Source of the DNA: Candidatus Nanohalarchaeota archaeon
Lineage (GTDB): Archaea; Nanohalarchaeota; Nanosalinia; Nanosalinales; Nanosalinaceae
DNA: 64,000 bases
Assembly (NCBI GenBank): GCA_022729235.1
Contig: JALDAJ010000001.1
Location: 1-64,000 of the forward strand
Direction of reading: 5' to 3'
Position numbers and translations under genes: made by a program. Every line of letters begins with the position of its first letter. The first letter of the stretch is position 1. Shown one piece after another: positions 1-64,000 of the stretch. The notes beneath the pieces are model-generated. The model ran no database searches. It saw nothing but the letters and a program-made list of their open reading frames with translations, and was not told the origin of the DNA.

Positions 1-2002
1 GCTCTCCTTCGAGGTTGTCCGTGCCACGGATGTTGTAGAACGTGACGTCGATCTCGGTTCGTGTACCATCGAAGTACGTGCATCCCCATTGCCCTAACGT
101 GTCAATGTATCTCCATGGTTCGTCTCCTTCACAGTTGCCGTAGAAGCCACCGGTGAAAACGTCCTCGTCCTCCGCGATTTTGTCTCCCGTCACTTCACTT
201 ACGACTTCCTCCGACTGTTCACCGGCATTCGCTACACTCCAAGCTTCAAGGTACCCCTCCGGATCCTGATCTTCATAATCCGGCTCATAGCCTTCTACAC
301 CCGTCATACCCAGTGTAGTATAGCTTGCTTCATGGAACAATGATGTTGAACAGGATGTGAAGTACAAACCTGGCTCAATCTCATGTTGTTGACATGTCAA
401 ATATTTTGGAGAATCTGAAGAGTCCTCCTCCTTACCAACATGTGTGCTTCTATAGTACTCTTGCATTGCGCTGCGAAGAGTCTGGTAGTGTTTGTTGTCG
501 AAGCCCTCACCGTCTTCAACGTAGTCAGCAACGTTTTCACCTCCTCCTGTAGGTATGAACTCTTCTGGAGTATAGTATTCTGCTACAGGCATACCGTATA
601 CGTCGTCGCCTCCAAACTCCGGGGGATTGAACTCTTTGTACTCTGAAGAGTCGATGTCGGCACAGGCCGCCTTTCTGTCCTCGTCATCGAGGTAGTCGTT
701 ATGCCGGAAGGAGTCCTCATCTTCATCGTCGTAGTAACACCAGAAGGTTTCTGGTTCTTCGATGTCTAGAGGTTCATCGTCTTGGTCCGGGTAAGTACAT
801 TCATTCGAATCATCCTGGAATCCGTTGTACTTCACGATTTTCTCTCCATTCTCCTCTTCTATGATAGGCTCACAATCTCCGCTTGCTATCTCCATAGGGT
901 GACTTGTAGAGTCGCATTCGGAGTCAGGATTAGCGTCTCCACCGAAGTCTTCATGGTACCAGGATTCACCGTGATCAATCTGTCCGTCCCCGTCATGGTC
1001 AAGTCCTGAGTTGCACTCCTCTACAGTTTTCCAGGAGTCCCAATCACATTGGTAGAGCTGATCATCTGATTCCACAGTGAGAGGTACTTCTTCCCCAAAA
1101 CCGTTGTCCATCGTTACGCCGTCACGGCAGACAAAGAAGTAAGGACCCTGTTCTGAGTAAGCGCTCTCATCTCCGCTACTCTCGTAGTATTCCGGGTATG
1201 AGCCCACAACTATCTCTCCATCAGGAATATAGTCTCCAGAGGAGTGTAGCGGGCTTCTTGTTTCGATATCCCACGCTTCTTCAACGTCACCGTATATTAA
1301 TGGTTGATTTGGTATGCCGAACTCTGTCTCAAGAACATCACAAGTTGGTTCGTCTGAATCTTCACATTTTTCCTGCCACTCAGACTCATCTACGATATCT
1401 CTTAAACTGTTCTCGGCCATTCCTTCCTGTATTTCGAAGTAAACCTTGTCCGAGAACCAGTCCTCATTATGGTGCTGCACCATTATAGCAGGGGATTCAG
1501 AGACCTCAGGCGGAGACCCGAAGAAACCGTCATCTTCCCACTCATCATCCGTCAGCATGAAGTTTCTTAATACAGTCACATCATCATCAGATTCATCATC
1601 ACCATCATCACCAAATTCAATATCCAGATTCATATTCACGAGAAGGTATTCTGACCGGTGCGGATTCATGTTCCCAGCTTCATCAACTGTTAACATACCC
1701 GGTTCAAGCTGTCCGCCTTCACGACTCCAGACAGATATTTCGTGATTACCGTATCCGCACTCAAAGACTTCGGGAACAAGTTTCTCTTCTTCTACGCGGT
1801 ATTCCCCGTTTTCAAGTTCAATCCCTGTTTCAAAATCCCCACATATCTCTATGTCTACTTCATCAGGGCAATCATGGTCGCATGTACCCGTGATAGCGCT
1901 GTCAGAACCGTATTCTACCTGATTAAAAAACCAATCTGCCTGGGCAAATCCTACAAACAAGAAGATACAGATAACAGCTAAGACCGTCTTCTTGTGAAGC
2001 AT
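1..2002 (-). CDS. Large secreted acidic protein, 5' part only (runs off the left edge)
   Basis: The frame is open from an ATG at 2002 to the window edge, so at least 667 residues are present and the C-terminus is missing. The protein starts with a clear signal peptide: MLHKK, a hydrophobic stretch, then FAQA just before DWFF. The mature part is very rich in Asp and Glu, has scattered Cys pairs, and carries an EF-hand-like calcium loop (DHDGDGQIDHGE) encoded near 968-1006. I do not recognise a family. It is probably a cell-surface or exported protein of a halophile. No recognisable gene lies on the opposite strand; the short plus-strand frames are shadows of this one. Confidence 0.82.
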   Translation of the reverse strand, partial: MLHKKTVLAVICIFLFVGFAQADWFFNQVEYGSDSAITGTCDHDCPDEVDIEICGDFETGIELENGEYRVEEEKLVPEVFECGYGNHEISVWSREGGQLEPGMLTVDEAGNMNPHRSEYLLVNMNLDIEFGDDGDDESDDDVTVLRNFMLTDDEWEDDGFFGSPPEVSESPAIMVQHHNEDWFSDKVYFEIQEGMAENSLRDIVDESEWQEKCEDSDEPTCDVLETEFGIPNQPLIYGDVEEAWDIETRSPLHSSGDYIPDGEIVVGSYPEYYESSGDESAYSEQGPYFFVCRDGVTMDNGFGEEVPLTVESDDQLYQCDWDSWKTVEECNSGLDHDGDGQIDHGESWYHEDFGGDANPDSECDSTSHPMEIASGDCEPIIEEENGEKIVKYNGFQDDSNECTYPDQDDEPLDIEEPETFWCYYDDEDEDSFRHNDYLDDEDRKAACADIDSSEYKEFNPPEFGGDDVYGMPVAEYYTPEEFIPTGGGENVADYVEDGEGFDNKHYQTLRSAMQEYYRSTHVGKEEDSSDSPKYLTCQQHEIEPGLYFTSCSTSLFHEASYTTLGMTGVEGYEPDYEDQDPEGYLEAWSVANAGEQSEEVVSEVTGDKIAEDEDVFTGGFYGNCEGDEPWRYIDTLGQWGCTYFDGTRTEIDVTFYNIRGTDNLEGE

Positions 2003-2059
2003 AACCAAAACTTGGGATAACCTGTTTTTATTTGTAGTGCAAGAACGGGGAGGAAAAGG

Positions 2060-3325
2060 TTACCGTGCAAGGCTCCAGTAGTAGGAGGCGGCGACTTCTT
2101 CGAGGTGTGACTGGTCGGGTCCGCCCATGATGCTCATGAGCCCCATGTAGGAGACGTCCTCGTCCTCCTGTTCCTCGTATTCCTTCCAGTATTTCTGGAG
2201 CTTGCTGTGGATTCCCGAGGTTTCTCCGCGGTTGTTTCCTACTCCGCAGGTGTTTCCTACACCGATTACCGCGACAGGTCCGTCGAACTCGGACGCGATT
2301 TCCTCGACTTTTTCGACCGCTTCATCCCATGCCTCGTATATCTCTTTCTTCATCGGTTTCGAGGCTTCTGGAGGCGACATCTTGATGACGATGCCTTCGA
2401 GCGGAACATTGTGTGAGGTTGCTGCTTCCTCTATCTTCGATTTTTCTACGCCTGGTCCGCCCATCATGACGCCGACTCCTTCCGAGACCGCGCCTGTTTC
2501 TTCTCCTTCGAACTTGGCTGCCGCGTCTACGGTGATTACTGCTTCGAGGTCATTCTCCTCTGCTACTTCGTCTACAGCGTCACCGTATTTTCCTAGACGT
2601 GCGCCGGGTCCGTTGGATTTGATGACGTGGACTTCCTGTCCGTCCAGGTCCTCTTCTGAATGCATGATGTCCTCCGCGGCTTCTTCCGCGTCGCCTGAAA
2701 TCATCTTCGCGGCAACCATCGGTCCTATCGCGTCGCCGATAGGTGCGCCGTCTACAAATGCACGGGTCGCGTCTTTCTGCGCCTCCGCGATTTCAGAGTA
2801 AATCGGTAGCATCATCTGGATGAGACCGATGAGCTGGAAAGTTCTTGTCTTATTGATAAGCTGTTTGAAGTGTCTTAGTACCTTGTATATCTGGTGAGTC
2901 CCCATGACTCCTTTGAACGCCATGTTGAGGTTGGCGAGTTCTTCTTCATCCTCTGTTTCCGCGTTTTTTTCGACGAACCGGTCGAACTTGTCCTCTGATG
3001 CGTCGAGAACGTTTTCCATCTTGGCGACCATGCCGGCAGGGTCCATAGCGGTCGGTGCGGAGAGTTTGAAGTCTCTCATCGACCTGTATTTCTTCCGGAA
3101 GCCTTCATCCATGCTTTTCCCGAGGTTGTCGAGGAAGTAAGCTTCTGCGTCGTTCCTGTAGGAGTCAAGCTCCACCATCTTGGTCTTGAGTTTTCGGTTG
3201 GTCTGCCAGAGCATCAGTCGCGGGAAGAACAGTATCAGTGCGATGAACAGTAGCGATATCAGTGTTTGCACTATTAGGAACCAGCTGAATTCCTGTCCGC
3301 TTGGAAAGAAGCCTGGTAAGACCAT
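2060..3325 (-). CDS. DUF1512-family membrane protein
   Basis: This resembles the archaeal DUF1512 family, whose function is unknown. From the chosen start, a hydrophobic helix (WFLIVQTLISLLFIALIL) anchors the protein. The rest is a predicted cytoplasmic domain with glycine-rich motifs such as DGAPIGDAIGPMVA, SNGPGARLGKYG and VIGVGNTCGVGNNRG. I chose the ATG at 3325 because an A/T-rich box lies about 25-35 bases upstream and the hydrophobic helix then sits near the N-terminus. The frame also allows a start at 3379, giving 439 aa with a basic N-terminal extension. The gene is divergent from the 3461 gene. The family call is from memory of the conserved glycine motifs. Confidence 0.72.
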   Translation of the reverse strand: MVLPGFFPSGQEFSWFLIVQTLISLLFIALILFFPRLMLWQTNRKLKTKMVELDSYRNDAEAYFLDNLGKSMDEGFRKKYRSMRDFKLSAPTAMDPAGMVAKMENVLDASEDKFDRFVEKNAETEDEEELANLNMAFKGVMGTHQIYKVLRHFKQLINKTRTFQLIGLIQMMLPIYSEIAEAQKDATRAFVDGAPIGDAIGPMVAAKMISGDAEEAAEDIMHSEEDLDGQEVHVIKSNGPGARLGKYGDAVDEVAEENDLEAVITVDAAAKFEGEETGAVSEGVGVMMGGPGVEKSKIEEAATSHNVPLEGIVIKMSPPEASKPMKKEIYEAWDEAVEKVEEIASEFDGPVAVIGVGNTCGVGNNRGETSGIHSKLQKYWKEYEEQEDEDVSYMGLMSIMGGPDQSHLEEVAASYYWSLAR

Positions 3326-3460
3326 ACGAAATGTAGTCGGTATCCATCTTTTTAACTTCCATTGCCCCGCCGGGTTCATGTCTCATATAACCCTCCAAGA
3401 GTTCCAGAGTACGCCGGGGAACAGGTAATTCTTAAGAACCTGCCAGAAGCAACAATTCAA

Positions 3461-3793
3461 GTGGATTTATCTCAGAAATTAAAGGAAAAATTAACCGAGT
3501 ATAATTCGGATGAATTCCACATAGATGAACATGCGATTCGGAGATGTGAGGATTATCGGAACCTGGACGTGGAGGATGTACTGAACAGGTTAAAGAAATA
3601 CAAGTTCTCTCGTGTTGTGAAGAACGATTCCAAGAAGCATACGTTGCAACAATATGAAAGTTATAAAGTTAGAATACCCAAAAGCAACAAGTATGTTTAC
3701 GAAGCGGTGTTATACCTGACACCGGATAAACCGCTTATAAAAACCGTCTCAAAGCTTAATAATAAGGCTCAAGAAGTGATTGATGATGTCTAA
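3461..3793 (+). CDS. DUF4258-like small protein, possible toxin of a two-gene module
   Basis: The protein has about 110 residues from a GTG at 3461, with a TTAAG box about 27 bases upstream. The frame extends to an ATG at 3362, but the extra N-terminus looks unlike protein. The core has H-x-x-R-R near HIDEHAIRRCEDY, then a basic strand-rich C-terminus (YKVRIPKSNKYVYEAVLYL) ending in an Ile/Val tail. This fits DUF4258-type or RelE-like small basic proteins. The next gene is DUF2283-like, a partner often seen beside DUF4258. The stop codon lies 1 base before the preferred ATG of that gene. RNase or toxin activity is inference. Confidence 0.55.
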   Translation: MDLSQKLKEKLTEYNSDEFHIDEHAIRRCEDYRNLDVEDVLNRLKKYKFSRVVKNDSKKHTLQQYESYKVRIPKSNKYVYEAVLYLTPDKPLIKTVSKLNNKAQEVIDDV

Positions 3794-3794
3794 C

Positions 3795-4130
3795 ATGGAA
3801 ACTCGATATGATCTGGATAGTGACTGTCTTACTGTAAAAGAAGAAAAAGACATCAAACAGTCGATTAGTTTGGGAAATATGACGGTAGATCTTGATTCTC
3901 AAGGAAGAGTAATCGGTATACAGCTTTTGAATGCTTCTGAAATAATCCGCTTCTCTGAAGAAGTTACTGATCCTGTTTCCTTCCTGAAAAATATTGATAA
4001 GACCAATCTGGAGCATCGATGGTTCGAGGATGGTAGCCTAGTTGTAACCGTTGAAATCTTCCAAGAAAGAGAAGATATGGTTCAGGAAGGCGTTATCAAC
4101 AGTACAGCACCTGCAGTCGGACTAGCCTAA
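3795..4130 (+). CDS. DUF2283-family protein, probable partner of the upstream gene
   Basis: The N-terminus METRYDLDSDCLTV and the later pattern TVDLDSQGRVIGIQLLNAS match DUF2283: a YDxxxDxL strand, a D-x-x-G-x-V-x-GI turn, and a conserved LNAS end. The family is usually 60-90 residues; this copy has a C-terminal extension of about 40 residues. I chose the ATG at 3795 because it fits the family N-terminus; ATGs at 3783 and 3786 are also in frame. The upstream stop and this start are nearly touching, so the two genes are co-transcribed. Members of this family sit in toxin-antitoxin-like gene pairs; an antitoxin role is inferred. Confidence 0.62.
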   Translation: METRYDLDSDCLTVKEEKDIKQSISLGNMTVDLDSQGRVIGIQLLNASEIIRFSEEVTDPVSFLKNIDKTNLEHRWFEDGSLVVTVEIFQEREDMVQEGVINSTAPAVGLA

Positions 4131-4147
4131 AATTACGGACTGTCCTT

Positions 4148-4714
4148 TTAGCTGTCCAAAAACTCTTTCAGTTCGCCTATGATCCTGTCCATCTTATCCC
4201 TGGAGGGATTACCCTGGATCACTGTTTCGGCAACCGTTTCGGGGAGGGTCTCCTCCAGCTTCTGCTTCTGTCCTTTAGTCATTCCCTCCGACTCCCTGTC
4301 CCTCAGTTCATACATCACTATCGCAGCTGCGTGGCTCTGGTTAAGTGATGCGTACTCTGAGGTGATGATATGTGTGACTGCGTCACAGAGTTCAAGTTGT
4401 TCGTTTGTGAGCCCGGAGCTTTCCGGTCCTATCATTACAGAGGTATTGTCCCGTGGCTCGACCTTTGAGACTTCAACGCCTTTCCCGGGTTTGGTTCCTA
4501 CAACGTAGTCTAGGTCTTCAACCGCTTCTTCCACCGTATCGTATATCCTTGCCTCACGCAGTTTCTCCTGCGCCCGTGACGCGGTTTTCCGGGCTTCTTC
4601 AAGGTTGAACCCGGGTTTGACGATGCGTAGAGAAAAGTCGAAGTTTCCGCAGAGCCTTGCGATGAATCCCGTGTTCTCCGGGTTTTCCGGTTCCACGACT
4701 ACTACAGATCTCAT
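4148..4714 (-). CDS. trmJ: SPOUT RNA 2'-O-methyltransferase, TrmJ-like
   Basis: A SpoU/TrmH-superfamily methyltransferase of 188 aa. All three family motifs are present: NPENTGFIAR near residues 11-20 (2'-O-ribose recognition), MIGPESSGL near 94-102, and the SAM-knot segment SLNQSHAAAIVMYEL near 123-137. Length and motifs fit archaeal TrmJ, which methylates the ribose of nucleotide 32 in tRNA. A different RNA target cannot be excluded. The ATG at 4714 is preferred over a GTG one codon upstream. The gene is divergent from the membrane-anchored protein at 4771, and the 56 bases between them hold a TATA-like TTTATATC box at 4740-4747. Confidence 0.85.
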   Translation of the reverse strand: MRSVVVVEPENPENTGFIARLCGNFDFSLRIVKPGFNLEEARKTASRAQEKLREARIYDTVEEAVEDLDYVVGTKPGKGVEVSKVEPRDNTSVMIGPESSGLTNEQLELCDAVTHIITSEYASLNQSHAAAIVMYELRDRESEGMTKGQKQKLEETLPETVAETVIQGNPSRDKMDRIIGELKEFLDS

Positions 4715-4770
4715 CACACCGAGTGTCTTGTGATTAAACCTTTATATCGGGGCTTCACTCAAGTTTTCTC

Positions 4771-5448
4771 ATGATAGACGGGCGTATAATGGCTGCGGTC
4801 CTGGCTTCACTTGCGGCGGTTGCTGCTGCGATAAGTGGCGGAGGTTTCAGCGCAGACCAGGTGAAGGAGAGCACGGTAAGTGCGCCGGGTGAGTTCTCGT
4901 TCAATGATTTGATGCCGGAGTCCCTGAGTGCTCTTGAACGGTTCTTTGAGAACCCGGAGCCGGAGAGTGAGATGAAAGCAGTTCTTGTTTCAAGTAACCT
5001 TGACGGTGAGAGTTTCAGGGTTACTGATACACGTGTGCATGCCTCTAATTTCTCGCGGATGGAACTGTCCGGGAAAACGCTGGAGTCTGACGACGATATA
5101 GAGCTTTACGGCTTCACCGGCGAAGTTATGCCCGGTAATACCACCGAGTTAAGCGGTATGAGTAACGGGCTGTTGACCAGCGGAGTTAATGTGTCCGGCG
5201 GGTTGAATACTCACCAGGAGCTCGAGACAGGTAGACTGGATCTTGAAGGTGTTGAACGGTCCAGGTTCGAGATGCAGGCATCCGGTGAAATCGAGTCAGC
5301 AGGTAGCTCGACAGAAATCAGGGATGCCCGCAGGGTGAGCATCGATTCTTTCTCGGGTGATATACGGATATATCCAGGAAACTCGACCATCGTCCTCGAT
5401 GGCATGGTACATGAGCTGGAGTCAGGCGACTTCAGTTTCGGCGGTTAG
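4771..5448 (+). CDS. Exported or membrane-anchored protein of unknown function
   Basis: The product is 225 aa. The N-terminus MIDGRIMAAVLASLAAVAAA is a signal or anchor helix. The remainder is polar and acidic, with short strand-turn repeats (for example SGVNVSGGL, LDLEGVERS, ASGEIESAG, DIRIYPGNST) that suggest a beta-solenoid-like surface domain. I recognise no family. A TTTATATC box about 25 bases before the ATG suggests a leaderless transcript from its own promoter. Confidence 0.65.
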   Translation: MIDGRIMAAVLASLAAVAAAISGGGFSADQVKESTVSAPGEFSFNDLMPESLSALERFFENPEPESEMKAVLVSSNLDGESFRVTDTRVHASNFSRMELSGKTLESDDDIELYGFTGEVMPGNTTELSGMSNGLLTSGVNVSGGLNTHQELETGRLDLEGVERSRFEMQASGEIESAGSSTEIRDARRVSIDSFSGDIRIYPGNSTIVLDGMVHELESGDFSFGG

Positions 5449-5762
5449 TTGAGGATTTTAGTTTCTGTCTTCACGACAACACGATCTGCGTACAGGGCAA
5501 ATCGCCTTATGCGACAGAGAAAGGTTTCAAAGTAGTCAACTAACAAGCATTGCATGATTCAAAATAGTGCGGTCTCCCATCCTGATGTTATTAGGGAGCA
5601 GGCAACTTCTGAGCTTACCAAGCAAGTGGTTGAACGGACGAGTTGTATTACAAAACAGCTAGTATAACCGGATAAACAGGGTTAATGTAATACGATTCTG
5701 TATGTGTGGGTTGAAGTTATAAGTTTGTAGCGTTAAAACCAGACTATTAGGTGAATAGGTTA
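5449..5762. other. Gene-poor stretch with decayed sequence and the vapB promoter
   Basis: No convincing gene is seen. The first half holds copy 1 of a repeat (5497-5557) whose reading frame ends early. A 37-codon frame at 5554-5667 (MIQNSAVSHPDVIREQ...) follows but has no promoter or recognisable family, and I take it as decayed coding DNA. The end holds a GTTAAAACC box near 5734 that probably drives the vapB gene at 5763. Confidence 0.5.
5497..5557 (+). repeat. Direct repeat, copy 1 (decayed gene fragment)
   Basis: This copy matches 6316-6375: it shares gcaaatc, has a small indel, and then matches over about 50 bases with two mismatches. Read in frame the segment gives YATEKGFKVVN and then a TAA stop, whereas the other copy stays open for longer. 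The two copies flank the VapBC pair, so the toxin-antitoxin unit sits between two remnants of the same unknown gene. Confidence 0.75.
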
Positions 5763-5903
5763 ATGGGTATTGTTGCGTCTGATATTGCTGGTCTTTCAGG
5801 TAGGAAGGAGAAGAATCTTGGTGATAGAATTTATGCTTCAATGGTTGATGAGGATTTAGATTCTGTTGAAGAAGTCCGTAAGTTGAGGGAAAGAAGTGAA
5901 TGA
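5763..5903 (+). CDS. Small VapB-type antitoxin
   Basis: A 46-aa protein (MGIVASDIAGLSGRKEKNLG... ending RKLRERSE) encoded directly before the PIN toxin; its stop overlaps the toxin start by ATGA. The order, size, charge and overlap are those of a VapB antitoxin. The sequence shows no obvious AbrB or ribbon-helix-helix domain: a short N-terminal segment precedes an acidic helix that could wrap the toxin. Identification rests mainly on context. Confidence 0.6.
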   Translation: MGIVASDIAGLSGRKEKNLGDRIYASMVDEDLDSVEEVRKLRERSE

Positions 5904-6295
5904 GGCTGTTCATTGATACAAATGTTTTTGTAGCAGCTGTAGTAGGTGAGGAAGAAAGATCTGGCATTGCGCGAGAACTACTTAATCAGGAAGGAGAGTT
6001 CTACACTTCTGTGCTTAACTTGATGGAGCTTCGGTCCGTTCTTTCGAAAAGTAAAGGTTTCAGTAGAGATAAGTTGGAAGATGTTGAGCAGGAGATAGTT
6101 GAGGGTGTAGACGTTGTTATCCCTGATTCTTCAGATTTTGTAGATGCTAATACTATGCAGGCGGAGAATCTTCTTTATCCTTTTGATGCAGTGATTTTTA
6201 CGCTGTCAGAGGTACATGATGCTGAGTTAGTAAGTTTTGATTCAGAACTTATTGATAAAGGAGCTACAGCTCCTGAAGAATTAGTTGATATCTAG
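5900..6295 (+). CDS. vapC: VapC-type PIN-domain ribonuclease toxin
   Basis: A 131-aa PIN-domain protein. The acidic metal-binding residues are visible: D6 in FIDTNVFVAA, E43 in LMELRSV, D96 in PFDAVIF and D114 in VSFDSEL. VapC proteins are Mg-dependent endoribonucleases, often cutting tRNA or rRNA, and are held inactive by the antitoxin. The start overlaps the 5763 gene by four bases, giving one translationally coupled unit. Both genes are more AT-rich than the neighbouring housekeeping genes, which suggests transfer. Confidence 0.85.
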   Translation: MRLFIDTNVFVAAVVGEEERSGIARELLNQEGEFYTSVLNLMELRSVLSKSKGFSRDKLEDVEQEIVEGVDVVIPDSSDFVDANTMQAENLLYPFDAVIFTLSEVHDAELVSFDSELIDKGATAPEELVDI

Positions 6296-6315
6296 ATTTC
6301 CTCCGATATTAAGCA

Positions 6316-6375
6316 GCAAATCATGTATGCGACAGAGAAAGGTTTCAAAGTAGTCAACTACCAAGCGTTGCATGA
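6316..6375 (+). repeat. Direct repeat, copy 2 (decayed gene fragment)
   Basis: Partner of 5497-5557. In this copy an ATG at 6323 opens a 33-codon frame (MYATEKGFKVVNYQALHDAE...) that ends at TGA 6422-6424. Beyond 6375 the similarity to copy 1 fades but traces remain (both continue ca-a/g-aat then cggtc). I see it as the remnant of a gene duplicated around, or split by, the VapBC unit. Confidence 0.7.
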
Positions 6376-6440
6376 TGCAGAATTCCGGTCCTCAAGGATA
6401 GATGATAGTGAGGAAGATAGATGAGAGGGTTTAAGAATTA

Positions 6441-6935
6441 TTAGGTGTTATCCGGTTCATCTTTTTTCCCGACCTTGTCAAGTACGACATCTTTCACGTC
6501 CTTGGGATTCTTATCTTCTCCACCGTGTTCGTCACTGCTACTTCTCTCGCTTGACTCCCTGAGCTTGTAGAGCTTGTATCTTTTTCTAGCGTACCTGTAT
6601 CCTCTCCTGCCCACCGTGACTGGTACTGACACCAGTAACTTGGCGAAGTGGTACGGCACTCCCAGGACAGTTGACGCTATCGAGTATACTGAGGCAAGGA
6701 AGCTGTATGCCATGTAGAGTGTCGCGCCCAGGAATGCGAACAGCAGTACGCGTTCAGCCGTCAGGGGGAACCCGAACAGGTAAACCAGTGAGGTGTAAAA
6801 CGCCGCTGATATCACTGATGCAAGTACTGTTTCGAATACCATCTGCATTATCTTGAACGCGATTACAAACGCAAGGATGAGAAGGATGAGAAGTATTACG
6901 CTCAAAGCCTCGGCTCCAAGCAGTTCCAGGGGCAC
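6441..6935 (-). CDS. Small integral membrane protein with charged C-terminal tail
   Basis: The product is 164 aa from a GTG start 3 bases after the stop of the large surface protein upstream, so the two form an operon. It has about three hydrophobic segments (roughly 10-30, 34-56 and 62-95). A basic stretch follows (GRRGYRYARKRYKLYKLRE) and then an acidic, Lys-rich tail. The basic patch next to the membrane puts the tail inside the cell by the positive-inside rule. I recognise no family. It may anchor or assist the large exported protein. Confidence 0.7.
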   Translation of the reverse strand: MPLELLGAEALSVILLILLILAFVIAFKIMQMVFETVLASVISAAFYTSLVYLFGFPLTAERVLLFAFLGATLYMAYSFLASVYSIASTVLGVPYHFAKLLVSVPVTVGRRGYRYARKRYKLYKLRESSERSSSDEHGGEDKNPKDVKDVVLDKVGKKDEPDNT

Positions 6936-6938
6936 GAT

Positions 6939-9635
6939 TCATCCCCCCGAGTTGTAGAGCGGGTCGCCTTCTTCCGGTATTATCGAGGTGTATGCCACGA
7001 ATCCTGCAAGTATCAGTACAAATACCGCGGCTATAATCGGTAGGAAGGGTATCCCTCCTTCAGTTTCACCGTCTCCCGGGCCCCGGGTTATCTGGCTTTC
7101 GATACGGTCAACGTCACCGCTGATCCGGTTGTAAATCTGTTCAGCTTCTTCATAGTTCTCCTGGTTGTATTCAGAGGTTACATCCGAAACTTCTATCTGC
7201 AGAGATTCCAGGTCTGATAGGAGTTCCTCATCATCCGTACTCCTCTCCAGATCCGTTATACGTGTTGAAAGTGTATCCGCCTGCTGAGAGTAGTCTGGTA
7301 CAGGGTCGGCGCTGACTGAGATGTCTTCCTCCACGTCACCGAAGTCAGTTACCGCGGTTACAGTAACCGTCCCGGATTCCGAATCTATGTCCGTGAACGA
7401 TAACTCAACTGACTCGGTCTCTCCGGCTGTTACAGATACTGAGTCGGTACTGACAGAGTATTCAATTGAGGAAACTTCAAGTTCAGTTATCTCAACCTCA
7501 CCCGTATTTTCAACATCGATTTCCCTCGTTTCAGAGCTGCCGGATGGCAGGTAGCCCAGGTCAATCGAGCCGGTAGTATCCAGTCCGGTCTCCGTGGACT
7601 CGACTTCTGACTCCATGTCCGTGTTAAGCCTCAGTTCGTCACCGCCGTTTTCAAACATTATCTCTCCTGTGAAGTTTCCTGGCGCGGTAAACGAGTAGTT
7701 CATCGTTACTTGCTGTGTGTCGTTGACATGGTCCAGGTCGAAGCTTGAAGGTACCAGTTCGAGGTAGGAAGATACGTCTCCTGTTACCTCCGTTGATATA
7801 GAGGTTGTAGTATCGTTTTCACCAAGGTATATCAGGTCCGCGTACCTTGTTATGTGTCCTCTTTCCTCTCTAGTAACGTTAACCCAGGTTTCTTCGCCTG
7901 TGAGGCATAGTGTCCCGTTTCTGACGTCACAGCTAGGCGCATCTATAACTACATCGATGGTATCCTCGTAATCCACATCAGCGTCCATAAGCGTTATTTC
8001 ACCGGTGTAAATATCGACACTGGTTACGTTGAACTCTACTGGGACTTCTAGATCGCCGTCACCAGGAAGTTCGATAACCTCTCCTTCATTAACCTCTACG
8101 ATATCCGAAATGTCCTCCGAGACCTCGGTCTCGATAGTCCTGTCGGAAGAAGAACGGCTCTCCAGGGTCACGTTTCTATTGTATACCGCGGACTTGTTAG
8201 CCTCGAAGTCGATGTCCTCCGTTATGTTGAAAGTAGCCTCGATATCCTCAACCTTGAAGGTCGACCCGAGGGTTTTCCTTTCCAGGTGGTTGTTGTAGGC
8301 GACCACGTCGAGGCTATAGGACCCTGGTTCTGCATCGCTCGGAATATTTACAGGGTTTGTGAACAGCCCCAGGTTTTCGTTGTATTCCATATCATCCAGG
8401 TTGAAAGAATCAAACTGTGATCCGTCAGAGTCATTGATTTCTATGGAAGCATTCTTGAATCTTGTCGAGTTCAGGGATTCACCGGACACATACTTCGAGA
8501 AGAGCAGTCTTACCTCGTAGTCATCTCCCTGGTATGCCTTGGCAGAGCCCCTGTCGTCGAGATCATACGAACGAGAAGTTACGTTCCACGTGGCTATGTC
8601 TTGCCTGTCATCGTTCGTGGCGTTGTACCTAAGTGTGACACGGTCTTTGTACTCCGATACGTTAACATCCGGGAAAGTAAAGCTTCCTTCCCAAATATTT
8701 TCTTCCTCCTCCGATAGCTCGATGCTTTCTTCCTCCACCCATTCCCCTGTTTCTAATTCCTCGAGAATGACGTCAAGTTCGACTTTCTCAGCCTCTGAAG
8801 CTGTTATCTCGAACTCAGTGTCGATCTCCGTATCCCGCTCGCATTCCGTGAAGAACTGTTCTCCGCTTTCAGGATCTTCGCAGCCGGAGCCTGCCTCAAG
8901 AACCGCTATCTCTCCTTCTACGGAAGGGTAAGTTTCAACTATAACGGAAGTAGAGCCGAACGGGTTATCATAGCCACCGTTCGTACCTTCCGCCTCGATG
9001 TGTGCTACATAAGTAGTATTCGATTTTTCAGGCAGGTTAATACTGAGATGGTGTACCTCATCATCCTGCGAATAACCGAGCCGGTGGCTGCTTGAAGTCC
9101 ACGTACCGTTTGTGAAGTAAACATCCACATTTCCGTCTTCTTCATCTACTATACTGTTAAACCATTCATTCATGACTTCGACCCTGAAATCTTTATCGCT
9201 TCCAGCCGTGTGTTTACCGGAAAGGTCCGTCTGGAGGTCGACAGTAAGGTTTCCTATATCGATCTCCTCGGTCTCATTTATAGATGAGTCGTCGAGCCGG
9301 TACATTATCATTCCCGGGTCGTAGACCGGTTCAAAGTCGGCGTACCAGTAACCTTCGACTAGGTGCTCCATTTCACCTTCTATCTCGTCTGCATCCCCGT
9401 CATTTGTGTGGTTGTAGGTGAAGGCAGGATCCAGAGTGCTCTCCTGCATCTCTTGGTTGTCGATAGGTTGGTCGTTGCTGTCAGTGATTTCGACTATCTG
9501 TTTTGTCTCTGTCTCATTAGAAAGCTTGTCAAGGCTTATCGGCTCGTCCTGGATCTCTATACTCCACTGGGCAACCGCCATAGACGATAGGAAAAGTACC
9601 ATACAGAGAAAAATTGCTGCACCTCTGTTTTTCAT
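6939..9635 (-). CDS. Large exported surface protein with C-terminal membrane anchor
   Basis: The product is 898 aa. It has a signal peptide at 1-23 (MKNRGAAIFLCMVLFLSSMAVAQ) and a long acidic ectodomain rich in Thr, Ser and strand patterns, resembling chained Ig-like/CARDB-type domains (for example TGSIDLGYLPSGSSETREID). A helical, probably coiled-coil segment precedes the end, and a single TM helix near 865-885 (IIAAVFVLILAGFVAY) is followed by a short tail. Many N-x-S/T sites would allow N-glycosylation. The layout is that of a cell-surface protein on the outside of a halophilic archaeon. It shares an operon with the small membrane protein at 6441. No exact family is recognised. Confidence 0.75.
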   Translation of the reverse strand: MKNRGAAIFLCMVLFLSSMAVAQWSIEIQDEPISLDKLSNETETKQIVEITDSNDQPIDNQEMQESTLDPAFTYNHTNDGDADEIEGEMEHLVEGYWYADFEPVYDPGMIMYRLDDSSINETEEIDIGNLTVDLQTDLSGKHTAGSDKDFRVEVMNEWFNSIVDEEDGNVDVYFTNGTWTSSSHRLGYSQDDEVHHLSINLPEKSNTTYVAHIEAEGTNGGYDNPFGSTSVIVETYPSVEGEIAVLEAGSGCEDPESGEQFFTECERDTEIDTEFEITASEAEKVELDVILEELETGEWVEEESIELSEEEENIWEGSFTFPDVNVSEYKDRVTLRYNATNDDRQDIATWNVTSRSYDLDDRGSAKAYQGDDYEVRLLFSKYVSGESLNSTRFKNASIEINDSDGSQFDSFNLDDMEYNENLGLFTNPVNIPSDAEPGSYSLDVVAYNNHLERKTLGSTFKVEDIEATFNITEDIDFEANKSAVYNRNVTLESRSSSDRTIETEVSEDISDIVEVNEGEVIELPGDGDLEVPVEFNVTSVDIYTGEITLMDADVDYEDTIDVVIDAPSCDVRNGTLCLTGEETWVNVTREERGHITRYADLIYLGENDTTTSISTEVTGDVSSYLELVPSSFDLDHVNDTQQVTMNYSFTAPGNFTGEIMFENGGDELRLNTDMESEVESTETGLDTTGSIDLGYLPSGSSETREIDVENTGEVEITELEVSSIEYSVSTDSVSVTAGETESVELSFTDIDSESGTVTVTAVTDFGDVEEDISVSADPVPDYSQQADTLSTRITDLERSTDDEELLSDLESLQIEVSDVTSEYNQENYEEAEQIYNRISGDVDRIESQITRGPGDGETEGGIPFLPIIAAVFVLILAGFVAYTSIIPEEGDPLYNSGG

Positions 9636-9667
9636 ACAATTGAAGTTCGCCTCCTCTGTATAAAAAG

Positions 9668-10183
9668 CTAGTCACTTCTGAAGAGGTACAGCGTCTCGAA
9701 CCAGAGTTCTTTCTCACCTATACGGTCTATATCGAAGTCATCTTCAAGCGACTTGAAGTCAGACCGGGAGCTCGCCAGGAAAAGTACTTCTCCATCCTCC
9801 ATAAGGTATGCTCCAGAATCTTCAAGGAACTGTTTCGTCAGCTCTATACCGGTTTCACCGCCGTCCAGCGCACTATATCTTTCACCCGGTAGGTAGGGAG
9901 GGTTGAATACGATAAAATCAAATCGTCCTTCAACGTTCTCGAAAAGATCGGACTCGATAAATTCTATACTGTCCTCGACCCCGGTTTCGCGGGCATTCCT
10001 CCTCGCGTCCTCCAACACTCCAGGATCGATATCTACCGCAGCTACTTCAGCTCCTTCTTTCGCAGCGGTTATAGCGAGGATGCCTGAACCTGTACCCATG
10101 TCAAGGACTTTTCTCTCTTCCAGTTCAAGTTGTTCAAGACGTTCCTTGAGGAAGTAGGAGTCTTCTTCTGGACCGTACGTCAT
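9668..10183 (-). CDS. HemK2/Mtq2-like methyltransferase (probable release-factor glutamine methyltransferase)
   Basis: A class I SAM-dependent methyltransferase of 171 aa. SAM motif I is DMGTGSG at residues 28-34, an acidic residue follows at D51 (VDIDP), and the NPPY motif sits at 94-97, typical of enzymes that methylate planar amide or amine nitrogens. The short length without an N-terminal domain matches archaeal/eukaryotic HemK2 (Mtq2), which modifies the GGQ glutamine of aRF1. The start overlaps the end of pyrG by four bases, and the gene closes the L21e-rpoF-DUF655-ksgA cluster, where HemK homologues are common in archaea. Confidence 0.85.
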   Translation of the reverse strand: MTYGPEEDSYFLKERLEQLELEERKVLDMGTGSGILAITAAKEGAEVAAVDIDPGVLEDARRNARETGVEDSIEFIESDLFENVEGRFDFIVFNPPYLPGERYSALDGGETGIELTKQFLEDSGAYLMEDGEVLFLASSRSDFKSLEDDFDIDRIGEKELWFETLYLFRSD

Positions 10184-11754
10184 TTTGTGGCTTCAAGAAA
10201 CGCCAGGTACAGCGGGTTTGGGCTCTGGAACGAGGAGTTGAACTCTGGATGTGCCTGTGTACCGATGAAGAACCGGTGGTCTTCGAGTTCTACGTACTCC
10301 GCGAGTTCTCTATCCTGCATCGTACCTGAGATGCTCAAGCCGTTTTCCTCCAGCTTTTCATGGTACTCCGGGTTGACCTCGTAGCGGTGGCGATGTCTCT
10401 CCGAGGCAGTACTTGAACCGTAGACTTCCTTTACACGACCTTCAAGTTCTGCTGTGTAGGCGCCGAGTCTCATCGTCCCGCCTTTCTCTTCGATACCTTT
10501 CTGCCCGGGCAGTTCCGCGACCACCATCTCTTCATGCCCGTTCCCGAACTCTTCACTGGCTGCTTCTAGCCCGAGAACGTTGCGGGCGTACTCCACCACC
10601 ATCAGCTGGAGCCCGTAACACAGCCCGAGTAGAGGGATGTCGTTTTCACGGCAGTACTCTATCGCATCTATTTTTCCTTCGACACCGCGGGAGCCGAAAC
10701 CGCCGGGTATAACGATGCCGTCCATCTCATCGAGCTCCTCCGGTTCGATACCTTCGGTTGACACGTACTCTATCTCGACTGAACCTCCTAGCTCTGCGGC
10801 GGCGTGCTTCAGTGCTTCCTCAACGGAGGCGTAGGAGTCATCCATGTCGGTATACTTCCCGCATATCGCGACCTTCGCGACCGGTTCTGAGACCAGATTC
10901 CCGACTCTTTCCCGCCAGTCCTTCATCCCGTCATCCCTTTCCGGGAGATCTAGTTCGCGGGCTATCGTCTCGTCGACTCCCTGGTCGTCGAACATCATCG
11001 GTATCCTGTACACCGTATCAAGGTTGGGGTCGGATACTACCTCGTTCTCATCCACATCGCAAAATAGCGCGATTTTTTCTTTTGTCTTCTCATCCAGCTC
11101 TTTCTCACTCCTCCCTACTACCATGTCAGGCTCAAGTCCTACTTCACGCAGAGCCTTGACCGAGTGCTGTGTCGGCTTGGTCTTCTGTTCCCCAGTGGTT
11201 TCCAGGTAAGGCACCAGTGTAGTATGTATAAGATATGTTTCTTCCTCTCCACGCATCTGCCTCGCTGCTTCGAGGTAGAACTGGTTCTCCATATCTCCCA
11301 CAGTCCCACCGACCTCTACTATCACGATATCAGCGTCTTCCTCTGTTGCAATGTTTCTCCACCAGTCCTTGATCTCGTCTGTGACGTGAGGCACCATCTG
11401 GACGGTCTGCCCGAGGTATTCTCCTTTCCGCTCCCTGTCGATTACGCGCTGGAATATCTTGCCGGAGGTCAGGTTCCAGTCGCCCTTGCCTTTCACGTCG
11501 AGAAAGCGCTCGTAGTGACCGAAGTCCATGTCGACCTCAGTCCCGTCTTCAAGCACAAATACTTCGCCGTGTTCGTGAGGGTTCATCGTCCCCGGGTCAA
11601 CGTTCAGGTACCCGTCACATTTTATCGGCACCACTTTCAGGTCACGTTGTTCGAGAAGTTTTGAAACGCTGGCAGATACAAGCCCCTTACCAAGACCGGA
11701 GAGAACTCCGCCGGTGACGAAAATCCATTTAGTAGAACTGTCACGTTCCGGCAT
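10180..11754 (-). CDS. pyrG: CTP synthase
   Basis: CTP synthase converts UTP, ATP and glutamine to CTP. The 524-aa protein has the N-terminal synthetase domain (IFVTGGVLSGLGKG near 11-24, Walker-like; VEVGGTVGDME in the middle) and a C-terminal class I glutaminase domain. The glutaminase nucleophile Cys is kept in GLCYGLQL, where most homologues have GICLGMQ; the catalytic His-Glu lies in AHPEF. Length is close to the usual 530-550. It is embedded in the L21e-rpoF-DUF655-ksgA cluster and overlaps the following methyltransferase gene. Confidence 0.97.
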   Translation of the reverse strand: MPERDSSTKWIFVTGGVLSGLGKGLVSASVSKLLEQRDLKVVPIKCDGYLNVDPGTMNPHEHGEVFVLEDGTEVDMDFGHYERFLDVKGKGDWNLTSGKIFQRVIDRERKGEYLGQTVQMVPHVTDEIKDWWRNIATEEDADIVIVEVGGTVGDMENQFYLEAARQMRGEEETYLIHTTLVPYLETTGEQKTKPTQHSVKALREVGLEPDMVVGRSEKELDEKTKEKIALFCDVDENEVVSDPNLDTVYRIPMMFDDQGVDETIARELDLPERDDGMKDWRERVGNLVSEPVAKVAICGKYTDMDDSYASVEEALKHAAAELGGSVEIEYVSTEGIEPEELDEMDGIVIPGGFGSRGVEGKIDAIEYCRENDIPLLGLCYGLQLMVVEYARNVLGLEAASEEFGNGHEEMVVAELPGQKGIEEKGGTMRLGAYTAELEGRVKEVYGSSTASERHRHRYEVNPEYHEKLEENGLSISGTMQDRELAEYVELEDHRFFIGTQAHPEFNSSFQSPNPLYLAFLEATK

Positions 11755-11794
11755 AATTCAAACAGACCAACAGCAAATAAATAACCAGCGATGT

Positions 11795-12595
11795 TCACAC
11801 AGGAAGAACATCTTCCAGGAACTCTGCGATCTCTTTCAGCTGGATTACCTGGAGGTTGATAACCCGTTCTTCGCTGTGCGGTATCTCATCCCGCAGTTCC
11901 TTTGCTTCATCTTTTTCCATACCCAGTATATGTCGGGCGTCGACGAACGCGTTCCTCGCTTTCTTCCTCTTGTGGGTGAACAATGCCCTAGAAATCTCGA
12001 AGAACTGTTCCTCGTCCTCTACGCCGTGCCGGTCCCTGTTAGGATATAGCTTGACTATCGCGGTGTCGACTTCAGGCGAAGGGTAGTAGCTTTCACGTGA
12101 GACCGTTCTCAGTTTGACAGGGATGAAGTAGTAGTTCGCAAGCACTGTGAAATGTGAGTAATCGCTCGAACCTGGTTCGGCAACGAGCCTGTCAGCCAGC
12201 TCTTCCTGCAGGATCAGTGAGGACTGCACCTGTTCGCGACCCAGTTTTTCCACCGCTTCACTCGATATCTGGAATGGTAGGTTGGAAACACATCTCTCCA
12301 CTTCATCCAGGATTTCATATTCAAGGAAGTCCTGGTTTATGACCTCCACAGGTGTATCCGAGAATTTATCCTCGAGATGTTCGGAGAGTTTTGTATCGGT
12401 TTCCAGCGCGTAAACCTTCTCCGCTTTTTCTTCGAGCGGTTCTGTTATTGCGCCCGTTCCCGCCCCGATCTCCATAACAGTTGTGCCATCGACTTCTCCT
12501 GCCTCGATTAGGGCGTCTATAACGTTCTCGTCTCTCAAGAAATTCTGTCCTTTAACCGGTTTTATGCCTAGACGTCGGAGTTCTTCCTCAATCAT
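11795..12595 (-). CDS. ksgA: 16S rRNA dimethyladenosine transferase KsgA/Dim1
   Basis: This enzyme dimethylates two adjacent adenines in the 3' hairpin of 16S rRNA. The 266-aa protein has the expected N-terminal GQNFLRDENVI, SAM motif I GAGTGAIT, the acidic residue in ALETD, and the catalytic motif NLPFQIS (usually NLPY). The C-terminal helical domain follows (FTHKRKKARNAF). The start lies 4 bases downstream of the DUF655 stop, and co-transcription with DUF655 and rpoF is conserved across archaea. Confidence 0.96.
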   Translation of the reverse strand: MIEEELRRLGIKPVKGQNFLRDENVIDALIEAGEVDGTTVMEIGAGTGAITEPLEEKAEKVYALETDTKLSEHLEDKFSDTPVEVINQDFLEYEILDEVERCVSNLPFQISSEAVEKLGREQVQSSLILQEELADRLVAEPGSSDYSHFTVLANYYFIPVKLRTVSRESYYPSPEVDTAIVKLYPNRDRHGVEDEEQFFEISRALFTHKRKKARNAFVDARHILGMEKDEAKELRDEIPHSEERVINLQVIQLKEIAEFLEDVLPV

Positions 12596-12599
12596 CTAT

Positions 12600-13139
12600 C
12601 TATGAGGTGAAAAGTTTTCTCTTGGTTTCGCCTTCCAGTTCTTCGATGATACGGTCGATTATGATGTCTTCAGGATCCGAGATTGTGGATACGCGTTCTT
12701 TGACACCTTCAAGACTTTCGAACTCTTCTTTCCCGCGTTCGTCGAGGATGGTCTGCATGTGTTTCTCTCCTACACCAGGCAGTAACTGTAAAGCGTGTCT
12801 TCTCGGTGTTACTGGACCTGATTCGTTGAAGAACTCGACAAATTTTTCTTCGTTATCCTTGACAAGACTCTGCAGCACGTATTTGAGTTCGGCTTTCGCG
12901 TTACCGGTAAGGTCGCCATACTCTATCCTGTCCTTGATGAACTTGACCCTGTCTCGTTCACCCTCTCCTATGTACAGTTCTTCTCCACCTTTAGGGTGCT
13001 CGCTCTCTCTAGTTACAACTTCAAGTAGGTTGAAGTGCTCGGTACCTATCCCCTGGACCATAGGCTCGTCTTTCTCTCCGGCTCTACCGTGCTCCAGGAA
13101 ATCCAGTACCTTGATGTTATCATCTTTTTTGTCGCTCAT
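12600..13139 (-). CDS. DUF655-family RNA-binding-like protein
   Basis: The 179-aa protein matches archaeal DUF655: an N-terminal OB-like strand region (VLDFLEHGRAGEKDEPMVQGIG...FNLLEVV) and a central helix-hairpin-helix (LQLLPGVGEKHMQTILDERG) of the kind that contacts nucleic acid. The family is fixed in gene order between rpoF and ksgA in most archaea, and is thought to act in rRNA processing or translation, though its role is not established. Spacing to ksgA is 4 bases. Confidence 0.88.
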   Translation of the reverse strand: MSDKKDDNIKVLDFLEHGRAGEKDEPMVQGIGTEHFNLLEVVTRESEHPKGGEELYIGEGERDRVKFIKDRIEYGDLTGNAKAELKYVLQSLVKDNEEKFVEFFNESGPVTPRRHALQLLPGVGEKHMQTILDERGKEEFESLEGVKERVSTISDPEDIIIDRIIEELEGETKRKLFTS

Positions 13140-13194
13140 ATAAAATCACCTTGAGGGCATGGAAAAACAGCGTTTTTAGAAGTTAAAAGCCTTT

Positions 13195-13530
13195 CTAATC
13201 CTCGGTTTCAATACTCTGGCAGATGTCCAGGATATTTTCAATCTCAGAATCATCGAGTTTGATGCGTTCCTTTGAGAATACCGCTCTCACAGTCGATTCA
13301 TGCTGCGGTACTACCTCTAGAAGCTTGTAGATATGACTGTCCTTGAGAGACTCTATCTCGGAGAACTCTTCGTAAAGCTCTTCGAGCGTGTCGAGATCAC
13401 GAACCTTGCAGTGTCTCTTCAGATTCTCCAGCGCGATCTTCTGCTCGTGGGTCAGTTCTTCCTCTTCTCTATCTTCAAGAGTGTTTAAAGCTTCAATCGG
13501 GTACGCCAGTTCTTCGTCTTTAATCTCCAT
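13195..13530 (-). CDS. rpoF: DNA-directed RNA polymerase subunit F (Rpb4)
   Basis: RpoF, the Rpb4 homologue, forms the stalk of archaeal RNA polymerase with RpoE. The protein is 111 aa, all-helical, and has the family pattern ELAYPIEALNTLEDREEE, LTHEQKIALENLKRH and a C-terminal HRDC-like region ending NILDIC. It lies 5 bases downstream of L21e, as in many archaea. Length is normal for the family. Confidence 0.92.
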   Translation of the reverse strand: MEIKDEELAYPIEALNTLEDREEEELTHEQKIALENLKRHCKVRDLDTLEELYEEFSEIESLKDSHIYKLLEVVPQHESTVRAVFSKERIKLDDSEIENILDICQSIETED

Positions 13531-13535
13531 TCAAA

Positions 13536-13826
13536 TCATTCCTCGACTTTTTTCAGGTGTACCGGCTTCAGGAAAAGAGTTTTCGCCTCGTTACCATCCT
13601 GAACCTCCAGCTTAACAGCATCTCCACGGAAACCAGTTACTTCCGCAGTCCTGCCGTGGAACCGGTGGTGCTGACGTCCTTCCTGGACAGAGGCGTTGTA
13701 CTTGATAAGCACTTTTTCTCCCTCTTCGAACTCCTCCATGTAATCGTTTACAGTTACTTTTTCCTGGGAACCTCTAGCAAGCTTGTGCCGTGAACCCTGC
13801 TGTTTACCACTAGATTTCTGAGCCAT
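13536..13826 (-). CDS. rpl21e: 50S ribosomal protein L21e
   Basis: A 96-aa L21e protein of the large subunit. The SH3-like fold motifs are present: a basic N-terminus with GSRHKLAR, VLIKYNASVQEGRQHHRFHGRTAEVTG across the centre, and LFLKPVHLKK at the end. It is the first gene of the rpoF-DUF655-ksgA cluster. A TTTTTAAAC box lies about 35-45 bases upstream and gives a short leader. Confidence 0.96.
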   Translation of the reverse strand: MAQKSSGKQQGSRHKLARGSQEKVTVNDYMEEFEEGEKVLIKYNASVQEGRQHHRFHGRTAEVTGFRGDAVKLEVQDGNEAKTLFLKPVHLKKVEE

Positions 13827-13860
13827 ACAGATAGTACACCTATACCTAGCCTCGAATCAA

Positions 13861-13944
13861 ACCTTTTTAAACACAGGCGCTCGCCAAACACAAAGATACA
13901 CCTAACCACACATTTCGTCTCGAAACAGACACAACATTTAAAAG
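13861..13944. promoter_or_regulatory. Divergent promoter pair for rpl21e and the 13977 gene
   Basis: Two TATA-like boxes face away from each other. On the minus strand GTTTAAAAAGG (about 13861-13871) precedes rpl21e, and on the plus strand CATTTAAAAG (about 13935-13944) precedes the gene at 13977. Both leave short leaders of roughly 10-15 bases if transcription starts about 25 bases downstream. Confidence 0.6.
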
Positions 13945-13976
13945 AGAAGTATCCAAATCCGTGGATTGTTGATAAC

Positions 13977-14255
13977 ATGGCTGATTTAGAAGACTTAGAT
14001 CTTGAAGAATTAAGCAGAGAGCAGGCAAGGTTCAACGGATTCGAAGTTCTTAATGGAGAATCAGAAACAGCTAGTAGAGTAGAACAAGCAGTAGACGTAA
14101 ATGGAGGTACAATCCTCTACAACAAAGACGAAGAAATTTATGGCGTCCACACTCCGGCTCTAGTTTATAACGGAGACGACAGCGAACCAGACTGTTTAGT
14201 GGGAGTAGATGGCAGTGGAGAAGCAAGACTCCTCTGTGACTTCCGTTACCTCTAA
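13977..14255 (+). CDS. Hypothetical small acidic protein
   Basis: The protein has 92 residues and is strongly acidic. An N-terminal helix (DLEDLDLEELSREQARF) is followed by a strand-rich domain (GGTILYNKDEEIYGVHTPALVYNGD, then CLVGVDGSGEARLLCDF). It has its own TATA box and no operon partner. I recognise no family. It is a real gene because of the promoter, the codon use and the lack of a competing frame. Confidence 0.6.
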   Translation: MADLEDLDLEELSREQARFNGFEVLNGESETASRVEQAVDVNGGTILYNKDEEIYGVHTPALVYNGDDSEPDCLVGVDGSGEARLLCDFRYL

Positions 14256-14276
14256 TCTCGAACTCTTTCTTACCCT

Positions 14277-15509
14277 TTATTTTTCTATCTCTATAACGTC
14301 AAGCGTCTCGACTTCCGCTTCTGTACCGAGTAGCCCTGCAACGCTCGGCTCTGTTCTACCTTCGTCGCTGGAGACGAGTTCCTTGATGTAGGTACCCGCC
14401 TCTGCCGCGACTTCAAGCTCGATTTCCCCTTCACCCGTCTTCTCCCAGTCAACGCTGTAGACTTCTCGCCTGCGAACCTTGTCGGCGCGTCGCTGGTCCA
14501 CGCGGTGAGGCGTTCTCTGCTCGACCTCTCCAACCAATTCTTCGAGTTTCTCCAGCTCTTCCTCCGCAACATCTTCCTCCAGTTTCACTTTCGCGCGGTA
14601 GGTCTTGTCGGCGTGCTTCTGTTTGATATCTTCGATCTCATCTTTCTCTGCGAACCTCAGGTTGAATATCTCCACATTGTCCTGTGATTCATTAACTTCT
14701 TCCTGTAGTTCTTCAAGGTCGATATCGCGTTCCAGAGGCTCTACAAGTTCAAGTACGAACTCCCGCTTTCCCAAGCAACGGGCGTCAACGTCTTCACGAC
14801 CGCCGCCGTGGAACTTTGCCTCGATCGCGTTTGTTTCCCTTATGAATGGCGGCTGTATCTCTTCCTGCACCGATGTCGGGTACTGTTTTCCTGTCCAGTC
14901 GCACTCCTCACACCCGTTCCCGCGACAGTTACGGCAGTGCCACTCTGTCTGCGGGATTTCGCGTGAATACTTGTTGTACTGACCGTACACGAGCAGAGAG
15001 TTGACCTGCAGTTCCACGCGGTCCTTGCCTTCCCGCATGTCGACTACAGCCATTATATCCGGTCGTTTAAAGTCGACCTTGATGTCCAGCTCTGCCTCCA
15101 TTCTTTTTCCTAGGAGACGTGATAATTCAGTCTTGATAGGTTCCGTCCACTCGATTCCGTGCTCCTCCCATAGCTCTTCCTCCGCCTCTACTACCTCCTC
15201 CGGAGGTCTTATACCAATGAGGAAGGTGGAAAGGTCGTGGCGGTCGAACGCGTTAGTAAGCATCTCTGTGTAGCGGTCAAGTTCCTCGAAAACTCCCTGG
15301 CAGACCTCACATTCACCGCCGACTTCAGCATCCTCCGGAATGTTCTCGCGGACGAAGTCATCCTCATCAAGATCTTCTATTTCACGGGCGATCGCGCCGC
15401 GCTCATAGTTCTCCAGCCCATGCCCTAGCTTTGCAAACTGGCGTCCGAGGCAGTGGTCGCAGAGATCTTCTTCCAATAAGCGGTCGCGCTTTTCTTTTAC
15501 TGTTAGCAT
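14277..15509 (-). CDS. pus10: tRNA pseudouridine synthase Pus10
   Basis: Pus10 makes pseudouridine 54 (and often 55) in the T-loop of archaeal tRNAs. The 410-aa protein starts with a zinc-binding THUMP-containing accessory domain: CDHCLGRQF near 17-25 and CEVC near 67-70, with a further Cys cluster CRNCRGNGCEEC in the middle. The catalytic aspartate is in GGGREDVDARCLG, and the later sections match the family (RTPHRVDQRRADKVR, then AEAGTYIKELVSSDEGRT). The ATG at 15509 is clear. Confidence 0.93.
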   Translation of the reverse strand: MLTVKEKRDRLLEEDLCDHCLGRQFAKLGHGLENYERGAIAREIEDLDEDDFVRENIPEDAEVGGECEVCQGVFEELDRYTEMLTNAFDRHDLSTFLIGIRPPEEVVEAEEELWEEHGIEWTEPIKTELSRLLGKRMEAELDIKVDFKRPDIMAVVDMREGKDRVELQVNSLLVYGQYNKYSREIPQTEWHCRNCRGNGCEECDWTGKQYPTSVQEEIQPPFIRETNAIEAKFHGGGREDVDARCLGKREFVLELVEPLERDIDLEELQEEVNESQDNVEIFNLRFAEKDEIEDIKQKHADKTYRAKVKLEEDVAEEELEKLEELVGEVEQRTPHRVDQRRADKVRRREVYSVDWEKTGEGEIELEVAAEAGTYIKELVSSDEGRTEPSVAGLLGTEAEVETLDVIEIEK

Positions 15510-15587
15510 ATTTAGAGCCTTGCAAGGAACTTTTATGAACTATCTCATAAGGAAACAGATTTAAGCTTTCAATGGTATTCCATTACT

Positions 15588-15827
15588 ATGCCAACAACAA
15601 GTGTTGATCTTCCGGAGGAACTGAAGGAGAGGATTGAAAAAGCAGTAGAAAAAGGTCCCTATATGTCCAATTCAGACTTTATACGCGATGCAGCCAGAAG
15701 ATTACTGGATAAAAGAGATGAAAAGCTTTCAGAACAGGCTATAGAAGAATTAAACCGGAGACTAGACCATAGCGAGGAAGACCTACTTACTCCCGAAGAG
15801 TTCAGAGACCAGGCGAACGGGGAATGA
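15588..15827 (+). CDS. Ribbon-helix-helix antitoxin (ParD/CopG-like)
   Basis: The 79-aa protein begins with the ribbon TTSVDLPEELKERI, followed by two helices (MSNSDFIRDAARRLL): a standard RHH DNA-binding domain. The acidic C-terminal tail would bind the toxin. The stop overlaps the next start as ATGA, typical of a toxin-antitoxin operon. Such antitoxins also repress their own promoter; an AT-rich upstream region at 15540-15585 could hold the operator. Confidence 0.82.
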   Translation: MPTTSVDLPEELKERIEKAVEKGPYMSNSDFIRDAARRLLDKRDEKLSEQAIEELNRRLDHSEEDLLTPEEFRDQANGE

Positions 15828-16129
15828 AGCTAAGGTACAGGAAGGAGGCTCTTAAAGACCAGGAAAACCTCAGTGATGCGCAGTTCGAAGAGATCGAAGA
15901 GGAGATAGAGAAAGCCTGTGAAGAAGGTTTCGACAGACCCAACGTTAAGGTCGTTCCGAACCCGGAGCTTGAACATCCTATCTGGCAGCTGAAAGTTGAT
16001 GGCGAACATACCAACCATAGAATTTTCCTGGACATGGAGAACTCGACCCTGATAGTCATGGCTATATGGAGTTTTGAATTTACACATGAAGGTGATCAGC
16101 ACTGGGAAGAATTAGAAGATAGGATGTAA
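15824..16129 (+). CDS. RelE/ParE-superfamily toxin-like protein
   Basis: The 101-aa protein has the RelE/ParE layout: an N-terminal strand (MKLRYRKEALKDQENL), two helices, then strands IWQLKVDGEHTNHRIFLDMENSTLIVMAIWSFEFTHE. It is paired with the RHH gene by ATGA overlap. RelE proteins cut mRNA on the ribosome, and ParE proteins poison gyrase; the sequence alone does not decide between them. Confidence 0.72.
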   Translation: MKLRYRKEALKDQENLSDAQFEEIEEEIEKACEEGFDRPNVKVVPNPELEHPIWQLKVDGEHTNHRIFLDMENSTLIVMAIWSFEFTHEGDQHWEELEDRM

Positions 16130-16146
16130 CTTATACTTCGAAAAGT

Positions 16147-16680
16147 CTAAACCACGAACCTCTCTTCCTCTTTCCTGAGTTCACCGTTTTCAAGGCTAAT
16201 AAGTTCCGCGACAAGTTCACCGTTTTCAACTTCTACCGCCATCATTTTTGGTGCTCCTTGAGACGCACTTAAACCTCCTGCTCCTGTACATGTTCCCGGG
16301 TTGAGCAGCACCTTACTGTCTTTTTCCTGCGCTGTCTGGGTGTGGGTGTGACCATGAAACAAAACCTCTGCTTCCAGCTTGTTCGCAGTCTCTGCTAGCG
16401 TCGGAGGGTGACCTCGCGGCTGTATCCCTGTCCCGTGGTAGACTCCAAAATCTACTCCGTCGTACTCGAACGTTTCCGATACCGGTAACTCGAAGAAGTC
16501 ACAGTTGCCCTTGACCGCGATGAAGTCTTCGTAGCGTTCATCGAGTCTCTTGTAGACCTTCTCTTTTTCAAAGTCGCCGCAGTGTACAACGAGCGAGGCT
16601 TCGTCCATTACTCTGTAGAATTCATCCGGTACCTCCTCGGCGCGACCAGGGATGTGAGAATCGGAGATTACAGCTATCAT
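16147..16680 (-). CDS. YfcE/MJ0936-type metallophosphoesterase
   Basis: The 177-aa calcineurin-like phosphodiesterase shows all metal motifs: SDSHIPG at 6-12, GDF at 35-37, GNCD at 58-61, and HGHTH at 109-113. Family members hydrolyse phosphodiesters such as bis-pNPP or cyclic nucleotides; the natural substrate is unknown. A TTTATATA box around 16699-16707 lies about 20-25 bases upstream, so the transcript is nearly leaderless. The divergent gene at 16766 may share this region. Confidence 0.88.
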   Translation of the reverse strand: MIAVISDSHIPGRAEEVPDEFYRVMDEASLVVHCGDFEKEKVYKRLDERYEDFIAVKGNCDFFELPVSETFEYDGVDFGVYHGTGIQPRGHPPTLAETANKLEAEVLFHGHTHTQTAQEKDSKVLLNPGTCTGAGGLSASQGAPKMMAVEVENGELVAELISLENGELRKEEERFVV

Positions 16681-16765
16681 ATCCGTCGTGGTGCTTCAAA
16701 GCTTTATATACAGCGTGCTACAAGCCTTTTTACAGCGGGGGAAGCGGGTTCTATGAGGAGTCGCT

Positions 16766-17056
16766 ATGGAAGCAAAAAGAAGAATCTACCGCCCCGTACT
16801 TTTCCTGATGCTAGCCGTAACTAGAGGTTTTAACAGGTTTGACTGGAACCTGCCGACCAAGTGGTACTCTTTTATCGACTCACTCCGTGTCTCTTCAGGC
16901 GTCCTGCATGAACGTATAGGGATGATAGATGAAGAGGTAGAAGAAGAGTTCAGAGAGGTTGAGAAACGGATTGACCGCCGGCTCGGGAACGAAAAGTTTT
17001 ACAGCGAGGAAGAGATAGAGAAGTTACAGAACAAGATAAGCGAGATGAGGGTCTAG
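16766..17056 (+). CDS. Hypothetical small protein with C-terminal coiled coil
   Basis: The product is 96 aa. The N-terminal half is aromatic and partly hydrophobic (RPVLFLMLAVTRGF, FDWNLPTKWYSFIDSL) and could be membrane-associated. The C-terminal half is an acidic helix that probably coils (VEEEFREVEKRIDRRL, SEEEIEKLQNKISEM). It runs tail-to-tail into SRP54 with a four-base overlap. No family recognised. Confidence 0.5.
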   Translation: MEAKRRIYRPVLFLMLAVTRGFNRFDWNLPTKWYSFIDSLRVSSGVLHERIGMIDEEVEEEFREVEKRIDRRLGNEKFYSEEEIEKLQNKISEMRV

Positions 17057-18348
17057 CCCATACCAAGCTTACCTAGCATGTCCTGCATGTTGCCACGTTT
17101 CATCGATTTCTTGTCGAACTTGTCCATCATGTTCTTGGTCTGGCGGAAGTGCTTGACAAGTTCCCGGACTTCTTCCCGCGAAGTTCCGGAACCCTTGGCG
17201 ATTCTCTCGGTGCGGGACTTGTTGATGACGGAGGGGTCTTCTTTTTCTTCAGCGGTCATAGAGTCCATTATAACCCCGTAGCTACCGATTTTTTCCTCGG
17301 TCATCTGGGATATGTCGTCAGGCAGTTTGTTCTTGGAGAATGGCAGTTGCTGCATTAAATCATCCATCATCCCGCTCCCTGTTACGGACTCTATCTGTTC
17401 GCGGAAGTCTTCCATCGTAAAGTCGCCTTCAAGAAGTTTCTCGGGGTCGGCATCAAGCTCCTCGACTTTCTCCAGTAGTGACTCCAGGTCTGGCTGACCT
17501 ATCATGTCGGAGACGAAGTCCACAGGGTTGTAGATTTCCAGGTCCTGCATCTTCTCTCCTGTACCTATGAACTGTACATCCGCGCCAGAGTGTTCACAGG
17601 CTACGAGTGCGCCCCCTCCCTTCGCGGAGGAGTCCATCTTTGTAACTATGACTCCGGTTATCCCGACTGCGTCATCGAATTTTTCCGCCTGCTTTCTAGC
17701 GGACTGTCCGATGTCCGCGGGGATGACCAGGTATGTCTCTTCAGGTTGAAGAACTGCATGGACATCTGCCAGCTCCTCCCGTAACTGGTCGTTCAGTGAG
17801 TCCCGCCCGGCGGAGTCAACTATCTTCACGTCCGCGTCCATCTCCTCCAGGGCGTTTTCGACCACACGGGAAGGCACTTCTGCATCCTTCTCCCCGTAAA
17901 ACTCTGCGTCCACATCTTCCGATAACTGCTCCAGTTGTTCGTATGCTGCAGGTCTGTCTGTGTCAGCTGCGATAAGTCCGACTTTGAAGCCTCGCTTCCG
18001 GTAAAAGTCAGCGAGTTTTCCTGCAGTCGTGGTTTTACCGGCGCCATAGAGACCGCATAGTAGTATGTCCTGCGGCTTTTCCTCTATATCTGCTTCATCA
18101 CCCAGCAACTCTTCCAGCTTGCTGTAGACTATCTCCAGGACGTGTTCTTTCCTGGAAAGTCCAGAAGGTGCTTCTTCCGATAATGCTTCTTCTCTTATCT
18201 CGTCGCTGAGTTCCGATACCAGTGAGACATCGACATCTGCCTGTATCAGATCGCGCTGGATATCCTTTACCAGTTGCTCGACTGCCTCCTTATCCGCAAC
18301 GCTTTTCGAGGAGAACTTCTCTATCGAGTCCTTTATCCGGTCGAACAT
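17053..18348 (-). CDS. srp54: Signal recognition particle protein SRP54
   Basis: SRP54 is the GTPase that binds signal peptides and the SRP RNA and docks with FtsY. The 431-aa protein has the N domain (1-90), the G domain with GLYGAGKTTT, DTDRPAAYEQL, DSAGR and TKMDSSAKGGGAL, and the M domain with the RNA-binding segment RIAKGSGTSREEV and a short Met-rich end. The motif is DTDRP where most SRP54s have DTFRP; this is worth noting but unlikely to abolish function. FtsY lies 2.5 kb away on the same strand. Confidence 0.95.
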   Translation of the reverse strand: MFDRIKDSIEKFSSKSVADKEAVEQLVKDIQRDLIQADVDVSLVSELSDEIREEALSEEAPSGLSRKEHVLEIVYSKLEELLGDEADIEEKPQDILLCGLYGAGKTTTAGKLADFYRKRGFKVGLIAADTDRPAAYEQLEQLSEDVDAEFYGEKDAEVPSRVVENALEEMDADVKIVDSAGRDSLNDQLREELADVHAVLQPEETYLVIPADIGQSARKQAEKFDDAVGITGVIVTKMDSSAKGGGALVACEHSGADVQFIGTGEKMQDLEIYNPVDFVSDMIGQPDLESLLEKVEELDADPEKLLEGDFTMEDFREQIESVTGSGMMDDLMQQLPFSKNKLPDDISQMTEEKIGSYGVIMDSMTAEEKEDPSVINKSRTERIAKGSGTSREEVRELVKHFRQTKNMMDKFDKKSMKRGNMQDMLGKLGMG

Positions 18349-18391
18349 ATCCGTTTCTTGGGTGGCAAGGTTTAAGTGGATGGTTTCAGGG

Positions 18392-18721
18392 CTACCAGTA
18401 ATTACTGGAAATCATCGCTATCACTGCACCGATGAATGCCAGTCCCAGGGCTACGATGAGTGCGATACCGAAAGGGCTTCCCTGGATAGCGAGGTATGAG
18501 AACCCGGCAAGGAAGAACAGTAGGGCAGAAGTAGCTGGGTTGAGGAGAAATCCGAATGTGTTCCACGCCCGTTCCCCGGAGGAAAACCTGTGGAACAGCC
18601 ATCCTGATGCCAGGGTCACAAGCAGGGCTGATATAACTGATCCGGACTGGAGATATGTGTAGTATCCTGCGAGTCCTGCCACTATTCCTACAAGTACTGC
18701 TATTACTGCTCTATCTCCCAT
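18392..18721 (-). CDS. Small integral membrane protein
   Basis: The 109-aa protein is almost entirely hydrophobic, with about four TM segments (VIAVLVGIVAGLAGYYTYL; SALLVTLASGWLF; SALLFFLAGFSYLAI; IALIVALGLAFIGAVIAMI). The loops are short and there are no conserved charged residues inside the helices. I recognise no family. It is a single gene between srp54 and the divergent hydrolase-like gene. Confidence 0.6.
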   Translation of the reverse strand: MGDRAVIAVLVGIVAGLAGYYTYLQSGSVISALLVTLASGWLFHRFSSGERAWNTFGFLLNPATSALLFFLAGFSYLAIQGSPFGIALIVALGLAFIGAVIAMISSNYW

Positions 18722-18774
18722 AGTCGTAACAGAGCGCTAAAGGGATAAAAGATTTCCCGCGCCAAACCAAGAAT

Positions 18775-19560
18775 ATGGATTTTTCCATTGAGAGATTAGA
18801 AGGAGAAAAAATCAGGTACTTTGAATCAGGTCCCGAATCACCTTTACAGGTAGTCTTCCTTCCAGGTATTTTCAACCCTGAGATTTGGCGGCACCAGCTC
18901 AGGTATTTCCGCGGAAACTTCAGAACCATAAGCTACAGTACCGACGCGAAGGACTATCTCACGCAGAAGAGGATAGCAGAAAAGATACTTGAAAAAAGAG
19001 ATTTAGAGAACGCAGTCATAGTCTCACAGGGTCTTGGAAACAGCATATCACAGGAACTGGAGTACAGGGAGAACGTGATCGCAACAGTGATGACTGGGGC
19101 GATAAGAAACCCAAGGTTGTACCCTCAACGGCTATACAACCCTGCGGTCAAACTGCTAAAGAGCGAACCCAAACTTTTCAAGAAAGCATTCTTCTCCAGC
19201 GTCTCCGACTACCGCGTGGTAAGGCAGTTCCTGAAAGACGTAGAGCTTCCCTCACACCGGATTTATAGTTCATTCGTGAACGAACATGCCCTCCGCAGAC
19301 CAGTCAAGAAGTCAATGATCATCCACCCCATGAGCGACCGTTTCTCATCAGTCGACGAGGCGAGAAGACTCCATCCTGAAGCATGTATAAGCGTCATACA
19401 GGACGCAGGCACATTCAGCTTCTACGAGAAGCCAGAGGAATACAACAAAGCATTGCTGGACTTCCTGAATACGCTTGAAGGTTTCGTGGAGACAAGGGAG
19501 GTATCACAGACCCAGCAGGAAAACCGGTCCTTAAAAGACTTCGTCGAGATTACAGAGTAG
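18775..19560 (+). CDS. Alpha/beta-hydrolase-fold protein with lost catalytic residues
   Basis: The 261-aa protein follows the alpha/beta-hydrolase pattern: strand VVFLPGIF near 26-33 (oxyanion loop region), then VIVSQGLGNS near 81-90 where an active enzyme has GxSxG. Here the pattern reads S-Q-G-L-G, so the nucleophile serine position is Gly86. The acid is kept in HPMSDRF (D188). The usual Gly-His near the end is DAGTFSFYEKPEEYN, with Thr213 in place of His. It is probably a pseudo-enzyme or binding protein, or it may use other residues. The DUF429 gene starts 8 bases after its stop. Confidence 0.72.
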   Translation: MDFSIERLEGEKIRYFESGPESPLQVVFLPGIFNPEIWRHQLRYFRGNFRTISYSTDAKDYLTQKRIAEKILEKRDLENAVIVSQGLGNSISQELEYRENVIATVMTGAIRNPRLYPQRLYNPAVKLLKSEPKLFKKAFFSSVSDYRVVRQFLKDVELPSHRIYSSFVNEHALRRPVKKSMIIHPMSDRFSSVDEARRLHPEACISVIQDAGTFSFYEKPEEYNKALLDFLNTLEGFVETREVSQTQQENRSLKDFVEITE

Positions 19561-19568
19561 GTGTCTAG

Positions 19569-20084
19569 ATGAACGCCGGCATCATTATCAAGAACAAAAC
19601 CTCGGAGGACACACAGATAGTGTTTCTCGGGGACGAAGTGTCCTGTCACGCAGTAAGCACCAATGATGAGATAATCGAACTACTGGAGGAAAAAGAACCA
19701 TTAGTGGTAGCGGCAGACGCCGGCACGGAAATAGCCAGAGAAGAATTCAGTAAGAAAGAAGAGGAACTCAGGGAGGAAGGACACGCCTTCACACCGAACT
19801 CACACGAACCCAAGAAGGCGCGGAGACTGGAAGCGCTGAAGGCAAGGCTGTTTGAAGAGATGGGTGCTGAGAGACCAGAAATAATACGGTTCGAACCACA
19901 CATAACCGCAGACGAACTAGCCATCCATGACGATGACGCTTTAAAGTCGTACGGTGTTGACCCGTCCTCTATCGAGACCGCAGAACAGTTCGACGCGATG
20001 CTCGGATCTATCACCGCAAGGTTCTACGAGCAGAACAAAGTCCGTGATCTCGGAGTTATTATCCCTGAGCCACTGGGAGAATGA
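19569..20084 (+). CDS. DUF429-like predicted nuclease (RNase H fold)
   Basis: The 171-aa protein matches the later part of DUF429. The strand LVVAADAG near 45-52 stands in for the family's hDAP strand. It is followed by EEELREEGHAFTPNSHEPKKARRLEALKARL (residues 63-93), then IIRFEPHITADEL and a helix TAEQFDAMLGSITARFYEQN with the conserved FDA. The N-terminal part is shorter than usual. The family is predicted to have an RNase H-like fold, but no substrate is known. It forms an operon with the degraded hydrolase upstream. Confidence 0.6.
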   Translation: MNAGIIIKNKTSEDTQIVFLGDEVSCHAVSTNDEIIELLEEKEPLVVAADAGTEIAREEFSKKEEELREEGHAFTPNSHEPKKARRLEALKARLFEEMGAERPEIIRFEPHITADELAIHDDDALKSYGVDPSSIETAEQFDAMLGSITARFYEQNKVRDLGVIIPEPLGE

Positions 20085-20135
20085 GAAAAGCTTAAAAGAG
20101 TTTTACGATGAATTGGTGAATACAGGTTTTAGGCT

Positions 20136-20477
20136 ATGGGAATGGAGAAATTCTACCGCACGGTAAGAAAGACCTTCGGCGTCGAGAAAGAACAGCTCAA
20201 ACAGGAAGTAAAAGAGGAAGCAGTTGAAGAGCTGAGAGACGAACTCGCGGAAGAGATATCCTACATCGAGGCGCAGATGAAGGAGTACGAACAGCTCGTT
20301 GCGGAAATCAACCACCTGCTGTCAACTATGAGAAAGGACCGTATCAAGAAACGTTCATCAGGCGGACAGATCCGTATGGACGAATTCCAGGACGACCTCC
20401 AGCCACTCAAGTCCAAGCTCAAAAAGCTGGAGAAATCGATGGAAGACCGGCTTGAACAGCAGAAGGCTCTTGGATGA
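20136..20477 (+). CDS. Hypothetical coiled-coil protein
   Basis: The 113-aa protein is nearly all helix with heptad-like charge patterns (EKEQLKQEVKEEAVEELRDE; EISYIEAQMKEYEQL; LKSKLKKLEKSMEDRLEQQK). A basic central stretch (RKDRIKKRSSGGQIR) could bind nucleic acid or membrane lipid. Its stop overlaps the next start (ATGATG), so the two genes are coupled. No family recognised. Confidence 0.6.
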   Translation: MGMEKFYRTVRKTFGVEKEQLKQEVKEEAVEELRDELAEEISYIEAQMKEYEQLVAEINHLLSTMRKDRIKKRSSGGQIRMDEFQDDLQPLKSKLKKLEKSMEDRLEQQKALG

Positions 20478-20839
20478 TGCAAGAATTAGATACAAGAAAG
20501 GTAGTTGCAGGAACAGTAGGACTATTTCTGTCGTACGCTACATATGAGTGTGCCCGTGAATTCCGGAGAGGTCAGGTAGAGGTTCAAGAGTCAAATCTTG
20601 CTGAAGAAATCTGGGAAATCGAGAATGAAGTTACATGCTATCTTGAAGAAAAAGGATTTAGCACAGGATCTGCTTTGCAATCACTTCCAGAAGTAACTAC
20701 CACCTGTATAAAAGACCGTGGAGAACTATTCTATCAGCTTGGTCGTAATTATGAGTTAGGAAAGAACGCACATATTCCTGGTCAATATATACAAGAACTT
20801 CATAAGCTAGGAGAAAATATAGATGTTGCAACCGACTAG
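20474..20839 (+). CDS. Hypothetical protein with N-terminal hydrophobic segment
   Basis: The 121-aa protein overlaps the 20136 gene by four bases. It has a short hydrophobic helix (VVAGTVGLFLSYATYECA near 10-27) and then a soluble helical domain with two Cys (CYLEEKG, TTTCIKD). The sequence is more AT-rich than its neighbours and less acidic, which suggests later acquisition. It ends tail-to-tail with ftsY (four-base overlap). No family recognised. Confidence 0.5.
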   Translation: MMQELDTRKVVAGTVGLFLSYATYECAREFRRGQVEVQESNLAEEIWEIENEVTCYLEEKGFSTGSALQSLPEVTTTCIKDRGELFYQLGRNYELGKNAHIPGQYIQELHKLGENIDVATD

Positions 20840-21714
20840 ATTATCTTCTCAACAAAACTCTTCTTATCAAACTCTTCTAAATCATCGTATCCCTGACCTG
20901 TGCCGATGAACGCGACCGGTTTTCCGCTTTTCTGCGAGATTGAGATTATCGCGCCACCGTTCTCGTCGACATCCATCTTCGTCACGATTATCGCGTCAAA
21001 CATTCCCTCGTAGGCGTCCGCCTGCTCCAGGACATCGTTTCCGGCGAGCGCGTCGACGACTAGAAACGTGATATCGGGTTCGTTGACCCGCACCATCTTC
21101 TCCAGCTCGTTCATCAGGTTGCGGTCGGCGTGACTTCTACCCGCTGTATCTATCAGCGCGACTTTGTCCTCGTTCTCCGCGTGCTCGACCGCGTCGTAAG
21201 CGACCGCTGCAGGATCTGACTCATATTCATGAGAGATAACCTTGGCGCCGAGGTTGTCACCGTGCTCCTTCAATTGTTCTATAGACGCCGCCCTAAAGGT
21301 GTCGCCAGCTCCCAGGACAACTTCCTGTTCGAGGTAGTCCGCGAGCTTCGCAGCAGTAGTGGTTTTTCCACTTCCGTTGAAGCCGACAAGAAACATCACA
21401 GGAGGTTCTTCTGCATCCTCTAGTTCTTTTTCCAGCGAGAAGCTGTCATCCAGTATATCCATCAAAGTTTTCTTCACTGCCTCGTTTACCCTCTCCCCGG
21501 CACCACCTCTTTTGACCTGTTCACCAAGAAGTTGATCTCTGAGCTCTTCCTCAATCTCCTCCGCAGCTTCAAGAGAGACGTTGTTCTGCAGGAGTTTTAA
21601 CCTGAGATCGCTGAGTAAAGGGTCAATTGTATCCTCATCCAGTTCTTTCTCTGCGACCGCGGATTTAACGTCAGAAGAGAATTCTTTTACCGAATCCTTG
21701 AATTTGTCCAGCAT
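20836..21714 (-). CDS. ftsY: Signal recognition particle receptor FtsY
   Basis: The 292-aa FtsY contains the N domain (1-90) and the G domain with GFNGSGKTTTAAKLA, AGDTFRAASIEQL, DTAGRSHADRNLM and TKMDVDENGGA. It lacks the long acidic A domain of bacterial FtsY, as is common in archaea. It is the SRP receptor GTPase at the membrane and works with SRP54 encoded at 17053. It is the last gene of the L18Ae-prefoldin alpha-ftsY group, an order kept in many archaea. Confidence 0.95.
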   Translation of the reverse strand: MLDKFKDSVKEFSSDVKSAVAEKELDEDTIDPLLSDLRLKLLQNNVSLEAAEEIEEELRDQLLGEQVKRGGAGERVNEAVKKTLMDILDDSFSLEKELEDAEEPPVMFLVGFNGSGKTTTAAKLADYLEQEVVLGAGDTFRAASIEQLKEHGDNLGAKVISHEYESDPAAVAYDAVEHAENEDKVALIDTAGRSHADRNLMNELEKMVRVNEPDITFLVVDALAGNDVLEQADAYEGMFDAIIVTKMDVDENGGAIISISQKSGKPVAFIGTGQGYDDLEEFDKKSFVEKII

Positions 21715-21720
21715 CTTCCC

Positions 21721-22146
21721 TTACTGCTGATGTTGTTCTTCCATCTGCATTTTCTGGAGCTGTTGCTGGAGCCGCTGCATCTGCTGTTGAAGCTGTTGTA
21801 GTGTCGAGCCGAGCTCTTCTCGTGTTTCTTCAAGATCGTTTTTTCTTCCTTCAAGCACTTCTTCCGCGCTTTCCAGGTCTCTCTTTTCGAAGTTGTCGCC
21901 GCCGATGTTGGTTATAACCTGGTCGGTCTCTTTGATTTCAGCGATCGCTAGAACGCCTGATCCTAGTCGGGCGAGTATCGGGCTTCCTTCTTCTACGCCT
22001 TCTAGGCTCTGTACAGCATCGATAGTCTCATCAATCTCCTCCGCGTTCTGTTCGACCTGTTCCAGGAACTCCTGTACCTGTTCCATCTGCTGCTGGATCT
22101 GCTGGTACTCCTGCATCATCTGCTGAGGATCCTGTTGCTCGGACAT
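21721..22146 (-). CDS. pfdA: Prefoldin subunit alpha
   Basis: Prefoldin alpha is part of the hexameric chaperone that passes unfolded proteins to the thermosome. From the ATG at 22146 the protein has about 141 residues: two Gln-rich coiled-coil arms and a central hairpin region (EEGSPILARLGSGVLAIAEI, VITNIGGDNFEKRD). The longer frame starting at 22194 would run into the end of the L18Ae gene and is not used. It lies 5 bases after the L18Ae stop and 7 bases before ftsY, in the classical archaeal order. Confidence 0.92.
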   Translation of the reverse strand: MSEQQDPQQMMQEYQQIQQQMEQVQEFLEQVEQNAEEIDETIDAVQSLEGVEEGSPILARLGSGVLAIAEIKETDQVITNIGGDNFEKRDLESAEEVLEGRKNDLEETREELGSTLQQLQQQMQRLQQQLQKMQMEEQHQQ

Positions 22147-22150
22147 ATAC

Positions 22151-22327
22151 CTAGACTTCCTCCTCGTCTTCGATGGTAATTTTGCTTCTCGCAACAGAGT
22201 GCTCGCTGCCGAGCTCTGACTTGAGAATGTCGCGGGCGTGGTTGAGCGATTCAGCCTCTACTTCTCTCTCGAAAGGATTTTCACTTCGTCCCTGCTCGAT
22301 TTTACCTGAGAAATTGTACGTTGGCAT
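22151..22327 (-). CDS. rpl18a: 50S ribosomal protein L18Ae (LX)
   Basis: A 58-aa ribosomal protein: MPTYNFSGKIEQGRSENPFE..., then EVEAESLNHARDILKSELGS and a short acidic end. The pattern F-x-G and F-E-R-E-V-E-A-E-S...A-R-D matches archaeal LX (L18Ae/L20a), and the position directly before pfdA and ftsY is the standard archaeal context. The gene is easily missed because of its size. Confidence 0.92.
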   Translation of the reverse strand: MPTYNFSGKIEQGRSENPFEREVEAESLNHARDILKSELGSEHSVARSKITIEDEEEV

Positions 22328-22495
22328 AACCTAAGCGAGGAGTACGAACTTTTTAAACCCTGCTGCAAAGTGGCAAATGGTATACAAAAAACCATGACAG
22401 AAGTAGAGGGTTGGAGAAGAGAAAGTGAAAATGAGGAAGAATATTCAAACAAGAGACCCTGAAACTAGAGAAACAGAATAGCTTGGTTTAGAAAA

Positions 22496-22861
22496 TCAGA
22501 GAGGTTCCACGATGATTTCATCAGCTGATAGTTTCGGAATCTTGCTGTTTCCTTCTCCTTTTTCATAGCCTATGACAGAATGTTTCCAGAGAAGGTCTAG
22601 GTCGTTTGACACGTTTTTTATATCACGGTCGAGTTTCCGCGCCAGGTCCCGCTTCGAACTTACTTCTTCCTCCCTCAAGGTCTCTATAATCCTCATTCTC
22701 TCCTCTGTAAGAACTTCTCTCGCTACTTCTTTCGGCAGGATGTATACACTTTCTTCGTCACTCTCTTCGATTACTCGTTTGATCAGTCCCATCCTGTCTT
22801 CATCCAGCAGGTCCTGGAACTCTTCCTCTCGCGATACTTCACGCTCTACGGTGGAGGTCAT
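22496..22861 (-). CDS. Winged-helix DNA-binding protein (HVO_A0114/TumA-like)
   Basis: The product is about 121 aa from the ATG at 22861. The C-terminal half is a winged helix: LTEERMRIIETLREEEVSSKRDLARKL, a recognition helix in RDIKNVSNDLDLLWKHSVIGYE, then a short wing. The N-terminal half is acidic. It resembles COG4190-like regulators found next to TumE-type toxins. It is divergent from the gene at 22956 with about 95 bases between; the intergenic DNA is a likely operator. The role as antitoxin or repressor is inferred. Confidence 0.65.
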   Translation of the reverse strand: MTSTVEREVSREEEFQDLLDEDRMGLIKRVIEESDEESVYILPKEVAREVLTEERMRIIETLREEEVSSKRDLARKLDRDIKNVSNDLDLLWKHSVIGYEKGEGNSKIPKLSADEIIVEPL

Positions 22862-22955
22862 TTTCAATCCCCTGTCAGTTTGTTGTTTGCAAGAACTTAT
22901 AAGCGATGTGGTGGTACACCAACGCTTTTATTCTGGATTGAAAAATCACTGAGTT

Positions 22956-23285
22956 ATGGAAGGTACTGAAATCACGATACCGGTAGGTAAGTGGAGAGGT
23001 AGGACATACAACATGACCGTCCGTCCCGACTACACTAACTTGGAAGATACTGAAAACATAGGAGAGAAGCTCCACGTAAGTATTAACGTCTACTACCGCG
23101 AAAAAGGAGAGAAACACGAGATAGTGCGGATAGATAATAGCCACAGTTACATGCATATTCACCGCCTGTACTCCGCTCAAGAGGAAGACGTAGAAGAAAT
23201 ACAGATGACTTACTGGGAAGCGATGAAGTACATACAGCAGAACTTGGAGAGATTCGCCCGGCTATACGAAGAGAATCATGTATAG
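22956..23285 (+). CDS. Hypothetical protein, DUF6516/TumE- or DUF7718-like
   Basis: The 109-aa protein reads as a beta-rich N-terminus (ITIPVGKWRGRTYNMTVRPDY) followed by a strand and His motif (HEIVRIDNSHSYMHIHRLY) and a C-terminal helix. The R-x-DN-x-H...H-x-H pattern recalls DUF6516 (TumE toxin) and haloarchaeal DUF7718. TumE genes sit beside a winged-helix antitoxin; here the winged-helix gene is the divergent neighbour at 22496. The resemblance is weak and made from memory. Confidence 0.45.
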   Translation: MEGTEITIPVGKWRGRTYNMTVRPDYTNLEDTENIGEKLHVSINVYYREKGEKHEIVRIDNSHSYMHIHRLYSAQEEDVEEIQMTYWEAMKYIQQNLERFARLYEENHV

Positions 23286-23288
23286 TTA

Positions 23289-23936
23289 TCAGTCCTCTCT
23301 ATGCATCGTTCTGTCGATACGCCCTATCTCCGGACCTGTAGTGTCTTCTCCTAAAAGGAGGTTTTCATCGTTTCCGATAAGTCCGGAGCCGATGTATGGA
23401 GAGCCCAGGTTGACTGTTCCGATATCCACATCCTCAACCTTCAGCGCGTCCCGGATTTTCTCTGCCTCTTCCTCGGTCGCCTCACGATGTAGCAGTACAC
23501 CGTGTGCGTTGGCAGCTCCGCATACGCCCGGGTTTGGGAGTCCAGCGACTTTCCCGATTTCTACCGGTACTTCGAGAGCGTCTTCTATCTCTTCCTTATG
23601 CTCCGACAGTTTATCACTGATAACCGCTCCTTTGTCGTTCGCAAGTATCATGTTGCCGAGCGCGTTCTCCCGGGATTCAAGTACGTGAAAGTTGACCTGT
23701 GAGTCCTCCAGTTTGCTTATTTCGCGGTCTGTTACTGTGTCCGGCACGAGGATGCAGTTGGAGTTACCCGCGGTAAAAAGCCCAACAAGCCTTGTACGTG
23801 CGATATGTGTCTCAGCGTAGTCAGCGTCAAAGAAGTCTTTGCGCTTGAAGTCCGGCGGGTAAATCGCCTGTGAAGGTGTTATAGTGGCGTAGAAACCGAT
23901 ATTCGGTTCTCCGCGATAGTTATATCTCTCGATCAT
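23289..23936 (-). CDS. eif6: Translation initiation factor 6 (aIF6)
   Basis: aIF6 binds the 50S subunit and prevents premature 30S joining. The 215-aa protein has the five-fold pentein layout with the family's NPNVGFYATIT-like start (here EPNIGFYATITPSQAI), TRLVGLFTAGNSNCILVPD, and the repeated GN-type turns. Length is normal (about 220). It lies 9 bases after L31e and belongs to the S19e-PDCD5-L39e-L31e-eIF6 cluster. Confidence 0.96.
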   Translation of the reverse strand: MIERYNYRGEPNIGFYATITPSQAIYPPDFKRKDFFDADYAETHIARTRLVGLFTAGNSNCILVPDTVTDREISKLEDSQVNFHVLESRENALGNMILANDKGAVISDKLSEHKEEIEDALEVPVEIGKVAGLPNPGVCGAANAHGVLLHREATEEEAEKIRDALKVEDVDIGTVNLGSPYIGSGLIGNDENLLLGEDTTGPEIGRIDRTMHRED

Positions 23937-23945
23937 CAGAAATCC

Positions 23946-24455
23946 TCAGCCCTGGGACTCTATCCATTCTTTCAGGGTCTTGCGGTCCTTATTATCCTCT
24001 TCAGCTTCCAGTGCCTTATCCCAGTCAACATCATCCATCTCCTGCAGCTGTTCTTTTGCCTCACCTACAGTCCCGGAGACGATTTCTTCGTAGTCGATGC
24101 TTTCTGTGGAAGCGCCGTCATCCCCGGTATCTTGCTCTTCTGCTTCCTCCTCTTCGAGCTGTTCTTCTTCAGGTTCTGGTTCCTCTTCGATTTCTTCTGG
24201 TTCAGGTTCTTCGACTTCTGCACCCGGAAGTACGGCTCTCAGTCCGTCGGCGGTTTCGACTACTTCCACCTCAAGCTTTGCAGGCGGTCGCTCGATACCG
24301 CTCTCCCATATCTTGCTGTTTACTTCTGGGGATACAGAGACTTCTTCTCCCTCTCTCTCCTCAAGTTTTTCGCGTAGAATTTTCATAGCCTTCGAGGCTC
24401 GCTTTCTTCTTGAGAATGCGCGTGCGCGCGAAAGGTTGACTGTGTATCTGGGCAT
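23946..24455 (-). CDS. rpl31e: 50S ribosomal protein L31e with a long C-terminal extension
   Basis: Residues 1-80 are a normal L31e (RYTVNLSRARAFSRRKRASK, then VNSKIWESGIERPPAKLEVEV). The usual protein ends there at 80-90 aa, but this one continues to 169 aa. Residues 81-109 are an almost pure Glu/Pro linker. Residues 118-169 look like a small helical domain (YEEIVSGTVGEAKEQLQEM; EDNKDRKTLKEWIESQ). The added domain is uncommon for L31e and may be a lineage-specific protein-binding module. Gene order supports the identification. Confidence 0.93.
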   Translation of the reverse strand: MPRYTVNLSRARAFSRRKRASKAMKILREKLEEREGEEVSVSPEVNSKIWESGIERPPAKLEVEVVETADGLRAVLPGAEVEEPEPEEIEEEPEPEEEQLEEEEAEEQDTGDDGASTESIDYEEIVSGTVGEAKEQLQEMDDVDWDKALEAEEDNKDRKTLKEWIESQG

Positions 24456-24473
24456 TATGCTGTACCTCTAGAA

Positions 24474-24647
24474 TTATTCGTCCAGATCGTCCCGTCTCCA
24501 GTGACGGTCCTTGCGAGGTTTGATAGTCTTGTGTCTTGCCTTGTCCAGACCGAACGCCTTGAGTGAAACCCATCTAGGGGCTGACCTGGCTGTCTTCGAG
24601 GCTTTTGCCAGCCTCTTCTTCTTACCCTTGGACTTATTCGAGCTCAT
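24474..24647 (-). CDS. rpl39e: 50S ribosomal protein L39e
   Basis: A 57-aa basic protein: MSSNKSKGKKKRLAKASKTA, RSAPRWVSLKAFGLDKARHK, then TIKPRKDRHWRRDDLDE. The pattern K-x-R-L-x-K-A, P-R-W-V, and the final R-H-W-R-R-D match L39e, which lines the exit tunnel. The stop is 18 bases before the L31e start; the order L39e-L31e-eIF6 is standard in archaea. Confidence 0.95.
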   Translation of the reverse strand: MSSNKSKGKKKRLAKASKTARSAPRWVSLKAFGLDKARHKTIKPRKDRHWRRDDLDE

Positions 24648-24657
24648 GTTTGAATTT

Positions 24658-24978
24658 TCACCTCCTGAATTTTATATCAGTGTCCTCTCCTGAGTTCTGT
24701 ATCTCCTTAAGTATCTTTTTTAACTGGTCGTCATCGATTTTATCGACCTGGCCCATCCTCCCGAGCTGTGCTATCTGGGCTTCGACGGCAGAAGCAAGCT
24801 CTGGTTTCGCCATCCTTACGCTCCCCAGTCTTTCCCTCGCATCCTTTGTGAGGTACTTTGCTGCCAGACTCTTTATCTGGTCACGCTGCCGGTCTACTGC
24901 TTTCTCACCGGACTCTTCATCCTGTAGCTCCTGCCTCCTTTGCTCTCTCAGTTTTTCAAGTTCTTCGTCGTCGACCAT
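24658..24978 (-). CDS. PDCD5/TFAR19-family DNA-binding protein
   Basis: The 106-aa protein matches archaeal PDCD5: a charged N-terminal helix (LEKLREQRRQELQDEE), the core KYLTKDARERLGSVRMAKPELASAVE, a second helix pair, and a basic tail (DTDIKFRR). These proteins have a three-helix-bundle core and bind DNA or chaperones; the archaeal role is not settled. It sits between S19e and L39e in the conserved order. Confidence 0.93.
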   Translation of the reverse strand: MVDDEELEKLREQRRQELQDEESGEKAVDRQRDQIKSLAAKYLTKDARERLGSVRMAKPELASAVEAQIAQLGRMGQVDKIDDDQLKKILKEIQNSGEDTDIKFRR

Positions 24979-24995
24979 CGATACAGCGTCAAAAT

Positions 24996-25406
24996 TTACG
25001 CGGTAAGTTCAGAGGATTTTTCGTCAAGAAAGCTCTTACCCTCGTCAGTTATGACGCGACCTTCCCCTTCTTCCTCTTCAATGTATCCGGCTTCCTCCAG
25101 GTTCTGGAGCGCAGTCCTGATAACCTTGCCCGAGGCTTTCCTGTGATGCTCAGGTCCGTGACCTTCGTTCTTCCTCCCACCGTAGATAGTGCGTAAACGG
25201 GAAACTCCCAGCGGTCCGTCGAGGTAGATCTTTCTCAGGATTGCTGCCGCGCGGATATGATACCAGTTCTCCTGTTCAGGCGTCCTTTCCTTGTGGACAC
25301 CCGTCTTTGCGAAGTCAGTCCATTCCGGCGCGTCAAATTTATCTTCGAGTTCTTCCGCTACCTCCATGATGAGAGGCTCGGCTTTTACATCGTATACTGT
25401 TGCCAT
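24996..25406 (-). CDS. rps19e: 30S ribosomal protein S19e
   Basis: The 136-aa S19e has the winged-helix family motifs: EWTDFAKTGVHKERTPEQE, NWYHIRAAAILRKIYLDGP, GVSRLRTIYGGRKN and HHRKASGKVIRTALQNLEEAGYIE. The start is the ATG at 25406 (MATVYDVKA). A GTG three codons upstream is in frame but gives an unusual N-terminus. A TTTTAAATGG box about 25 bases upstream points to a leaderless transcript. It heads the cluster down to eIF6. Confidence 0.96.
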   Translation of the reverse strand: MATVYDVKAEPLIMEVAEELEDKFDAPEWTDFAKTGVHKERTPEQENWYHIRAAAILRKIYLDGPLGVSRLRTIYGGRKNEGHGPEHHRKASGKVIRTALQNLEEAGYIEEEEGEGRVITDEGKSFLDEKSSELTA

Positions 25407-25508
25407 ACTTCCCACTCGGAATCAAAATCTTTTAAATGGAAAACCTCTTTTTCCAGTCTTATAGATAATAGTAAGATTCTTAACTGTTAATTACTAATTT
25501 TTCTTACT

Positions 25509-25757
25509 ATGGGAGTTTCCAAGATTACACGTAATTTCCAGGTTACAATACCTAAAGACATCAGAGAATTGAAGGATTTAAACGAAGGAGATGAATTAAT
25601 CTTTATGATAGAAGAAGGAGAAGTTAAACTGGTTAAAAGGGATGAGGACATACTTGAAAAGGCAAAAGGCGTCTGGGATATTGAAGAAGACAGCCTGGAG
25701 TTTGAAAGAGGACTTAGAGAGGAATCGGAAGAAAGAAGAACGAGGGAGCTTGAATGA
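25509..25757 (+). CDS. AbrB/SpoVT-type antitoxin
   Basis: The 82-aa protein begins with a swapped-hairpin AbrB domain: VSKITRNFQVTIPKDIRELKDLNEGDELIF. The acidic C-terminal helix (EEDSLEFERGLREESEERR) is the part that would cover the PIN toxin encoded next. The stop overlaps the toxin start. AbrB antitoxins bind the operon promoter as dimers; a run of A/T just upstream (25480-25505) is the likely operator region. Confidence 0.85.
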   Translation: MGVSKITRNFQVTIPKDIRELKDLNEGDELIFMIEEGEVKLVKRDEDILEKAKGVWDIEEDSLEFERGLREESEERRTRELE

Positions 25758-26128
25758 AAGTTCTGGACACCAACATATTCATCGACTACCTGCGAGGTTA
25801 CCAACACGGAGTGAACTACCTTAAATCTCTGGAGGATGAAGAAATAGGATTTTCAGCCATTACTGAGACAGAACTCGTTTCAGGCGAGGAATGCAGGAAA
25901 AAAGAGACTAGAAAAACACTACTGAGGTTTTTACAAAACTGGCAGAAACTGGAAGTGAACAACCCGGTAGCCAGAAAAGCAGGGGATATCAGAAGAAACA
26001 ATCAAATCACTATAAACGACGCTATAATAGCCGCGACAGCTCTCAACAGAGATGCCAAACTTGTTACAAGAAATGTTAAAGACTTTGGAACAGTTGAAGA
26101 ACTAGAAGTAGAAAAGCCGTATGAGTAG
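25754..26128 (+). CDS. vapC: VapC-type PIN-domain toxin
   Basis: The 124-aa PIN protein retains the catalytic acids: D5 in VLDTNIFID, E40 in TETELVSGEE, D89 in TINDAIIAAT and D110 in NVKDF. The segment AKLVTRNVKDF is typical of archaeal VapC. It overlaps the AbrB antitoxin by four bases. It is expected to act as a specific RNase when the antitoxin is degraded. It ends 58 bases before the end of thrS, which runs the other way. Confidence 0.88.
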   Translation: MKVLDTNIFIDYLRGYQHGVNYLKSLEDEEIGFSAITETELVSGEECRKKETRKTLLRFLQNWQKLEVNNPVARKAGDIRRNNQITINDAIIAATALNRDAKLVTRNVKDFGTVEELEVEKPYE

Positions 26129-26186
26129 ATCAGCTTGGCAAGAGAATCAGCAGTTCCCGGAACTTGAACCGCGAAAAGAGAAGAAG

Positions 26187-28109
26187 TTAACCGAGGAAGT
26201 CCGGCTCTAGCCTCTTCTCCGCGACTTCTTCTTTGAGATGCTCGCGGAACTCTTCGACCGTGAATCCGCGGTCCTCGTTCTCTTCTCTATCACGGACTGA
26301 TATCGTTCCCTCGCTTGCCTCATCGTCGCCGACGATAATCATGTAAGGTACACGGTCGTCGTGCGCCGCCTGTATCTTCTTCCCGACCGTCCAGCTTCTG
26401 TCCTCTATCTCCACTCGGAAGTTGCCGAGCTCTTCCTTTAGCTCGCGGGCGTAGTCGAGGTTTTCGTCGCTGACCGGGAGGATACGTACCTGTTCCGGCG
26501 CTAACCAGAGAGGGAAGTTGCCAGCAAAGTGCTCTATCATGACACCCATAAACCGCTCGATAGAGCCGAGAATCGCCCGGTGAATCATGACAGGGTAGTG
26601 CTCCCTGTTATCCTTCCCGACGTATTTGAGACCATAATTTCTCGGGATAACGAAGTCAAGCTGCACTGTTCCCAGCTGCCATTCTCTACCGATAGCATCC
26701 TCCACTTCTACGCCGATCTTCGGCCCGTAGAACGCCCCTTCTTCCGGCTTGACTTCATATACGTCCACCGTCTCATCCAGCGCGTTTTTGAGCGCGTTCT
26801 CAGCTTCTTCCCAGAGCTCATCCGGTCCCTGGGCTTTTTCCGGCTTCGTTTCGAGGATAAAGTTGACCTCGAACCCGAAGTCCTCGTACATCTCGATGAT
26901 TATTTCCAGGTGTTTCCTGACCTCTTCCCCTATCTGGTCCTTCCGTATATACGCGTGACCGTCGTCTTGCGTCATAGTCCTTACGCGGAGGAGTCCTGAT
27001 AGTTCACCTGACTGCTCGTTGCGGTTGACCGTGCCGAACTCGGAGAGCTTGATGGGTAGTTCGCGGTAGCTGCGCTTGTCGGAGTGGAATATATGGGAGT
27101 GGTTGGCGCAGTTCATCGGCTTCAATCCGTATTCAGTATCGTCCTGTTCCCAGGCAAACATCTCACCGTCTTCCTTGAACGCCTCGTAGTGACCTGTCTT
27201 CTTCCACAGCTCTGCCTTGTTGAGTTCAGGTGTCCATACCTCTTCGTAGCCAAGTTCCTCATTCTTCCCGCGGATATATTCTTCCAGTTCTCTCCTGATC
27301 ACCATGCCTGCTCTATGGTAATGCGGTCCTCCTGGTGCGAAGTCAGGTATCGAGAATAGATTCATCTCTTCACCGATTCTTCGGTGGTCACGTTTCTCCG
27401 CCTCCCTCCGCTGCTCAAGGAACTCTTCAAGTTCTTCTTCAGTTGGGAATGCGGTTCCGTAGACGCGTGTAAGCATCTCGTTTTCCTCATCGCCGCGCCA
27501 GTACGCTCCCGCGATTTCCAGAAGCTTGAAGCCTCCAATTTCTCCGGTAGACTCAACGTGAGGCCCTTTACATAAATCGCGGAATTCGCCCTGTTCATAG
27601 AAGCTGATCTTATCTCCCCCTGCAGCTTCCTGGTCGAGGATTTCCTGTTTGAACCTATTGTCTTCGTAGAATTCTTCTGCATCCTCTCTTGAGACTTCCT
27701 TCCTCTCGATGTCAAGATCTTCCTCAATGATGTTGTGCGCCTCTTCTTCTATCTCTTCCAGGTCTTCCTGGTCGAGTTCCACATTCGCGATGTCGTAGTA
27801 GAAACCTTCCGATGTCCACGGACCGATCGTCAGCTTGGCGTCCGGGAACTTTCTCTTAAGCGCCTGCGCGAAGACGTGCGCCGCGGAGTGTCTTAGAACC
27901 TCCAAGTATTCCTCACTCTGGTCAGTAACTATGACAAGCTGGTCGTCCTGGCTCAGAACGTGCTCCTTCGCCACTAAATCTCCGTTGACCACGCCAGCTA
28001 CAGTGTCGTTTCCGAGTCCTTCACCTATCTCGTATGCTGCGTCTTCCACCGTCGCGTTTTCCCCTACTTCCAGTTTCGAGCCGTCAGGCAGTTCTACTTG
28101 AATACTCAT
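26187..28109 (-). CDS. thrS: Threonine-tRNA ligase
   Basis: The 640-aa protein has the TGS domain (1-60), then the HxxxH-type editing domain ([30 protein letters not shown]) and the class II core with [12 protein letters not shown] (zinc Cys), [13 protein letters not shown] and [12 protein letters not shown], and an anticodon-binding domain ([11 protein letters not shown]). The editing domain is of the bacterial/eukaryotic type, not the D-Tyr-tRNA-deacylase-like domain found in most archaea; haloarchaea share this feature. Length is full. Confidence 0.96.
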
Positions 28110-28293
28110 GGAGAACCAAGCGAGGAGAACAGTTTAATGGATTTTGGAATACAGCCGGAACTAGATCTGGAGAAGTTATTCAAGATATACCAGGGTAAAG
28201 CATCCACCTTTCATTGGAGACACGGGCAAAAGTTGTTTACAACCTTTAAAACGGGTTCGGAAAGGGAAAAAAGAAAGAGAAATGAGGGAGTAT

Positions 28294-28896
28294 TTACACC
28301 ATAGCCGCCATCACACCAGCGCCTACTGCCATCACCATCAATGTAATAGCTAGCGCGAAGAGGACAACGTAAGGTAGTGCGATAGATGCCAGTGCTCTCC
28401 CTGTTGAGAGACCCTGGTATGATTCAAGTCCTCTCACCTGGATGTAAATCCCGTAGAACAATAGAGCTAGGTTCACGAGACCTCCAAGTAGAGGTATGAA
28501 AGCCACCAGAGATGTAACTACAGAGAGCGCTGTTACGTACTCAAATACAGACAGTGTCTGTCCGTAGCTGTTCTCTCCTCCAAGCAGGTGTACGAAGAGG
28601 TGAACTATCGCTGCCCCGAGGAAAAGACCTATAACACCGACTATAAAGGTGTATGCTACAGTACCTAGAGCCATAGCTGCTACACCTCCTGCCGGAAAAG
28701 CACCGCCCATTAAGTCCGCCGCAGTTCCAAAGACTCCAGCCCTGACACCGTTGATAACCGCTGCCAATCCTAGAGAAATAAGTGCGAACTTAAGCGGGTA
28801 ACCGAACCCGTCGTTTCTGCCTTCCTCCTGGAAGAACTCCGTAGGTCCGGTTAAAACTCCCTTAAATGTCTCGAGCCAATTCTCGAATAGACTCAT
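28294..28896 (-). CDS. Yip1-domain family membrane protein
   Basis: The 200-aa protein has an N-terminal cytoplasmic segment (ENWLETFKGVLTGPTEFFQEE) that matches the start of Yip1-type proteins, and then five hydrophobic helices. Family features include the GP-x-x-F-F start and a Y-x-x-x-L-x-V-F-x-Y segment in the middle (SYGQTLSVFEYVTALS). Function in archaea is unknown. Between its stop and thrS lies a 184-base region with a TTTAAAACGGG stretch but no confident gene. Confidence 0.72.
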   Translation of the reverse strand: MSLFENWLETFKGVLTGPTEFFQEEGRNDGFGYPLKFALISLGLAAVINGVRAGVFGTAADLMGGAFPAGGVAAMALGTVAYTFIVGVIGLFLGAAIVHLFVHLLGGENSYGQTLSVFEYVTALSVVTSLVAFIPLLGGLVNLALLFYGIYIQVRGLESYQGLSTGRALASIALPYVVLFALAITLMVMAVGAGVMAAMV

Positions 28897-28980
28897 ATCA
28901 AGTATATTTTCGGCAATATAACTATTAAAACTAATACTGGCTTGATCAGGCTATTTAACAGTTCCAAATAATCCTAAAAC

Positions 28981-29496
28981 ATGATCAAAGTTCTACGACT
29001 AGGCCATAGAGCCGGCAGAGACGACCGGATATCCACCCACGTCGGACTGACCGCAAGGCAGTGGGGTGCCGAAGAGATCGTCTACTCCGGCGAGAGAGAC
29101 ACCAGCATGATGGAGTCCCTAGAGGACATAATCGACCGCTGGGGCGGAGACTTTACGGTAAACTACAGAGAGGACTGGAGACCTGTTATCCGAGACTTCG
29201 ATGGCGTTACTGTTCATTTGACCATGTACGGCGAGCGAATAGACGAAAAACAGGAGGAAATCGAAAAAGCGGTTGAAGGTGAAAACCTGCTGGTAGTTGT
29301 CGGCGCAGAGAAAGTCCCGCGGTGGGTCTACCATAATGTCGACTACAACATATCAGTGGGGACTCAGCCCCATTCAGAGATCGCGGCGCTCGCAGTCTTT
29401 TTAGACCGCGTGAGCGAAATCAAGTCAGAGTTTGAGGACGCGGATATAGAGGTCGTTCCGAGTGAGGATGAGAAATTAACCGAGGAGAAGAACTGA
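28981..29496 (+). CDS. trm56: tRNA (cytidine(56)-2'-O)-methyltransferase aTrm56
   Basis: aTrm56 adds a 2'-O-methyl group to C56 in the T-loop and is an archaeal SPOUT enzyme. The 171-aa protein has the family start VLRLGHRAGRDDRISTHVGL, the middle TVHLTMYG, and the SPOUT knot segment VVVGAEKVPRWVY then ISVGTQPHSEIAALAVFLDR. Length fits the family (170-200). A short leader and its own promoter are likely (AT-rich upstream region). Confidence 0.95.
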   Translation: MIKVLRLGHRAGRDDRISTHVGLTARQWGAEEIVYSGERDTSMMESLEDIIDRWGGDFTVNYREDWRPVIRDFDGVTVHLTMYGERIDEKQEEIEKAVEGENLLVVVGAEKVPRWVYHNVDYNISVGTQPHSEIAALAVFLDRVSEIKSEFEDADIEVVPSEDEKLTEEKN

Positions 29497-29546
29497 TATC
29501 TCCAAACCTACACCTTAATATATGTTTTTGATTACATATATTCCCT

Positions 29547-30101
29547 ATGTCCGTCACAGATGAAAGATGGCAGGATGTTCGGGATGAACTTGAGAGTATT
29601 GATAATGAACTCGATGAAAAATTTGAAGGAGGTTCTCCTACCGTAGAAAGAGAGGTCGATGAACTTACCCGCGCATGGGTTAAGAACATTCACGCAACCC
29701 ACCACCGAATCAATGATGAACTGGCAAAAGTAGTCGAGAACCAGATAAGTCCCAGAGAAGCTGTTGAAAACGCCGCCGAAGCAATAGAAAATGATGTCAT
29801 AAACCCCTACAGAAACCTAGGCATTGATGAATTTATAGAAGAGTACAATAACTACGCAGAGGTTTTTTCCGCCGAAAGTTTCAGCTCTCCAGAAGAACTT
29901 CCTCTTGATAGAGGGGACGACCTTCAGTCACAGTTAACTGCGTTCCACCCTAATACAGTAGATTTACTGGATAGATATGAAACTCTCGTTAATTTATACG
30001 GAAACGTAAGCGATGATAGAGAAAAATACTCTTGGAGAAAAAATAGAGAAATTCCCGAAAGAGGACAAACCACCTACGGAAGAACTACTCCGGTCGATTA
30101 G
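29547..30101 (+). CDS. Hypothetical helical protein
   Basis: The 184-aa protein is acidic and mostly helical (DVRDELESIDNELDEKF; VDELTRAWVKNIHATHHRINDEL; VENAAEAIENDVINPYRN). It ends in a basic tail. A TATATG-rich region (29518-29540) directly upstream fits a leaderless promoter. It overlaps the 3' end of rnz tail-to-tail by about 17 bases. No family recognised. Confidence 0.6.
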   Translation: MSVTDERWQDVRDELESIDNELDEKFEGGSPTVEREVDELTRAWVKNIHATHHRINDELAKVVENQISPREAVENAAEAIENDVINPYRNLGIDEFIEEYNNYAEVFSAESFSSPEELPLDRGDDLQSQLTAFHPNTVDLLDRYETLVNLYGNVSDDREKYSWRKNREIPERGQTTYGRTTPVD

Positions 30102-30996
30102 GACTTACCTCGAAGTGTTTCCCGTCTTCACCCAGGACAGTGTTCTCGAAGACCTCTCTTGCTTCTTCAAGCAGTTCTTGCTCTTTTCCGCCGCGGTAAC
30201 GTCGGGAGAAATGCGTTAATACCAGTTTGCCGACCCCGGCTTCTTCCGCGATTTCTGCCGCCTGTTTCGCCGATGTATGGTAACGGCGCTCATCTATAAG
30301 GTCGTGACCGACAGTGGATTCATGGATTAGTATGTCCGCGCCCTCTGCTTTTTCGATAGTATTTTCGCACTTTGCGGTGTCGCCGGCGTAGACGACCTTC
30401 CTGCCCGGCACTTCTTCAATCACCTGCTCCGGCTCGATTGTCTCGCCGTTCCACTCCACGCTTTCTCCCGCCTTCAGCTTCCCTATCTTTGGCGAGGCTT
30501 CCAGCCCGAGTTCCTTCATCTTCTCCTTGTTCGCCTTCACGCTGTCCTCCTCCTCGAATACGTAGCCGAATGCGTTCACGGAGTGGTCGACCTCGAAAGG
30601 TCTTACCTCGTAGCCCTCGCCGACTATCGCGTCACCCTCGACCAGATCCTCCGCGAATATATCATAGTTTCTCTGGAAGTAGCCCAGATTCAGCAGGCGC
30701 TCCGTGAACTCCTCGGTTCTCGGCGGTCCGTAGATGTACAGCGGTTTTTCGCGACCTTCCATCTCCAGCGTCTGGATCAATCCTAGAAGTCCGGAGAAAT
30801 GGTCGGCGTGCCAGTGAGTTATGAAAACCCGGGATATCTTCATCAATCCGAGCTTGTCCATCATCATCCTTCTCTGCGCACCCTCTCCGCAGTCAAACAG
30901 CAGCCGCTCTCCCTCGTAGTTCACCATGTTGCACGGCAGCGACCGCTCCCGCGTAGGTACCGCGCTCGAAGTCCCGATAGTCCAGACATCAACCAT
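30085..30996 (-). CDS. rnz: Ribonuclease Z
   Basis: RNase Z trims the 3' trailer of tRNA precursors. The 303-aa metallo-beta-lactamase protein has the motif THWHADHFSGL (H61, H63, D65, H66), the family N-terminus IGTSSAVPTRERSLPC, and later AGDT and LTHFSRRY (metal-binding residues). The length is typical for the short archaeal form. It is the last conserved gene before the accessory island. Confidence 0.95.
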   Translation of the reverse strand: MVDVWTIGTSSAVPTRERSLPCNMVNYEGERLLFDCGEGAQRRMMMDKLGLMKISRVFITHWHADHFSGLLGLIQTLEMEGREKPLYIYGPPRTEEFTERLLNLGYFQRNYDIFAEDLVEGDAIVGEGYEVRPFEVDHSVNAFGYVFEEEDSVKANKEKMKELGLEASPKIGKLKAGESVEWNGETIEPEQVIEEVPGRKVVYAGDTAKCENTIEKAEGADILIHESTVGHDLIDERRYHTSAKQAAEIAEEAGVGKLVLTHFSRRYRGGKEQELLEEAREVFENTVLGEDGKHFEVSPNRPE

Positions 30997-31026
30997 TTCT
31001 AATCACCTTATTGATGTCTGGTCGAC

Positions 31027-31071
31027 ACAGAATATCTTTTATTCTGTTTGAGAAACGTCTTTCAACGTTTC
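31027..31071. repeat. Two adjacent perfect hairpins beside an IS remnant
   Basis: ACAGAATA pairs with TATTCTGT across a 5-base loop (31027-31047), and GAAACGT pairs with ACGTTTC across 6 bases (31052-31071). A short GAAAC-TT-GTTTC follows near 31076. They lie between rnz and the transposase remnant and could be an IS end or transcription-termination structures. The rest of 30997-31107 shows no gene. Confidence 0.55.
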
Positions 31072-31107
31072 GAATGAAACTTGTTTCTTGAGTCCAGACG
31101 TCCATAG

Positions 31108-31398
31108 AAGGACTTTCTTACCGGAAGCTTTAATCGGTTGGCGGTCAGTTGTGGGGAAATGTATCAGCGTTTCCAGAACTATCGCAACGACTTCCTCAAA
31201 GAATACCATTTACGAAGCAACGTAGAAAGCTCATTCAATGTTATCAAAGAGAAGTTCGGGAAAAACCTAAGATGTAAAGACCCTACAGCACTAGAAACCG
31301 AGGTACTAGCAAAAGTACTATGCTACAATATCTGCGCGGTTATTCGGTCAATGCATAAGCTTGAGATAAAAGCTAACTTCTCTAGTAGAACAATCTAA
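31108..31398 (+). pseudogene. Transposase remnant (C-terminal part of a DDE IS transposase)
   Basis: The frame is open from 31108 after a stop at 31105-31107. It encodes the C-terminal quarter of an IS5/IS4-like DDE transposase: EMYQRFQNYRNDFLKEYHLR, then SNVESSFNVIKEKFGKNLR with the catalytic Glu region, and VLAKVLCYNICAVIRSMHKL. The N-terminal DD part is absent nearby, so it is a dead fragment. It marks the start of an AT-rich accessory island reaching to 32361. Confidence 0.8.
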
Positions 31399-31450
31399 CT
31401 CTACTAACTTCCAAAGTATACTTTTAAGATTCTGATTACCTAGGCGCACT

Positions 31451-31948
31451 ATGGGGTTGAGAATCGGTATAGATCAATCAGGGACTGTACACAAGACTAA
31501 TGACCATACTGTGATAAGCTGGTGCGATCTTAATACCACAAAAAATAACTCAAGCATATATGTTCCTAAGAAAATCACCTCAAAAGTTCATCAGTATCTC
31601 AAATCTAATTTTAGAAGCGACCCTGATTTACGGCTAAACTCGTTCAATCCTAAGATGTTTTCAGTAACTCTATACTACTTGTTAAGAGATAATATAAACC
31701 GAGTAGATCATATCGTTATAGAAGATGAATATCCTGGAAACATGCCTCAGGTAATCAACGATACATGTAATTGGTTCCGAGCTGAAGGTAAGGATGTTTC
31801 AAATGATTTATTTGAGGTTCAGAATACTGACAGAAAATTTAATGCTCATAGAATAGCGAATCTTGTTAGGGAGCAACCATCTAAGGCTAAACTTGAGTTG
31901 GACTATTGGGATTTCTATAATAAGATGTTGCCTAGTCAGAAGAGGTAA
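31451..31948 (+). CDS. Hypothetical protein, possible RNase H-fold nuclease
   Basis: The 165-aa protein has RNase H-fold hints: a first strand LRIGIDQSGT with D8, a later strand-turn HIVIEDEYPGN with an acidic pair, and a C-terminal helix KFNAHRIANLVRE, but no family is recognised. It is AT-rich and less acidic than its neighbours, so it is probably acquired. It has a TTTTAAG box about 20 bases upstream. A compact three-stem RNA-like element follows 9 bases after its stop. The nuclease idea is inference. Confidence 0.6.
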   Translation: MGLRIGIDQSGTVHKTNDHTVISWCDLNTTKNNSSIYVPKKITSKVHQYLKSNFRSDPDLRLNSFNPKMFSVTLYYLLRDNINRVDHIVIEDEYPGNMPQVINDTCNWFRAEGKDVSNDLFEVQNTDRKFNAHRIANLVREQPSKAKLELDYWDFYNKMLPSQKR

Positions 31949-31957
31949 TAGTAAGAA

Positions 31958-32042
31958 TGTGGGAGACCCCTCTAGTATTTGAGGAGTCGGTACCTGAGGC
32001 TTGCCTCATTGATTTGATGAGGTCACCTTCAGGGCTCCCACA
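31958..32042 (+). ncRNA. Putative structured RNA, 85 bases, three-way junction
   Basis: TGTGGGAG (31958-31965) pairs perfectly with CTCCCACA (32035-32042), closing the element. Inside, CCTC (31969-31972) pairs with GAGG (31981-31984). CCTGAGG (31993-31999) pairs with CC-T-TCAGG (32026-32033), and its tip is CCTCAT (32004-32009) pairing ATGAGG (32017-32022). The T-loop and anticodon arm of a tRNA are missing, so it is not a normal tRNA. No known RNA family comes to mind. Orientation is unproven, but it sits just downstream of the 31451 gene. Confidence 0.5.
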
Positions 32043-32361
32043 ATAAATCCGTACCAAGCCAACTTTATTAAACCTTTCACTAGAAAAACGCTACTAATCT
32101 GTTAAATAGTCTAGATAGCCTCTGATGAATCAAAAATGCCCTGTGTTCCTCTGTAATGTGTATAATACGGACTTTTAGGCTGCTGTTTAAAGAAAATTGA
32201 AACATATTATAATTAGAAATCGTGTTTTAAAGCTACTGGAAGCGGATTTAAAGCACTTTTAGTGTTTAAAAAATAGAGATTTTGTTTAAAGATTAGTCAA
32301 TTAATAAACACAGCCGCCAGAATCGAAACTATTATATAGTATTACTGAGAAGTAACAATAT
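32043..32361. other. AT-rich non-coding stretch before the 32362 gene
   Basis: No gene is visible. The middle carries five TTTAAA boxes described separately. The end has an ATTATATAG box about 30 bases before the ATG at 32362 that may serve as its promoter. The rest is AT-rich sequence with no other structure that I can support. Confidence 0.5.
32186..32290. repeat. Phased array of five TTTAAA boxes
   Basis: The core TTTAAA occurs at 32186, 32226, 32247, 32265 and 32285, mostly preceded by G(A/T)T and followed by G. The spacings are 40, 21, 18 and 20 bases, so all sites except one gap are about two helical turns apart. This could be an iterated operator, an iteron-like region, or a set of stacked promoter boxes. 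AT-rich DNA makes chance TTTAAA likely, but the regular spacing is notable. Confidence 0.45.
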
Positions 32362-33153
32362 ATGTCCTCTGGTGTAGGTAAAGGCAGGAACACTACTCTC
32401 AGCGAGTTCGGAGACGATGGAGACGGATACGATTTCAATGACACCGATTACAGGGACACAGATACGCGTTTTGTTTACGGTTCTCTGAATGGCGAACTTT
32501 CTGAAGAACCTGGTTTCAAGAACATTCTTGAGTCTGATGTTAACGTGGTAATCGACCTCAAAGGAGAGGTCGGCTGGCACCGAGACCTTGAACCTGAAGA
32601 ACTCGAAGAAGCAATAAGCCAGGCGAGTGAGTACATTGATCAAAAAGGACTGAATGCAGAAGGATTTAGCTTCAATAGCAGAGAGGCTACGGAATGGAGG
32701 TACATAATAGACGCTGTGTGGAGAGGTCTGGACGATGATCATCGCGGCAGAGAGGGCACAGAAAACTCTCATCCTCAGCCTACATTTGAGAACGCAGAAT
32801 ACAGCATAGATAAGTTCCAACAAGGTTTTCTCTCCAACAAAGACAGGTACATCGCAACCTTTGCGTCCTGGGGATGGATAGAGAATAGAGAGCCTATAGG
32901 GATAACAAACGTCGATAAGAACGTACTATATCATTCTGATAAAGCTCCAGGAGATGAGTTCGTCCTCCAAAAACAGAGGGAGAACAACCCTCGCAACGCA
33001 TCCGTAGACCGGAAAGTAGAAGTACCGGGCGAAGAACTGGCAAGGGCGCTTAATGAAGATAAACACATAGAGCGATTGCTTGAACTCGATGAAGGCCCAG
33101 ATATTAACCCTGATAGCGCTAAAGCAGCTAAAAAAATGCGCAGAACCTACTGA
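32362..33153 (+). CDS. Hypothetical acidic protein
   Basis: The 263-aa protein is strongly acidic, with a low-complexity N-terminus (GDDGDGYDFNDTDYRDTDTRF) and a middle with VNVVIDLKGEVGWHRDLEPEE. The C-terminus is helical and ends in basic residues (AKAAKKMRRTY). I recognise no family or catalytic motif. It borders the AT-rich island and meets trm-G10 tail-to-tail with a 7-base overlap. Confidence 0.6.
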   Translation: MSSGVGKGRNTTLSEFGDDGDGYDFNDTDYRDTDTRFVYGSLNGELSEEPGFKNILESDVNVVIDLKGEVGWHRDLEPEELEEAISQASEYIDQKGLNAEGFSFNSREATEWRYIIDAVWRGLDDDHRGREGTENSHPQPTFENAEYSIDKFQQGFLSNKDRYIATFASWGWIENREPIGITNVDKNVLYHSDKAPGDEFVLQKQRENNPRNASVDRKVEVPGEELARALNEDKHIERLLELDEGPDINPDSAKAAKKMRRTY

Positions 33154-34082
33154 AGGAGATACACATACCTAGTAAGGTTCTTGTGGACGTATATCTCGTG
33201 TTCCGGTTCCATGTCGCCGATGTTTTCCCTGTCGCTCATGAAGACTATCCTACCGTTGACTAGTTCTGGAGCGACTTCGAGAAAGTCCTCTACCGGTTCG
33301 CCTTCTACCTTTGACGCCTCTCCATAGGGCAGGTCAGTGACTATAGCATCGAATTTTTGGTCAAAAATCTTTCCTGCATCCCTGACTTCGCCCTCTCGCA
33401 CGTCGTGGACGATGACTCCGTACACCTCCAGGTTCTCTCTCGCTCCCTCAACCATCTCTTCCTGCACATCTAGACCGTGGACGCCTGCACCGCATAGTCC
33501 TGCCTCGATGAGTATGCCTCCGGTACCGCAGAACGGGTCGAGCACGCTTCCTCCAGGCTTGACGCCGGAAAGGTTCACTAGTACGCGCGCCAGTACCGGG
33601 TCGAGTGAAACCGGTGACTGGAAAGGTCTCTCCTCATTACCCCGCTTTTCAAACAGTCCGCGGTCGATATCCTCCATGAGGCGGGCGAGGACATACTCGT
33701 CTTCTAAAAGATATAGCCGGAGCTCTTCGTCCGGGCGTTCAAGGTCTACTTCATTGTCTCCTGTACCAAGTATCTCGCCGACCTTTTCCTGTAACGCAGC
33801 AGTGTCATGCTCTTCATCAGACACCTCTACCGCTCTTACAGCGAAGCTTGAATCCGGGCGGTATTTGAGATCCAGAGCCTCTATACTTCCTCTCTCGATT
33901 ACTTCCGAGACCTCGTGTGTTAATGCCAGCCTTTTCAACTGTCCCTCCATCGGTTCTCCCGCGATAGCTAGCCTTCCCTCGCGTTCCACCCTGGTCTCAA
34001 GTTCCTGTGATTCGAGGAAGCCTCTCAGCTCGTCCTCCGCCAGTTCCAGGTTTTCTCCCGCCAGGAGGTATGCGTAGCTCAT
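33147..34082 (-). CDS. tRNA (guanine(10)-N2)-methyltransferase Trm-G10-like
   Basis: The 311-aa protein has an N-terminal THUMP-like domain (YAYLLAGENLELAEDELRGF..., 1-140) and a C-terminal Rossmann methyltransferase. SAM motif I is LDPFCGTGGILIEAGLCG, the acidic motif II is HGLDVQEEM, and the catalytic DLPYG motif (variant of DPPY) is present in AIVTDLPYGEAS. This set is that of archaeal Trm-G10/TrmI-like enzymes that mono- or dimethylate G10 of tRNA. Length is close to family (about 330). Confidence 0.9.
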   Translation of the reverse strand: MSYAYLLAGENLELAEDELRGFLESQELETRVEREGRLAIAGEPMEGQLKRLALTHEVSEVIERGSIEALDLKYRPDSSFAVRAVEVSDEEHDTAALQEKVGEILGTGDNEVDLERPDEELRLYLLEDEYVLARLMEDIDRGLFEKRGNEERPFQSPVSLDPVLARVLVNLSGVKPGGSVLDPFCGTGGILIEAGLCGAGVHGLDVQEEMVEGARENLEVYGVIVHDVREGEVRDAGKIFDQKFDAIVTDLPYGEASKVEGEPVEDFLEVAPELVNGRIVFMSDRENIGDMEPEHEIYVHKNLTRYVYLLQ

Positions 34083-34119
34083 AGTGTTCCAGAAAGTTCT
34101 GAGGCTTATATATGCCCGG

Positions 34120-34407
34120 CTAGAAACCGTACCGGTTCACATTCCCGCACTCCCTGCAGTGGTAGTTAACCGTGGAGTTCTTCGAGTTGATGCGGACGGT
34201 GCAGTTGATGCCGGGCTTCAAGTAACTGCGGCATTCGTGGCAGAACTGTTTCCGTAAATCAGGATGTATTGAAACGTTGTACTTCATCCCTACATCCCTC
34301 GCCAGCTCCACGTACCTGTCAGCGAGTTCCTGACAGTCTTCGTTCATCCGCCTTTCAGCGAGTTCGAAGAGCCTTTCTATCCTTTCCTCTGCTATTTTCC
34401 GGGACAT
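34120..34407 (-). CDS. rnp4: Ribonuclease P protein component 4 (Rpp21/Rpr2)
   Basis: The 95-aa protein has two N-terminal helices (KIAEERIERLFELAERRM; LADRYVELARDVGMKYNV) and a zinc ribbon with four Cys: FCHECRSYLKPGINC and YHCRECGN. This matches Rnp4, which binds with Rpp29 to the RNase P RNA specificity domain. It is divergent from the SufT-like gene. The length is short but normal for archaea. Confidence 0.93.
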   Translation of the reverse strand: MSRKIAEERIERLFELAERRMNEDCQELADRYVELARDVGMKYNVSIHPDLRKQFCHECRSYLKPGINCTVRINSKNSTVNYHCRECGNVNRYGF

Positions 34408-34459
34408 ACCCTGAAGAAAACTGTCAGCTTATAAGTAAGTTCCCGGGTAAAGAAGAGAT

Positions 34460-34777
34460 ATGGCGACTGAAGAAGACGTTCTCGGGCAGTTGGAGGAAGT
34501 CATCGACCCTGAGCTGAACGTGAACATCGTTGACCTGGGGCTTATCAGAGAGGTAGATGTGGAAGATGACCGCGCAGATATACTCATGACGCTTACTACA
34601 CCCGGATGCCCTCTACACGGTGTTTTCGATGAACTGGTAAGGCGTGAAGTCAAGAAGCTGGAAAGTATCGACGAGGTTGATGTCGAACTTACGTTCGAGC
34701 CGCGTTGGAGTCCTGACGAGATGAGTGATGAGGCACGGAACCAGCTTGGGAACATACCAGGCATGGATATCTTCTAG
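34460..34777 (+). CDS. MIP18/DUF59 iron-sulfur assembly protein (SufT-like)
   Basis: The 105-aa protein starts with the DUF59 pattern EVIDPELNVNIVDLGLIREV. The conserved Cys is in TTPGCPL (C50), followed by the ribbon VELTFEPRWSPDEMSDEARNQLG. DUF59 proteins help transfer Fe-S clusters to target proteins. The main suf genes are 10-16 kb away; this lone copy completes the set. It is encoded alone, divergent from rnp4, and overlaps the HD protein tail by four bases. Confidence 0.9.
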   Translation: MATEEDVLGQLEEVIDPELNVNIVDLGLIREVDVEDDRADILMTLTTPGCPLHGVFDELVRREVKKLESIDEVDVELTFEPRWSPDEMSDEARNQLGNIPGMDIF

Positions 34778-35745
34778 CCAGTTATCTTCAAACAGTAACC
34801 TGATTGTACATCTTTCTTGTGTTCTTCTATACGCTCTCTAACTTTCTCGGATACCTCCGAAACTCTTCTCATATCTTCCTCCACCACCTGTGGGTCGACG
34901 AAACGCGCCTTGGTCTTGACCTTGAAATCGTAGTCCTCCTTGTTCCTCTCGATGCGGAAGTCTCCGCAGAGCAGTTCAAGTCTCTCCTCTATCTCCGGGT
35001 CTCCAGATCTTTCCAGCAGATCCATTATCTCCTTATCCGTCCCGAACAGGTCCTCTTCCTCTATCAAGCCTATTTCCATCGCCCTCTTCAAGACGCTGGC
35101 GAATACCTCATAGATTCCGGCTTCTTCGGGCGACGCCCACACCTTTTCGTCAGCCTCGACATACTTGAGTGCGTACAGTTCTGCTGTTTCTTTATCCTTC
35201 AAGACGAACCGGTTATCTTTCACAGTAAGCGAGTTCAGCAGTTTCTCAACTTCACTCTCTCCGAGCTTCCCTGCCTTGAGAGCGTCCCTTAGGAAGTAGT
35301 CAATCCTGTCCGCACATAGATCCGGTGCATCTCTTTCAAGCAGTCTAAAATTGGATTCGTCGAGGATGTAGTCAACGTCAAGCCCATGTTCCTCAAGTAT
35401 CTCCGGTATCTTGGAATCCATGACAACTTCTTCGAAGAAGTTGTCGTGGTACTCGTGCTCGCTATTCTTGAAGACGAAGTCTGCGACGTGTGAAAACGCT
35501 GTGTGAGGCACATCATGCAGCAGTCCTGCTATCTGTTCCTCTATAGACGCGTTAAACTCCCTGAGAAGGAACATCACTCCCAGTGAGTGCTCGAACCTTT
35601 TGGTTTCTGCGCGGTCGGCGAAGAAAGGTGATGGACCTCCCTGGTGTACGTGTTTTAAACGCTGGACAGGACCGGAGTTTATAAGATCCTGGAGAACTTC
35701 TTCCTCCACTTTTTGAGACCCATAGACCGGATCGTCAAATTCCAT
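34774..35745 (-). CDS. HD-domain phosphohydrolase (dNTPase/SAMHD-like)
   Basis: The 323-aa protein has the HD motif set: the N-terminal family segment DPVYGSQKVEEE and QRLKHVHQGG, then R-F-E-H-S-L-G-V (first His), AGLLHDVPHTAFSHV (HD pair plus a second His), and DLCADRIDYFLRD with the last Asp. This pattern (H..HD..D, with 'GPSPFF') is typical of COG1078-like dNTP triphosphohydrolases. The C-terminal part is helical and acidic. The substrate is not shown. Confidence 0.87.
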   Translation of the reverse strand: MEFDDPVYGSQKVEEEVLQDLINSGPVQRLKHVHQGGPSPFFADRAETKRFEHSLGVMFLLREFNASIEEQIAGLLHDVPHTAFSHVADFVFKNSEHEYHDNFFEEVVMDSKIPEILEEHGLDVDYILDESNFRLLERDAPDLCADRIDYFLRDALKAGKLGESEVEKLLNSLTVKDNRFVLKDKETAELYALKYVEADEKVWASPEEAGIYEVFASVLKRAMEIGLIEEEDLFGTDKEIMDLLERSGDPEIEERLELLCGDFRIERNKEDYDFKVKTKARFVDPQVVEEDMRRVSEVSEKVRERIEEHKKDVQSGYCLKITG

Positions 35746-35777
35746 GGTTAACAGGTAGACAGATAATGCTTAAACCA

Positions 35778-35999
35778 TTAATCGATACCATTTTCCATAA
35801 GTTCTCTCGCCCTTTCGATTGCCCTATCCGGGGCATCCCTGTTCGCTATCAACCTGTCGTTTAGGAAAGTGTCCCATGTTTCATCCTCCTCGAACTCAGA
35901 CACCTCTATACGGTCACCAGTATCCCTGTGCTCCCATGCCCGGTGAAAATCGCTGTTTTTAGAGTCTAAAACGTTCCAAGATTCCTCATAATCCTTCAT
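35778..35999 (-). CDS. Hypothetical small acidic protein
   Basis: The protein has 73 residues from the ATG at 35999; a TTG two codons earlier is also in frame. The sequence pattern is W..LDSKNSDFHRAWEHRDTGDRIEV, then strands and a C-terminal helix APDRAIERARELMENG. It looks like a small alpha/beta domain with aromatic N-terminus. No family recognised. A TATTATAAAG stretch about 25 bases upstream (36020-36032) may be its promoter. Confidence 0.5.
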   Translation of the reverse strand: MKDYEESWNVLDSKNSDFHRAWEHRDTGDRIEVSEFEEDETWDTFLNDRLIANRDAPDRAIERARELMENGID

Positions 36000-36164
36000 A
36001 TACAAATTAGACGATTTTAAGAACTATTATAAAGATTTCCAATCGTTTAAACTGCTTAAAACCGTAACAACTTCAAGAATTATTGTTTCTTCTTCCTGCT
36101 TTTAAATATTGCTTTACTCCAGTACACTATTCCTGATTTAAGATTGTCCTCTCCCAGGTACCCC

Positions 36165-36581
36165 ATGAACCTCCACAACCTCAAAAAAGGAGACAGAGTA
36201 CTCTTCAACCAGCGAGAAATACCTCTTGAAGTATCTGACGTCGATGAGAACCGGGTACATGTCAAAGGTCCTAGAGGCGGAGAGTACATCCTGTTCCCTG
36301 CTGAAAACGACCCGGAACTTCTGCTGGTGGCGAACAAAGGCTCCCGGGAATACGCGTCAAAGGTCGAGAACCTTAGAGAAGTAGGCGAGTGGAAGAAAAC
36401 GGGTGAAAACAAATGGAGACACTCGAAGTCGAGTTGCGAGATAAATCTCATTAAGAATGATGCAGGCTTCTGGACGATAGAAACAGCGCTCGAGATAGAC
36501 CTCCCTAAATACGGCTATTCAAGTAAAGAAATAGCCGTAGAAGAGATAGAACAGCTTATAGAGAAAAATCCTGAAGGATGA
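36165..36581 (+). CDS. Hypothetical protein with SH3-like N-terminus
   Basis: From the ATG at 36165 the protein has 138 residues (a TTG at 36144 is also in frame). The first part is SH3-like: NLKKGDRVLFNQREIPLEVSD, then VHVKGPRGGEYILFP. The second half is a small domain with WRHSKSSCEINLIKNDAGFW and a C-terminal helix. A TTTTAAATATTG box near 36099 lies about 60 bases upstream, suggesting a leader. No family identified. Confidence 0.55.
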   Translation: MNLHNLKKGDRVLFNQREIPLEVSDVDENRVHVKGPRGGEYILFPAENDPELLLVANKGSREYASKVENLREVGEWKKTGENKWRHSKSSCEINLIKNDAGFWTIETALEIDLPKYGYSSKEIAVEEIEQLIEKNPEG

Positions 36582-36606
36582 CAAAAAAGAAAAGCAGAAG
36601 GAAAGA

Positions 36607-36912
36607 TTATTCCTCGGGAACTTCTTCGAAATCCTCGTGTTCCGGTTCGTCTACAGGCTCAGATTCAGTTTCCGTTTCAATCTCTTCTCCTGAAGAACCT
36701 TCTAGAGTATCAACTCCCAGGGCAGAGCAGGCAGGACACTGACGAGTGTAACCTGTCGCCAGCAAGGCTACTGCAACAACCGCAGCAACACCTGCAGCCA
36801 TAGGACTCATACTCAAGTAGTATCCCAGATAACCTGCAACCGAAACCACGACCAGCACTGCTCCGAGCGCCAGTCGCACCATACTGTCTGTAGAACCTAC
36901 GTTGGTTTCCAT
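36607..36912 (-). CDS. DUF2892/YgaP-like small membrane protein
   Basis: The 101-aa protein starts NVGSTDSMVRLALGAVLVV, which matches the DUF2892 pattern (N-x-G-x-x-D-x-x-x-R-x-x-x-G). It has two TM helices (LGAVLVVVSVAGYLGYYL and MAAGVAAVVAVALLATGY). A C-x-x-C pair follows (RQCPACSALGV), then a long acidic tail. The Cys pair may take part in thiol or metal chemistry. The tail is typical for a halophile. Confidence 0.8.
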   Translation of the reverse strand: METNVGSTDSMVRLALGAVLVVVSVAGYLGYYLSMSPMAAGVAAVVAVALLATGYTRQCPACSALGVDTLEGSSGEEIETETESEPVDEPEHEDFEEVPEE

Positions 36913-37000
36913 AACACCGTTATAGAAGTCTTTGTTTAAAAAACTCCGCGCCAGAACCCGGAAAAACCTTCTAATATCCGCTATCCGTTCCTAATAGAAA

Positions 37001-37972
37001 TTACTCGATATGCTCAGTCAGGTTTTCAGGCACATCTTCGAGTCCTAGCTCCTGCACGAACTCACGGCTCCTCTGCCTTAAAGTAACAGTTGTGACATCC
37101 AAGACATCTGATATCTCTTTCATCGTACGGTCTTCTCCCTCCGCATAAGCTGACAGGTAGAGAGCGCTTGCGGCAAGTCCCTTGGGAGATTTACCGGATA
37201 TAAACTCCTTCTCATGAGCCTGCTCCAGTAACTCCTCTGCCTGTTCACTGGTCTCTTGACTGAGATCTAGCTTTTCCACAAACCAGTCCAGGTACTCTCC
37301 GGGGTGTGGCGGTATTATACGCGCATCTGTATTCCTACCTATGAACCGGTAAGCCTTCCCAAGCTCTCGCTGGGGCGCACCTGTGATCTCAGATATCTCC
37401 TCCAGCGTCCTCGGCTCGTCCTCTTCCCTTGCCACGATATATACCGTTGCGGCAACAACATTCCGCAGTTCTCGCCCTCTCATCAAGTCCCTATCATGCA
37501 GTTCTTCAAGAAGATTTTCCGCCCCTTCCTGGACCTCCTGCGAAAGCTCCAGTTCCGCAACCAGAGTCTGTAGAGCCTGTAACTCATACGTATGCCTGTC
37601 CTTAACCTCCGGAAGCCAGCGCTCTACTCCTTCATACTGTGGACGAGCAAAAACCGTAAGTAACAATCCTGCAACAAGCAGAGGCAGTGAAAGACCGATA
37701 GCAGCGAGCCCTGCGACGGACGCCTCAGCCGGGACAGAAACCTCTCTTATATCTCTCTGCCTGGCTGTCCTAATACTGAAGAAAAGCAGGGAGAAAATAG
37801 CTGAGAAGGCAATGAATTCTGTAGCAAATACCGCACCCGTACTGCTGAAAAATACAGATCCAAAGCTGAAGAACCTGCTGAAAACCATCCCTGCAGCTAG
37901 AGCGATTACACCGTATTGCACGCAGAGACTGCCCATACTCCGCCAAGCCTCAAGCTTGTTGTCATAGCCCAT
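37001..37972 (-). CDS. Membrane-anchored TFB-like protein (TM helices plus two cyclin repeats)
   Basis: Residues 124-312 are the cyclin-repeat core of transcription factor B. Repeat 1: LMRGRELRNVVAATVYIVAR, RTLEEISEITGAPQRELGKA, YRFIGRNTDARIIPPHPGEY. Repeat 2: EFISGKSPKGLAASALYLSA, DRTMKEISDVLDVTTVTLRQ with a helix-turn-helix. The zinc ribbon and B-finger of TFB are missing. In their place are three hydrophobic segments (about 15-35, 45-68 and 84-109), with a basic loop RTARQRD between the second and third. The protein therefore looks membrane-bound. It is expressed alone. A role in DNA tethering, a TFB-derived membrane receptor, or a sequestering factor are all possible. Confidence 0.8.
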   Translation of the reverse strand: MGYDNKLEAWRSMGSLCVQYGVIALAAGMVFSRFFSFGSVFFSSTGAVFATEFIAFSAIFSLLFFSIRTARQRDIREVSVPAEASVAGLAAIGLSLPLLVAGLLLTVFARPQYEGVERWLPEVKDRHTYELQALQTLVAELELSQEVQEGAENLLEELHDRDLMRGRELRNVVAATVYIVAREEDEPRTLEEISEITGAPQRELGKAYRFIGRNTDARIIPPHPGEYLDWFVEKLDLSQETSEQAEELLEQAHEKEFISGKSPKGLAASALYLSAYAEGEDRTMKEISDVLDVTTVTLRQRSREFVQELGLEDVPENLTEHIE

Positions 37973-38148
37973 AAAGACGCTCTCGGGAAATTAAGCCCCG
38001 TCCAGGCTTTTAACCGAGATTACAGTCAATCGCAACAGTCACAGAGGCTGGAAGAGGTCAAAAACAGGTTTTCAGCTACTAAGTGATATTACTCACCGCA
38101 GAACCATTATCCAGTTTTTTATACTAGTAGGAGCAAATAGATACCATC

Positions 38149-38421
38149 ATGACACTGTACGAGTTCTACGGCGATGGCTGTACTCACTGTAAAACCATGG
38201 CTCCAAAAGTGGAAAAACTCGAGGAAGAAGAAGGCATAGAAGTCGAGAAACTTGAAGTCTGGAACGACGAGGAAAACCAGGAAAAACTCAAGGAACTCGA
38301 CGACGGCAGATGCGGCGGAGTACCGTTCTTCATCAACACGGAAAGCGATGAATGGATTTGCGGAGAAGCAGACTACGAAACACTAAAAGCCTGGGCGAAC
38401 GGCGAAGAAGTCGAGAACTAG
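38149..38421 (+). CDS. Glutaredoxin/thioredoxin-like protein
   Basis: The 90-aa protein has the redox site C11-T-H-C14 right after the first strand (LYEFYGDGCTHCKTM), and a cis-Pro loop in GGVPFFINTES. An extra Cys pair occurs as RCGGV and WICGE. The fold matches the thioredoxin superfamily. Downstream are a CxxC mini-protein and a disulfide oxidoreductase in the same direction, suggesting a thiol-redox operon. A TTTTTATACTAG box lies about 35 bases upstream. Confidence 0.85.
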   Translation: MTLYEFYGDGCTHCKTMAPKVEKLEEEEGIEVEKLEVWNDEENQEKLKELDDGRCGGVPFFINTESDEWICGEADYETLKAWANGEEVEN

Positions 38422-38434
38422 GAGGTGAACTTTG

Positions 38435-38533
38435 ATGAGCGATAAAGACGAGGAAGACGACAAGGTCTGCAGAACATGCGGACCCGGTCTCGGAGACGAC
38501 GACCTCGAAGAGGATGAAGAAGAGGAAGAGTAA
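38435..38533 (+). CDS. 32-aa acidic CxxC mini-protein
   Basis: A perfect Shine-Dalgarno run GGAGGTGA (38421-38428) lies 6 bases before the ATG, overlapping the stop of the previous gene. The frame encodes MSDKDEEDDKVCRTCGPGLG and then an acidic tail. One C-x-x-C pair could bind metal as a dimer or take part in thiol exchange. Its strong ribosome binding site and place between two redox genes make it a likely real gene. Confidence 0.62.
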   Translation: MSDKDEEDDKVCRTCGPGLGDDDLEEDEEEEE

Positions 38534-38577
38534 GTATAAGAAACTAGCCAAGGATTTCTCCACAACGGAGATCACCG

Positions 38578-39939
38578 ATGGAAGAATTTGACCTAATAGT
38601 TATAGGAGCAGGTTCAGGACTGGAAGTCGCAAACGCCTACGCACAGCGCGGTAATGAGGTCGCGGTTGTTGAACCCGGTCCTCTCGGAGGTACATGCCTG
38701 AACAGGGGATGTATACCCTCCAAGATACTTATCCACCGCGCCGACATCATAGAAGAGATTAATGGTTCAGAAGAGTTCCACATCGACGCGGAAGTAAACG
38801 ATATAGAGTTCTCCGAGATAATTGAAGAAGTCAACAAAGAAGTAGCGGAGGACGCTGAAGGTATCGAACGCGGAATCGAGAACTCAGATAACCATGCCTT
38901 ATACCGGACAAAGGCTAAGTTCGTGGACGAGAAAGTCCTGGAAGTCGATGGAGAGGAGATAACCGCGGACAAGATAGTAATCGCCGCAGGTTCAAGACCG
39001 CTCATCCCGCCTATCGACGGGGCTGAAGCTGTTGACTACCTAACCAGCAAGGAGGCGCTGGAACTGGAGGAACAACCCGATGATATGGTGATAGTCGGCG
39101 GAGGATACATCGCTCTGGAACTCGCGCATTTCTACGATGCTGTAGGAACCGAAGTAACGATAATAGAGATGGCTGAACAGCTCCTGTCAAGATCGGATCG
39201 CGACGTCTCGGAAAAGATAACGGAAATCGCCTCGGAAAGATTCGATGTGCACCTGGGGTATGCTGCCTCTGAACTCGGTGAAAGAGACGATGGCCGCATA
39301 GAGGTTACAGCCGAAAATGAGGAAGGTAACGAGAAGTCATTCGAGGCAGACGAGGTATTAATCGCGGCAGGAAGAGTCCCGAATACTGACGAGTTACAGG
39401 TCGAAGAGACCGGTATCGAGACCACGGAACGTGGTTTCGTAAAGACCAACGAGTACCTGGAAACGAATATAGATGGGCTATACGCACTGGGCGATATCGC
39501 GGACAACTGGATGTTCAAGCACTCCGCCAACCTGGAGGCAGAATACGTCTACAAGAACCTCGTGACCGGTAACAACTACAAACTGGAACAAGAAGTCATG
39601 CCGAGCGCCGTTTTCTCCAGTCCGCAAATCGCGGCTGTAGGAAAGACAGAGCAGGAGCTGGAGGAGTCTGATACGGATTACGTCTCCGCAACATACCCTT
39701 ACTCGGATACAGGTATGGGCATGGCGCTAAAAGAAGAAGACGGATTTGTCAAGGTGCTGGCCTCGGAGGACGGCGAAATACTGGGTTGCCACATACTCGG
39801 TCCTGACGCCTCCACGCTCATCCATCAGGTTATCGTGGCGATGACCTCAGGTTCGGGAACTGTCGACGATATCAAGGACACGGTTCACATACATCCTGCA
39901 TTGAACGAAGTAGTAGAGAGAGCGTTCCAGAAGCTGTAA
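38578..39939 (+). CDS. FAD-dependent pyridine nucleotide-disulfide oxidoreductase
   Basis: The 453-aa flavoprotein has the GAGSGLEVA FAD motif, the redox disulfide GGTCLNRGCIPSK (C40, C45), the NAD(P) motif VGGGYIALELAHFY, the GDI-type second FAD motif (ALGDIAD) and the C-terminal HPALNE with H439 and E444. It could be a dihydrolipoyl dehydrogenase, mycothione-type reductase, or the haloarchaeal bis-gamma-glutamylcystine reductase. No 2-oxoacid dehydrogenase genes are near, and the redox neighbours favour a low-molecular-weight thiol role. This last point is inference. Confidence 0.88.
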   Translation: MEEFDLIVIGAGSGLEVANAYAQRGNEVAVVEPGPLGGTCLNRGCIPSKILIHRADIIEEINGSEEFHIDAEVNDIEFSEIIEEVNKEVAEDAEGIERGIENSDNHALYRTKAKFVDEKVLEVDGEEITADKIVIAAGSRPLIPPIDGAEAVDYLTSKEALELEEQPDDMVIVGGGYIALELAHFYDAVGTEVTIIEMAEQLLSRSDRDVSEKITEIASERFDVHLGYAASELGERDDGRIEVTAENEEGNEKSFEADEVLIAAGRVPNTDELQVEETGIETTERGFVKTNEYLETNIDGLYALGDIADNWMFKHSANLEAEYVYKNLVTGNNYKLEQEVMPSAVFSSPQIAAVGKTEQELEESDTDYVSATYPYSDTGMGMALKEEDGFVKVLASEDGEILGCHILGPDASTLIHQVIVAMTSGSGTVDDIKDTVHIHPALNEVVERAFQKL

Positions 39940-40383
39940 TCACACCGGCGAGTAACGCCCCTTTAGCTCTACATCATCTACCACGTGACCTGCTATCGCG
40001 TCCTCGATCTCTTCTCTAGAAGCTCCTTCCGGTAACTCCAGCCTGGTGTCGAGAGCGTAGAGCCTGAAAACGTAGGTGTGCTCGCCGTCAGGAGGGTTCG
40101 GACCCCCGTACCCGACCTCCCCATAGTCAGTCTCTCCCTCAGTTCCAGGTGATTCGGCCTCCGAAATCATCTTTGTAGCCGGATCGATATCGAAAACAAT
40201 CCAGTGATCCCAGATCTTTCCCGCAGGCTCCATCGCATCCGGGTCGTCCATGATCAAAACCAGCGACTCCGTGCCCTCCGGAACCTCGGAGATCTCAAGA
40301 GGAGGATTAACGTTTTCCTTCGGGTAACCATATTTTTCCGGTATCTCACCGCCGTCCTCGAACTCCGGGCTGGATAGTCTCAT
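39940..40383 (-). CDS. YbhB/YbcL family Raf kinase inhibitor-like protein (PEBP)
   Basis: The 147-aa protein matches the prokaryotic PEBP family: SPEFEDGGEIPEKYG at the start, LVLIMDDPDA and WDHWIVFDIDP in the middle, and GYGGPNPPDGEHTYVFRLYA, the ligand-binding GxxPP-x-G-x-H region. The function in archaea is unknown; homologues bind phospholipids or small anions. It is convergent with the flavoprotein and 85 bases from the arginase start. Confidence 0.93.
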   Translation of the reverse strand: MRLSSPEFEDGGEIPEKYGYPKENVNPPLEISEVPEGTESLVLIMDDPDAMEPAGKIWDHWIVFDIDPATKMISEAESPGTEGETDYGEVGYGGPNPPDGEHTYVFRLYALDTRLELPEGASREEIEDAIAGHVVDDVELKGRYSPV

Positions 40384-40468
40384 ACATCCATCTTATCGTT
40401 TGCGAGATAAAAATCTGATTCAGTTCGATACTTAACCGTATTAAAGAGAGTCAACTTATCCTACAACA

Positions 40469-41323
40469 GTGAAAGAACCTGAATTCATCCAGGCAAGATC
40501 AGGTCTTGGAGGCAACAAAGCAGGTACCGAAAAAGGTCCCAGAGAAATCATCTCCAGGCTCGAAATCGATTCTTCGAGAATAGTGGAAAACAGACTTGAA
40601 AGCACTGACAAACCGGGAGATGCGAAGAATGAAGAGCAGATAGCGGAGTTCTGCCGGGAGCTATCAGACACCGTTTCCAAGACGATAGATGAAGACAAGC
40701 TACCCGTAATCCTCGGCGGAGACCACTCTATCTCAATCGGATCTATAAACGGCGCTGCCGAAAACTACCCTTCACTAGGCGTTATCTGGATAGATGCACA
40801 CGCAGACTTCAACACTCCAGAAACATCTCCGTCCAGCAACATCCACGGCATGCCTGTCGCAACTGCTCTCGGAAAAGGACGCCTTGACTGGGGAGATGCA
40901 GATTTAGAGGAAGAGAACATTGTGATGATAGGGATAAGAGATACGGACGAAGAAGAACAGGAGAACCTCGAGGAAAGTGATATAACCGTCTTCAGGATGG
41001 AAGACGTCCGGGAAAAAGGCATAGAAAAAGTCCTGGAGGAGACTATAGACATCCTTTCGGATGTCAAGAGTATCCACGTCAGCTTCGATCTCGACTTCCT
41101 CGACGCTAAGAAAGCCCCAGGAGTCGGAACACCGGTAGAAAACGGCGGAACAATCGATGAGGTAGTGAAGATAATCCGGAGAGTATCTAAGGAAAGTCAG
41201 CTACGGTCTCTTGACATAGTCGAACTCAACCCTACTCTGGACGAGAACGGGAGAACTGCGGAGAAAGCAGTCGAATTAATAAGAAGGTCTTTTCTGGAGA
41301 TAAAGCCTAAAAAAGAGGTCTAG
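40469..41323 (+). CDS. Arginase (ureohydrolase family)
   Basis: The 284-aa protein from a GTG start has all manganese-binding motifs: GGDHSISIG, DAHADFN, and SFDLDFLD near the end. The segment SPSSNIHGMPVA follows the DAHADFN motif as in arginases (substrate contacts), which favours arginase over agmatinase or formiminoglutamase. Arginase splits arginine into ornithine and urea. It is a single gene with no pathway neighbour in this window. The stop at 41323 touches the tRNA-related region. Confidence 0.88.
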   Translation: MKEPEFIQARSGLGGNKAGTEKGPREIISRLEIDSSRIVENRLESTDKPGDAKNEEQIAEFCRELSDTVSKTIDEDKLPVILGGDHSISIGSINGAAENYPSLGVIWIDAHADFNTPETSPSSNIHGMPVATALGKGRLDWGDADLEEENIVMIGIRDTDEEEQENLEESDITVFRMEDVREKGIEKVLEETIDILSDVKSIHVSFDLDFLDAKKAPGVGTPVENGGTIDEVVKIIRRVSKESQLRSLDIVELNPTLDENGRTAEKAVELIRRSFLEIKPKKEV

Positions 41324-41343
41324 TGCGGCGTCGGGGATTCGAA
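41324..41343 (-). repeat. Duplicated 3' end of tRNA-Gly
   Basis: The bases tgcggcgtcggggattcgaa match the 3' end of the tRNA-Gly gene (41423-41442) except for one position (tcgaa versus ttgaa). Duplicated tRNA 3' ends are typical attachment scars of integrated elements. Only about 80 bases separate the copies, so no element remains between them besides two hairpins. Confidence 0.7.
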
Positions 41344-41384
41344 ACTCTAGCGAGTTTCTGCACCTCAGAACTCTGTCGAGTTCT
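41341..41384. repeat. Hairpin pair separated by 8 bases
   Basis: GAAACTC-TAGC-GAGTTTC (41341-41358) and AGAACTC-TGTC-GAGTTCT (41367-41384) are perfect 7-bp hairpins with 4-base loops. The spacer is tgcacctc. The pair has the same build as the hairpins at 41577-41622 (8-base spacer aacaccgc). The stretch 41385-41423 holds nothing else that I recognise. Confidence 0.75.
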
Positions 41385-41423
41385 TCAGTTGAAGACAAAT
41401 CCCGGTCCTAGCACATGAAAAAT

Positions 41424-41553
41424 GCGGCGTCGGGGATTTGAACCCCGGTTACGACCATGGCAAGGTCGTGTCTTAGCCACTCCAAAACGTCGGAGACGTT
41501 TTGTGCGAAGCTTGAACTCCGCACAGGAGCTTTAGCCACTGGACCAACGCCGC
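41424..41553 (-). tRNA. tRNA-Gly(GCC) interrupted by a 59-base insertion in the D-loop
   Basis: Without the insertion the minus strand folds as a perfect 71-base tRNA. The acceptor stem is GCGGCGT/ACGCCGC, the D-stem GTC/GAC, the anticodon stem CGACC/GGTCG with loop TTGCCAT (anticodon GCC), and the T-arm CGGGG-TTCAAAT-CCCCG. The D-loop segment AGTGGCTAA is present twice, 59 bases apart (plus-strand ttagccact at 41473 and 41532). The insertion holds the 9-bp hairpin CAAAACGTC/GACGTTTTG and a second imperfect one. It may be an unusual intron, or a duplication that kills the gene. CCA is not encoded. Confidence 0.85.
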
Positions 41554-41658
41554 ATCTCATAGAGATGCTGGGAGCTGAAAACTCGTAAGAGTTTTCAACA
41601 CCGCGCAACTGCTGTCAGTTGCATCAACAGAAGCCACATTCGCTGGCGCGAAGTAGCT
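41552..41658. repeat. Array of four hairpins with 8-base spacers
   Basis: GCATCTC-ATA-GAGATGC (41552-41568), GAAAACTC-GTAA-GAGTTTTC (41577-41596), GCAACTG-CTGT-CAGTTGC (41605-41622), and AAGC...GCTT enclosing TTCGC-TGGC-GCGAA (41631-41658). Each gap is exactly 8 bases: tgggagct, aacaccgc, atcaacag. The first hairpin overlaps the tRNA 5' end by two bases. From 41659 to 41751 there is AT-rich DNA with a TTAAAT box and the leader of the next gene. Confidence 0.75.
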
Positions 41659-41751
41659 TTCAGGATAACATGTTGTTTTGAGATTGTTAGTTTCTTAAAT
41701 AGCTCGGGAGGGTGTGCAAGAAATTAAAGGTTGGGCAGGCATCCTGTTAGT

Positions 41752-42192
41752 ATGATGGATGAAGAAGAGTTCGAGGATTATCTTGTGGACAAGGCAAAGG
41801 AGATCCTTAACGAGGATATAACGGAATCTGAAGAGGTTGAACCAGAAACACCTCAGAAAGAAGATGTAGTCGATGAAGACGTCAAGGACAAGTCAGCAGG
41901 AAACATACCGTTTTCCTGGGACCCAAGAGAAGTAGAGCATCTCACCCGTAACAGGAAGAAGATGTCTAATGAAGACCTGAAGAAGTTCTTCGAGCGGGAT
42001 AGCGAGTTCCAGGAAAAATTGCAGGAAGTCGACAACTGGAAGGGTTTCACGCGCTGGGAAGAAAGATTGATGGTACAGCAACACTCCGTCAAGACCCCTG
42101 AGGAAATTGCCATGGATCTCGACCGGGATAAAAAAGAGGTGGAACTAAAAATGCATATGATGGGTTTGATCCCGAAAGATGAGCTACGATAA
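41752..42192 (+). CDS. Hypothetical acidic protein with C-terminal HTH-like segment
   Basis: The product is about 146 aa from the ATG at 41752. The first 70 residues are acidic and probably disordered. The C-terminal part looks like a Myb/GcrA-type helix-turn-helix: WEERLMVQQHSVKTPEEIAM, then DLDRDKKEVELKMHMMGL. It overlaps the Nop5 start by 14 bases and is followed by fibrillarin, so it may be part of the same unit and act with RNA or DNA. It does not resemble the missing Nop5 N-terminal domain. Confidence 0.6.
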   Translation: MMDEEEFEDYLVDKAKEILNEDITESEEVEPETPQKEDVVDEDVKDKSAGNIPFSWDPREVEHLTRNRKKMSNEDLKKFFERDSEFQEKLQEVDNWKGFTRWEERLMVQQHSVKTPEEIAMDLDRDKKEVELKMHMMGLIPKDELR

Positions 42193-42922
42193 AAGGGATG
42201 AGGCGCTTGAAAGAGCGCGCGAAGAGTTATCCACGATCGACCGAGATAGACTTGTTGCGAAGGCAGTCATGCAACTTGAACAGGCAGAAAAGAATTTACG
42301 GGAGGAGATGGAGCGTTTCCGTGACTGGTATAGCCTGCACTTTCCTGAACTGGTTGACGAGGTAGAAGACAATGAGAAACTCGTGGAAATCCTGTCAGAA
42401 AACGCGGACCGGGACGAGCTTGACGCGTTCAGTTCGCTGGCGGAAAAAAGTAAAGGTGCAGACCTAAAAGAGGAAGACCTTGAGATAATAGAAGAAGTAG
42501 CCGAGAAACTTGAGAAAGACTTCGACTACCGGGAAAGCCTCGAAGAATACGTATTGGACGTGTGCGAGGAAGAGATGCCTAACCTTTCACAACTGCTTGA
42601 GCCTCTACTCGCCGCGAAACTTGTCGCGCTGGCAGGAAGCCTTGAAGACCTCGCGAAGAGCCCGGCGTCAACCATCCAGATGCTTGGTGCGGAGAAAGCC
42701 CTGTTCCGCTACCTCGGCGGGGAAGGAACTCCTCCGAAGCACGGCGTGCTGTTCGAGCACAGGTTCGTCCGCTCGCTCCCTGAAGGCGAGCGCGGGAAGA
42801 TGGCACGTTTCCTCGCAAATAAAGCTGCGATGGCGGCGAGACTCGACCAGTACGGGGACAAGCAGAAAGGCGGCGAACTCAGAAACGAGGCGCAGGAAAC
42901 GTATCAGGAGCTTAAAGGATAA
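42179..42922 (+). CDS. Nop5 (C/D-box sRNP core protein), N-terminally reduced
   Basis: Nop5 joins L7Ae, guide RNA and fibrillarin in the 2'-O-methylation particle. The coiled coil (RDRLVAKAVMQLEQAEKNLR, then FRDWYSLHFPELVDEVEDNE) and the C-terminal Nop domain (LAGSLEDLAKSPASTIQMLG, AEKALFRYLGGEGTPPKHGV) are clear. At 247 aa the protein is much shorter than the usual 370-400, because the N-terminal fibrillarin-binding domain of about 120 residues is absent. No frameshift that would restore it is seen upstream. The fibrillarin gene follows 34 bases later. Confidence 0.9.
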   Translation: MSYDKRDEALERAREELSTIDRDRLVAKAVMQLEQAEKNLREEMERFRDWYSLHFPELVDEVEDNEKLVEILSENADRDELDAFSSLAEKSKGADLKEEDLEIIEEVAEKLEKDFDYRESLEEYVLDVCEEEMPNLSQLLEPLLAAKLVALAGSLEDLAKSPASTIQMLGAEKALFRYLGGEGTPPKHGVLFEHRFVRSLPEGERGKMARFLANKAAMAARLDQYGDKQKGGELRNEAQETYQELKG

Positions 42923-42955
42923 GCAATGAAATAGTTTGTCGACTGTAACTTGGGT

Positions 42956-43606
42956 ATGCAGCAGATCCAGACAGGTATCTTCAGGGAAAACAACAGACTC
43001 TATACAAGAAACGCTGTCCCTGGAGAAGACGTTTATGGGGAGAAACTTGTAGAAAGAAACGGCGAGGAGTACAGAGAATGGATGCCCGGCCGCTCAAAGG
43101 CAGGCGCTGCAGTTTTGAAAGGAGTTAACCTGGAGCTGGAGCCAGGGCATGAGGTGCTGTACCTCGGTGCTGCCTCAGGGACTACTGTTTCCCACTTCTC
43201 GGATATACTCACAGACGGGTTCCTGGTAGCGGTGGAGTACTCGCAGGATGTAGCTAAGAAACTCGTGAAACTGGCGGAGGACAGAGATAATATAGCTCCT
43301 ATAATCGGTGATGCGAGAAAGCCTAGAGAGTACAGCGACTTCGTAGAGCAAGCAGATATAGTGTACCAAGATATATCCCAGAAAGATCAGGCAGAGATAT
43401 TCAAGAAGAACTGCGATCGGTACCTGAAAGAAGACGGAACAGGGTTAATCGCGGTTAAGGCACAGTCAGTCTCATCAACGAGAGACCCAGTAGAAGTCTT
43501 CGAGGAGGTAAAGAATAAGCTTAGACAGAGGTTCGAGGTAGTTGAAGAAACAACACTGGAACCTCACGAGAAAGACCACCTCTTCCTGAAGCTGGAAAAG
43601 AAATAA
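42956..43606 (+). CDS. flpA: Fibrillarin-like rRNA/tRNA 2'-O-methyltransferase
   Basis: The 216-aa methyltransferase has the fibrillarin N-terminus (GIFRENNRLYTRNAVPGEDVYGE), the WMPGRSKAGAAVLKG segment, SAM motif VLYLGAASGTTVSH, the acidic motif AVEYSQ and the catalytic QDIS and KAQSVSSTRDP parts. The ATG at 42956 is chosen over the TTG at 42950. It works with Nop5 and L7Ae (encoded at 61627) on guide-RNA targets. Gene order after Nop5 is conserved in archaea. Confidence 0.95.
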   Translation: MQQIQTGIFRENNRLYTRNAVPGEDVYGEKLVERNGEEYREWMPGRSKAGAAVLKGVNLELEPGHEVLYLGAASGTTVSHFSDILTDGFLVAVEYSQDVAKKLVKLAEDRDNIAPIIGDARKPREYSDFVEQADIVYQDISQKDQAEIFKKNCDRYLKEDGTGLIAVKAQSVSSTRDPVEVFEEVKNKLRQRFEVVEETTLEPHEKDHLFLKLEKK

Positions 43607-43612
43607 AGAAGT

Positions 43613-43822
43613 TCAGGCTCTGAGGCCTGGTATGAAGTCCCTGAACGACTGCCCTGCGATGTTCCTGTGGTAACCTCTCATGTCCTCGTAATCCGGGTCC
43701 GCACAGCAGCTGGCGTTCTGGTTGACTATCGGGAGAGTCCCAAGGATAGTGTGTTTTCCAGGCAGCAGGTTTTTCTCCACCCTATTTTCACAATTCAGAC
43801 ATCGAAACTCTATGTTTTCCAT
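43613..43822 (-). CDS. Hypothetical small Cys-containing protein
   Basis: The 69-aa protein has C-x-x-C near the N-terminus (FRCLNCENRVEKNLL) and a second Cys pair, CCADPDYEDMRGYHRNIAG, so it may bind one zinc ion. The rest is short and polar. It is tail-to-tail with fibrillarin, 6 bases apart. No family recognised. Confidence 0.55.
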   Translation of the reverse strand: MENIEFRCLNCENRVEKNLLPGKHTILGTLPIVNQNASCCADPDYEDMRGYHRNIAGQSFRDFIPGLRA

Positions 43823-43950
43823 TATTTCCCCTCACCTCGCATCCACGTATTCGCGAGACTTGGTTTATAAAGAAGCGGAGACTGTTCCGGAATTCCGGTA
43901 GACAGATTAGTTTTATATCAAACCGTGCAGAGACTCTTAACGTGGTATAG

Positions 43951-44094
43951 ATGACGAAATGGGAATGCCAGGACTGTGGGAACTCCGTCGAAGCCCCGAC
44001 CGAGCCGGAGCAGTGTCCCTGCGGTTCCGAGAATATCGAAGAGGTTGAAGAGCCGAGTCTTGTCGAGAGATTAAAAACTAAGATAGGGCTCTGA
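43951..44094 (+). CDS. 47-aa rubredoxin-like zinc-ribbon protein
   Basis: The frame MTKWECQDCGNSVEAPTEPE then QCPCGSENIEEVEE ends at TGA 44092-44094. It has C-x-x-C-G and C-x-C-G, the knuckles of a rubredoxin-like zinc ribbon with a short helical tail (PSLVERLKTKIGL). Such small ribbons are common in archaea. A TTTTATATC box (43911-43919) lies about 30 bases before the ATG and supports its own promoter. Confidence 0.75.
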   Translation: MTKWECQDCGNSVEAPTEPEQCPCGSENIEEVEEPSLVERLKTKIGL

Positions 44095-44183
44095 TAACCA
44101 ATTAACCTCTCTAAATAAGTATTAGCAGTACTCTCTAGATCAGACTATACTAGCCATTTAAATATTTGAGATAAATTTGCCAT

Positions 44184-44723
44184 ATGAACGTAACAACTTC
44201 AGACATAGATTTTGTGGAATCTTATCCACCTGATGAGAAGGGATCTTTCTGTGAAATATATCTCAGACCCAACTCAGTTTTAAAGAGAACCTCTAAAGTA
44301 ACTGAAAACCAGTTAGAACACAGTATCTCTGAATTACCTCATTTTACTCCCGATACCGGCTATACACGTCCAGACTCTGATTTTCTAATAATCAAACAGG
44401 AAAGAGTCGATCAAGTTTACAGACCTGAAAACAGAGAGGAACTTGATACTTTTCTAGAGGATACTCTTGAAATAGTCAGAGAGTCATTCACAAGAGACCT
44501 AAAATTAGACTATAAACCACCCAACTTTGGTCAATTTAATGGAGAAGCACTCTATATAGATAACCACGATATCGGATCATTTCTGAACACAGAAAACCCT
44601 TTCAGCGAAATGGCTCATCAATTGAAAAGACACCTAGAAAACCAAGATTACTACTCCGCGACGATACCTTCACCAGAGGAAATAAACTCTTACTGGTGCT
44701 CTACATCTCCGCTTGCTCCTTAG
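44184..44723 (+). CDS. Compact protein-kinase-like protein
   Basis: The 179-aa protein shows weak kinase features. VLKRT (K34) could be the beta3 lysine, an acidic helix NQLEHSI (E45) the C-helix, FLIIKQERVDQVY the hinge strand, and LDYKPPNFGQFNGEALYIDN (109-128) the catalytic and metal-binding loops (K111, N114, D126). A regular kinase is larger, and the catalytic Asp is not obvious. The gene is AT-rich with a TTTAAATATTTG promoter box 25 bases upstream and overlaps the end of sufC by 23 bases. The call is tentative. Confidence 0.5.
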   Translation: MNVTTSDIDFVESYPPDEKGSFCEIYLRPNSVLKRTSKVTENQLEHSISELPHFTPDTGYTRPDSDFLIIKQERVDQVYRPENREELDTFLEDTLEIVRESFTRDLKLDYKPPNFGQFNGEALYIDNHDIGSFLNTENPFSEMAHQLKRHLENQDYYSATIPSPEEINSYWCSTSPLAP

Positions 44724-45444
44724 CCCAGTCGTAGCCCTCGTCTTCCAGGCGGTGAGCGAGTTCAGGTCCACCAGACTCGACTATCTTCCCGTCAACCATG
44801 ACGTGGACGTGGTCCGGTTTCACGTAGTCGAGGATGCGCTGGTAGTGGGTTATCATCAGCAGTCCGATTTCCTGCTCCTCGGCGACTGTGTTTATACCCT
44901 CAGAAACAACTTTCAACGCGTCGATATCTAGCCCTGAATCGATTTCATCGAGAACCGTGTATTTCGGCTCCAGAACGGACATCTGGAGTATCTCGTTCCG
45001 CTTCTTTTCTCCACCAGAGAAGCCTTCGTTCAGGTAGCGCCGGGCGTATTCATCGTCCATGTCAAGAAGGTCAAGCTTTTCTCTTAGGTGCTCTCTGAAC
45101 TCGGAGCTTCCCATAGGTTCATCCCGTCTTTCATCAAGAGCCTCTTTCAGGAACTCTGCAACTGTAATTCCTGATATCTCGCTAGGGTACTGGAACGCGA
45201 GGAAAAGTCCTTCTTCAGCTCTTTCATCGGCTTCTTCATCCGTGACCTCTTCACCGTCAATAATGATCTTTCCAGCATCTATCGAGTACTGAGGATTACC
45301 CATAAGCGAGTGCGCAAGTGTCGATTTACCGGAGCCGTTCGGACCCATCAACGCGTGGATCTCACCCGGCTTGACTTCCAGGTTTACGCCTTTGACAATT
45401 TTCTCGCCCTCGATAGAAACCTCCAGATCTTTTATCTCTAACAT
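44701..45444 (-). CDS. sufC: Fe-S cluster assembly ATPase SufC
   Basis: SufC is the ABC-type ATPase of the SufBCD scaffold. The 247-aa protein has Walker A GPNGSGKST, the SufC-specific SGGEKKR signature (NEGFSGGEKKRNEILQMS), Walker B TVLDEIDSGLDIDAL and the H-loop ITHY. A TTTAGG-N4-CCTAAA inverted repeat lies 6-21 bases before its start, which is probably the operator. It is transcribed alone, away from sufD and sufB. Confidence 0.96.
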   Translation of the reverse strand: MLEIKDLEVSIEGEKIVKGVNLEVKPGEIHALMGPNGSGKSTLAHSLMGNPQYSIDAGKIIIDGEEVTDEEADERAEEGLFLAFQYPSEISGITVAEFLKEALDERRDEPMGSSEFREHLREKLDLLDMDDEYARRYLNEGFSGGEKKRNEILQMSVLEPKYTVLDEIDSGLDIDALKVVSEGINTVAEEQEIGLLMITHYQRILDYVKPDHVHVMVDGKIVESGGPELAHRLEDEGYDWAKEQAEM

Positions 45445-45449
45445 AGTGT

Positions 45450-45465
45450 TTTAGGTAGGCCTAAA
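45450..45465. promoter_or_regulatory. Inverted-repeat operator upstream of sufC
   Basis: TTTAGG-TAGG-CCTAAA lies 6 bases upstream of the sufC start, and the same half-sites with a 4-base spacer occur upstream of sufB (50942-50957). The motif resembles DtxR/IdeR-type binding sites used for iron regulation in haloarchaea. The position, between the TATA region and the start codon, would let a bound repressor block transcription. Confidence 0.7.
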
Positions 45466-45492
45466 CTTTCTTAACGTGCCGGGTCCTGAAGT

Positions 45493-46128
45493 TCACTTCT
45501 CTCCCCGCATCTCTTCCTTGAAACGTTCCACGTATCTCTTGACGTACTTGTGGCGGTCCTCCGCAATCTCTCTTCCGGCGTCCGTATACATCCTGTCCTT
45601 GAGACCCAGTATCTTCTTCTGCAGGTGGTTTAGAGAAGTCTCCCCGGAATCGGATTCGTCATGTTCGACAGGCAAGCCAGGGTCTGCGATGACTCCACGG
45701 TTCTCCCCGCCGTACGTGAAAGTCCTTGCGATTCCGGTGGCACCGAGCGCGTCCAGGTTGTCGGCGTCAGATAGGACTTTAGCCTCAAGAGTCCCGGGCT
45801 CAGGTCCTCCCGAATACCGGTGCGAGCGGACGCAGTGCTTTACCTTCTTAATTGTACTTTCACCGTAACCGAGGTCACTCAACACTGTTTCTGCCTCATC
45901 GGCACCCCACTCCGCGTGGTCATTGATTTCTCCATCGTCTTCGAGCCCCCTGCCTATATCATGGAGCAGCGCCGACAGCCTCACTGTCTCGAGGTCTGCC
46001 CCCTCATCTCTCGCGAGCTTCTCCGACAGATTGTAGACTCTCATGACGTGAAACCAGTCGTGGGCAGGATTAACATCGCCAAAATATTCTTTTGCCCTCT
46101 TTTTGACATCTTCAAATCCTGAGTCCAT
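45493..46128 (-). CDS. HD-domain phosphohydrolase (COG1418-like)
   Basis: The 211-aa protein has the HD motifs: HDWFHVMRVYNLS (first His), LSALLHDIGRG (HD), a later His in HCVRSHRYSGG, and DADNLDALGATGIAR with the last Asp. This matches the YedJ/COG1418-type phosphohydrolases of bacteria and archaea, whose substrate is unsettled. It sits between sufU and sufC on the same strand. Any tie to Fe-S assembly is unproven. Confidence 0.85.
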   Translation of the reverse strand: MDSGFEDVKKRAKEYFGDVNPAHDWFHVMRVYNLSEKLARDEGADLETVRLSALLHDIGRGLEDDGEINDHAEWGADEAETVLSDLGYGESTIKKVKHCVRSHRYSGGPEPGTLEAKVLSDADNLDALGATGIARTFTYGGENRGVIADPGLPVEHDESDSGETSLNHLQKKILGLKDRMYTDAGREIAEDRHKYVKRYVERFKEEMRGEK

Positions 46129-46154
46129 GAACCAGCTTCAAACTACAACCATTT

Positions 46155-46508
46155 TCAGTCTTTCTCCAGCGCCTCTTGAACAGTCTTTAAACCCAGTACT
46201 GCGCATTTGACTCGCATCGGCGAGATCTCGATACCTAGCTTGTCTATCATCCAGTCTCTGTTAAGTTCCTTGACCCTATCTACATCTACGCCTTCTATCT
46301 CTTCACTCAGTACAGAAGCTCCAGCAGTCGATATAGCGCATCCGTCGGTCTCGTGCCTCATCTCCTTTAGTTCTCCGTCTTCAACGTGGACGTAGACGTG
46401 ACAGTGGTCGCCGCAGCTCGAGTTCTCTCCTTCCGCTTCCAGCGCGTTCTCAAGAGTCCCGAGGTTCCGCGGGTTTTTGTAGTGGTCGAGTATCTCGTCC
46501 CTGTACAC
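46155..46508 (-). CDS. sufU: Fe-S scaffold protein SufU/IscU-like (NifU N-terminal domain)
   Basis: The 117-aa protein begins YRDEILDHYKNPRNLGTLE, the family N-terminus, and has three conserved Cys: C32 in SSCGDHCHVYV with D34, C57 in TDGCAIST, and C102 in VKCAVLGL. They bind the nascent cluster or zinc. The GTG start overlaps the stop of sufS, so the pair is translationally coupled; SufS passes sulfur to SufU. Confidence 0.92.
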   Translation of the reverse strand: MYRDEILDHYKNPRNLGTLENALEAEGENSSCGDHCHVYVHVEDGELKEMRHETDGCAISTAGASVLSEEIEGVDVDRVKELNRDWMIDKLGIEISPMRVKCAVLGLKTVQEALEKD

Positions 46509-47686
46509 TACCGGAACACCTCACGGACTTTTCTTATCGCTTCAAGGAATTTTTCCACGTCCTCCTCAGTGTTGTATAGGTACGGCGAGGCGCGGGCGGT
46601 CGCGGAAACGCCGAGTTTCTCCATAAGCGGCTGGGCGCAGTGGTGACCAGCACGAATCGCCACATCCTCCTGGTTGAGTATCTCGGAGATGTCGTGAGGG
46701 TGCGCCTCCTTCATCGTGAACGAGACAAGACAAGCACTCTCAGGAGAAAGAACTTTGACTCCGTCGATTTTCGCCAGCCCTTGAATCATCTGTTCCGCAA
46801 GTTCTTTCTCGTGTTCCTGGATATTCTCAAGTCCAACGTTTTCAAGGTATTCGATAGCCTCTGCAAGCCCTACTGTTCCGGCGATGTTTGGCGTCCCGGC
46901 TTCGAACTTCTGCGGCGACTCCTCCCACTGTGTCTCATCGCGCTTGACCGTTCTTATCATACCTCCACCTGTCTGGTACGGCTCCATCTCTTCGAGCAGC
47001 TCTTTCCTCGCGTAAAGAACTCCAATTCCTGTCGGTCCGAGCATCTTGTGACCGGAGAACACGAGGAAGTCCACATCGAGTTCTTTCACATCAGTAGGTA
47101 TCCTCGGTACTGACTGCGCGCCGTCGACCATTATGTAAGCATCGTTTTTGTGCGCCAGTTCTGCCAGCTCTTCTACCGGGTTATCGTTGCCGTACACGTT
47201 GGATACGTGAGAAACTGATACCAGTGCCGTATCCTCATCGAACATCTTTTCTGCGGCTTCGAGGTCGATACCGTTTTCGTCCGCAGGTATGAACTCGAAC
47301 TCCAGCCCTTCTTCCTCCGCTTTTCTTCTCCAAGGCAGCTGCTCTGAGTGATGTGCAGTCTCCGGCACCAGTATCTTTCCATCGAGTTCAAGCGAAGAAG
47401 CAACGAGGTTGATAGACTCGGTAGCGTTCCGGGTGAAGACTATCTCGTCCTTTCTCCCGCCGATGAAATCCGCGACTTTTTTCCGCGAGTTCTCGTACGC
47501 CTCCGTCGCGCGGTATCCAAGTTCGTGTAGCGAGCGGCCAATATTCGCGTTCTCCTCCCTGTAAAACCTGTTGACTCTCTCGATTACCCGCTCCGGGGTC
47601 TGCGTGGTCGCAGCGTTGTCAAGATAGGTAAGTTCCGGCTTCTCCTGGAATACAGAGAAGTCTTTCTTCAGTTTTTCCGAATTCAT
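46508..47686 (-). CDS. sufS: Cysteine desulfurase SufS
   Basis: SufS takes sulfur from cysteine by PLP chemistry. The 392-aa class V aminotransferase-like protein has FSGHKMLGPTGIGVLYA (PLP lysine), MVDGAQSVPRIPTDV, the aromatic TGGGMI segment with KFEAGTPNIA, and the active-site Cys in RAGHHCAQPLM, which marks it as SufS-type. It forms an operon with sufU. Length is full (about 400). Confidence 0.95.
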   Translation of the reverse strand: MNSEKLKKDFSVFQEKPELTYLDNAATTQTPERVIERVNRFYREENANIGRSLHELGYRATEAYENSRKKVADFIGGRKDEIVFTRNATESINLVASSLELDGKILVPETAHHSEQLPWRRKAEEEGLEFEFIPADENGIDLEAAEKMFDEDTALVSVSHVSNVYGNDNPVEELAELAHKNDAYIMVDGAQSVPRIPTDVKELDVDFLVFSGHKMLGPTGIGVLYARKELLEEMEPYQTGGGMIRTVKRDETQWEESPQKFEAGTPNIAGTVGLAEAIEYLENVGLENIQEHEKELAEQMIQGLAKIDGVKVLSPESACLVSFTMKEAHPHDISEILNQEDVAIRAGHHCAQPLMEKLGVSATARASPYLYNTEEDVEKFLEAIRKVREVFR

Positions 47687-47724
47687 AGGACAGGCTTTAC
47701 AGTCAAATCTTTTTAGCTGTTTAA

Positions 47725-48105
47725 CTAGAGCCGGTCCCAGTCAATAACTTCAACGCCTTCAATTCTTTTGAAGTGTTCAGCGTTTGCGGTCAGGATTTTT
47801 TCATTGTATTTCAACGCGGTCGCTGCTATGTATATGTCGTTTATTTCTATTCTTTGACCGGATTCTATAAGATCCGCCATTATTTCTCCTGCTTTATCTG
47901 CTACTTCTTCACCTATAGGTATCACTTCTAGATTCTGGCCTATCCTGTCAAATTTTGAGTCAGGAGCGTTGTTCAGGTATTTTCCCGTCGATAGCTCCAT
48001 GTATGCTGCTGAACTGATAGAGTGTTTTCCCTCCGGCAGTTTCTGAAGCTTCTCAACACCTTTCCCCCGATCAAGATCAACGAGTACAGAAGAATCAATT
48101 ATCAT
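47725..48105 (-). CDS. vapC: VapC-type PIN toxin
   Basis: The 126-aa PIN protein has D4 in MIIDSSVLVDLDRG, E37 in AAYMELSTGKYL, and the later acidic residue in INDIYIAATALKYNEKILT. The C-terminal helix carries HFKRIEGVEVIDW. The start overlaps the stop of the antitoxin by four bases. It is inserted between sufS and sufD, on the same strand, splitting the suf genes. Confidence 0.85.
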   Translation of the reverse strand: MIIDSSVLVDLDRGKGVEKLQKLPEGKHSISSAAYMELSTGKYLNNAPDSKFDRIGQNLEVIPIGEEVADKAGEIMADLIESGQRIEINDIYIAATALKYNEKILTANAEHFKRIEGVEVIDWDRL

Positions 48106-48320
48106 GCATGTTCATCCTCTAAACTGTCGAAATTCTCATCTGATGCCTCTTTAACACCTTCTTTAACTTTCTCCCATTCGTACGAGACACCCGTATCCTT
48201 CAGCTCTTCGAAGTCGGTCTCATCCCTCATATCCCGTATCAACTCAGAGAAGCTTCTATCCCCCTTCTTCTTTTTCATCCACTCATACACATCATCAGCG
48301 ACAGAAATCGTCCTCGCCAT
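48102..48320 (-). CDS. vapB: VapB-type antitoxin (DUF217-like)
   Basis: The 72-aa protein MARTISVADDVYEWMKKKKG, then RSFSELIRDMRDETDFEEL, looks like the short RHH-like antitoxins (DUF217/VapB) of archaea. The acidic end EASDENFDSLEDEHA would wrap the PIN toxin. The toxin gene follows with overlap. The start codon lies next to an AT-rich stretch (ATATATACATATGTG) with possible operator symmetry. Confidence 0.8.
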   Translation of the reverse strand: MARTISVADDVYEWMKKKKGDRSFSELIRDMRDETDFEELKDTGVSYEWEKVKEGVKEASDENFDSLEDEHA

Positions 48321-48416
48321 ATATACATATGTGCAAACAGATTTTTAAATAAATTTCTCTGGAGCAGTAGACGCCTAAATCGTCCGAACTGGCTCGAAAA
48401 ATATTTCTGATCAAGA

Positions 48417-49538
48417 CTAATTCTGGAGCTTTTTCTCGACTTCCTCTCTGACTGTTTCTTTGAGCTGTGGTAGTTCGATTTCTTCCATGACGGGCTCGAA
48501 GTAGCCTTTCACAACGAGTCTTCTCGCTTTTTCCTCGCTTATTCCCCGGGACTTCATGTAGTGGAGCTCTTCTTCAGGGACTGTTCCTGACGAGGCGGCG
48601 TGTGACGCCTCGACATCCGGGTCTTCTATCATGAGCTTCGGCGAGGCATCAGATTCTGCCCGGTCAGAGAGCATCAGTGTTTTCTGATCCTGGAAGCTTT
48701 TCGTGTCGTCCGCCGAGTCCTGGACCTGTTGAAGTCCCTCGTAGACACTTCTTGAGGTATCGTCGACAACTGCACGTGAATCCATGTCACAGCTCGTGTT
48801 CTCGCCGATGTGGTATGCCTGGAGCGAGATGTCGATGTGCTGTTCACCGACAGGGTACCATACGCCAGTCTTGTCGACGGAAGAGTTGTCGCCTTTCAAT
48901 ACTGTTTCTATCCTCGTCCTGTTGAGGTCGCCGCCGAACATCGAGTTTAACCAGTCGATCGATGCATCTCTACCGAGGACAGCTTTCCTTATGCTGTAGC
49001 TGAACCCGCTTTCAACAGATTCTACTGCTCCGTAGCTCATCGTAGTGTTATCGCCGAGGTAGAACTCGTTTATCGATGTCTGGATCTCAGGATTTCCGCG
49101 GAACTCCTCCGTCAAGGCGAGCTCGGAGCTCTGCGCGGTGTCAACTACCAGGTGTGCAAAAACAGGAGAGTTTTCCTCGTAAGTTATGTTTACTTCCGCC
49201 TCACCTTCAACCTCAAGGTAAATCAGAGAGTTCATCATCACGGTGTGTAGCGCAGTAATCCTGTTCTCATCTCTTTTCACAGCATCCAGCAGATTTTCTC
49301 CTGCTTTCTCAAACGCCTCCGCGTTCCTGTAGACCTTTACGTCGCCTTCAGACTCAATCTCAGGCTCTACATCCTGTACGGCATCCAGCTCTTCCTCCAG
49401 GTTCTTCGGATAGCGTGTCCACGTCCTTCCTGGCGTCCTGATGCTTTCAGGGAGATTGAGTCTCTCAAAGTCTTCACGCGCCTTCTGCCGTAGTTCAGCA
49501 TCACCGCTGCCGAAACTGTATTTCAGTAGCTGGCTCAT
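48417..49538 (-). CDS. sufD: Fe-S cluster assembly protein SufD
   Basis: SufD pairs with SufB on the SufC dimer. The 373-aa protein has the SufBD beta-helix core in its middle (for example SVESGFSYSIRKAVLGRDA) and the family C-terminus: EDPDVEASHAASSGTVPEEE, LHYMKSRGISEEKARRLVVK, GYFEPVMEEI. It overlaps the end of sufB by four bases, so the two form an operon. The N-terminal helical part is typical for SufD. Confidence 0.93.
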   Translation of the reverse strand: MSQLLKYSFGSGDAELRQKAREDFERLNLPESIRTPGRTWTRYPKNLEEELDAVQDVEPEIESEGDVKVYRNAEAFEKAGENLLDAVKRDENRITALHTVMMNSLIYLEVEGEAEVNITYEENSPVFAHLVVDTAQSSELALTEEFRGNPEIQTSINEFYLGDNTTMSYGAVESVESGFSYSIRKAVLGRDASIDWLNSMFGGDLNRTRIETVLKGDNSSVDKTGVWYPVGEQHIDISLQAYHIGENTSCDMDSRAVVDDTSRSVYEGLQQVQDSADDTKSFQDQKTLMLSDRAESDASPKLMIEDPDVEASHAASSGTVPEEELHYMKSRGISEEKARRLVVKGYFEPVMEEIELPQLKETVREEVEKKLQN

Positions 49539-50935
49539 CCGAGAGAGCCCTCCATTTCAAGCTCGATGAGGCGGTTTAGTTCGACCGCGTATTCGAGAGG
49601 CAGTTCTTTTGCGATCGGCTCGATGAATCCGCGGACGATCATCTCCTTCGCTTCTTCTTCCTCTATCCCACGGCTCATAAGGTAGTATATCTCTTCGTCG
49701 CCGATACGCCCGACCGTTGCTTCGTGGGCGATCTCGACGTCGTCCTCCTTGACCTCGATGTAGGGTTCGGTGTCGCTCGTTGCCTCGTCGTCAAACATCA
49801 GGGCATCGCACTCGATAGAGAGTTTACTGCCATGACTTCCTTTAGGGACTCGTACAAGCCCGCGGTAGTTCGTTCTTCCGTCGCCCTGTGATATCGATTT
49901 GGATTCGATGGTTGAGTTGGTGTTCGGCGCGTTGTGGACTACTTTCGCGCCCGTGTCGATGTCCTGTCCGTCTCCTGCGTAGGCGATAGTTATGTGGTTC
50001 GCCTTCGCACCTTCTCCGTTGAGGTGGCTGGAGGGGTAGAGCATCGTTACCTTGGATCCCATGGAGCCTGATACCCATTCCATCGTCCCGTTCTCCTGTA
50101 CCTTGGCACGTTTAGTATTCAGGTTGTATGTGTTCTTCGACCAGTTCTGGACGGTTGAGTACTGGACGTGTGCGCCCTCGCCGACGAAGACTTCGACGCA
50201 ACCCGCGTGAAGATTCGAGCGGGTGTACTGCGGAGCGCTGCACCCCTCGATGTAGTGAACTTTCGAGTTCTCTTCTGCGATTATCAGGGTGTGTTCGAAC
50301 TGCCCCATTCCTTTCTGGTTCATGCGGAAGTACGCCTGTACCGGGATCTCGACTTCCACGCCCTCTGGAACATAGACGAACGAGCCCCCGCTCCAGACCG
50401 CGCCGTGCAGAGCCGCGAACTTGTTGTCCTGCGGAGGGACGCACTTGGTCATGAAGTATTCTTTCACTAGTTCCGGGTGTTCTTGTACTGCTTTATCCAT
50501 GTCGCAGAAGATGACGCCTTTCTCCTCCCATTCCTCTTTCATGTTCTGGTATACTACCTGGGACTCGAACTGCGCTCCCACCCCCGATAATGCCTCGCGT
50601 TCCGCCTCCGGAATCCCGAGCTTGTCGAACGTTTCCTTGATTTCCTCCGGTACTTCTTCCCAGTCGTCGCTCTGTTCGGCGTCCGGTCTCACGTAGTGAG
50701 ATATCTCTTCAAAATCAAGTTCTGAAAGATCTGGTCCCCAGTCCGGCATCTCGCGTTTTTCAAAATGACGGAACGCCTTCAACCGGCGTTTTTTCATCCA
50801 TTCCGGCTCGTCCTTGTCCTCGGAGATAGCTTTTATCGTGTCCTCCGTCAGCCCTTTTCCTGCGTCAAATGCTTTCTCGGTTTCAACGCGGTGCTCGAAA
50901 CGTTCCTGGTTCTTCTCGATATTTTCTTCCGGCAT
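49535..50935 (-). CDS. sufB: Fe-S cluster assembly scaffold SufB
   Basis: SufB is the main scaffold for new clusters. The 466-aa protein has the family motifs: PPQDNKFAALHGAVWSGGSF, VYVPEGVEVEIPVQAYFRMN, the Cys of YIEGCSAPQYTRSNLHAGCV, VSGSMGSKVTMLYPSS, YEASIGRI-like EIAHEATVGRIGDEEIYYLM and GFIEPIAKELPLEYAVELN at the end. The operator TTTAGG-N4-CCTAAA and a TTTAAA TATA box lie just upstream. It is the first gene of the sufBD operon. Confidence 0.96.
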   Translation of the reverse strand: MPEENIEKNQERFEHRVETEKAFDAGKGLTEDTIKAISEDKDEPEWMKKRRLKAFRHFEKREMPDWGPDLSELDFEEISHYVRPDAEQSDDWEEVPEEIKETFDKLGIPEAEREALSGVGAQFESQVVYQNMKEEWEEKGVIFCDMDKAVQEHPELVKEYFMTKCVPPQDNKFAALHGAVWSGGSFVYVPEGVEVEIPVQAYFRMNQKGMGQFEHTLIIAEENSKVHYIEGCSAPQYTRSNLHAGCVEVFVGEGAHVQYSTVQNWSKNTYNLNTKRAKVQENGTMEWVSGSMGSKVTMLYPSSHLNGEGAKANHITIAYAGDGQDIDTGAKVVHNAPNTNSTIESKSISQGDGRTNYRGLVRVPKGSHGSKLSIECDALMFDDEATSDTEPYIEVKEDDVEIAHEATVGRIGDEEIYYLMSRGIEEEEAKEMIVRGFIEPIAKELPLEYAVELNRLIELEMEGSLG

Positions 50936-50941
50936 GTTAGT

Positions 50942-50965
50942 TTTAGGTACGCCTAAACCTTTAAA
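50942..50965. promoter_or_regulatory. sufB operator and TATA box
   Basis: TTTAGG-TACG-CCTAAA (50942-50957) starts 7 bases before the sufB start and is followed by a TTTAAA box (50960-50965) about 25-30 bases from the start. The half-sites are identical to those upstream of sufC. A DtxR/IdeR-type metal regulator is the obvious candidate; none is encoded in this window. Confidence 0.7.
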
Positions 50966-50984
50966 TCTGCTGAACGTTTCCGGT

Positions 50985-51377
50985 TCAGGACTTGATATCT
51001 GAGGACGAGTAGTCTCCCTTCCCCTCTATCCTGGCTACGTCTACCTCATGACCCGTCGCCTTCTCCGCCATCTCTTTGACTTCTTTCTCATCGTGTCCCT
51101 GGTCGTATCCTAGTGTTATAACGTCCGGGTCCACGCGTTCCACGGTATCATAGATGTTTCCTTCCGTTCCTAGTACTGCCCTGTCAACTGTTTCCAGTGC
51201 CCTGATCATCTCTCTGCGCTCTTCTTCCTCAAATACCAGGTTCTTTTTCTCCGTGATACGCGAGTCGCGGGCTATCACAACTACCAGTCTGTCTCCGAGT
51301 TCTCCTGATTTCTTCAGGTAGTGGAGGTGTCCGGGATGAAGTACATCGAATGTTCCCTGAGCCATAACCGTTTTCAT
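50985..51377 (-). CDS. ribL: FAD synthetase RibL-like nucleotidyltransferase
   Basis: The 130-aa protein has the cytidylyltransferase-like HxGH motif in GTFDVLHPGHLHYLKK and the substrate motif in VITLGYDQGHDE. Length and the DQ segment match archaeal RibL, which makes FAD from FMN and ATP/CTP, though a glycerol-3-phosphate cytidylyltransferase is a related alternative. It is a lone gene near the suf locus. Confidence 0.85.
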   Translation of the reverse strand: MKTVMAQGTFDVLHPGHLHYLKKSGELGDRLVVVIARDSRITEKKNLVFEEEERREMIRALETVDRAVLGTEGNIYDTVERVDPDVITLGYDQGHDEKEVKEMAEKATGHEVDVARIEGKGDYSSSDIKS

Positions 51378-51401
51378 ACCTAATTATTCTTCTTCAAACT
51401 A

Positions 51402-51995
51402 TTAAGCTAGAGCACTCAGTAGTTCCAGTGCCTCGGGACCTATCGCTGTGAAGAGTAGGGCATTGAAGACGATGTTAAAAACTGAGAACTGGAGATAACG
51501 GGGTACTTTGTCTCTCATTATAAGAGAAGTGCATAAAAGGAACACAGACTGCAACCCGATAGTCATAGCCGACCCCAGGAGAATTATGCCTGTACCGGCG
51601 AACATACCTGCGAGATAGCCTGCAGCAGCATATCCTGGCACCACCCATATTATGTAGACTCCTGGCGGATTCCCTGTAAACAGCTCGGTCAGTATGAACA
51701 GCAGTCCCAGTAAAGCCCCGGTCTCAGGACCGGAAACTACACCCATCAAAACCGTTGAAAACGTTGTGAGTTCTATCCCGAGACTGTTAAGTTCTAGTCT
51801 CGTGGTCATGATAGAAACTGCGGAAATCATGGCAAGTAGGATGATCGGGATCATATAGTCCAGAAGGTAGAAACCTATGGATATCAGCGCCAGTAAGAGA
51901 ATCAGCTTTCCTGCATGTTGGTATAAATGCTCCACGGCGTCTTCGTACAGCATCTCTACCCTAGCCTTGAATGATTCAAGCTCGATATCAATCAC
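51402..51995 (-). CDS. Polytopic membrane protein, S-component-like
   Basis: The product is about 197 aa with five to six TM helices: LILLLALISIGFYLLDYMI, PIILLAMISAVSIM, a helix in GPETGALLGLLFILTELF, VYIIWVVPGYAAAGYLAGMF, GIILLGSAMTIGLQSVFLL and a last helix. The loop TGNPPG and the GALLGLL pattern recall ECF-transporter S-components or MreD-like proteins. The start is a GTG at 51995 (a TTG two codons earlier is possible). It is close to ribL, which might hint at riboflavin uptake, but this is speculation. Confidence 0.6.
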   Translation of the reverse strand: MIDIELESFKARVEMLYEDAVEHLYQHAGKLILLLALISIGFYLLDYMIPIILLAMISAVSIMTTRLELNSLGIELTTFSTVLMGVVSGPETGALLGLLFILTELFTGNPPGVYIIWVVPGYAAAGYLAGMFAGTGIILLGSAMTIGLQSVFLLCTSLIMRDKVPRYLQFSVFNIVFNALLFTAIGPEALELLSALA

Positions 51996-52068
51996 GTGCA
52001 AAACGATAGATTTTGAAAAGAGATAAAGGTTCGTCAGTTATATAGAGGGGGGTCGAGAAACTTCACCT

Positions 52069-52257
52069 ATGTCGGACCTGATGTCGGAACTCCTGGCTGC
52101 CCTGTTCACAATGGCACTGTCATTTTCAATACTTTTAGCCGCGGTGAGCGCTGATTTTCTCGGTATCTCGGAAGTATTACCAGACACCGCTGTTTTGGTA
52201 ATTTCGCTCGTGTCTGGGATAGCGGTTTTCCTGATTATGCACCTTGATATCCGGTAA
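52069..52257 (+). CDS. Small membrane protein with two TM helices
   Basis: The 62-aa protein has two hydrophobic helices: ELLAALFTMALSFSILLAAV and VLVISLVSGIAVFLIMHL. A TTATATAGA box lies about 30 bases upstream, so it has its own promoter. It is convergent with the helicase gene. No family recognised. Confidence 0.6.
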   Translation: MSDLMSELLAALFTMALSFSILLAAVSADFLGISEVLPDTAVLVISLVSGIAVFLIMHLDIR

Positions 52258-52275
52258 GAACCTATTAAACATGCT

Positions 52276-54141
52276 CTAGTCGAAGAACTCTTCTATATCC
52301 TGCCATGGAGCCCTGGTTTTCTTGAGGTCGAATCCTGGTGGAAAGACTTTCCTGTAGTTCGACCAGTCGTAACGCTCGTCCATGTAAACCATGACCCCGC
52401 GGTCCTCCTTTGAACGTATGACACGTCCGGCAGCCTGTATCGCCCGGTTGACCGCAGGATAGCTGTAGCCATAGTCCCATCCCTTGTTGAACTTGTAGTC
52501 ATAGAAATTGATGAGAGCCTTCGTCTCCAGGTCCGGTTTCTGGAGCGGTAACCCGATGATGAACGCCGCCCTCATGATGTCGCCCGGGTAGTCCACCCCT
52601 TCTCCCAGTGAACCGGCAGCAACCCCGAGAAGCGCTGCGTCACCCTCATCCTTTCGTGAGGCGAACTCTTCAAACAGTCTCTGCTTGCCCTCCTTATTCA
52701 TCGACTGCTTCTCAACGAAGAGATTTCTGTCCGTTTTCTGCTCCATCTCCTCCTTGACACGGTGCATGAAGCTGTAGCTGGGGAAGAACACACCTACATT
52801 CCCGGGAACCGCCTCGAAGCTTTTCGCGAGGTACCACGCGTATTTCTGGTACATCGAGTCGTCACGCTCTGAGTACTTGGTCGTGACTGTCGGGACCATC
52901 AGGTCGAGCTGGTTTTCCTCCGGGAAAGGTGATTTGAACGCTTCCGTTTTCGCGCTAGTTTCCAGGCCAAGAAGATCCTTGTACATCTTCTGCGGTGTTA
53001 GAGTTCCGGACATCAGGATGCTTGCGTGCGCATCATTGAGCGGCTCCTTCGTTGACACCTGTGGGTCGAGGCAGGTGTACTTTATCTCTATGTACCGGTT
53101 GCCGGCGGATGAACGCGACCTCTTGATGCAGCGGAAGAAACCGTTATCATCGCCGTTCCACGCATCCAGAAACTCTGCGACTCCGCCACAGTAAGATTTC
53201 TCCCGTTCATCTCTTACCTCCTCTGCTATCGCTTCCAGGTCTACGATGAACTCTCCGTAGTCCTGGATGTTCTCGACCGCGTCTTTCAGGTCGTCCTTCT
53301 CTATCTTCTCCTCGTGACTTCCACTTGAGAACTCATCCGCGGCGATGGATTTCACCGCACCCATAAGTCTTTCGAGTTTCTCCTCCATCTCGTAGAACCC
53401 GAATTTTTCCGCCTCTGTAATCGCGCGGTCTATCTGAGGTATCGACATCGACTCGGAAAACAAAGAGCGGGTGCGCGATGGAAGGTTATGGGCTTCGTCA
53501 ACTACCAGTATCGTGTCTTCAAGCACGCAGCCCGCTCTCTCGAAAATCGATTCGCGGACACCAGGGTGGAATATGTGGAAGTAGTCTGCGATTATCAGGT
53601 CGCTTCTGCGGGCGAGTTCCATCATCATGTAGTAAGGGCAGAACTGAGGTGTTGAGCGTTTGAAATCCTCCGCGTGTTTCGGGTTACCCTCCAGTGTATC
53701 AAGTTTTTTCTTCGCCTTGTCTTTTAGCTGATGCTCGTCCATGTCGTACATTGCAGTGTAGAAGTCGCATCTCTCCTCATCGCGTAGAGTCTGGCAGTAG
53801 TCCTTGAAGTCGCGGGAGGTCATCTCCTCTACGCCGTTGACGTTGCACAGCCATTTCTTCCCGAGCAGGTCGATAACTGTCAGTTCTTCATCGTGACGTT
53901 CCTGCATCTTCTTCACAGTCTCCACGGCTATACTGTGTTGGGAGTGTCTCGGTGTCAGGAAGAACACCTTCTTGTTGTTCTGCTTCGCGTACTCAAGTGC
54001 CGGCGTCAAAGTTGCTGCGGTCTTGCCCAGTCCCGTGGGTGCGTGGGCGACAAGGCTATTTCCTTCTTCTATCGCCTCCTCGACCGATTTCATGAGATCA
54101 TCCTGTTTTTCCCTGACCTTGGAGAACGGGAATAGCTCCAT
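52276..54141 (-). CDS. XPD/DinG-family Fe-S DNA helicase
   Basis: The 621-aa superfamily 2 helicase has Walker A HAPTGLGKTAATL, the DEAH box VVDEAHNLPSR, motif III-VI parts (LGEGVDYPG and QAAGRVIRS), and four Cys of the 4Fe-4S cluster between motifs Ia and II (KKWLCNVN, DYCQTL, RCDFYT, QFCPYYM). The arrangement matches archaeal XPD, a 5'-3' helicase for repair. The cluster would depend on the Suf system encoded next to it. The convergent small membrane protein shares the 3' region. Confidence 0.93.
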   Translation of the reverse strand: MELFPFSKVREKQDDLMKSVEEAIEEGNSLVAHAPTGLGKTAATLTPALEYAKQNNKKVFFLTPRHSQHSIAVETVKKMQERHDEELTVIDLLGKKWLCNVNGVEEMTSRDFKDYCQTLRDEERCDFYTAMYDMDEHQLKDKAKKKLDTLEGNPKHAEDFKRSTPQFCPYYMMMELARRSDLIIADYFHIFHPGVRESIFERAGCVLEDTILVVDEAHNLPSRTRSLFSESMSIPQIDRAITEAEKFGFYEMEEKLERLMGAVKSIAADEFSSGSHEEKIEKDDLKDAVENIQDYGEFIVDLEAIAEEVRDEREKSYCGGVAEFLDAWNGDDNGFFRCIKRSRSSAGNRYIEIKYTCLDPQVSTKEPLNDAHASILMSGTLTPQKMYKDLLGLETSAKTEAFKSPFPEENQLDLMVPTVTTKYSERDDSMYQKYAWYLAKSFEAVPGNVGVFFPSYSFMHRVKEEMEQKTDRNLFVEKQSMNKEGKQRLFEEFASRKDEGDAALLGVAAGSLGEGVDYPGDIMRAAFIIGLPLQKPDLETKALINFYDYKFNKGWDYGYSYPAVNRAIQAAGRVIRSKEDRGVMVYMDERYDWSNYRKVFPPGFDLKKTRAPWQDIEEFFD

Positions 54142-54265
54142 GTGTTAGGGTGAGGATGAAACAATAAAACTCCTCGGACAAAAGCAGACCACACCTTCAA
54201 GAGAATTTACTACTTTACAATAACAAGATAATATAAGGCTGGAGTTACAATACTCTTTGTAGAAA

Positions 54266-54793
54266 ATGAAAACGGACTGCTCAAAGTTTCAGGGTATCGA
54301 AGCAGGTGTAGTAATCGAAGACCCGACTACAGTAGGATATGACCTAGAGATAGATCCAGAAGCTGTTGAATACATAAGAGAACAGGTAAATATCAGTAAT
54401 GCAGAAAATCCTACAGAGTATGGTATCGATTTAGTTCACGATCTATTGGATGTCAGGACAGAACATTCAGAAAACATGCAATTACTCAGACGAAACAGAA
54501 GAGAAAATGGCGGTGGAAGTGTTCCATTATCACTCGTTCACGATATCGGTTCCGGCGTATGCAAAGATTTCGCCGCAACCGGATGTATAGTGTACGACGA
54601 ACTAGGCCTGGACGCTCAATACGTCCAAGGAACGTTTGACGAAAATGAAGGCGATGACTTTTACGACCGACATGCATGGATAAGAGTAGAATATCAATTA
54701 GTTGATCCTATCTGGAAAAGAAGCGGACCCTATGATGAAATGGCAGATCAGTTCGGATATACTGCTGGAGAAAACCCTGTTAGAAATGCATAG
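54266..54793 (+). CDS. Transglutaminase-like domain protein
   Basis: The 175-aa protein has a papain-like transglutaminase core: GVCKDFAATGCIVYDELGLD with C99, DRHAWIRVEYQLVDPIW with H136 and D147. This Cys-His-Asp triad and the spacing match transglutaminase-like domains of archaea and bacteria (often proteases or peptidases). The N-terminal 80 residues are a helical region without a signal peptide. The gene is AT-rich, alone, and has an AATATAAG-like promoter upstream. The activity is inferred from the triad. Confidence 0.75.
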   Translation: MKTDCSKFQGIEAGVVIEDPTTVGYDLEIDPEAVEYIREQVNISNAENPTEYGIDLVHDLLDVRTEHSENMQLLRRNRRENGGGSVPLSLVHDIGSGVCKDFAATGCIVYDELGLDAQYVQGTFDENEGDDFYDRHAWIRVEYQLVDPIWKRSGPYDEMADQFGYTAGENPVRNA

Positions 54794-54841
54794 ACCTTGG
54801 ATTCAGAAAGCGTTTAAAATGCTGTCCAAGAAAACTTCTCC

Positions 54842-55831
54842 ATGTCTTGGTACGCTGTAGAGGAACTTGAGAACGCATGGGAGGAGACTAAAGAGGTTCT
54901 CCTACCCTTTGACAGCGGTACCTGGGCGCGTCTTGTAGTCATAGTGATACTGACAGGTCATGGATTTAACTCCTCCGGCATTCCCTCGCCCGGCGGGGAC
55001 GCCGACCTCCTTGAAGACGATTTCGGGGAAAGCAGCAGTTACGATGAAATCTATGGCACCGCACTACAGCCCGATTTAGACGCCGCGCTCGAGAATGTTC
55101 CCGAGAATCTGATGACCGGGGATTACCTGAAATTTGCCCCGACAGATACACCCGCTGACGGTGTTTTGTTTGCGGTATTATCGACCGCGGTAATCCTTGT
55201 GACAGCGTTATTCCTTATCAGCAGCGTCTTCGAGCTCATATACTACCAGTCCCTGCTCGACAAGGATGTCAGGATAAGAAAGAACTTCAAGAAACACCTT
55301 GAAGGCGGGGCGAGGTACTTCGGCTTCCGGATAGGAGTATTCGTCCTGACCGCGCTAGTCCTAGCGGCCGTCGTGGGAGGGTTCATGGTCCACACCGCCG
55401 TAGGGATAATCGGCCTGCTTCTCGTACTTTTTGCGGCGCTTCCGGTCTGGATCTTCCTCGTCTTGACACACAACTTCGTACTGCTAAAGATGATAGAAAC
55501 CGGTCTCGGAGTACTTCCATCATGGAAAGAGCTCTGGCCCGACATCAAGGCAGAATGGAAAGAAGTACTGGTTTATCTACTCGTGAGAATCGGCCTTAAC
55601 ATCGTTTTCGGAATCACGGCGCTGATATGGGCGCTAATCACTTTCATGATCCTTGCTATCCCCGTAGCCATACTGGGTGTTCTACTTTATTTAGCGACAC
55701 CTGCGCTGGCAGCGATACCTCTTGCCCTGGGAGTTATAGCCTGGGTAATCCTCCTACTCGGCGCCCAGGTCGTCTTCCAGACCTACCTCTACAACTACGC
55801 AATCCTGGTCTACCACGACCTTACCACGTGA
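54842..55831 (+). CDS. Large integral membrane protein (DUF7544-like)
   Basis: The 329-aa protein has about six TM helices, a long first loop rich in Asp/Ser (NSSGIPSPGGDADLLEDDFG) and alternating hydrophobic blocks (FAVLSTAVILVTALFLI; FGFRIGVFVLTALVLAAVVG; AILGVLLYLATPALAAIPLA). The layout resembles haloarchaeal DUF7544 proteins of unknown function. The start overlaps nothing, and the gene precedes the ASCH-domain gene by seven bases. Confidence 0.68.
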   Translation: MSWYAVEELENAWEETKEVLLPFDSGTWARLVVIVILTGHGFNSSGIPSPGGDADLLEDDFGESSSYDEIYGTALQPDLDAALENVPENLMTGDYLKFAPTDTPADGVLFAVLSTAVILVTALFLISSVFELIYYQSLLDKDVRIRKNFKKHLEGGARYFGFRIGVFVLTALVLAAVVGGFMVHTAVGIIGLLLVLFAALPVWIFLVLTHNFVLLKMIETGLGVLPSWKELWPDIKAEWKEVLVYLLVRIGLNIVFGITALIWALITFMILAIPVAILGVLLYLATPALAAIPLALGVIAWVILLLGAQVVFQTYLYNYAILVYHDLTT

Positions 55832-55838
55832 TAACATC

Positions 55839-56165
55839 ATGATGTCGATTAAATTCGAAGACAGTCTTATCGACCTGATACTTGAAGGAATGAAGGATAC
55901 CACGTGGAGACTCTGGGACGAGAAAGACGTGTCACCGGACCAGGAAGTTTCGCTTCAGGACACGGACGGCAACGAATTTGCAAGAGCACGCGTTCTATGG
56001 GTAAAAGACACGACTTTCGACAGGCTGACAGAGGAAGATAAAGAAGGCCACGAATCCTACGAGTCCAGAGAGGAGATGTACAGCACCTACGAGAGTTACT
56101 ACGACAGGGATGTCGAATCCGACACAGAGGTCAAGATCATCAAGTTCGAGCTTGTCAAGGAATAA
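55839..56165 (+). CDS. ASCH-domain protein
   Basis: The 108-aa protein fits the ASCH fold: an N-terminal MSIKFEDSLIDLILEGMKDT then TWRLWDEKDVSPDQEVSLQD, strands with FARARVLWVKDT, and a C-terminal strand IIKFELV. ASCH proteins bind RNA or act on modified nucleosides (for example amidohydrolases). It lies 7 bases after the membrane protein, probably in one operon. The catalytic residues cannot be placed by eye. Confidence 0.7.
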   Translation: MMSIKFEDSLIDLILEGMKDTTWRLWDEKDVSPDQEVSLQDTDGNEFARARVLWVKDTTFDRLTEEDKEGHESYESREEMYSTYESYYDRDVESDTEVKIIKFELVKE

Positions 56166-56234
56166 GAAAAAGGAAATGAGGGGAGGGGGAAGGATCAAGT
56201 GAAGCGGGTGAATCCGAAGGAGTCTGCCCTCGCA

Positions 56235-56251
56235 GAAAACCTCCGGTTTTC
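56235..56251. repeat. Hairpin GAAAACC-TCC-GGTTTTC
   Basis: A perfect 7-bp hairpin with 3-base loop in the gap between the ASCH gene and the RHH gene. Its build is like the hairpins at 41577 and 61394 (both begin GAAAAC). On the minus strand it follows the RHH stop by 10 bases and could act in termination. Confidence 0.6.
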
Positions 56252-56261
56252 GAGTGAGTGA

Positions 56262-56408
56262 TTATAGCTCGTAATCGTCGTATTGCAAGAGTAGCAGGCG
56301 CACGGCTTCGTGGAACGCATCGGTCTTGTCCTTGAACAGTCCCTCTTCCACCATCCGGTCAAGTTCATCGTTCAGTTCGTCGGATAGTCTTACAGAAACC
56401 GTCGCCAT
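56262..56408 (-). CDS. Orphan ribbon-helix-helix protein (CopG-like)
   Basis: A 48-aa protein: MATVSVRLSDELNDELDRMV, then EEGLFKDKTDAFHEAVRLLL. This is a complete RHH domain with the ribbon TVSVRL and two helices. No toxin partner is seen in either direction (ASCH upstream is on the other strand). It could be a free transcription regulator. A second, AT-rich region follows at 56409-56505, with no visible gene. Confidence 0.8.
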   Translation of the reverse strand: MATVSVRLSDELNDELDRMVEEGLFKDKTDAFHEAVRLLLLQYDDYEL

Positions 56409-56505
56409 CTCTTTTCTGTACTACAATTCATCGCCAGCTTTTATAAAAGAAACGGTGTTTCGTATTATGTTTCTGGAGAAATCAGGAGTATGTAATACTA
56501 ATGTA

Positions 56506-56979
56506 TTAATCCCACGTTCCAGTACGGTAGTAGTTCTTCAGGTAGTCCGTCCATTTCTCCAGCTCCTCCTCTATCTCCTCACCCGACATGCGTTCGCCGG
56601 AGGCGAGCTTGCCCTGTACTATTCTGGTCGCGCCGTGACCAGCCGACTGCCGGGTTATCCTTATGTCGGTCTCATCCAGGTACTCCGTCTCCGGCGATGC
56701 GATTTCCTCTCTTTCAGGCTCCTCATCAACTTTCTCCTGGAATCCATGGAAGTTGGTGAAACCTTCCGCCGTTTTCGACCAGAGGATTCTCCATGACTCG
56801 TTCAGGTATTTTTCCCTGTCACGCGGCACTTCCTCTACGAGGTCATCTTCCAGAGTGGTGTAACGGTTGCCGGCGGAGTCCTCTACCACGAGAACATCGT
56901 ATCCCGAGCGATCCTCCACTTTTATGCTGACAGGTTCTATGATACGCTCTCTTAGCTGCGATTTTTCTTGATCCGGCAT
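56506..56979 (-). CDS. Hypothetical acidic protein
   Basis: The 157-aa protein has a strand-rich N-terminal part (PVSIKVEDRSGYDVLVVEDS, GNRYTTLEDDLVEEV) and a C-terminal helical part (GEEIEEELEKWTDYLKNYYR). The segment RIVQGKLASGERMSGEEIEE is distinctive. I recognise no family. It lies downstream of nreA on the same strand, 47 bases apart. Confidence 0.55.
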   Translation of the reverse strand: MPDQEKSQLRERIIEPVSIKVEDRSGYDVLVVEDSAGNRYTTLEDDLVEEVPRDREKYLNESWRILWSKTAEGFTNFHGFQEKVDEEPEREEIASPETEYLDETDIRITRQSAGHGATRIVQGKLASGERMSGEEIEEELEKWTDYLKNYYRTGTWD

Positions 56980-57026
56980 TTTTATCCTCCAAGATGAACT
57001 TGTACCTCAAGGCTTTTGTCTCTTGT

Positions 57027-58223
57027 TCAGAAGTCGGAGAGCGTGAACTGTCTTCCGCCCAGCAAACGGCTCTTATTCTTGATGCGAGAGTAAAGAAGGC
57101 GGAATTCTCTTCCGAGCTTCCAGTGCACGTCCCTGAACTCGTCCAGCTCCGTGGAGTTTCCGGGTTCCGGGTTGTCAAAGGCGTTCCTGACTGTTTCACG
57201 TATCACCCATACGCCGAGCGGAGCCCAGTACTCCGGCGTCACGTCCCGGACTATCAGCACCTTCGCCTGTCTTCCCCGGGACGCGAGGTGTTCGAGCGCG
57301 CCTAACCTTGCGGCGTAGTATGCGCCCGCGGTCTCTTCCGCGTAACCTGTTCTTCCCGAGTACGGCTCGTAGTTTGCAGGGATATAGGTGTCGCTGGCAG
57401 CGTTCCAGGTTGACCCCGGTCTCTTGAGTTCTACGAGTTCGTATTCCCACTTACCCGGAATTAGGAAGATGTGAAAGTAGTTTCCCACATAGCTGTTTTT
57501 GTAGTATTCTATCTGTCCCAGTTCCTGGCAGTCCTTCACCCGTTCCCGGAGCCTCTGGGATATCATGTCATCGCTCGCGGTTATCGACCACCTCGTAGGC
57601 ACTAGCTTCCTGTTCTCGACCTCGCCGAGCATTCCCGCGGATAAAGCCTGCTGGAGCTTGTAATTGTCAACCCCCTTTGTATAGAGTTCTCTCACCGCGC
57701 TCTCTGCTTTCCAGTCCGTATCGTAAAAGGCATCCTCCAGTTTTCTCTCGACCGACGGGTTCTCTCCGAGTATGAACTTTTCGATATCCCCAGAGGCTGA
57801 AACCGGTTTCACACGACCACCGGATATCGAGCTCTGGGGCTGTTTATCAAGCGATACCTCGACTTCAACAGGTTTTCGCGCCATCGCGATTTCCCGCGTG
57901 TTGTCGAGGAACCGATCGCTGTCCTCCACCTTTAGCTTTCTCTTCGAGTTGACAAGCGAGGTCCTTAACTGGGCTATCTTCCTGATATCGTAGCCCTCCC
58001 TGTACCATTCATCCGGCGAGTCAAGGAGTTCGGAACTGCCCGGGTGCTGCGGCGACAGGACGCCGGTATTGACCTTGGGATAGTTGCTGGAGCCTATGAA
58101 AACCGAGGGGGGCGACGTTCCGTGAAAGTCCTTCTTCCGCCGTTGTGAAGGCATCATGACCTCTTCCAGCCGTTTCCTAGCCTCCGCTGCACTCATACCC
58201 TTCGCGAGTTTGCCGTAGGCCAT
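57027..58223 (-). CDS. nreA: DNA repair protein NreA
   Basis: The 398-aa protein matches the archaeal Nre family: N-terminal GTSPPSVFIGSSNYPKVNTG and SLVNSKRKLKVEDSDRF, middle VPTRWSITASDDMISQRLRE, then HIFLIPGKWEYELVELKRPG. It ends RQFTLSDF, a C-terminal PCNA-interaction (PIP) box of the pattern Q-x-x-L-x-x-F, so it should bind PCNA. NreA proteins act in DNA repair in haloarchaea. The N-terminal Cys cluster of some homologues is absent. Confidence 0.92.
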   Translation of the reverse strand: MAYGKLAKGMSAAEARKRLEEVMMPSQRRKKDFHGTSPPSVFIGSSNYPKVNTGVLSPQHPGSSELLDSPDEWYREGYDIRKIAQLRTSLVNSKRKLKVEDSDRFLDNTREIAMARKPVEVEVSLDKQPQSSISGGRVKPVSASGDIEKFILGENPSVERKLEDAFYDTDWKAESAVRELYTKGVDNYKLQQALSAGMLGEVENRKLVPTRWSITASDDMISQRLRERVKDCQELGQIEYYKNSYVGNYFHIFLIPGKWEYELVELKRPGSTWNAASDTYIPANYEPYSGRTGYAEETAGAYYAARLGALEHLASRGRQAKVLIVRDVTPEYWAPLGVWVIRETVRNAFDNPEPGNSTELDEFRDVHWKLGREFRLLYSRIKNKSRLLGGRQFTLSDF

Positions 58224-58298
58224 GGTGTAGAATTAGTGGCGAAAAGACTTGTAACTTTGGAACAGTCTTTTGCATATTCTTTCCTGATAGCTACATAG

Positions 58299-58811
58299 AT
58301 GACAAGCAAGGACGATGTGAGAGCTCTTTACAAGAACTTTCACGATATCTTTGACCTAGAATACGCGGAAGAGGAAAGATGGTGGTCGGATTTAACTAGT
58401 ACGGAAGGTTATGTCGAGACCGCAGAAAACCGATACTATCCTCTACCTGAGGATGCAGACAACATCAGGCACGCAGAGGCGACTTTTGAGATAGGTCGTG
58501 AGATAGCCGATACTATAGACCAAGATAAAAGAGAAATAGAACGATTACGTGAAGAGTTCGAAGAGTTGAGAGGTGAAATGCACGATATGCGTAACCGGAA
58601 TAGATCTGTGTATAAGAAAAATCAACTAGTACAGTACGGCGTTCTATTGGGCATCGTTGCAGAGGATATAGACCCTGAACCCGAGAACTGCTTGCCGGGT
58701 AACCCCTTCACCACCGGCAGAGAAACATATGAGGAAGAGATTCTCGAATTTTCCCAGAACATAGTTGACGCTCTCTCAGATGAAGATGAGAGAAAATTGA
58801 GAGCAGACTAA
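58299..58811 (+). CDS. Hypothetical helical protein with coiled coil
   Basis: The 170-aa protein begins with an aromatic segment (FDLEYAEEERWWSDL) and continues with a charged coiled coil (DTIDQDKREIERLREEFEEL, RGEMHDMRNRNRSVYKKNQL). The C-terminal part is acidic and helical. The gene is AT-rich and convergent with infB (four-base overlap). No family recognised. Confidence 0.55.
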   Translation: MTSKDDVRALYKNFHDIFDLEYAEEERWWSDLTSTEGYVETAENRYYPLPEDADNIRHAEATFEIGREIADTIDQDKREIERLREEFEELRGEMHDMRNRNRSVYKKNQLVQYGVLLGIVAEDIDPEPENCLPGNPFTTGRETYEEEILEFSQNIVDALSDEDERKLRAD

Positions 58812-60565
58812 CCTATCTTCCAGTGCGGATTTACTGAGTCCTTGATATTGACTATCTCGTCCAGGACGTTTTTCTCACCCTGCCCTATTATATCATCCAG
58901 CTCCTGTAGCCGGCGGTAGTCATCGCTTGTTATATCAGTGTAGAGTGTCTCGCCTTCCTCGAAGTCTCTACCTACCGTTGCACTCGATACTGAGACCGCG
59001 ACCTCGCTTCCTCTCTCCGCCTTATCCAGACTCTCGTTCTCCTCCTGGACCGACTTGACACGACCTACTTTCTCACCTTCAGTATTGAGGAGATATCCTC
59101 CTGGCTTGAGAACTCCTTCCACAACCTTTACCCCGCAAACCGCCGGATTTGACTGTCGGAAGACGTGTCCCTCAAGAACTCTTATCCGGGCAGGTCTCTG
59201 GATTGCTTCAAGAGCCATTTCACGCTGTTGTTGCTCCATCTCCTGCCTCCAGTCGTGATAGTCCTCTATTATCTCGTATATCACCGGGCTCTGGAATACC
59301 TCGACATTCTTGTCACGTGAAGCCTGTGTTCCCTGTTGGTTGATAGAGGTGTTAAAGGCAAGTATCGCGCGGTACTCCGGATCCTCACTGTCGATTTCTA
59401 CTACGTCGTTTTTGGTGACCTGACCGACTTCGGCTTTCTGGACCTGGATCTCCTCTTTCTCCAGCTCACGCATCAATGCCTCGAGGGAGCCGAGAGAGTC
59501 CGCCTTCGCGATGACCCCGTGTTTATGAGTTTCAAACTCTGCTGCCTCCAGCTCATCTTCTACTTCTTTCTTTGCATCTTCAAGCTCATCCACGGATGCA
59601 ACGCGTACAGGGGCGCCGGATATCACGCCTTCCATGTCTTTCCCGACTATCTTCACACCAGAGGCAGGATGTACCTCCTCCACATGGTCGAATTTCCTGT
59701 CGACACGTATCTCCTTCAACGGTTTTGGCTCCAGTAACGCACGTATATCAGTTACCTTGACGCCCTCCGACGTTCCGTACACTAGTTTCTCTTCCTTGGA
59801 TATCGTGCCATCGTAGTGTATCACGTCGATAGTGGTTCCGAGCCCCTCCTCCTGCGAGACCTCTAGGACGGTCCCGCGCCCTATACCTTCCTCTACTTTC
59901 AGACTGTCGGCGAGGTAGCGCTGGGAAAGCCCGGCGACAACCATCAGCAGCTCGGGGATACCTTCGCCTGTCTTCGCGCTCATCGGCACCATAGCTACTT
60001 TTTTACGGAAGTCATCCACTCTGTCAAACCTGTCCGCGACTATGTCGTACTCATTCAGTTCTCCCATCAACTCATAGATACGTTCGTCCAGCTGTTGCTT
60101 GACCTGGTCGGACTGTTTCTGGAGGCACTGCAGGAACGAACCATCAGAAGAGTTCCAGCCGTGCATCTTGTCAACTTTGTTCAGCGCGACGATGAAAGGC
60201 GTCTCCGACTCTTTCAGTATCTCTATAGCCTCCTCTGTCTGCGGCTGCACACCCTCTTCTATATCAATAACAAGAATCGCGATATCGCTTATCGATCCAC
60301 CTCGCTTCCTCAAGGACGAGAAAGCTGCGTGACCCGGCGTGTCTATGAAAAGTACCCCGGGGATAGTCACCTCTATATCTAAACGCTCAAGCAGGTCGCC
60401 GCAAACCTCCTCTACTGTTCCAAGAGGGACTTCTGTCGCGCCAATCATCTGTGTGATGCCTCCTGCCTCTCCCTCAACTATACGGGACTCTCTAATACGG
60501 TCGAGAAGTGTCGTTTTCCCCGAGTCGACGTGACCCAGTACTGAGAGTATCGGCTGGCGCGGCAT
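58808..60565 (-). CDS. infB: Translation initiation factor aIF5B (IF-2)
   Basis: The 585-aa GTPase has G1 GHVDSGKTT near 11-19, switch II FIDTPGHAAFSSL, NKVDKM (G4), the EF-Tu-like domain 2, and the C-terminal domain with VFRQSNPAVCGVKVVEGVLK. It drives subunit joining in archaea. Length is normal for archaeal aIF5B (about 590-600). In many archaea the upstream neighbours are L7Ae, S28e, L24e and ndk; here they are also L7Ae, S28e and L24e but with an unknown gene in place of ndk. Confidence 0.96.
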   Translation of the reverse strand: MPRQPILSVLGHVDSGKTTLLDRIRESRIVEGEAGGITQMIGATEVPLGTVEEVCGDLLERLDIEVTIPGVLFIDTPGHAAFSSLRKRGGSISDIAILVIDIEEGVQPQTEEAIEILKESETPFIVALNKVDKMHGWNSSDGSFLQCLQKQSDQVKQQLDERIYELMGELNEYDIVADRFDRVDDFRKKVAMVPMSAKTGEGIPELLMVVAGLSQRYLADSLKVEEGIGRGTVLEVSQEEGLGTTIDVIHYDGTISKEEKLVYGTSEGVKVTDIRALLEPKPLKEIRVDRKFDHVEEVHPASGVKIVGKDMEGVISGAPVRVASVDELEDAKKEVEDELEAAEFETHKHGVIAKADSLGSLEALMRELEKEEIQVQKAEVGQVTKNDVVEIDSEDPEYRAILAFNTSINQQGTQASRDKNVEVFQSPVIYEIIEDYHDWRQEMEQQQREMALEAIQRPARIRVLEGHVFRQSNPAVCGVKVVEGVLKPGGYLLNTEGEKVGRVKSVQEENESLDKAERGSEVAVSVSSATVGRDFEEGETLYTDITSDDYRRLQELDDIIGQGEKNVLDEIVNIKDSVNPHWKIG

Positions 60566-60612
60566 AGAACATCACTATAACCTCTATCAGCTGGAAATTT
60601 TATAAAATCGAC

Positions 60613-61161
60613 CTAGCTTCGGGCGTCCTCCTCAAATTCAGCCGTCTCTCTATCATACCTTACAGCTTCTTCAATCTCTCCGAAGAAATGATCTAGAATA
60701 TCATCCCCCTCATCTAGACTTTGACGGGTTATTGTAGCAGCTCCGATATCAACTCTGCCTTCACTACTCTGTGTAGGATCAATATCTACGTACTTATCAC
60801 GCTGTTCCATCATCTCCCTGAAAGCGTCAGCAGCTGTACCTGCTTGAATTACTTCCGGCCACACAGCTGCATTTAGGGCAACGAAAACATCTTCATCCTC
60901 AGGAATCCCTTCTCCAGAACCTGAATAATGACCATCGACATATATGAAGATGCTGGCAGTCGTATCTTCGTCTTCATAGACAAACTCAGGATCGGAAACT
61001 TCAACTAAATGTTCCGCTCTGATCGGTTCATGAGTCCATTCATCATCCTCATACCTTCGTTTTCTCCAGCCATAGTCGTTAACTATATCTACAAGCTCCT
61101 CATAACGCTCTTCTGATACACCGTGAAACTCTGCAAACTCCTCTATACGGTTTTGACTCAT
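60613..61161 (-). CDS. Hypothetical acidic protein in the L24e-infB gap
   Basis: The product is 182 aa from the ATG at 61161, 25 bases after a TTTTAAAAATC box on the minus strand; an ATG at 61176 is in frame. The middle is strand-rich (TASIFIYVDGHYSGSGEG; DVFVALNAAVWPEVIQAGTA; VDIGAATITRQSLDEGDDIL). No similarity to nucleoside diphosphate kinase is seen, although many archaea encode ndk here. Function is unknown. Confidence 0.6.
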   Translation of the reverse strand: MSQNRIEEFAEFHGVSEERYEELVDIVNDYGWRKRRYEDDEWTHEPIRAEHLVEVSDPEFVYEDEDTTASIFIYVDGHYSGSGEGIPEDEDVFVALNAAVWPEVIQAGTAADAFREMMEQRDKYVDIDPTQSSEGRVDIGAATITRQSLDEGDDILDHFFGEIEEAVRYDRETAEFEEDARS

Positions 61162-61235
61162 GTGTGATAAAAACATAGCAACTTTTAAAAATCAGCCGAT
61201 ACTCCTCAAGCCACTCAAAGATAATAGAATTTCTT

Positions 61236-61388
61236 CTATTCTTCTTTATCAGGGTAGCTGAGTGAACGTTCATTCAGGTAGTTCTTCTCGCACTTGCTGG
61301 AGCAGAAGTAAAGCTTCTCTCCTGACTGCAGGACAAGCATCTTGCCCTTTGTCTTTTCTACTTCAGTTCCACAGTAGTCGCATTCCAT
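61236..61388 (-). CDS. rpl24e: 50S ribosomal protein L24e
   Basis: The 50-aa zinc protein: MECDYCGTEVEKTKGKMLVL, QSGEKLYFCSSKCEKNYLNE and a short acidic tail. The four Cys (C-x-x-C and C-x-x-x-C) match L24e. The ATG follows the stop of a 13-codon mini frame (TAA-A-ATG) and lies 10 bases after a GGAGGTG ribosome binding site held in a hairpin (61394-61413). Order L7Ae-S28e-L24e is standard. Confidence 0.94.
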   Translation of the reverse strand: MECDYCGTEVEKTKGKMLVLQSGEKLYFCSSKCEKNYLNERSLSYPDKEE

Positions 61389-61393
61389 TTTAC

Positions 61394-61413
61394 GAAAACA
61401 CCTCCGTGTTTTC
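61394..61413 (-). promoter_or_regulatory. Hairpin holding the L24e ribosome binding site
   Basis: On the minus strand GAAAACAC-GGAG-GTGTTTTC forms an 8-bp perfect hairpin with a 4-base loop. The loop plus stem base is GGAGGTG, a strong Shine-Dalgarno sequence 10 bases before the L24e ATG. Upstream, CTGAATTCATGAATTCAG (61422-61439) is a perfect 18-base palindrome directly after the S28e stop. The hairpin could limit L24e translation unless it is opened. Confidence 0.6.
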
Positions 61414-61439
61414 TTGAGTTCCTGAATTCATGAATTCAG

Positions 61440-61616
61440 TCATCCCTCCATCTCCGTCTCCTTGATATGTACTACGTCGTCTTCTCTTACCGGTCCCCGG
61501 ACATTTCTCACAAGGATCTTTCCTTCCTCATCACCTTCTACTATCCTGCAACGCACCTTGCGGACACTGCGGTGTCCCTGTTCTCCGATTACTTCAACTA
61601 TTTTTGCGAGGACCAT
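61440..61616 (-). CDS. rps28e: 30S ribosomal protein S28e
   Basis: The 58-aa protein MVLAKIVEVIGEQGHRSVRK, VRCRIVEGDEEGKILVRNVR, GPVREDDVVHIKETEMEG is a clear S28e: OB-fold strands, G-x-x-G, and the R-N-V-x-G-P-V-R-x-x-D family end. Its start lies 10 bases after the L7Ae stop in the conserved order. Confidence 0.95.
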   Translation of the reverse strand: MVLAKIVEVIGEQGHRSVRKVRCRIVEGDEEGKILVRNVRGPVREDDVVHIKETEMEG

Positions 61617-61626
61617 GATACATCAG

Positions 61627-61998
61627 TTATTCTTCTTTTTCCAGGAGTTCAGCTGATTTTTGGGCGATATCTTCGACATCGTTTTCTGCAGATCCGCTCG
61701 CAGTTATCGCGATCGCGGCTGATTGAACTCCGATACCTGCAGCAAGACCTAGTTCCTCTCTTTCAGGTACAAATGTGTACGGGATGTCTCGTTCCTCACA
61801 GAGCGCAGGGATGTGCATCACGATTTCTTCGGGAGAAACATCGCTGGCGATAACAACCAGTTCTGCCTCGTTCCTCTCAATCGCCTTGGTAACTTCGTTG
61901 GTTCCGATAACTACTTTTCCGGAACCTTCTGCTTCTTCAACTGTGTCGTAGGTTTTTTCTGCTAGTGATTCTCCTGGTTCAAATTTTTGGTAAGCCAT
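61627..61998 (-). CDS. rpl7ae: Ribosomal protein L7Ae
   Basis: The 123-aa protein begins MAYQKFEPGESLAEKTYDTV and has the kink-turn-binding pattern GTNEVTKAIERNEAELVVIA and SDVSPEEIVMHIPALCEERD, then IPYTFVPEREELGLAAGIGV. L7Ae binds kink-turns in rRNA, in C/D guide RNAs (with Nop5 and fibrillarin) and in RNase P. The start is the ATG at 61998; the frame extends to 62133 but the TATA box lies inside that extension. The leader holds GAGGTG before the start. Confidence 0.95.
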   Translation of the reverse strand: MAYQKFEPGESLAEKTYDTVEEAEGSGKVVIGTNEVTKAIERNEAELVVIASDVSPEEIVMHIPALCEERDIPYTFVPEREELGLAAGIGVQSAAIAITASGSAENDVEDIAQKSAELLEKEE

Positions 61999-62082
61999 TA
62001 TTTTTTGCACCTCGATTGCGTCATCGGTTGCAAGCCTTAGCAGGCCTGTGTCACTGAAAGAGGATGAAACTTTTTTATATAC
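61999..62082 (-). promoter_or_regulatory. L7Ae promoter and long leader
   Basis: TATATAAAAAA (62071-62082, minus strand) should start transcription near 62050, leaving about 50 bases before the ATG, longer than the leaderless norm here. The leader contains a small hairpin CGAT-GACGCA-ATCG and a Shine-Dalgarno GAGGTG. Known archaeal L7Ae leaders carry a kink-turn for autoregulation; this hairpin contains GA elements but I cannot place a standard kink-turn. Confidence 0.55.
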
Positions 62083-62175
62083 CACGCGGACTCGGTGAGA
62101 GCTACAGCTATTGAGAAACACAACCATAGTCATGCCGTTTTACTTATCCCGATAGCTCTAGCTTCATTTCTCTCC

Positions 62176-62781
62176 ATGGACGACTACAGGCTTGTTAACG
62201 CAGCTGTCGACAACGTGAAGAACTATCTCAGGGCGATAGACGCCGACCCCGCCGAAGTGGAGGTATCACTCCAACCTTATTTCGACGAGGAAGGAGATAC
62301 GGTACGGATAGACTACCGCGCCTCGATCTCACAGGGAGAGATAGAGCTAGACCATAGGATTGAGAGAAGCCATGAGTTCCACAACAGCCAGGACTATGAG
62401 CTGGATTATATCCTCTGGGTGGAAGAGTTCCTGCAAGAGTTCCGGGGTGCACGTATCAACTATATGTCCGCCCCTCTGACAGGAGAGATGATAGATACAT
62501 CTGTGGAAAACGTGAAAAATTTTCTCCAAGTGATACGGGAGGAGCCGGAGAACATATCTATACTTGTTGAGCCCGACTATGATGATGAACTGGAGTCATG
62601 GATTATAGAATATTACGTGCGGCCGACAGAACTGGATGTTACTTCCTCAATGAGTATGCAAGAACCGCTGGGAGAAACAGAAGAAGAGTTCAAAGCTGTT
62701 TACACTCTATGGATAGCCCGGTTTAAAGAAGAGTTCCCTGAATCAGAGATGTTCTATCCTGAAATAGAAGACATCCTATAA
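62176..62781 (+). CDS. Hypothetical protein with two tandem copies of one domain
   Basis: From the ATG at 62176 the protein has 201 residues in two similar halves. Half 1 holds VNAAVDNVKNYLRAIDADPA, a strand with D-x-V-R-I-D-Y, then LDYILWVEEFLQEFRGARI. Half 2 repeats it as IDTSVENVKNFLQVIREEPE, ESWIIEYYVRP and VYTLWIARFKEEFPESEMFY. The frame continues upstream to 62095, but that part looks like non-coding DNA. No family recognised; the internal duplication is visible directly. Confidence 0.65.
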   Translation: MDDYRLVNAAVDNVKNYLRAIDADPAEVEVSLQPYFDEEGDTVRIDYRASISQGEIELDHRIERSHEFHNSQDYELDYILWVEEFLQEFRGARINYMSAPLTGEMIDTSVENVKNFLQVIREEPENISILVEPDYDDELESWIIEYYVRPTELDVTSSMSMQEPLGETEEEFKAVYTLWIARFKEEFPESEMFYPEIEDIL

Positions 62782-63009
62782 CTATTGCTGTTCCGGGTCG
62801 AATTCCGCCAGTTTGTCGCTTTCGATGTAGTCCAGCTCCTCTTCCAGTTCACGGATGAGAAGGTTGAGATCGTGTCTCTGGCGCTCGGTTGCGGCTTCGT
62901 AACTTTCCAGTTCGTTAACCAGTTTGCTGCTCAGAAGCTCTACAAGTGCGTGTTCAGAGTTTGCATCACGGAATTCGTCGAGAACCTCCAGTACTTCTTC
63001 TCTTTCCAT
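62782..63009 (-). CDS. Hypothetical coiled-coil protein
   Basis: The 75-aa protein is a single acidic helical chain: EREEVLEVLDEFRDANSEHA, LVELLSSKLVNELESYEAAT, ERQRHDLNLLIRELEEELDY. It is directly convergent with the duplicated-domain gene (no gap) and lies 26 bases downstream of the Gln-rich gene on the same strand. No family recognised. Confidence 0.55.
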   Translation of the reverse strand: MEREEVLEVLDEFRDANSEHALVELLSSKLVNELESYEAATERQRHDLNLLIRELEEELDYIESDKLAEFDPEQQ

Positions 63010-63035
63010 AACAAGTGATTGTAGGAGCCAGTTTT

Positions 63036-63770
63036 TTATTCTTCTCGCGGGGATATTATATCCTCGACCGCTGTCCTGTTATCCTCGAACTCCATAAGGA
63101 TCTCTCTTACATCACGCTCGATACCTTGATCCTCCTGTAAACCTGCTTCAAGATCGTTAACTGTTCTTTCCATATCATCTGCGAGGTAGAGCATATCCTC
63201 TATCATCTGTTTCGCGCGGAGAAACTTCTGCTGTCTGAGAAATAGCGGTCCCCGGTCGATTTCAGGAACATCGATTTCACGTGTCTCGGGCGGTGAAGGA
63301 ACCTCGCTACTCAGTTGGTCGACGTTTCGAGAATCCGTGAGACCTGCCTGTGTAGTCTTAGACCGTTGCTGGTTTGATGGCGGAGTATCCGATGCGGTCT
63401 CGTCAAGCTGCTGTTGCTGGGGCTCCTGTGGAGCCGGCTGTTGACTCTGCTGTCCTTCCTGCCAGGTATCTTGCTGTTCTTCACCGAACTTTTCCTCGAA
63501 CTCGTCAAGTTCCTCCTCCATTTCCCCTCCAGATCCGTTCTGGGAAACTGGGTCGAAAGAGTCTGTACCAGAATTTTCAAAACTCTGGGACTGCTGTGAT
63601 GCGCCAGTACTCTGCTCTGCTCCTTCATCAAAACCTGTTTCAAAATCCTCTCCAAGACCTGCTTCGTCCCCTACTTCTTCTCCCACGGCTTTTCCATCTT
63701 CAACCATCTCTTTTATCTGCTCCATATTCTCCCGGAGCTTCTCCTTGTCATCGTTCCCGAAATCGAACAT
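63036..63770 (-). CDS. Low-complexity Gln/Glu-rich protein with C-terminal helical domain
   Basis: The product is about 244 aa from the ATG at 63770 (a TTG is three codons earlier). The N-terminus and middle are low-complexity, with Gln-, Glu-, Ser- and Pro-rich runs (EGQQSQQPAPQEPQQQQLDE). The C-terminal 75 residues form a helical domain, RGPLFLRQQKFLRAKQMIED, then LYLADDMERTVNDLEAGLQE. A TTTAAATATT box about 28 bases upstream indicates a leaderless transcript. The layout (disordered linker plus helical end) suggests a scaffold or adaptor protein; no family recognised. Confidence 0.65.
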   Translation of the reverse strand: MFDFGNDDKEKLRENMEQIKEMVEDGKAVGEEVGDEAGLGEDFETGFDEGAEQSTGASQQSQSFENSGTDSFDPVSQNGSGGEMEEELDEFEEKFGEEQQDTWQEGQQSQQPAPQEPQQQQLDETASDTPPSNQQRSKTTQAGLTDSRNVDQLSSEVPSPPETREIDVPEIDRGPLFLRQQKFLRAKQMIEDMLYLADDMERTVNDLEAGLQEDQGIERDVREILMEFEDNRTAVEDIISPREE

Positions 63771-63842
63771 CCTGTCCAAGAATAGCCCGAGCTCGGGTTT
63801 AAATATTCCGGTAGTCTCAAGGCATTCCCGGCAACCAGGAAA

Positions 63843-64000
63843 TCACTGGGATTTTCCTGCATGTTCAACAGCTTCTTCCACGAAATCCTCGAAGCGCTCC
63901 TCGTAGCTCTCATCTATAAGTTCTCCCTCTTCATCGAATACATCCCGAACGTTAGATATCGGAAGATGCGGTCCCGGTTCAGCGTTCAGCGCGAGCGTGA
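63843..64000 (-). CDS. NADPH-dependent FMN reductase-like protein, 3' end only
   Basis: The gene runs off the right edge; the last 51 residues are visible. They read ALNAEPGPHLPISNVRDVFD, EEGELIDESYEERFEDFVEE and AVEHAGKSQ before the TGA at 63843-63845. The segment FDEEGELIDE followed by a helix is like the C-terminus of NAD(P)H-dependent FMN/azo reductases (flavodoxin fold). The call is tentative because the FMN-binding part is outside the window. Confidence 0.6.
   Translation of the reverse strand, partial: TLALNAEPGPHLPISNVRDVFDEEGELIDESYEERFEDFVEEAVEHAGKSQ

Follow-up and report, generated by a model that had tools for sequence, protein, structure and literature searches.

What does the core of a basal transcription factor do once it has been joined to membrane helices in a single polypeptide? 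The question is raised by a gene in the window analysed here, a 64,000-nucleotide stretch of a 1.03 Mb, single-contig Nanohalarchaeota genome. The gene (37001..37972, minus strand) appears in the list of open reading frames with an ATG start and encodes a protein of 323 aa, which we term TM-TFB; four other genomes (G006, G010, G016 and G020) encode proteins built in the same way, with three hydrophobic segments preceding a TFB core that lacks the zinc ribbon. Residues ~110-312 constitute a full two-repeat TFB core. The Pfam TFIIB family (PF00382) matches this core twice (2e-38), the best PDB matches are 1d3u/1ais, structures of Pyrococcus TFB in complex with TBP and DNA (residues 128-311, 1e-37), and the same structures are again the top two entries when the AlphaFold2 model, with a pLDDT of about 92 over the core, is used in Foldseek. 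These searches recovered TFB alone, which rules out another cyclin family for the C-terminal half, and both TFIIB-type cyclin repeats that the original prediction had placed at residues 124-312 are indeed found there. Pfam, PDB, Foldseek and a comparison of alignment columns delimit the first repeat to residues ~128-212 (37337..37591, minus strand), including G166-R167, R182 and a PRT motif, and the second extends over residues ~223-312 (37037..37306, minus strand; best Pfam stretch 224-307; PDB and Foldseek agree). Within the second repeat, columns shared with 98 soluble TFBs define a helix-turn-helix at residues ~283-304 (37061..37126, minus strand) with the recognition segment VTTVTLRQR. 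The NCBIfam model for TFB (PRK00423) matches at 6e-49, albeit only over its positions 126-309 of 312 and with a score far under the full-length cut-off, which indicates that the core only is present.

The region ahead of the core (residues 1-108; 37649..37972, minus strand) is kept in all five genomes, and its ~108 residues match no Pfam family. Hydropathy analysis recovers three 19-residue segments scoring >1.6, at residues 13-31, 47-65 and 89-107, in agreement with the transmembrane helices that had been predicted; the hydrophobic stretches as a whole extend over about 14-31, 46-67 and 86-107, with a basic loop at 68-77. Their number is less firm: hydropathy counts three, whereas AlphaFold2 models helices at 3-36 and 47-71 and splits the third stretch in two (80-91 and 95-108), the block pLDDT over these N-terminal helices being low (44-73). 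The CxxC...CxxC pair of the zinc ribbon was not found in any of the five orthologues, and alignment with soluble TFBs places hydrophobic sequence where the B-reader (the WRAF...STEIG region) would be. This bears out the initial view that a TFB core has been joined to membrane helices and has lost the parts which recruit polymerase. Only the final part of the B-linker of soluble TFBs, with its W/R region, aligns with TM-TFB (W119 and R126). It falls in a conserved linker, YEGVERWLPEVKDR (residues 113-126; 37595..37636, minus strand), which lies between helix 3 and the core, has the form YxG[VI]E[RK]W and includes Y113 and W119 as invariant positions in 5/5 TM-TFBs. A single chain hence combines a DNA-binding-type domain, the HTH-containing TFB core, with three hydrophobic segments, and no extracellular sensor domain was detected in the N-terminal halves. 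Separate production of a soluble core from an internal start is unlikely, as residues 81-140 hold just one in-frame ATG/GTG/TTG, a TTG at 103 that lies within helix 3.

The TM-TFB gene is found in five independent Nanohaloarchaeota assemblies from two families, the second of which contributes one genome, and is missing from most of the phylum: a profile of the membrane half gave exactly five strong matches among 28 genomes, a set that covers the order and, in this sampling, the entire phylum. Among 394 archaeal genomes no credible further member of the membrane half was recovered outside these five. None of the ~130 other TFBs inspected, divergent archaeal paralogues included, possesses an N-terminal helix pair, and the intact ones have a zinc ribbon or ribbon-like cysteines. 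An Aenigmatarchaeota protein (L072) matching from residue 12 proved to be a canonical ribbon TFB. Weak N-terminal matches in G022, G008 and G229 were treated as noise, given that stops interrupt the reading frame in both G022 and G229 and that the G022 match is seemingly an unrelated four-helix protein. A horizontal or viral origin was rejected: no phage matched TM-TFB, no match in viral contigs was confirmed, and the plasmid matches listed are haloarchaeal and Thermococcus TFBs that align from residue 110 on, i.e. to the core only.

The fusion has a single origin. Two core trees of archaeal TFBs only, one with 104 rows and one with 49, each unite the five TM-TFBs in a single clade, with support of 99/92 and 99/96, respectively; in the latter analysis the clade recurs in 100% of bootstrap trees. 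Its sister, with support of 100/100, is a soluble TFB of 287 aa from G023 (L007:1271-2134), which keeps the zinc ribbon (CPSC...CAEC), lacks the B-reader and has no membrane helices. The expectation that membrane helices and cyclin core always occur together accordingly holds within the TM-TFB clade but not beyond it, the closest relative outside being soluble. A fragment (L175, G020:C47) is of the same soluble B-reader-less type, and G020 appears to carry this form together with TM-TFB. These soluble proteins share with TM-TFB the short linker (YSGIEKW) and a serine at 302; they differ in having the ribbon, in being devoid of helices and in retaining E295 and Q284. The existence of a ribbon-bearing, reader-less soluble sister suggests a stepwise loss that preceded capture by the membrane, and in the simplest path a duplicate of TFB lost the B-reader, the ribbon was then swapped once for membrane helices, and losses of the gene followed. 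The soluble type itself is a possible evolutionary intermediate and an unusual initiation factor in its own right.

Judging from substitution rates, purifying selection maintains both halves of TM-TFB. Between G010 and G016 the N-terminal half has a dN of 0.28 and a dS of 1.63 (dN/dS about 0.17), and the core, with a dN of 0.15 and a saturated dS, has a lower dN/dS than the membrane half. The membrane half is the faster-evolving part, with 17-28% identity between genera versus 39-53% for the core. A patchy distribution, in 5/28 genomes of the phylum, is what might be seen if the gene were a product of faulty annotation or assembly, or a pseudogene in decay. Nevertheless, the stop-free frames in five independent assemblies, which by themselves rule out a gene-start or assembly artefact, their grouping in a single clade, the low dN/dS in both halves and a synteny marker common to three genomes render this explanation very improbable. 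The N-terminus is accordingly real, as the same one is carried by the four further homologues.

We took as reference for the promoter-binding surface the 45 core columns with conservation of 95% or more across 98 soluble TFBs; TM-TFB keeps 34 of them and has lost 11. Retained positions include G166-R167, R182, P187-R188-T189, V296, T297, R299 and R301, and the TBP-side residues of the core are largely preserved. As we read the alignment with human TFIIB, V296/R299 correspond to V283/R286 and G166/R167 to G153/R154, residues that we take to contact the BREs. The DNA-contact residues of repeat 2, whose conservation had been raised as a check on the prediction, give a divided picture: V296 (or I), T297, R299 and R301 are kept in 5/5 orthologues, but E295 has become T and Q284 M or L in 5/5 (here E295T and Q284M), A288 has become S in 4/5, and Y302 is replaced by S, T or G (here Y302S), the last change being common to the soluble sister. 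In the 323-aa protein the GPT at 262-264 is also changed to SPK. This pattern suggests that DNA binding has been retained with a changed preference, and the recognition-helix changes together with one at Q201 make weakened binding possible. The clade-specific loss of near-invariant recognition-helix residues (E295T, Q284M/L, A288S, Y302S/T/G) and of all RNAP-facing modules would also be consistent with a protein-interaction or chromosome-tethering module that anchors TBP, canonical TFB or DNA at the membrane with no promoter-specific regulation. We regard this as unlikely, since a pure scaffold should have drifted at V296/I, T297, R299 and R301, which are instead kept in the five orthologues under purifying selection.

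TM-TFB is not the only TFB of its genome. There are two more, both with a zinc ribbon: one of 381 aa at 759463, which is canonical by the tree, and one of 317 aa at 961468, which falls in a fast-evolving paralogue group. TM-TFB hence coexists with a canonical soluble TFB. A second, fast-evolving paralogue group of soluble TFBs with a ribbon (L003:1486-2439 and its relatives L158-L169) occurs in most genomes of the family, with 1-2 copies in each. TBP, where found and contig-end fragments aside, is encoded by one two-repeat gene per genome, which implies that any TBP-dependent action of TM-TFB shares its TBP with the canonical TFB.

We give about an even chance to the interpretation of TM-TFB as a membrane-tethered TFB core, a transmembrane one-component regulator whose effect would be mostly competitive or repressive. 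The helices would hold the core on what is predicted to be the cytoplasmic side of the cell membrane, where it could bind the single TBP of the cell on TATA/BRE promoters, probably with an altered BRE preference. In archaeal TFB, binding to the BRE lies with repeat 2, and it is through the ribbon, which attaches to the RNAP dock, that polymerase is recruited (PMC7289017). As the first of these parts is present and the second absent, TM-TFB should occupy promoters together with TBP without starting transcription. Having neither ribbon nor B-reader, it would be incapable of recruiting RNA polymerase itself, and the promoters it bound might either be blocked against the canonical TFB or be held until a putative membrane signal alters the anchor. 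That a membrane-bound DNA-binding regulator can work in archaea is evident from ArnR (PMC6396743).

The largely retained TBP-side residues would also suit a tethered positive factor, which directs TBP, the canonical TFB or TFE to selected promoters or assists in trans. However, a TBP-DNA site has room for a single TFB core, and occupancy by TM-TFB should exclude the canonical TFB from it. Sulfolobus TFB3 offers a precedent, being a non-canonical TFB that activates, but it is described as working alongside the canonical TFB, through a mechanism that is poorly understood (PMC7289017). We therefore attach little weight to a positive role. Another alternative is a latent soluble factor, with an S2P or rhomboid protease, which cleave within the membrane, or a processing protease cutting near the linker and freeing the core to reach promoters, as happens with transcription factors that are stored at a membrane. 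The conserved YxG[VI]E[RK]W stretch between helix 3 and the core would be a suitable place for such a cut, and genes for M50 peptidases and rhomboids are found in 4/5 and 5/5 TM-TFB genomes, respectively. Yet such proteases are also present in 14/14 control genomes and are hence little informative, a freed core would still be without ribbon and reader, and none of the five neighbourhoods contains a conserved adjacent protease gene; release by proteolysis is thus improbable.

Comparison of the five neighbourhoods also recovered no conserved operon partner for the tethered regulator that we favour. Downstream of TM-TFB lies a gene with a YgaP-like two-helix membrane domain (PF11127; 36607..36912, minus strand), which is not conserved beside the other TM-TFBs and is therefore probably no partner. 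The gene for an uncharacterised 145-aa protein with no Pfam match (36144..36581, plus strand) serves as a synteny marker: its homologues, present in 20/28 Nanohaloarchaeota genomes, lie near TM-TFB in 3/5, which fits vertical descent. On the other side and divergent from TM-TFB is a redox pair (38149-39939, plus strand), in which a thioredoxin/glutaredoxin-like protein precedes a pyridine nucleotide-disulphide oxidoreductase and which was not found beside the other orthologues. In both g11 genomes a small two-helix, cysteine-containing membrane protein (L006:1152-1391, L008:2531-2863) is encoded directly upstream of TM-TFB, possibly in one operon with it.

The weakest link of the membrane-tethered regulator reading is topology, as simple counts of charged residues allow the core to lie on either side. 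Summed over the five orthologues, K+R number 15 in the N-terminus, 3 in loop 1-2, 7 in loop 2-3 and 8 in the 15-residue stretch that follows segment 3. Under the positive-inside rule, such a distribution favours an inside location for the N-terminus and loop 2-3, and with three full spans the core would then end up on the outer side. Just two arrangements would bring the core inside. One is N-out with three spans, which is plausible for G010 and G016, as the GTG start of each may lie too far upstream. The other is a re-entrant third segment, weakly suggested by the AlphaFold2 model, which breaks this segment at 92-94, beside a GLSLP motif (pLDDT 64-67). Selection on the DNA-binding residues, in turn, argues for a cytoplasmic core.

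TM-TFB resembles archaeal TFB/TFIIB in its two cyclin repeats and repeat-2 HTH, with about 30-45% identity to soluble archaeal cores, and departs from them in lacking the ribbon and B-reader, in its N-terminal helices and in its recognition-helix changes. A working TFB is defined in part by its ribbon and B-reader; since TM-TFB has neither, we classify it as a transmembrane regulator derived from TFB rather than as a TFB. Sulfolobus TFB3, which unlike TM-TFB is soluble, presents the opposite condition, as it keeps the ribbon and is without the BRE-binding HTH. It too is a divergent TFB paralogue, and it cannot replace the canonical TFB (PMC7289017). Regulators of the ToxR/CadC type and ArnR of Sulfolobus likewise carry membrane helices on the same chain as a DNA-binding domain; they use a gene-specific HTH and mostly 1-2 helices, whereas the output domain of TM-TFB is the core of a basal factor. 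If tethered, TM-TFB would fit the definition of a transmembrane transcription regulator (PMC10269533; PMC6396743).

The original statement that no described system of this kind was known is too broad, in that membrane-spanning regulators of transcription are reported to be common in both bacteria and archaea (PMC10269533; PMC6396743, for ArnR) and that a plant TFIIB-family protein, pBRP1/AtBRP1, resides on the cytoplasmic face of the plastid envelope and is detected in the nucleus upon proteasome inhibition (PMC7865254). The plant protein differs from TM-TFB as a eukaryotic factor on an organelle surface, and nothing suggests a common origin of the membrane trait. We know of no membrane-spanning helices in pBRP1/AtBRP1. 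TFB/TFIIB is not mentioned in the main text of PMC10269533, and literature searches of open-licence papers found no report of a membrane TFB or of membrane helices joined to a TFB core. Both transmembrane regulators and divergent TFBs have been described separately, and what seems to be new is the use of a basal-factor core as the DNA-binding part of a membrane regulator.

The lineages with TM-TFB have very small genomes and probably live as ectosymbionts on other archaea, with haloarchaea as their hosts. A more speculative proposal, rather less probable than the tethered regulator, is that a general transcription factor has here turned into a membrane receptor: signals at the envelope, perhaps contact with the haloarchaeal host, would directly gate basal promoter complexes with no intermediate regulator, through competition of TM-TFB with soluble TFB for the single TBP. 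If the core does bind promoters in the cytoplasm, TM-TFB would represent a basal factor anchored in a prokaryotic membrane, joining the state of the envelope to promoter occupancy in one protein, and its history would trace a stepwise route from basal factor to signalling regulator, through loss of the B-reader and subsequent replacement of the ribbon by helices.
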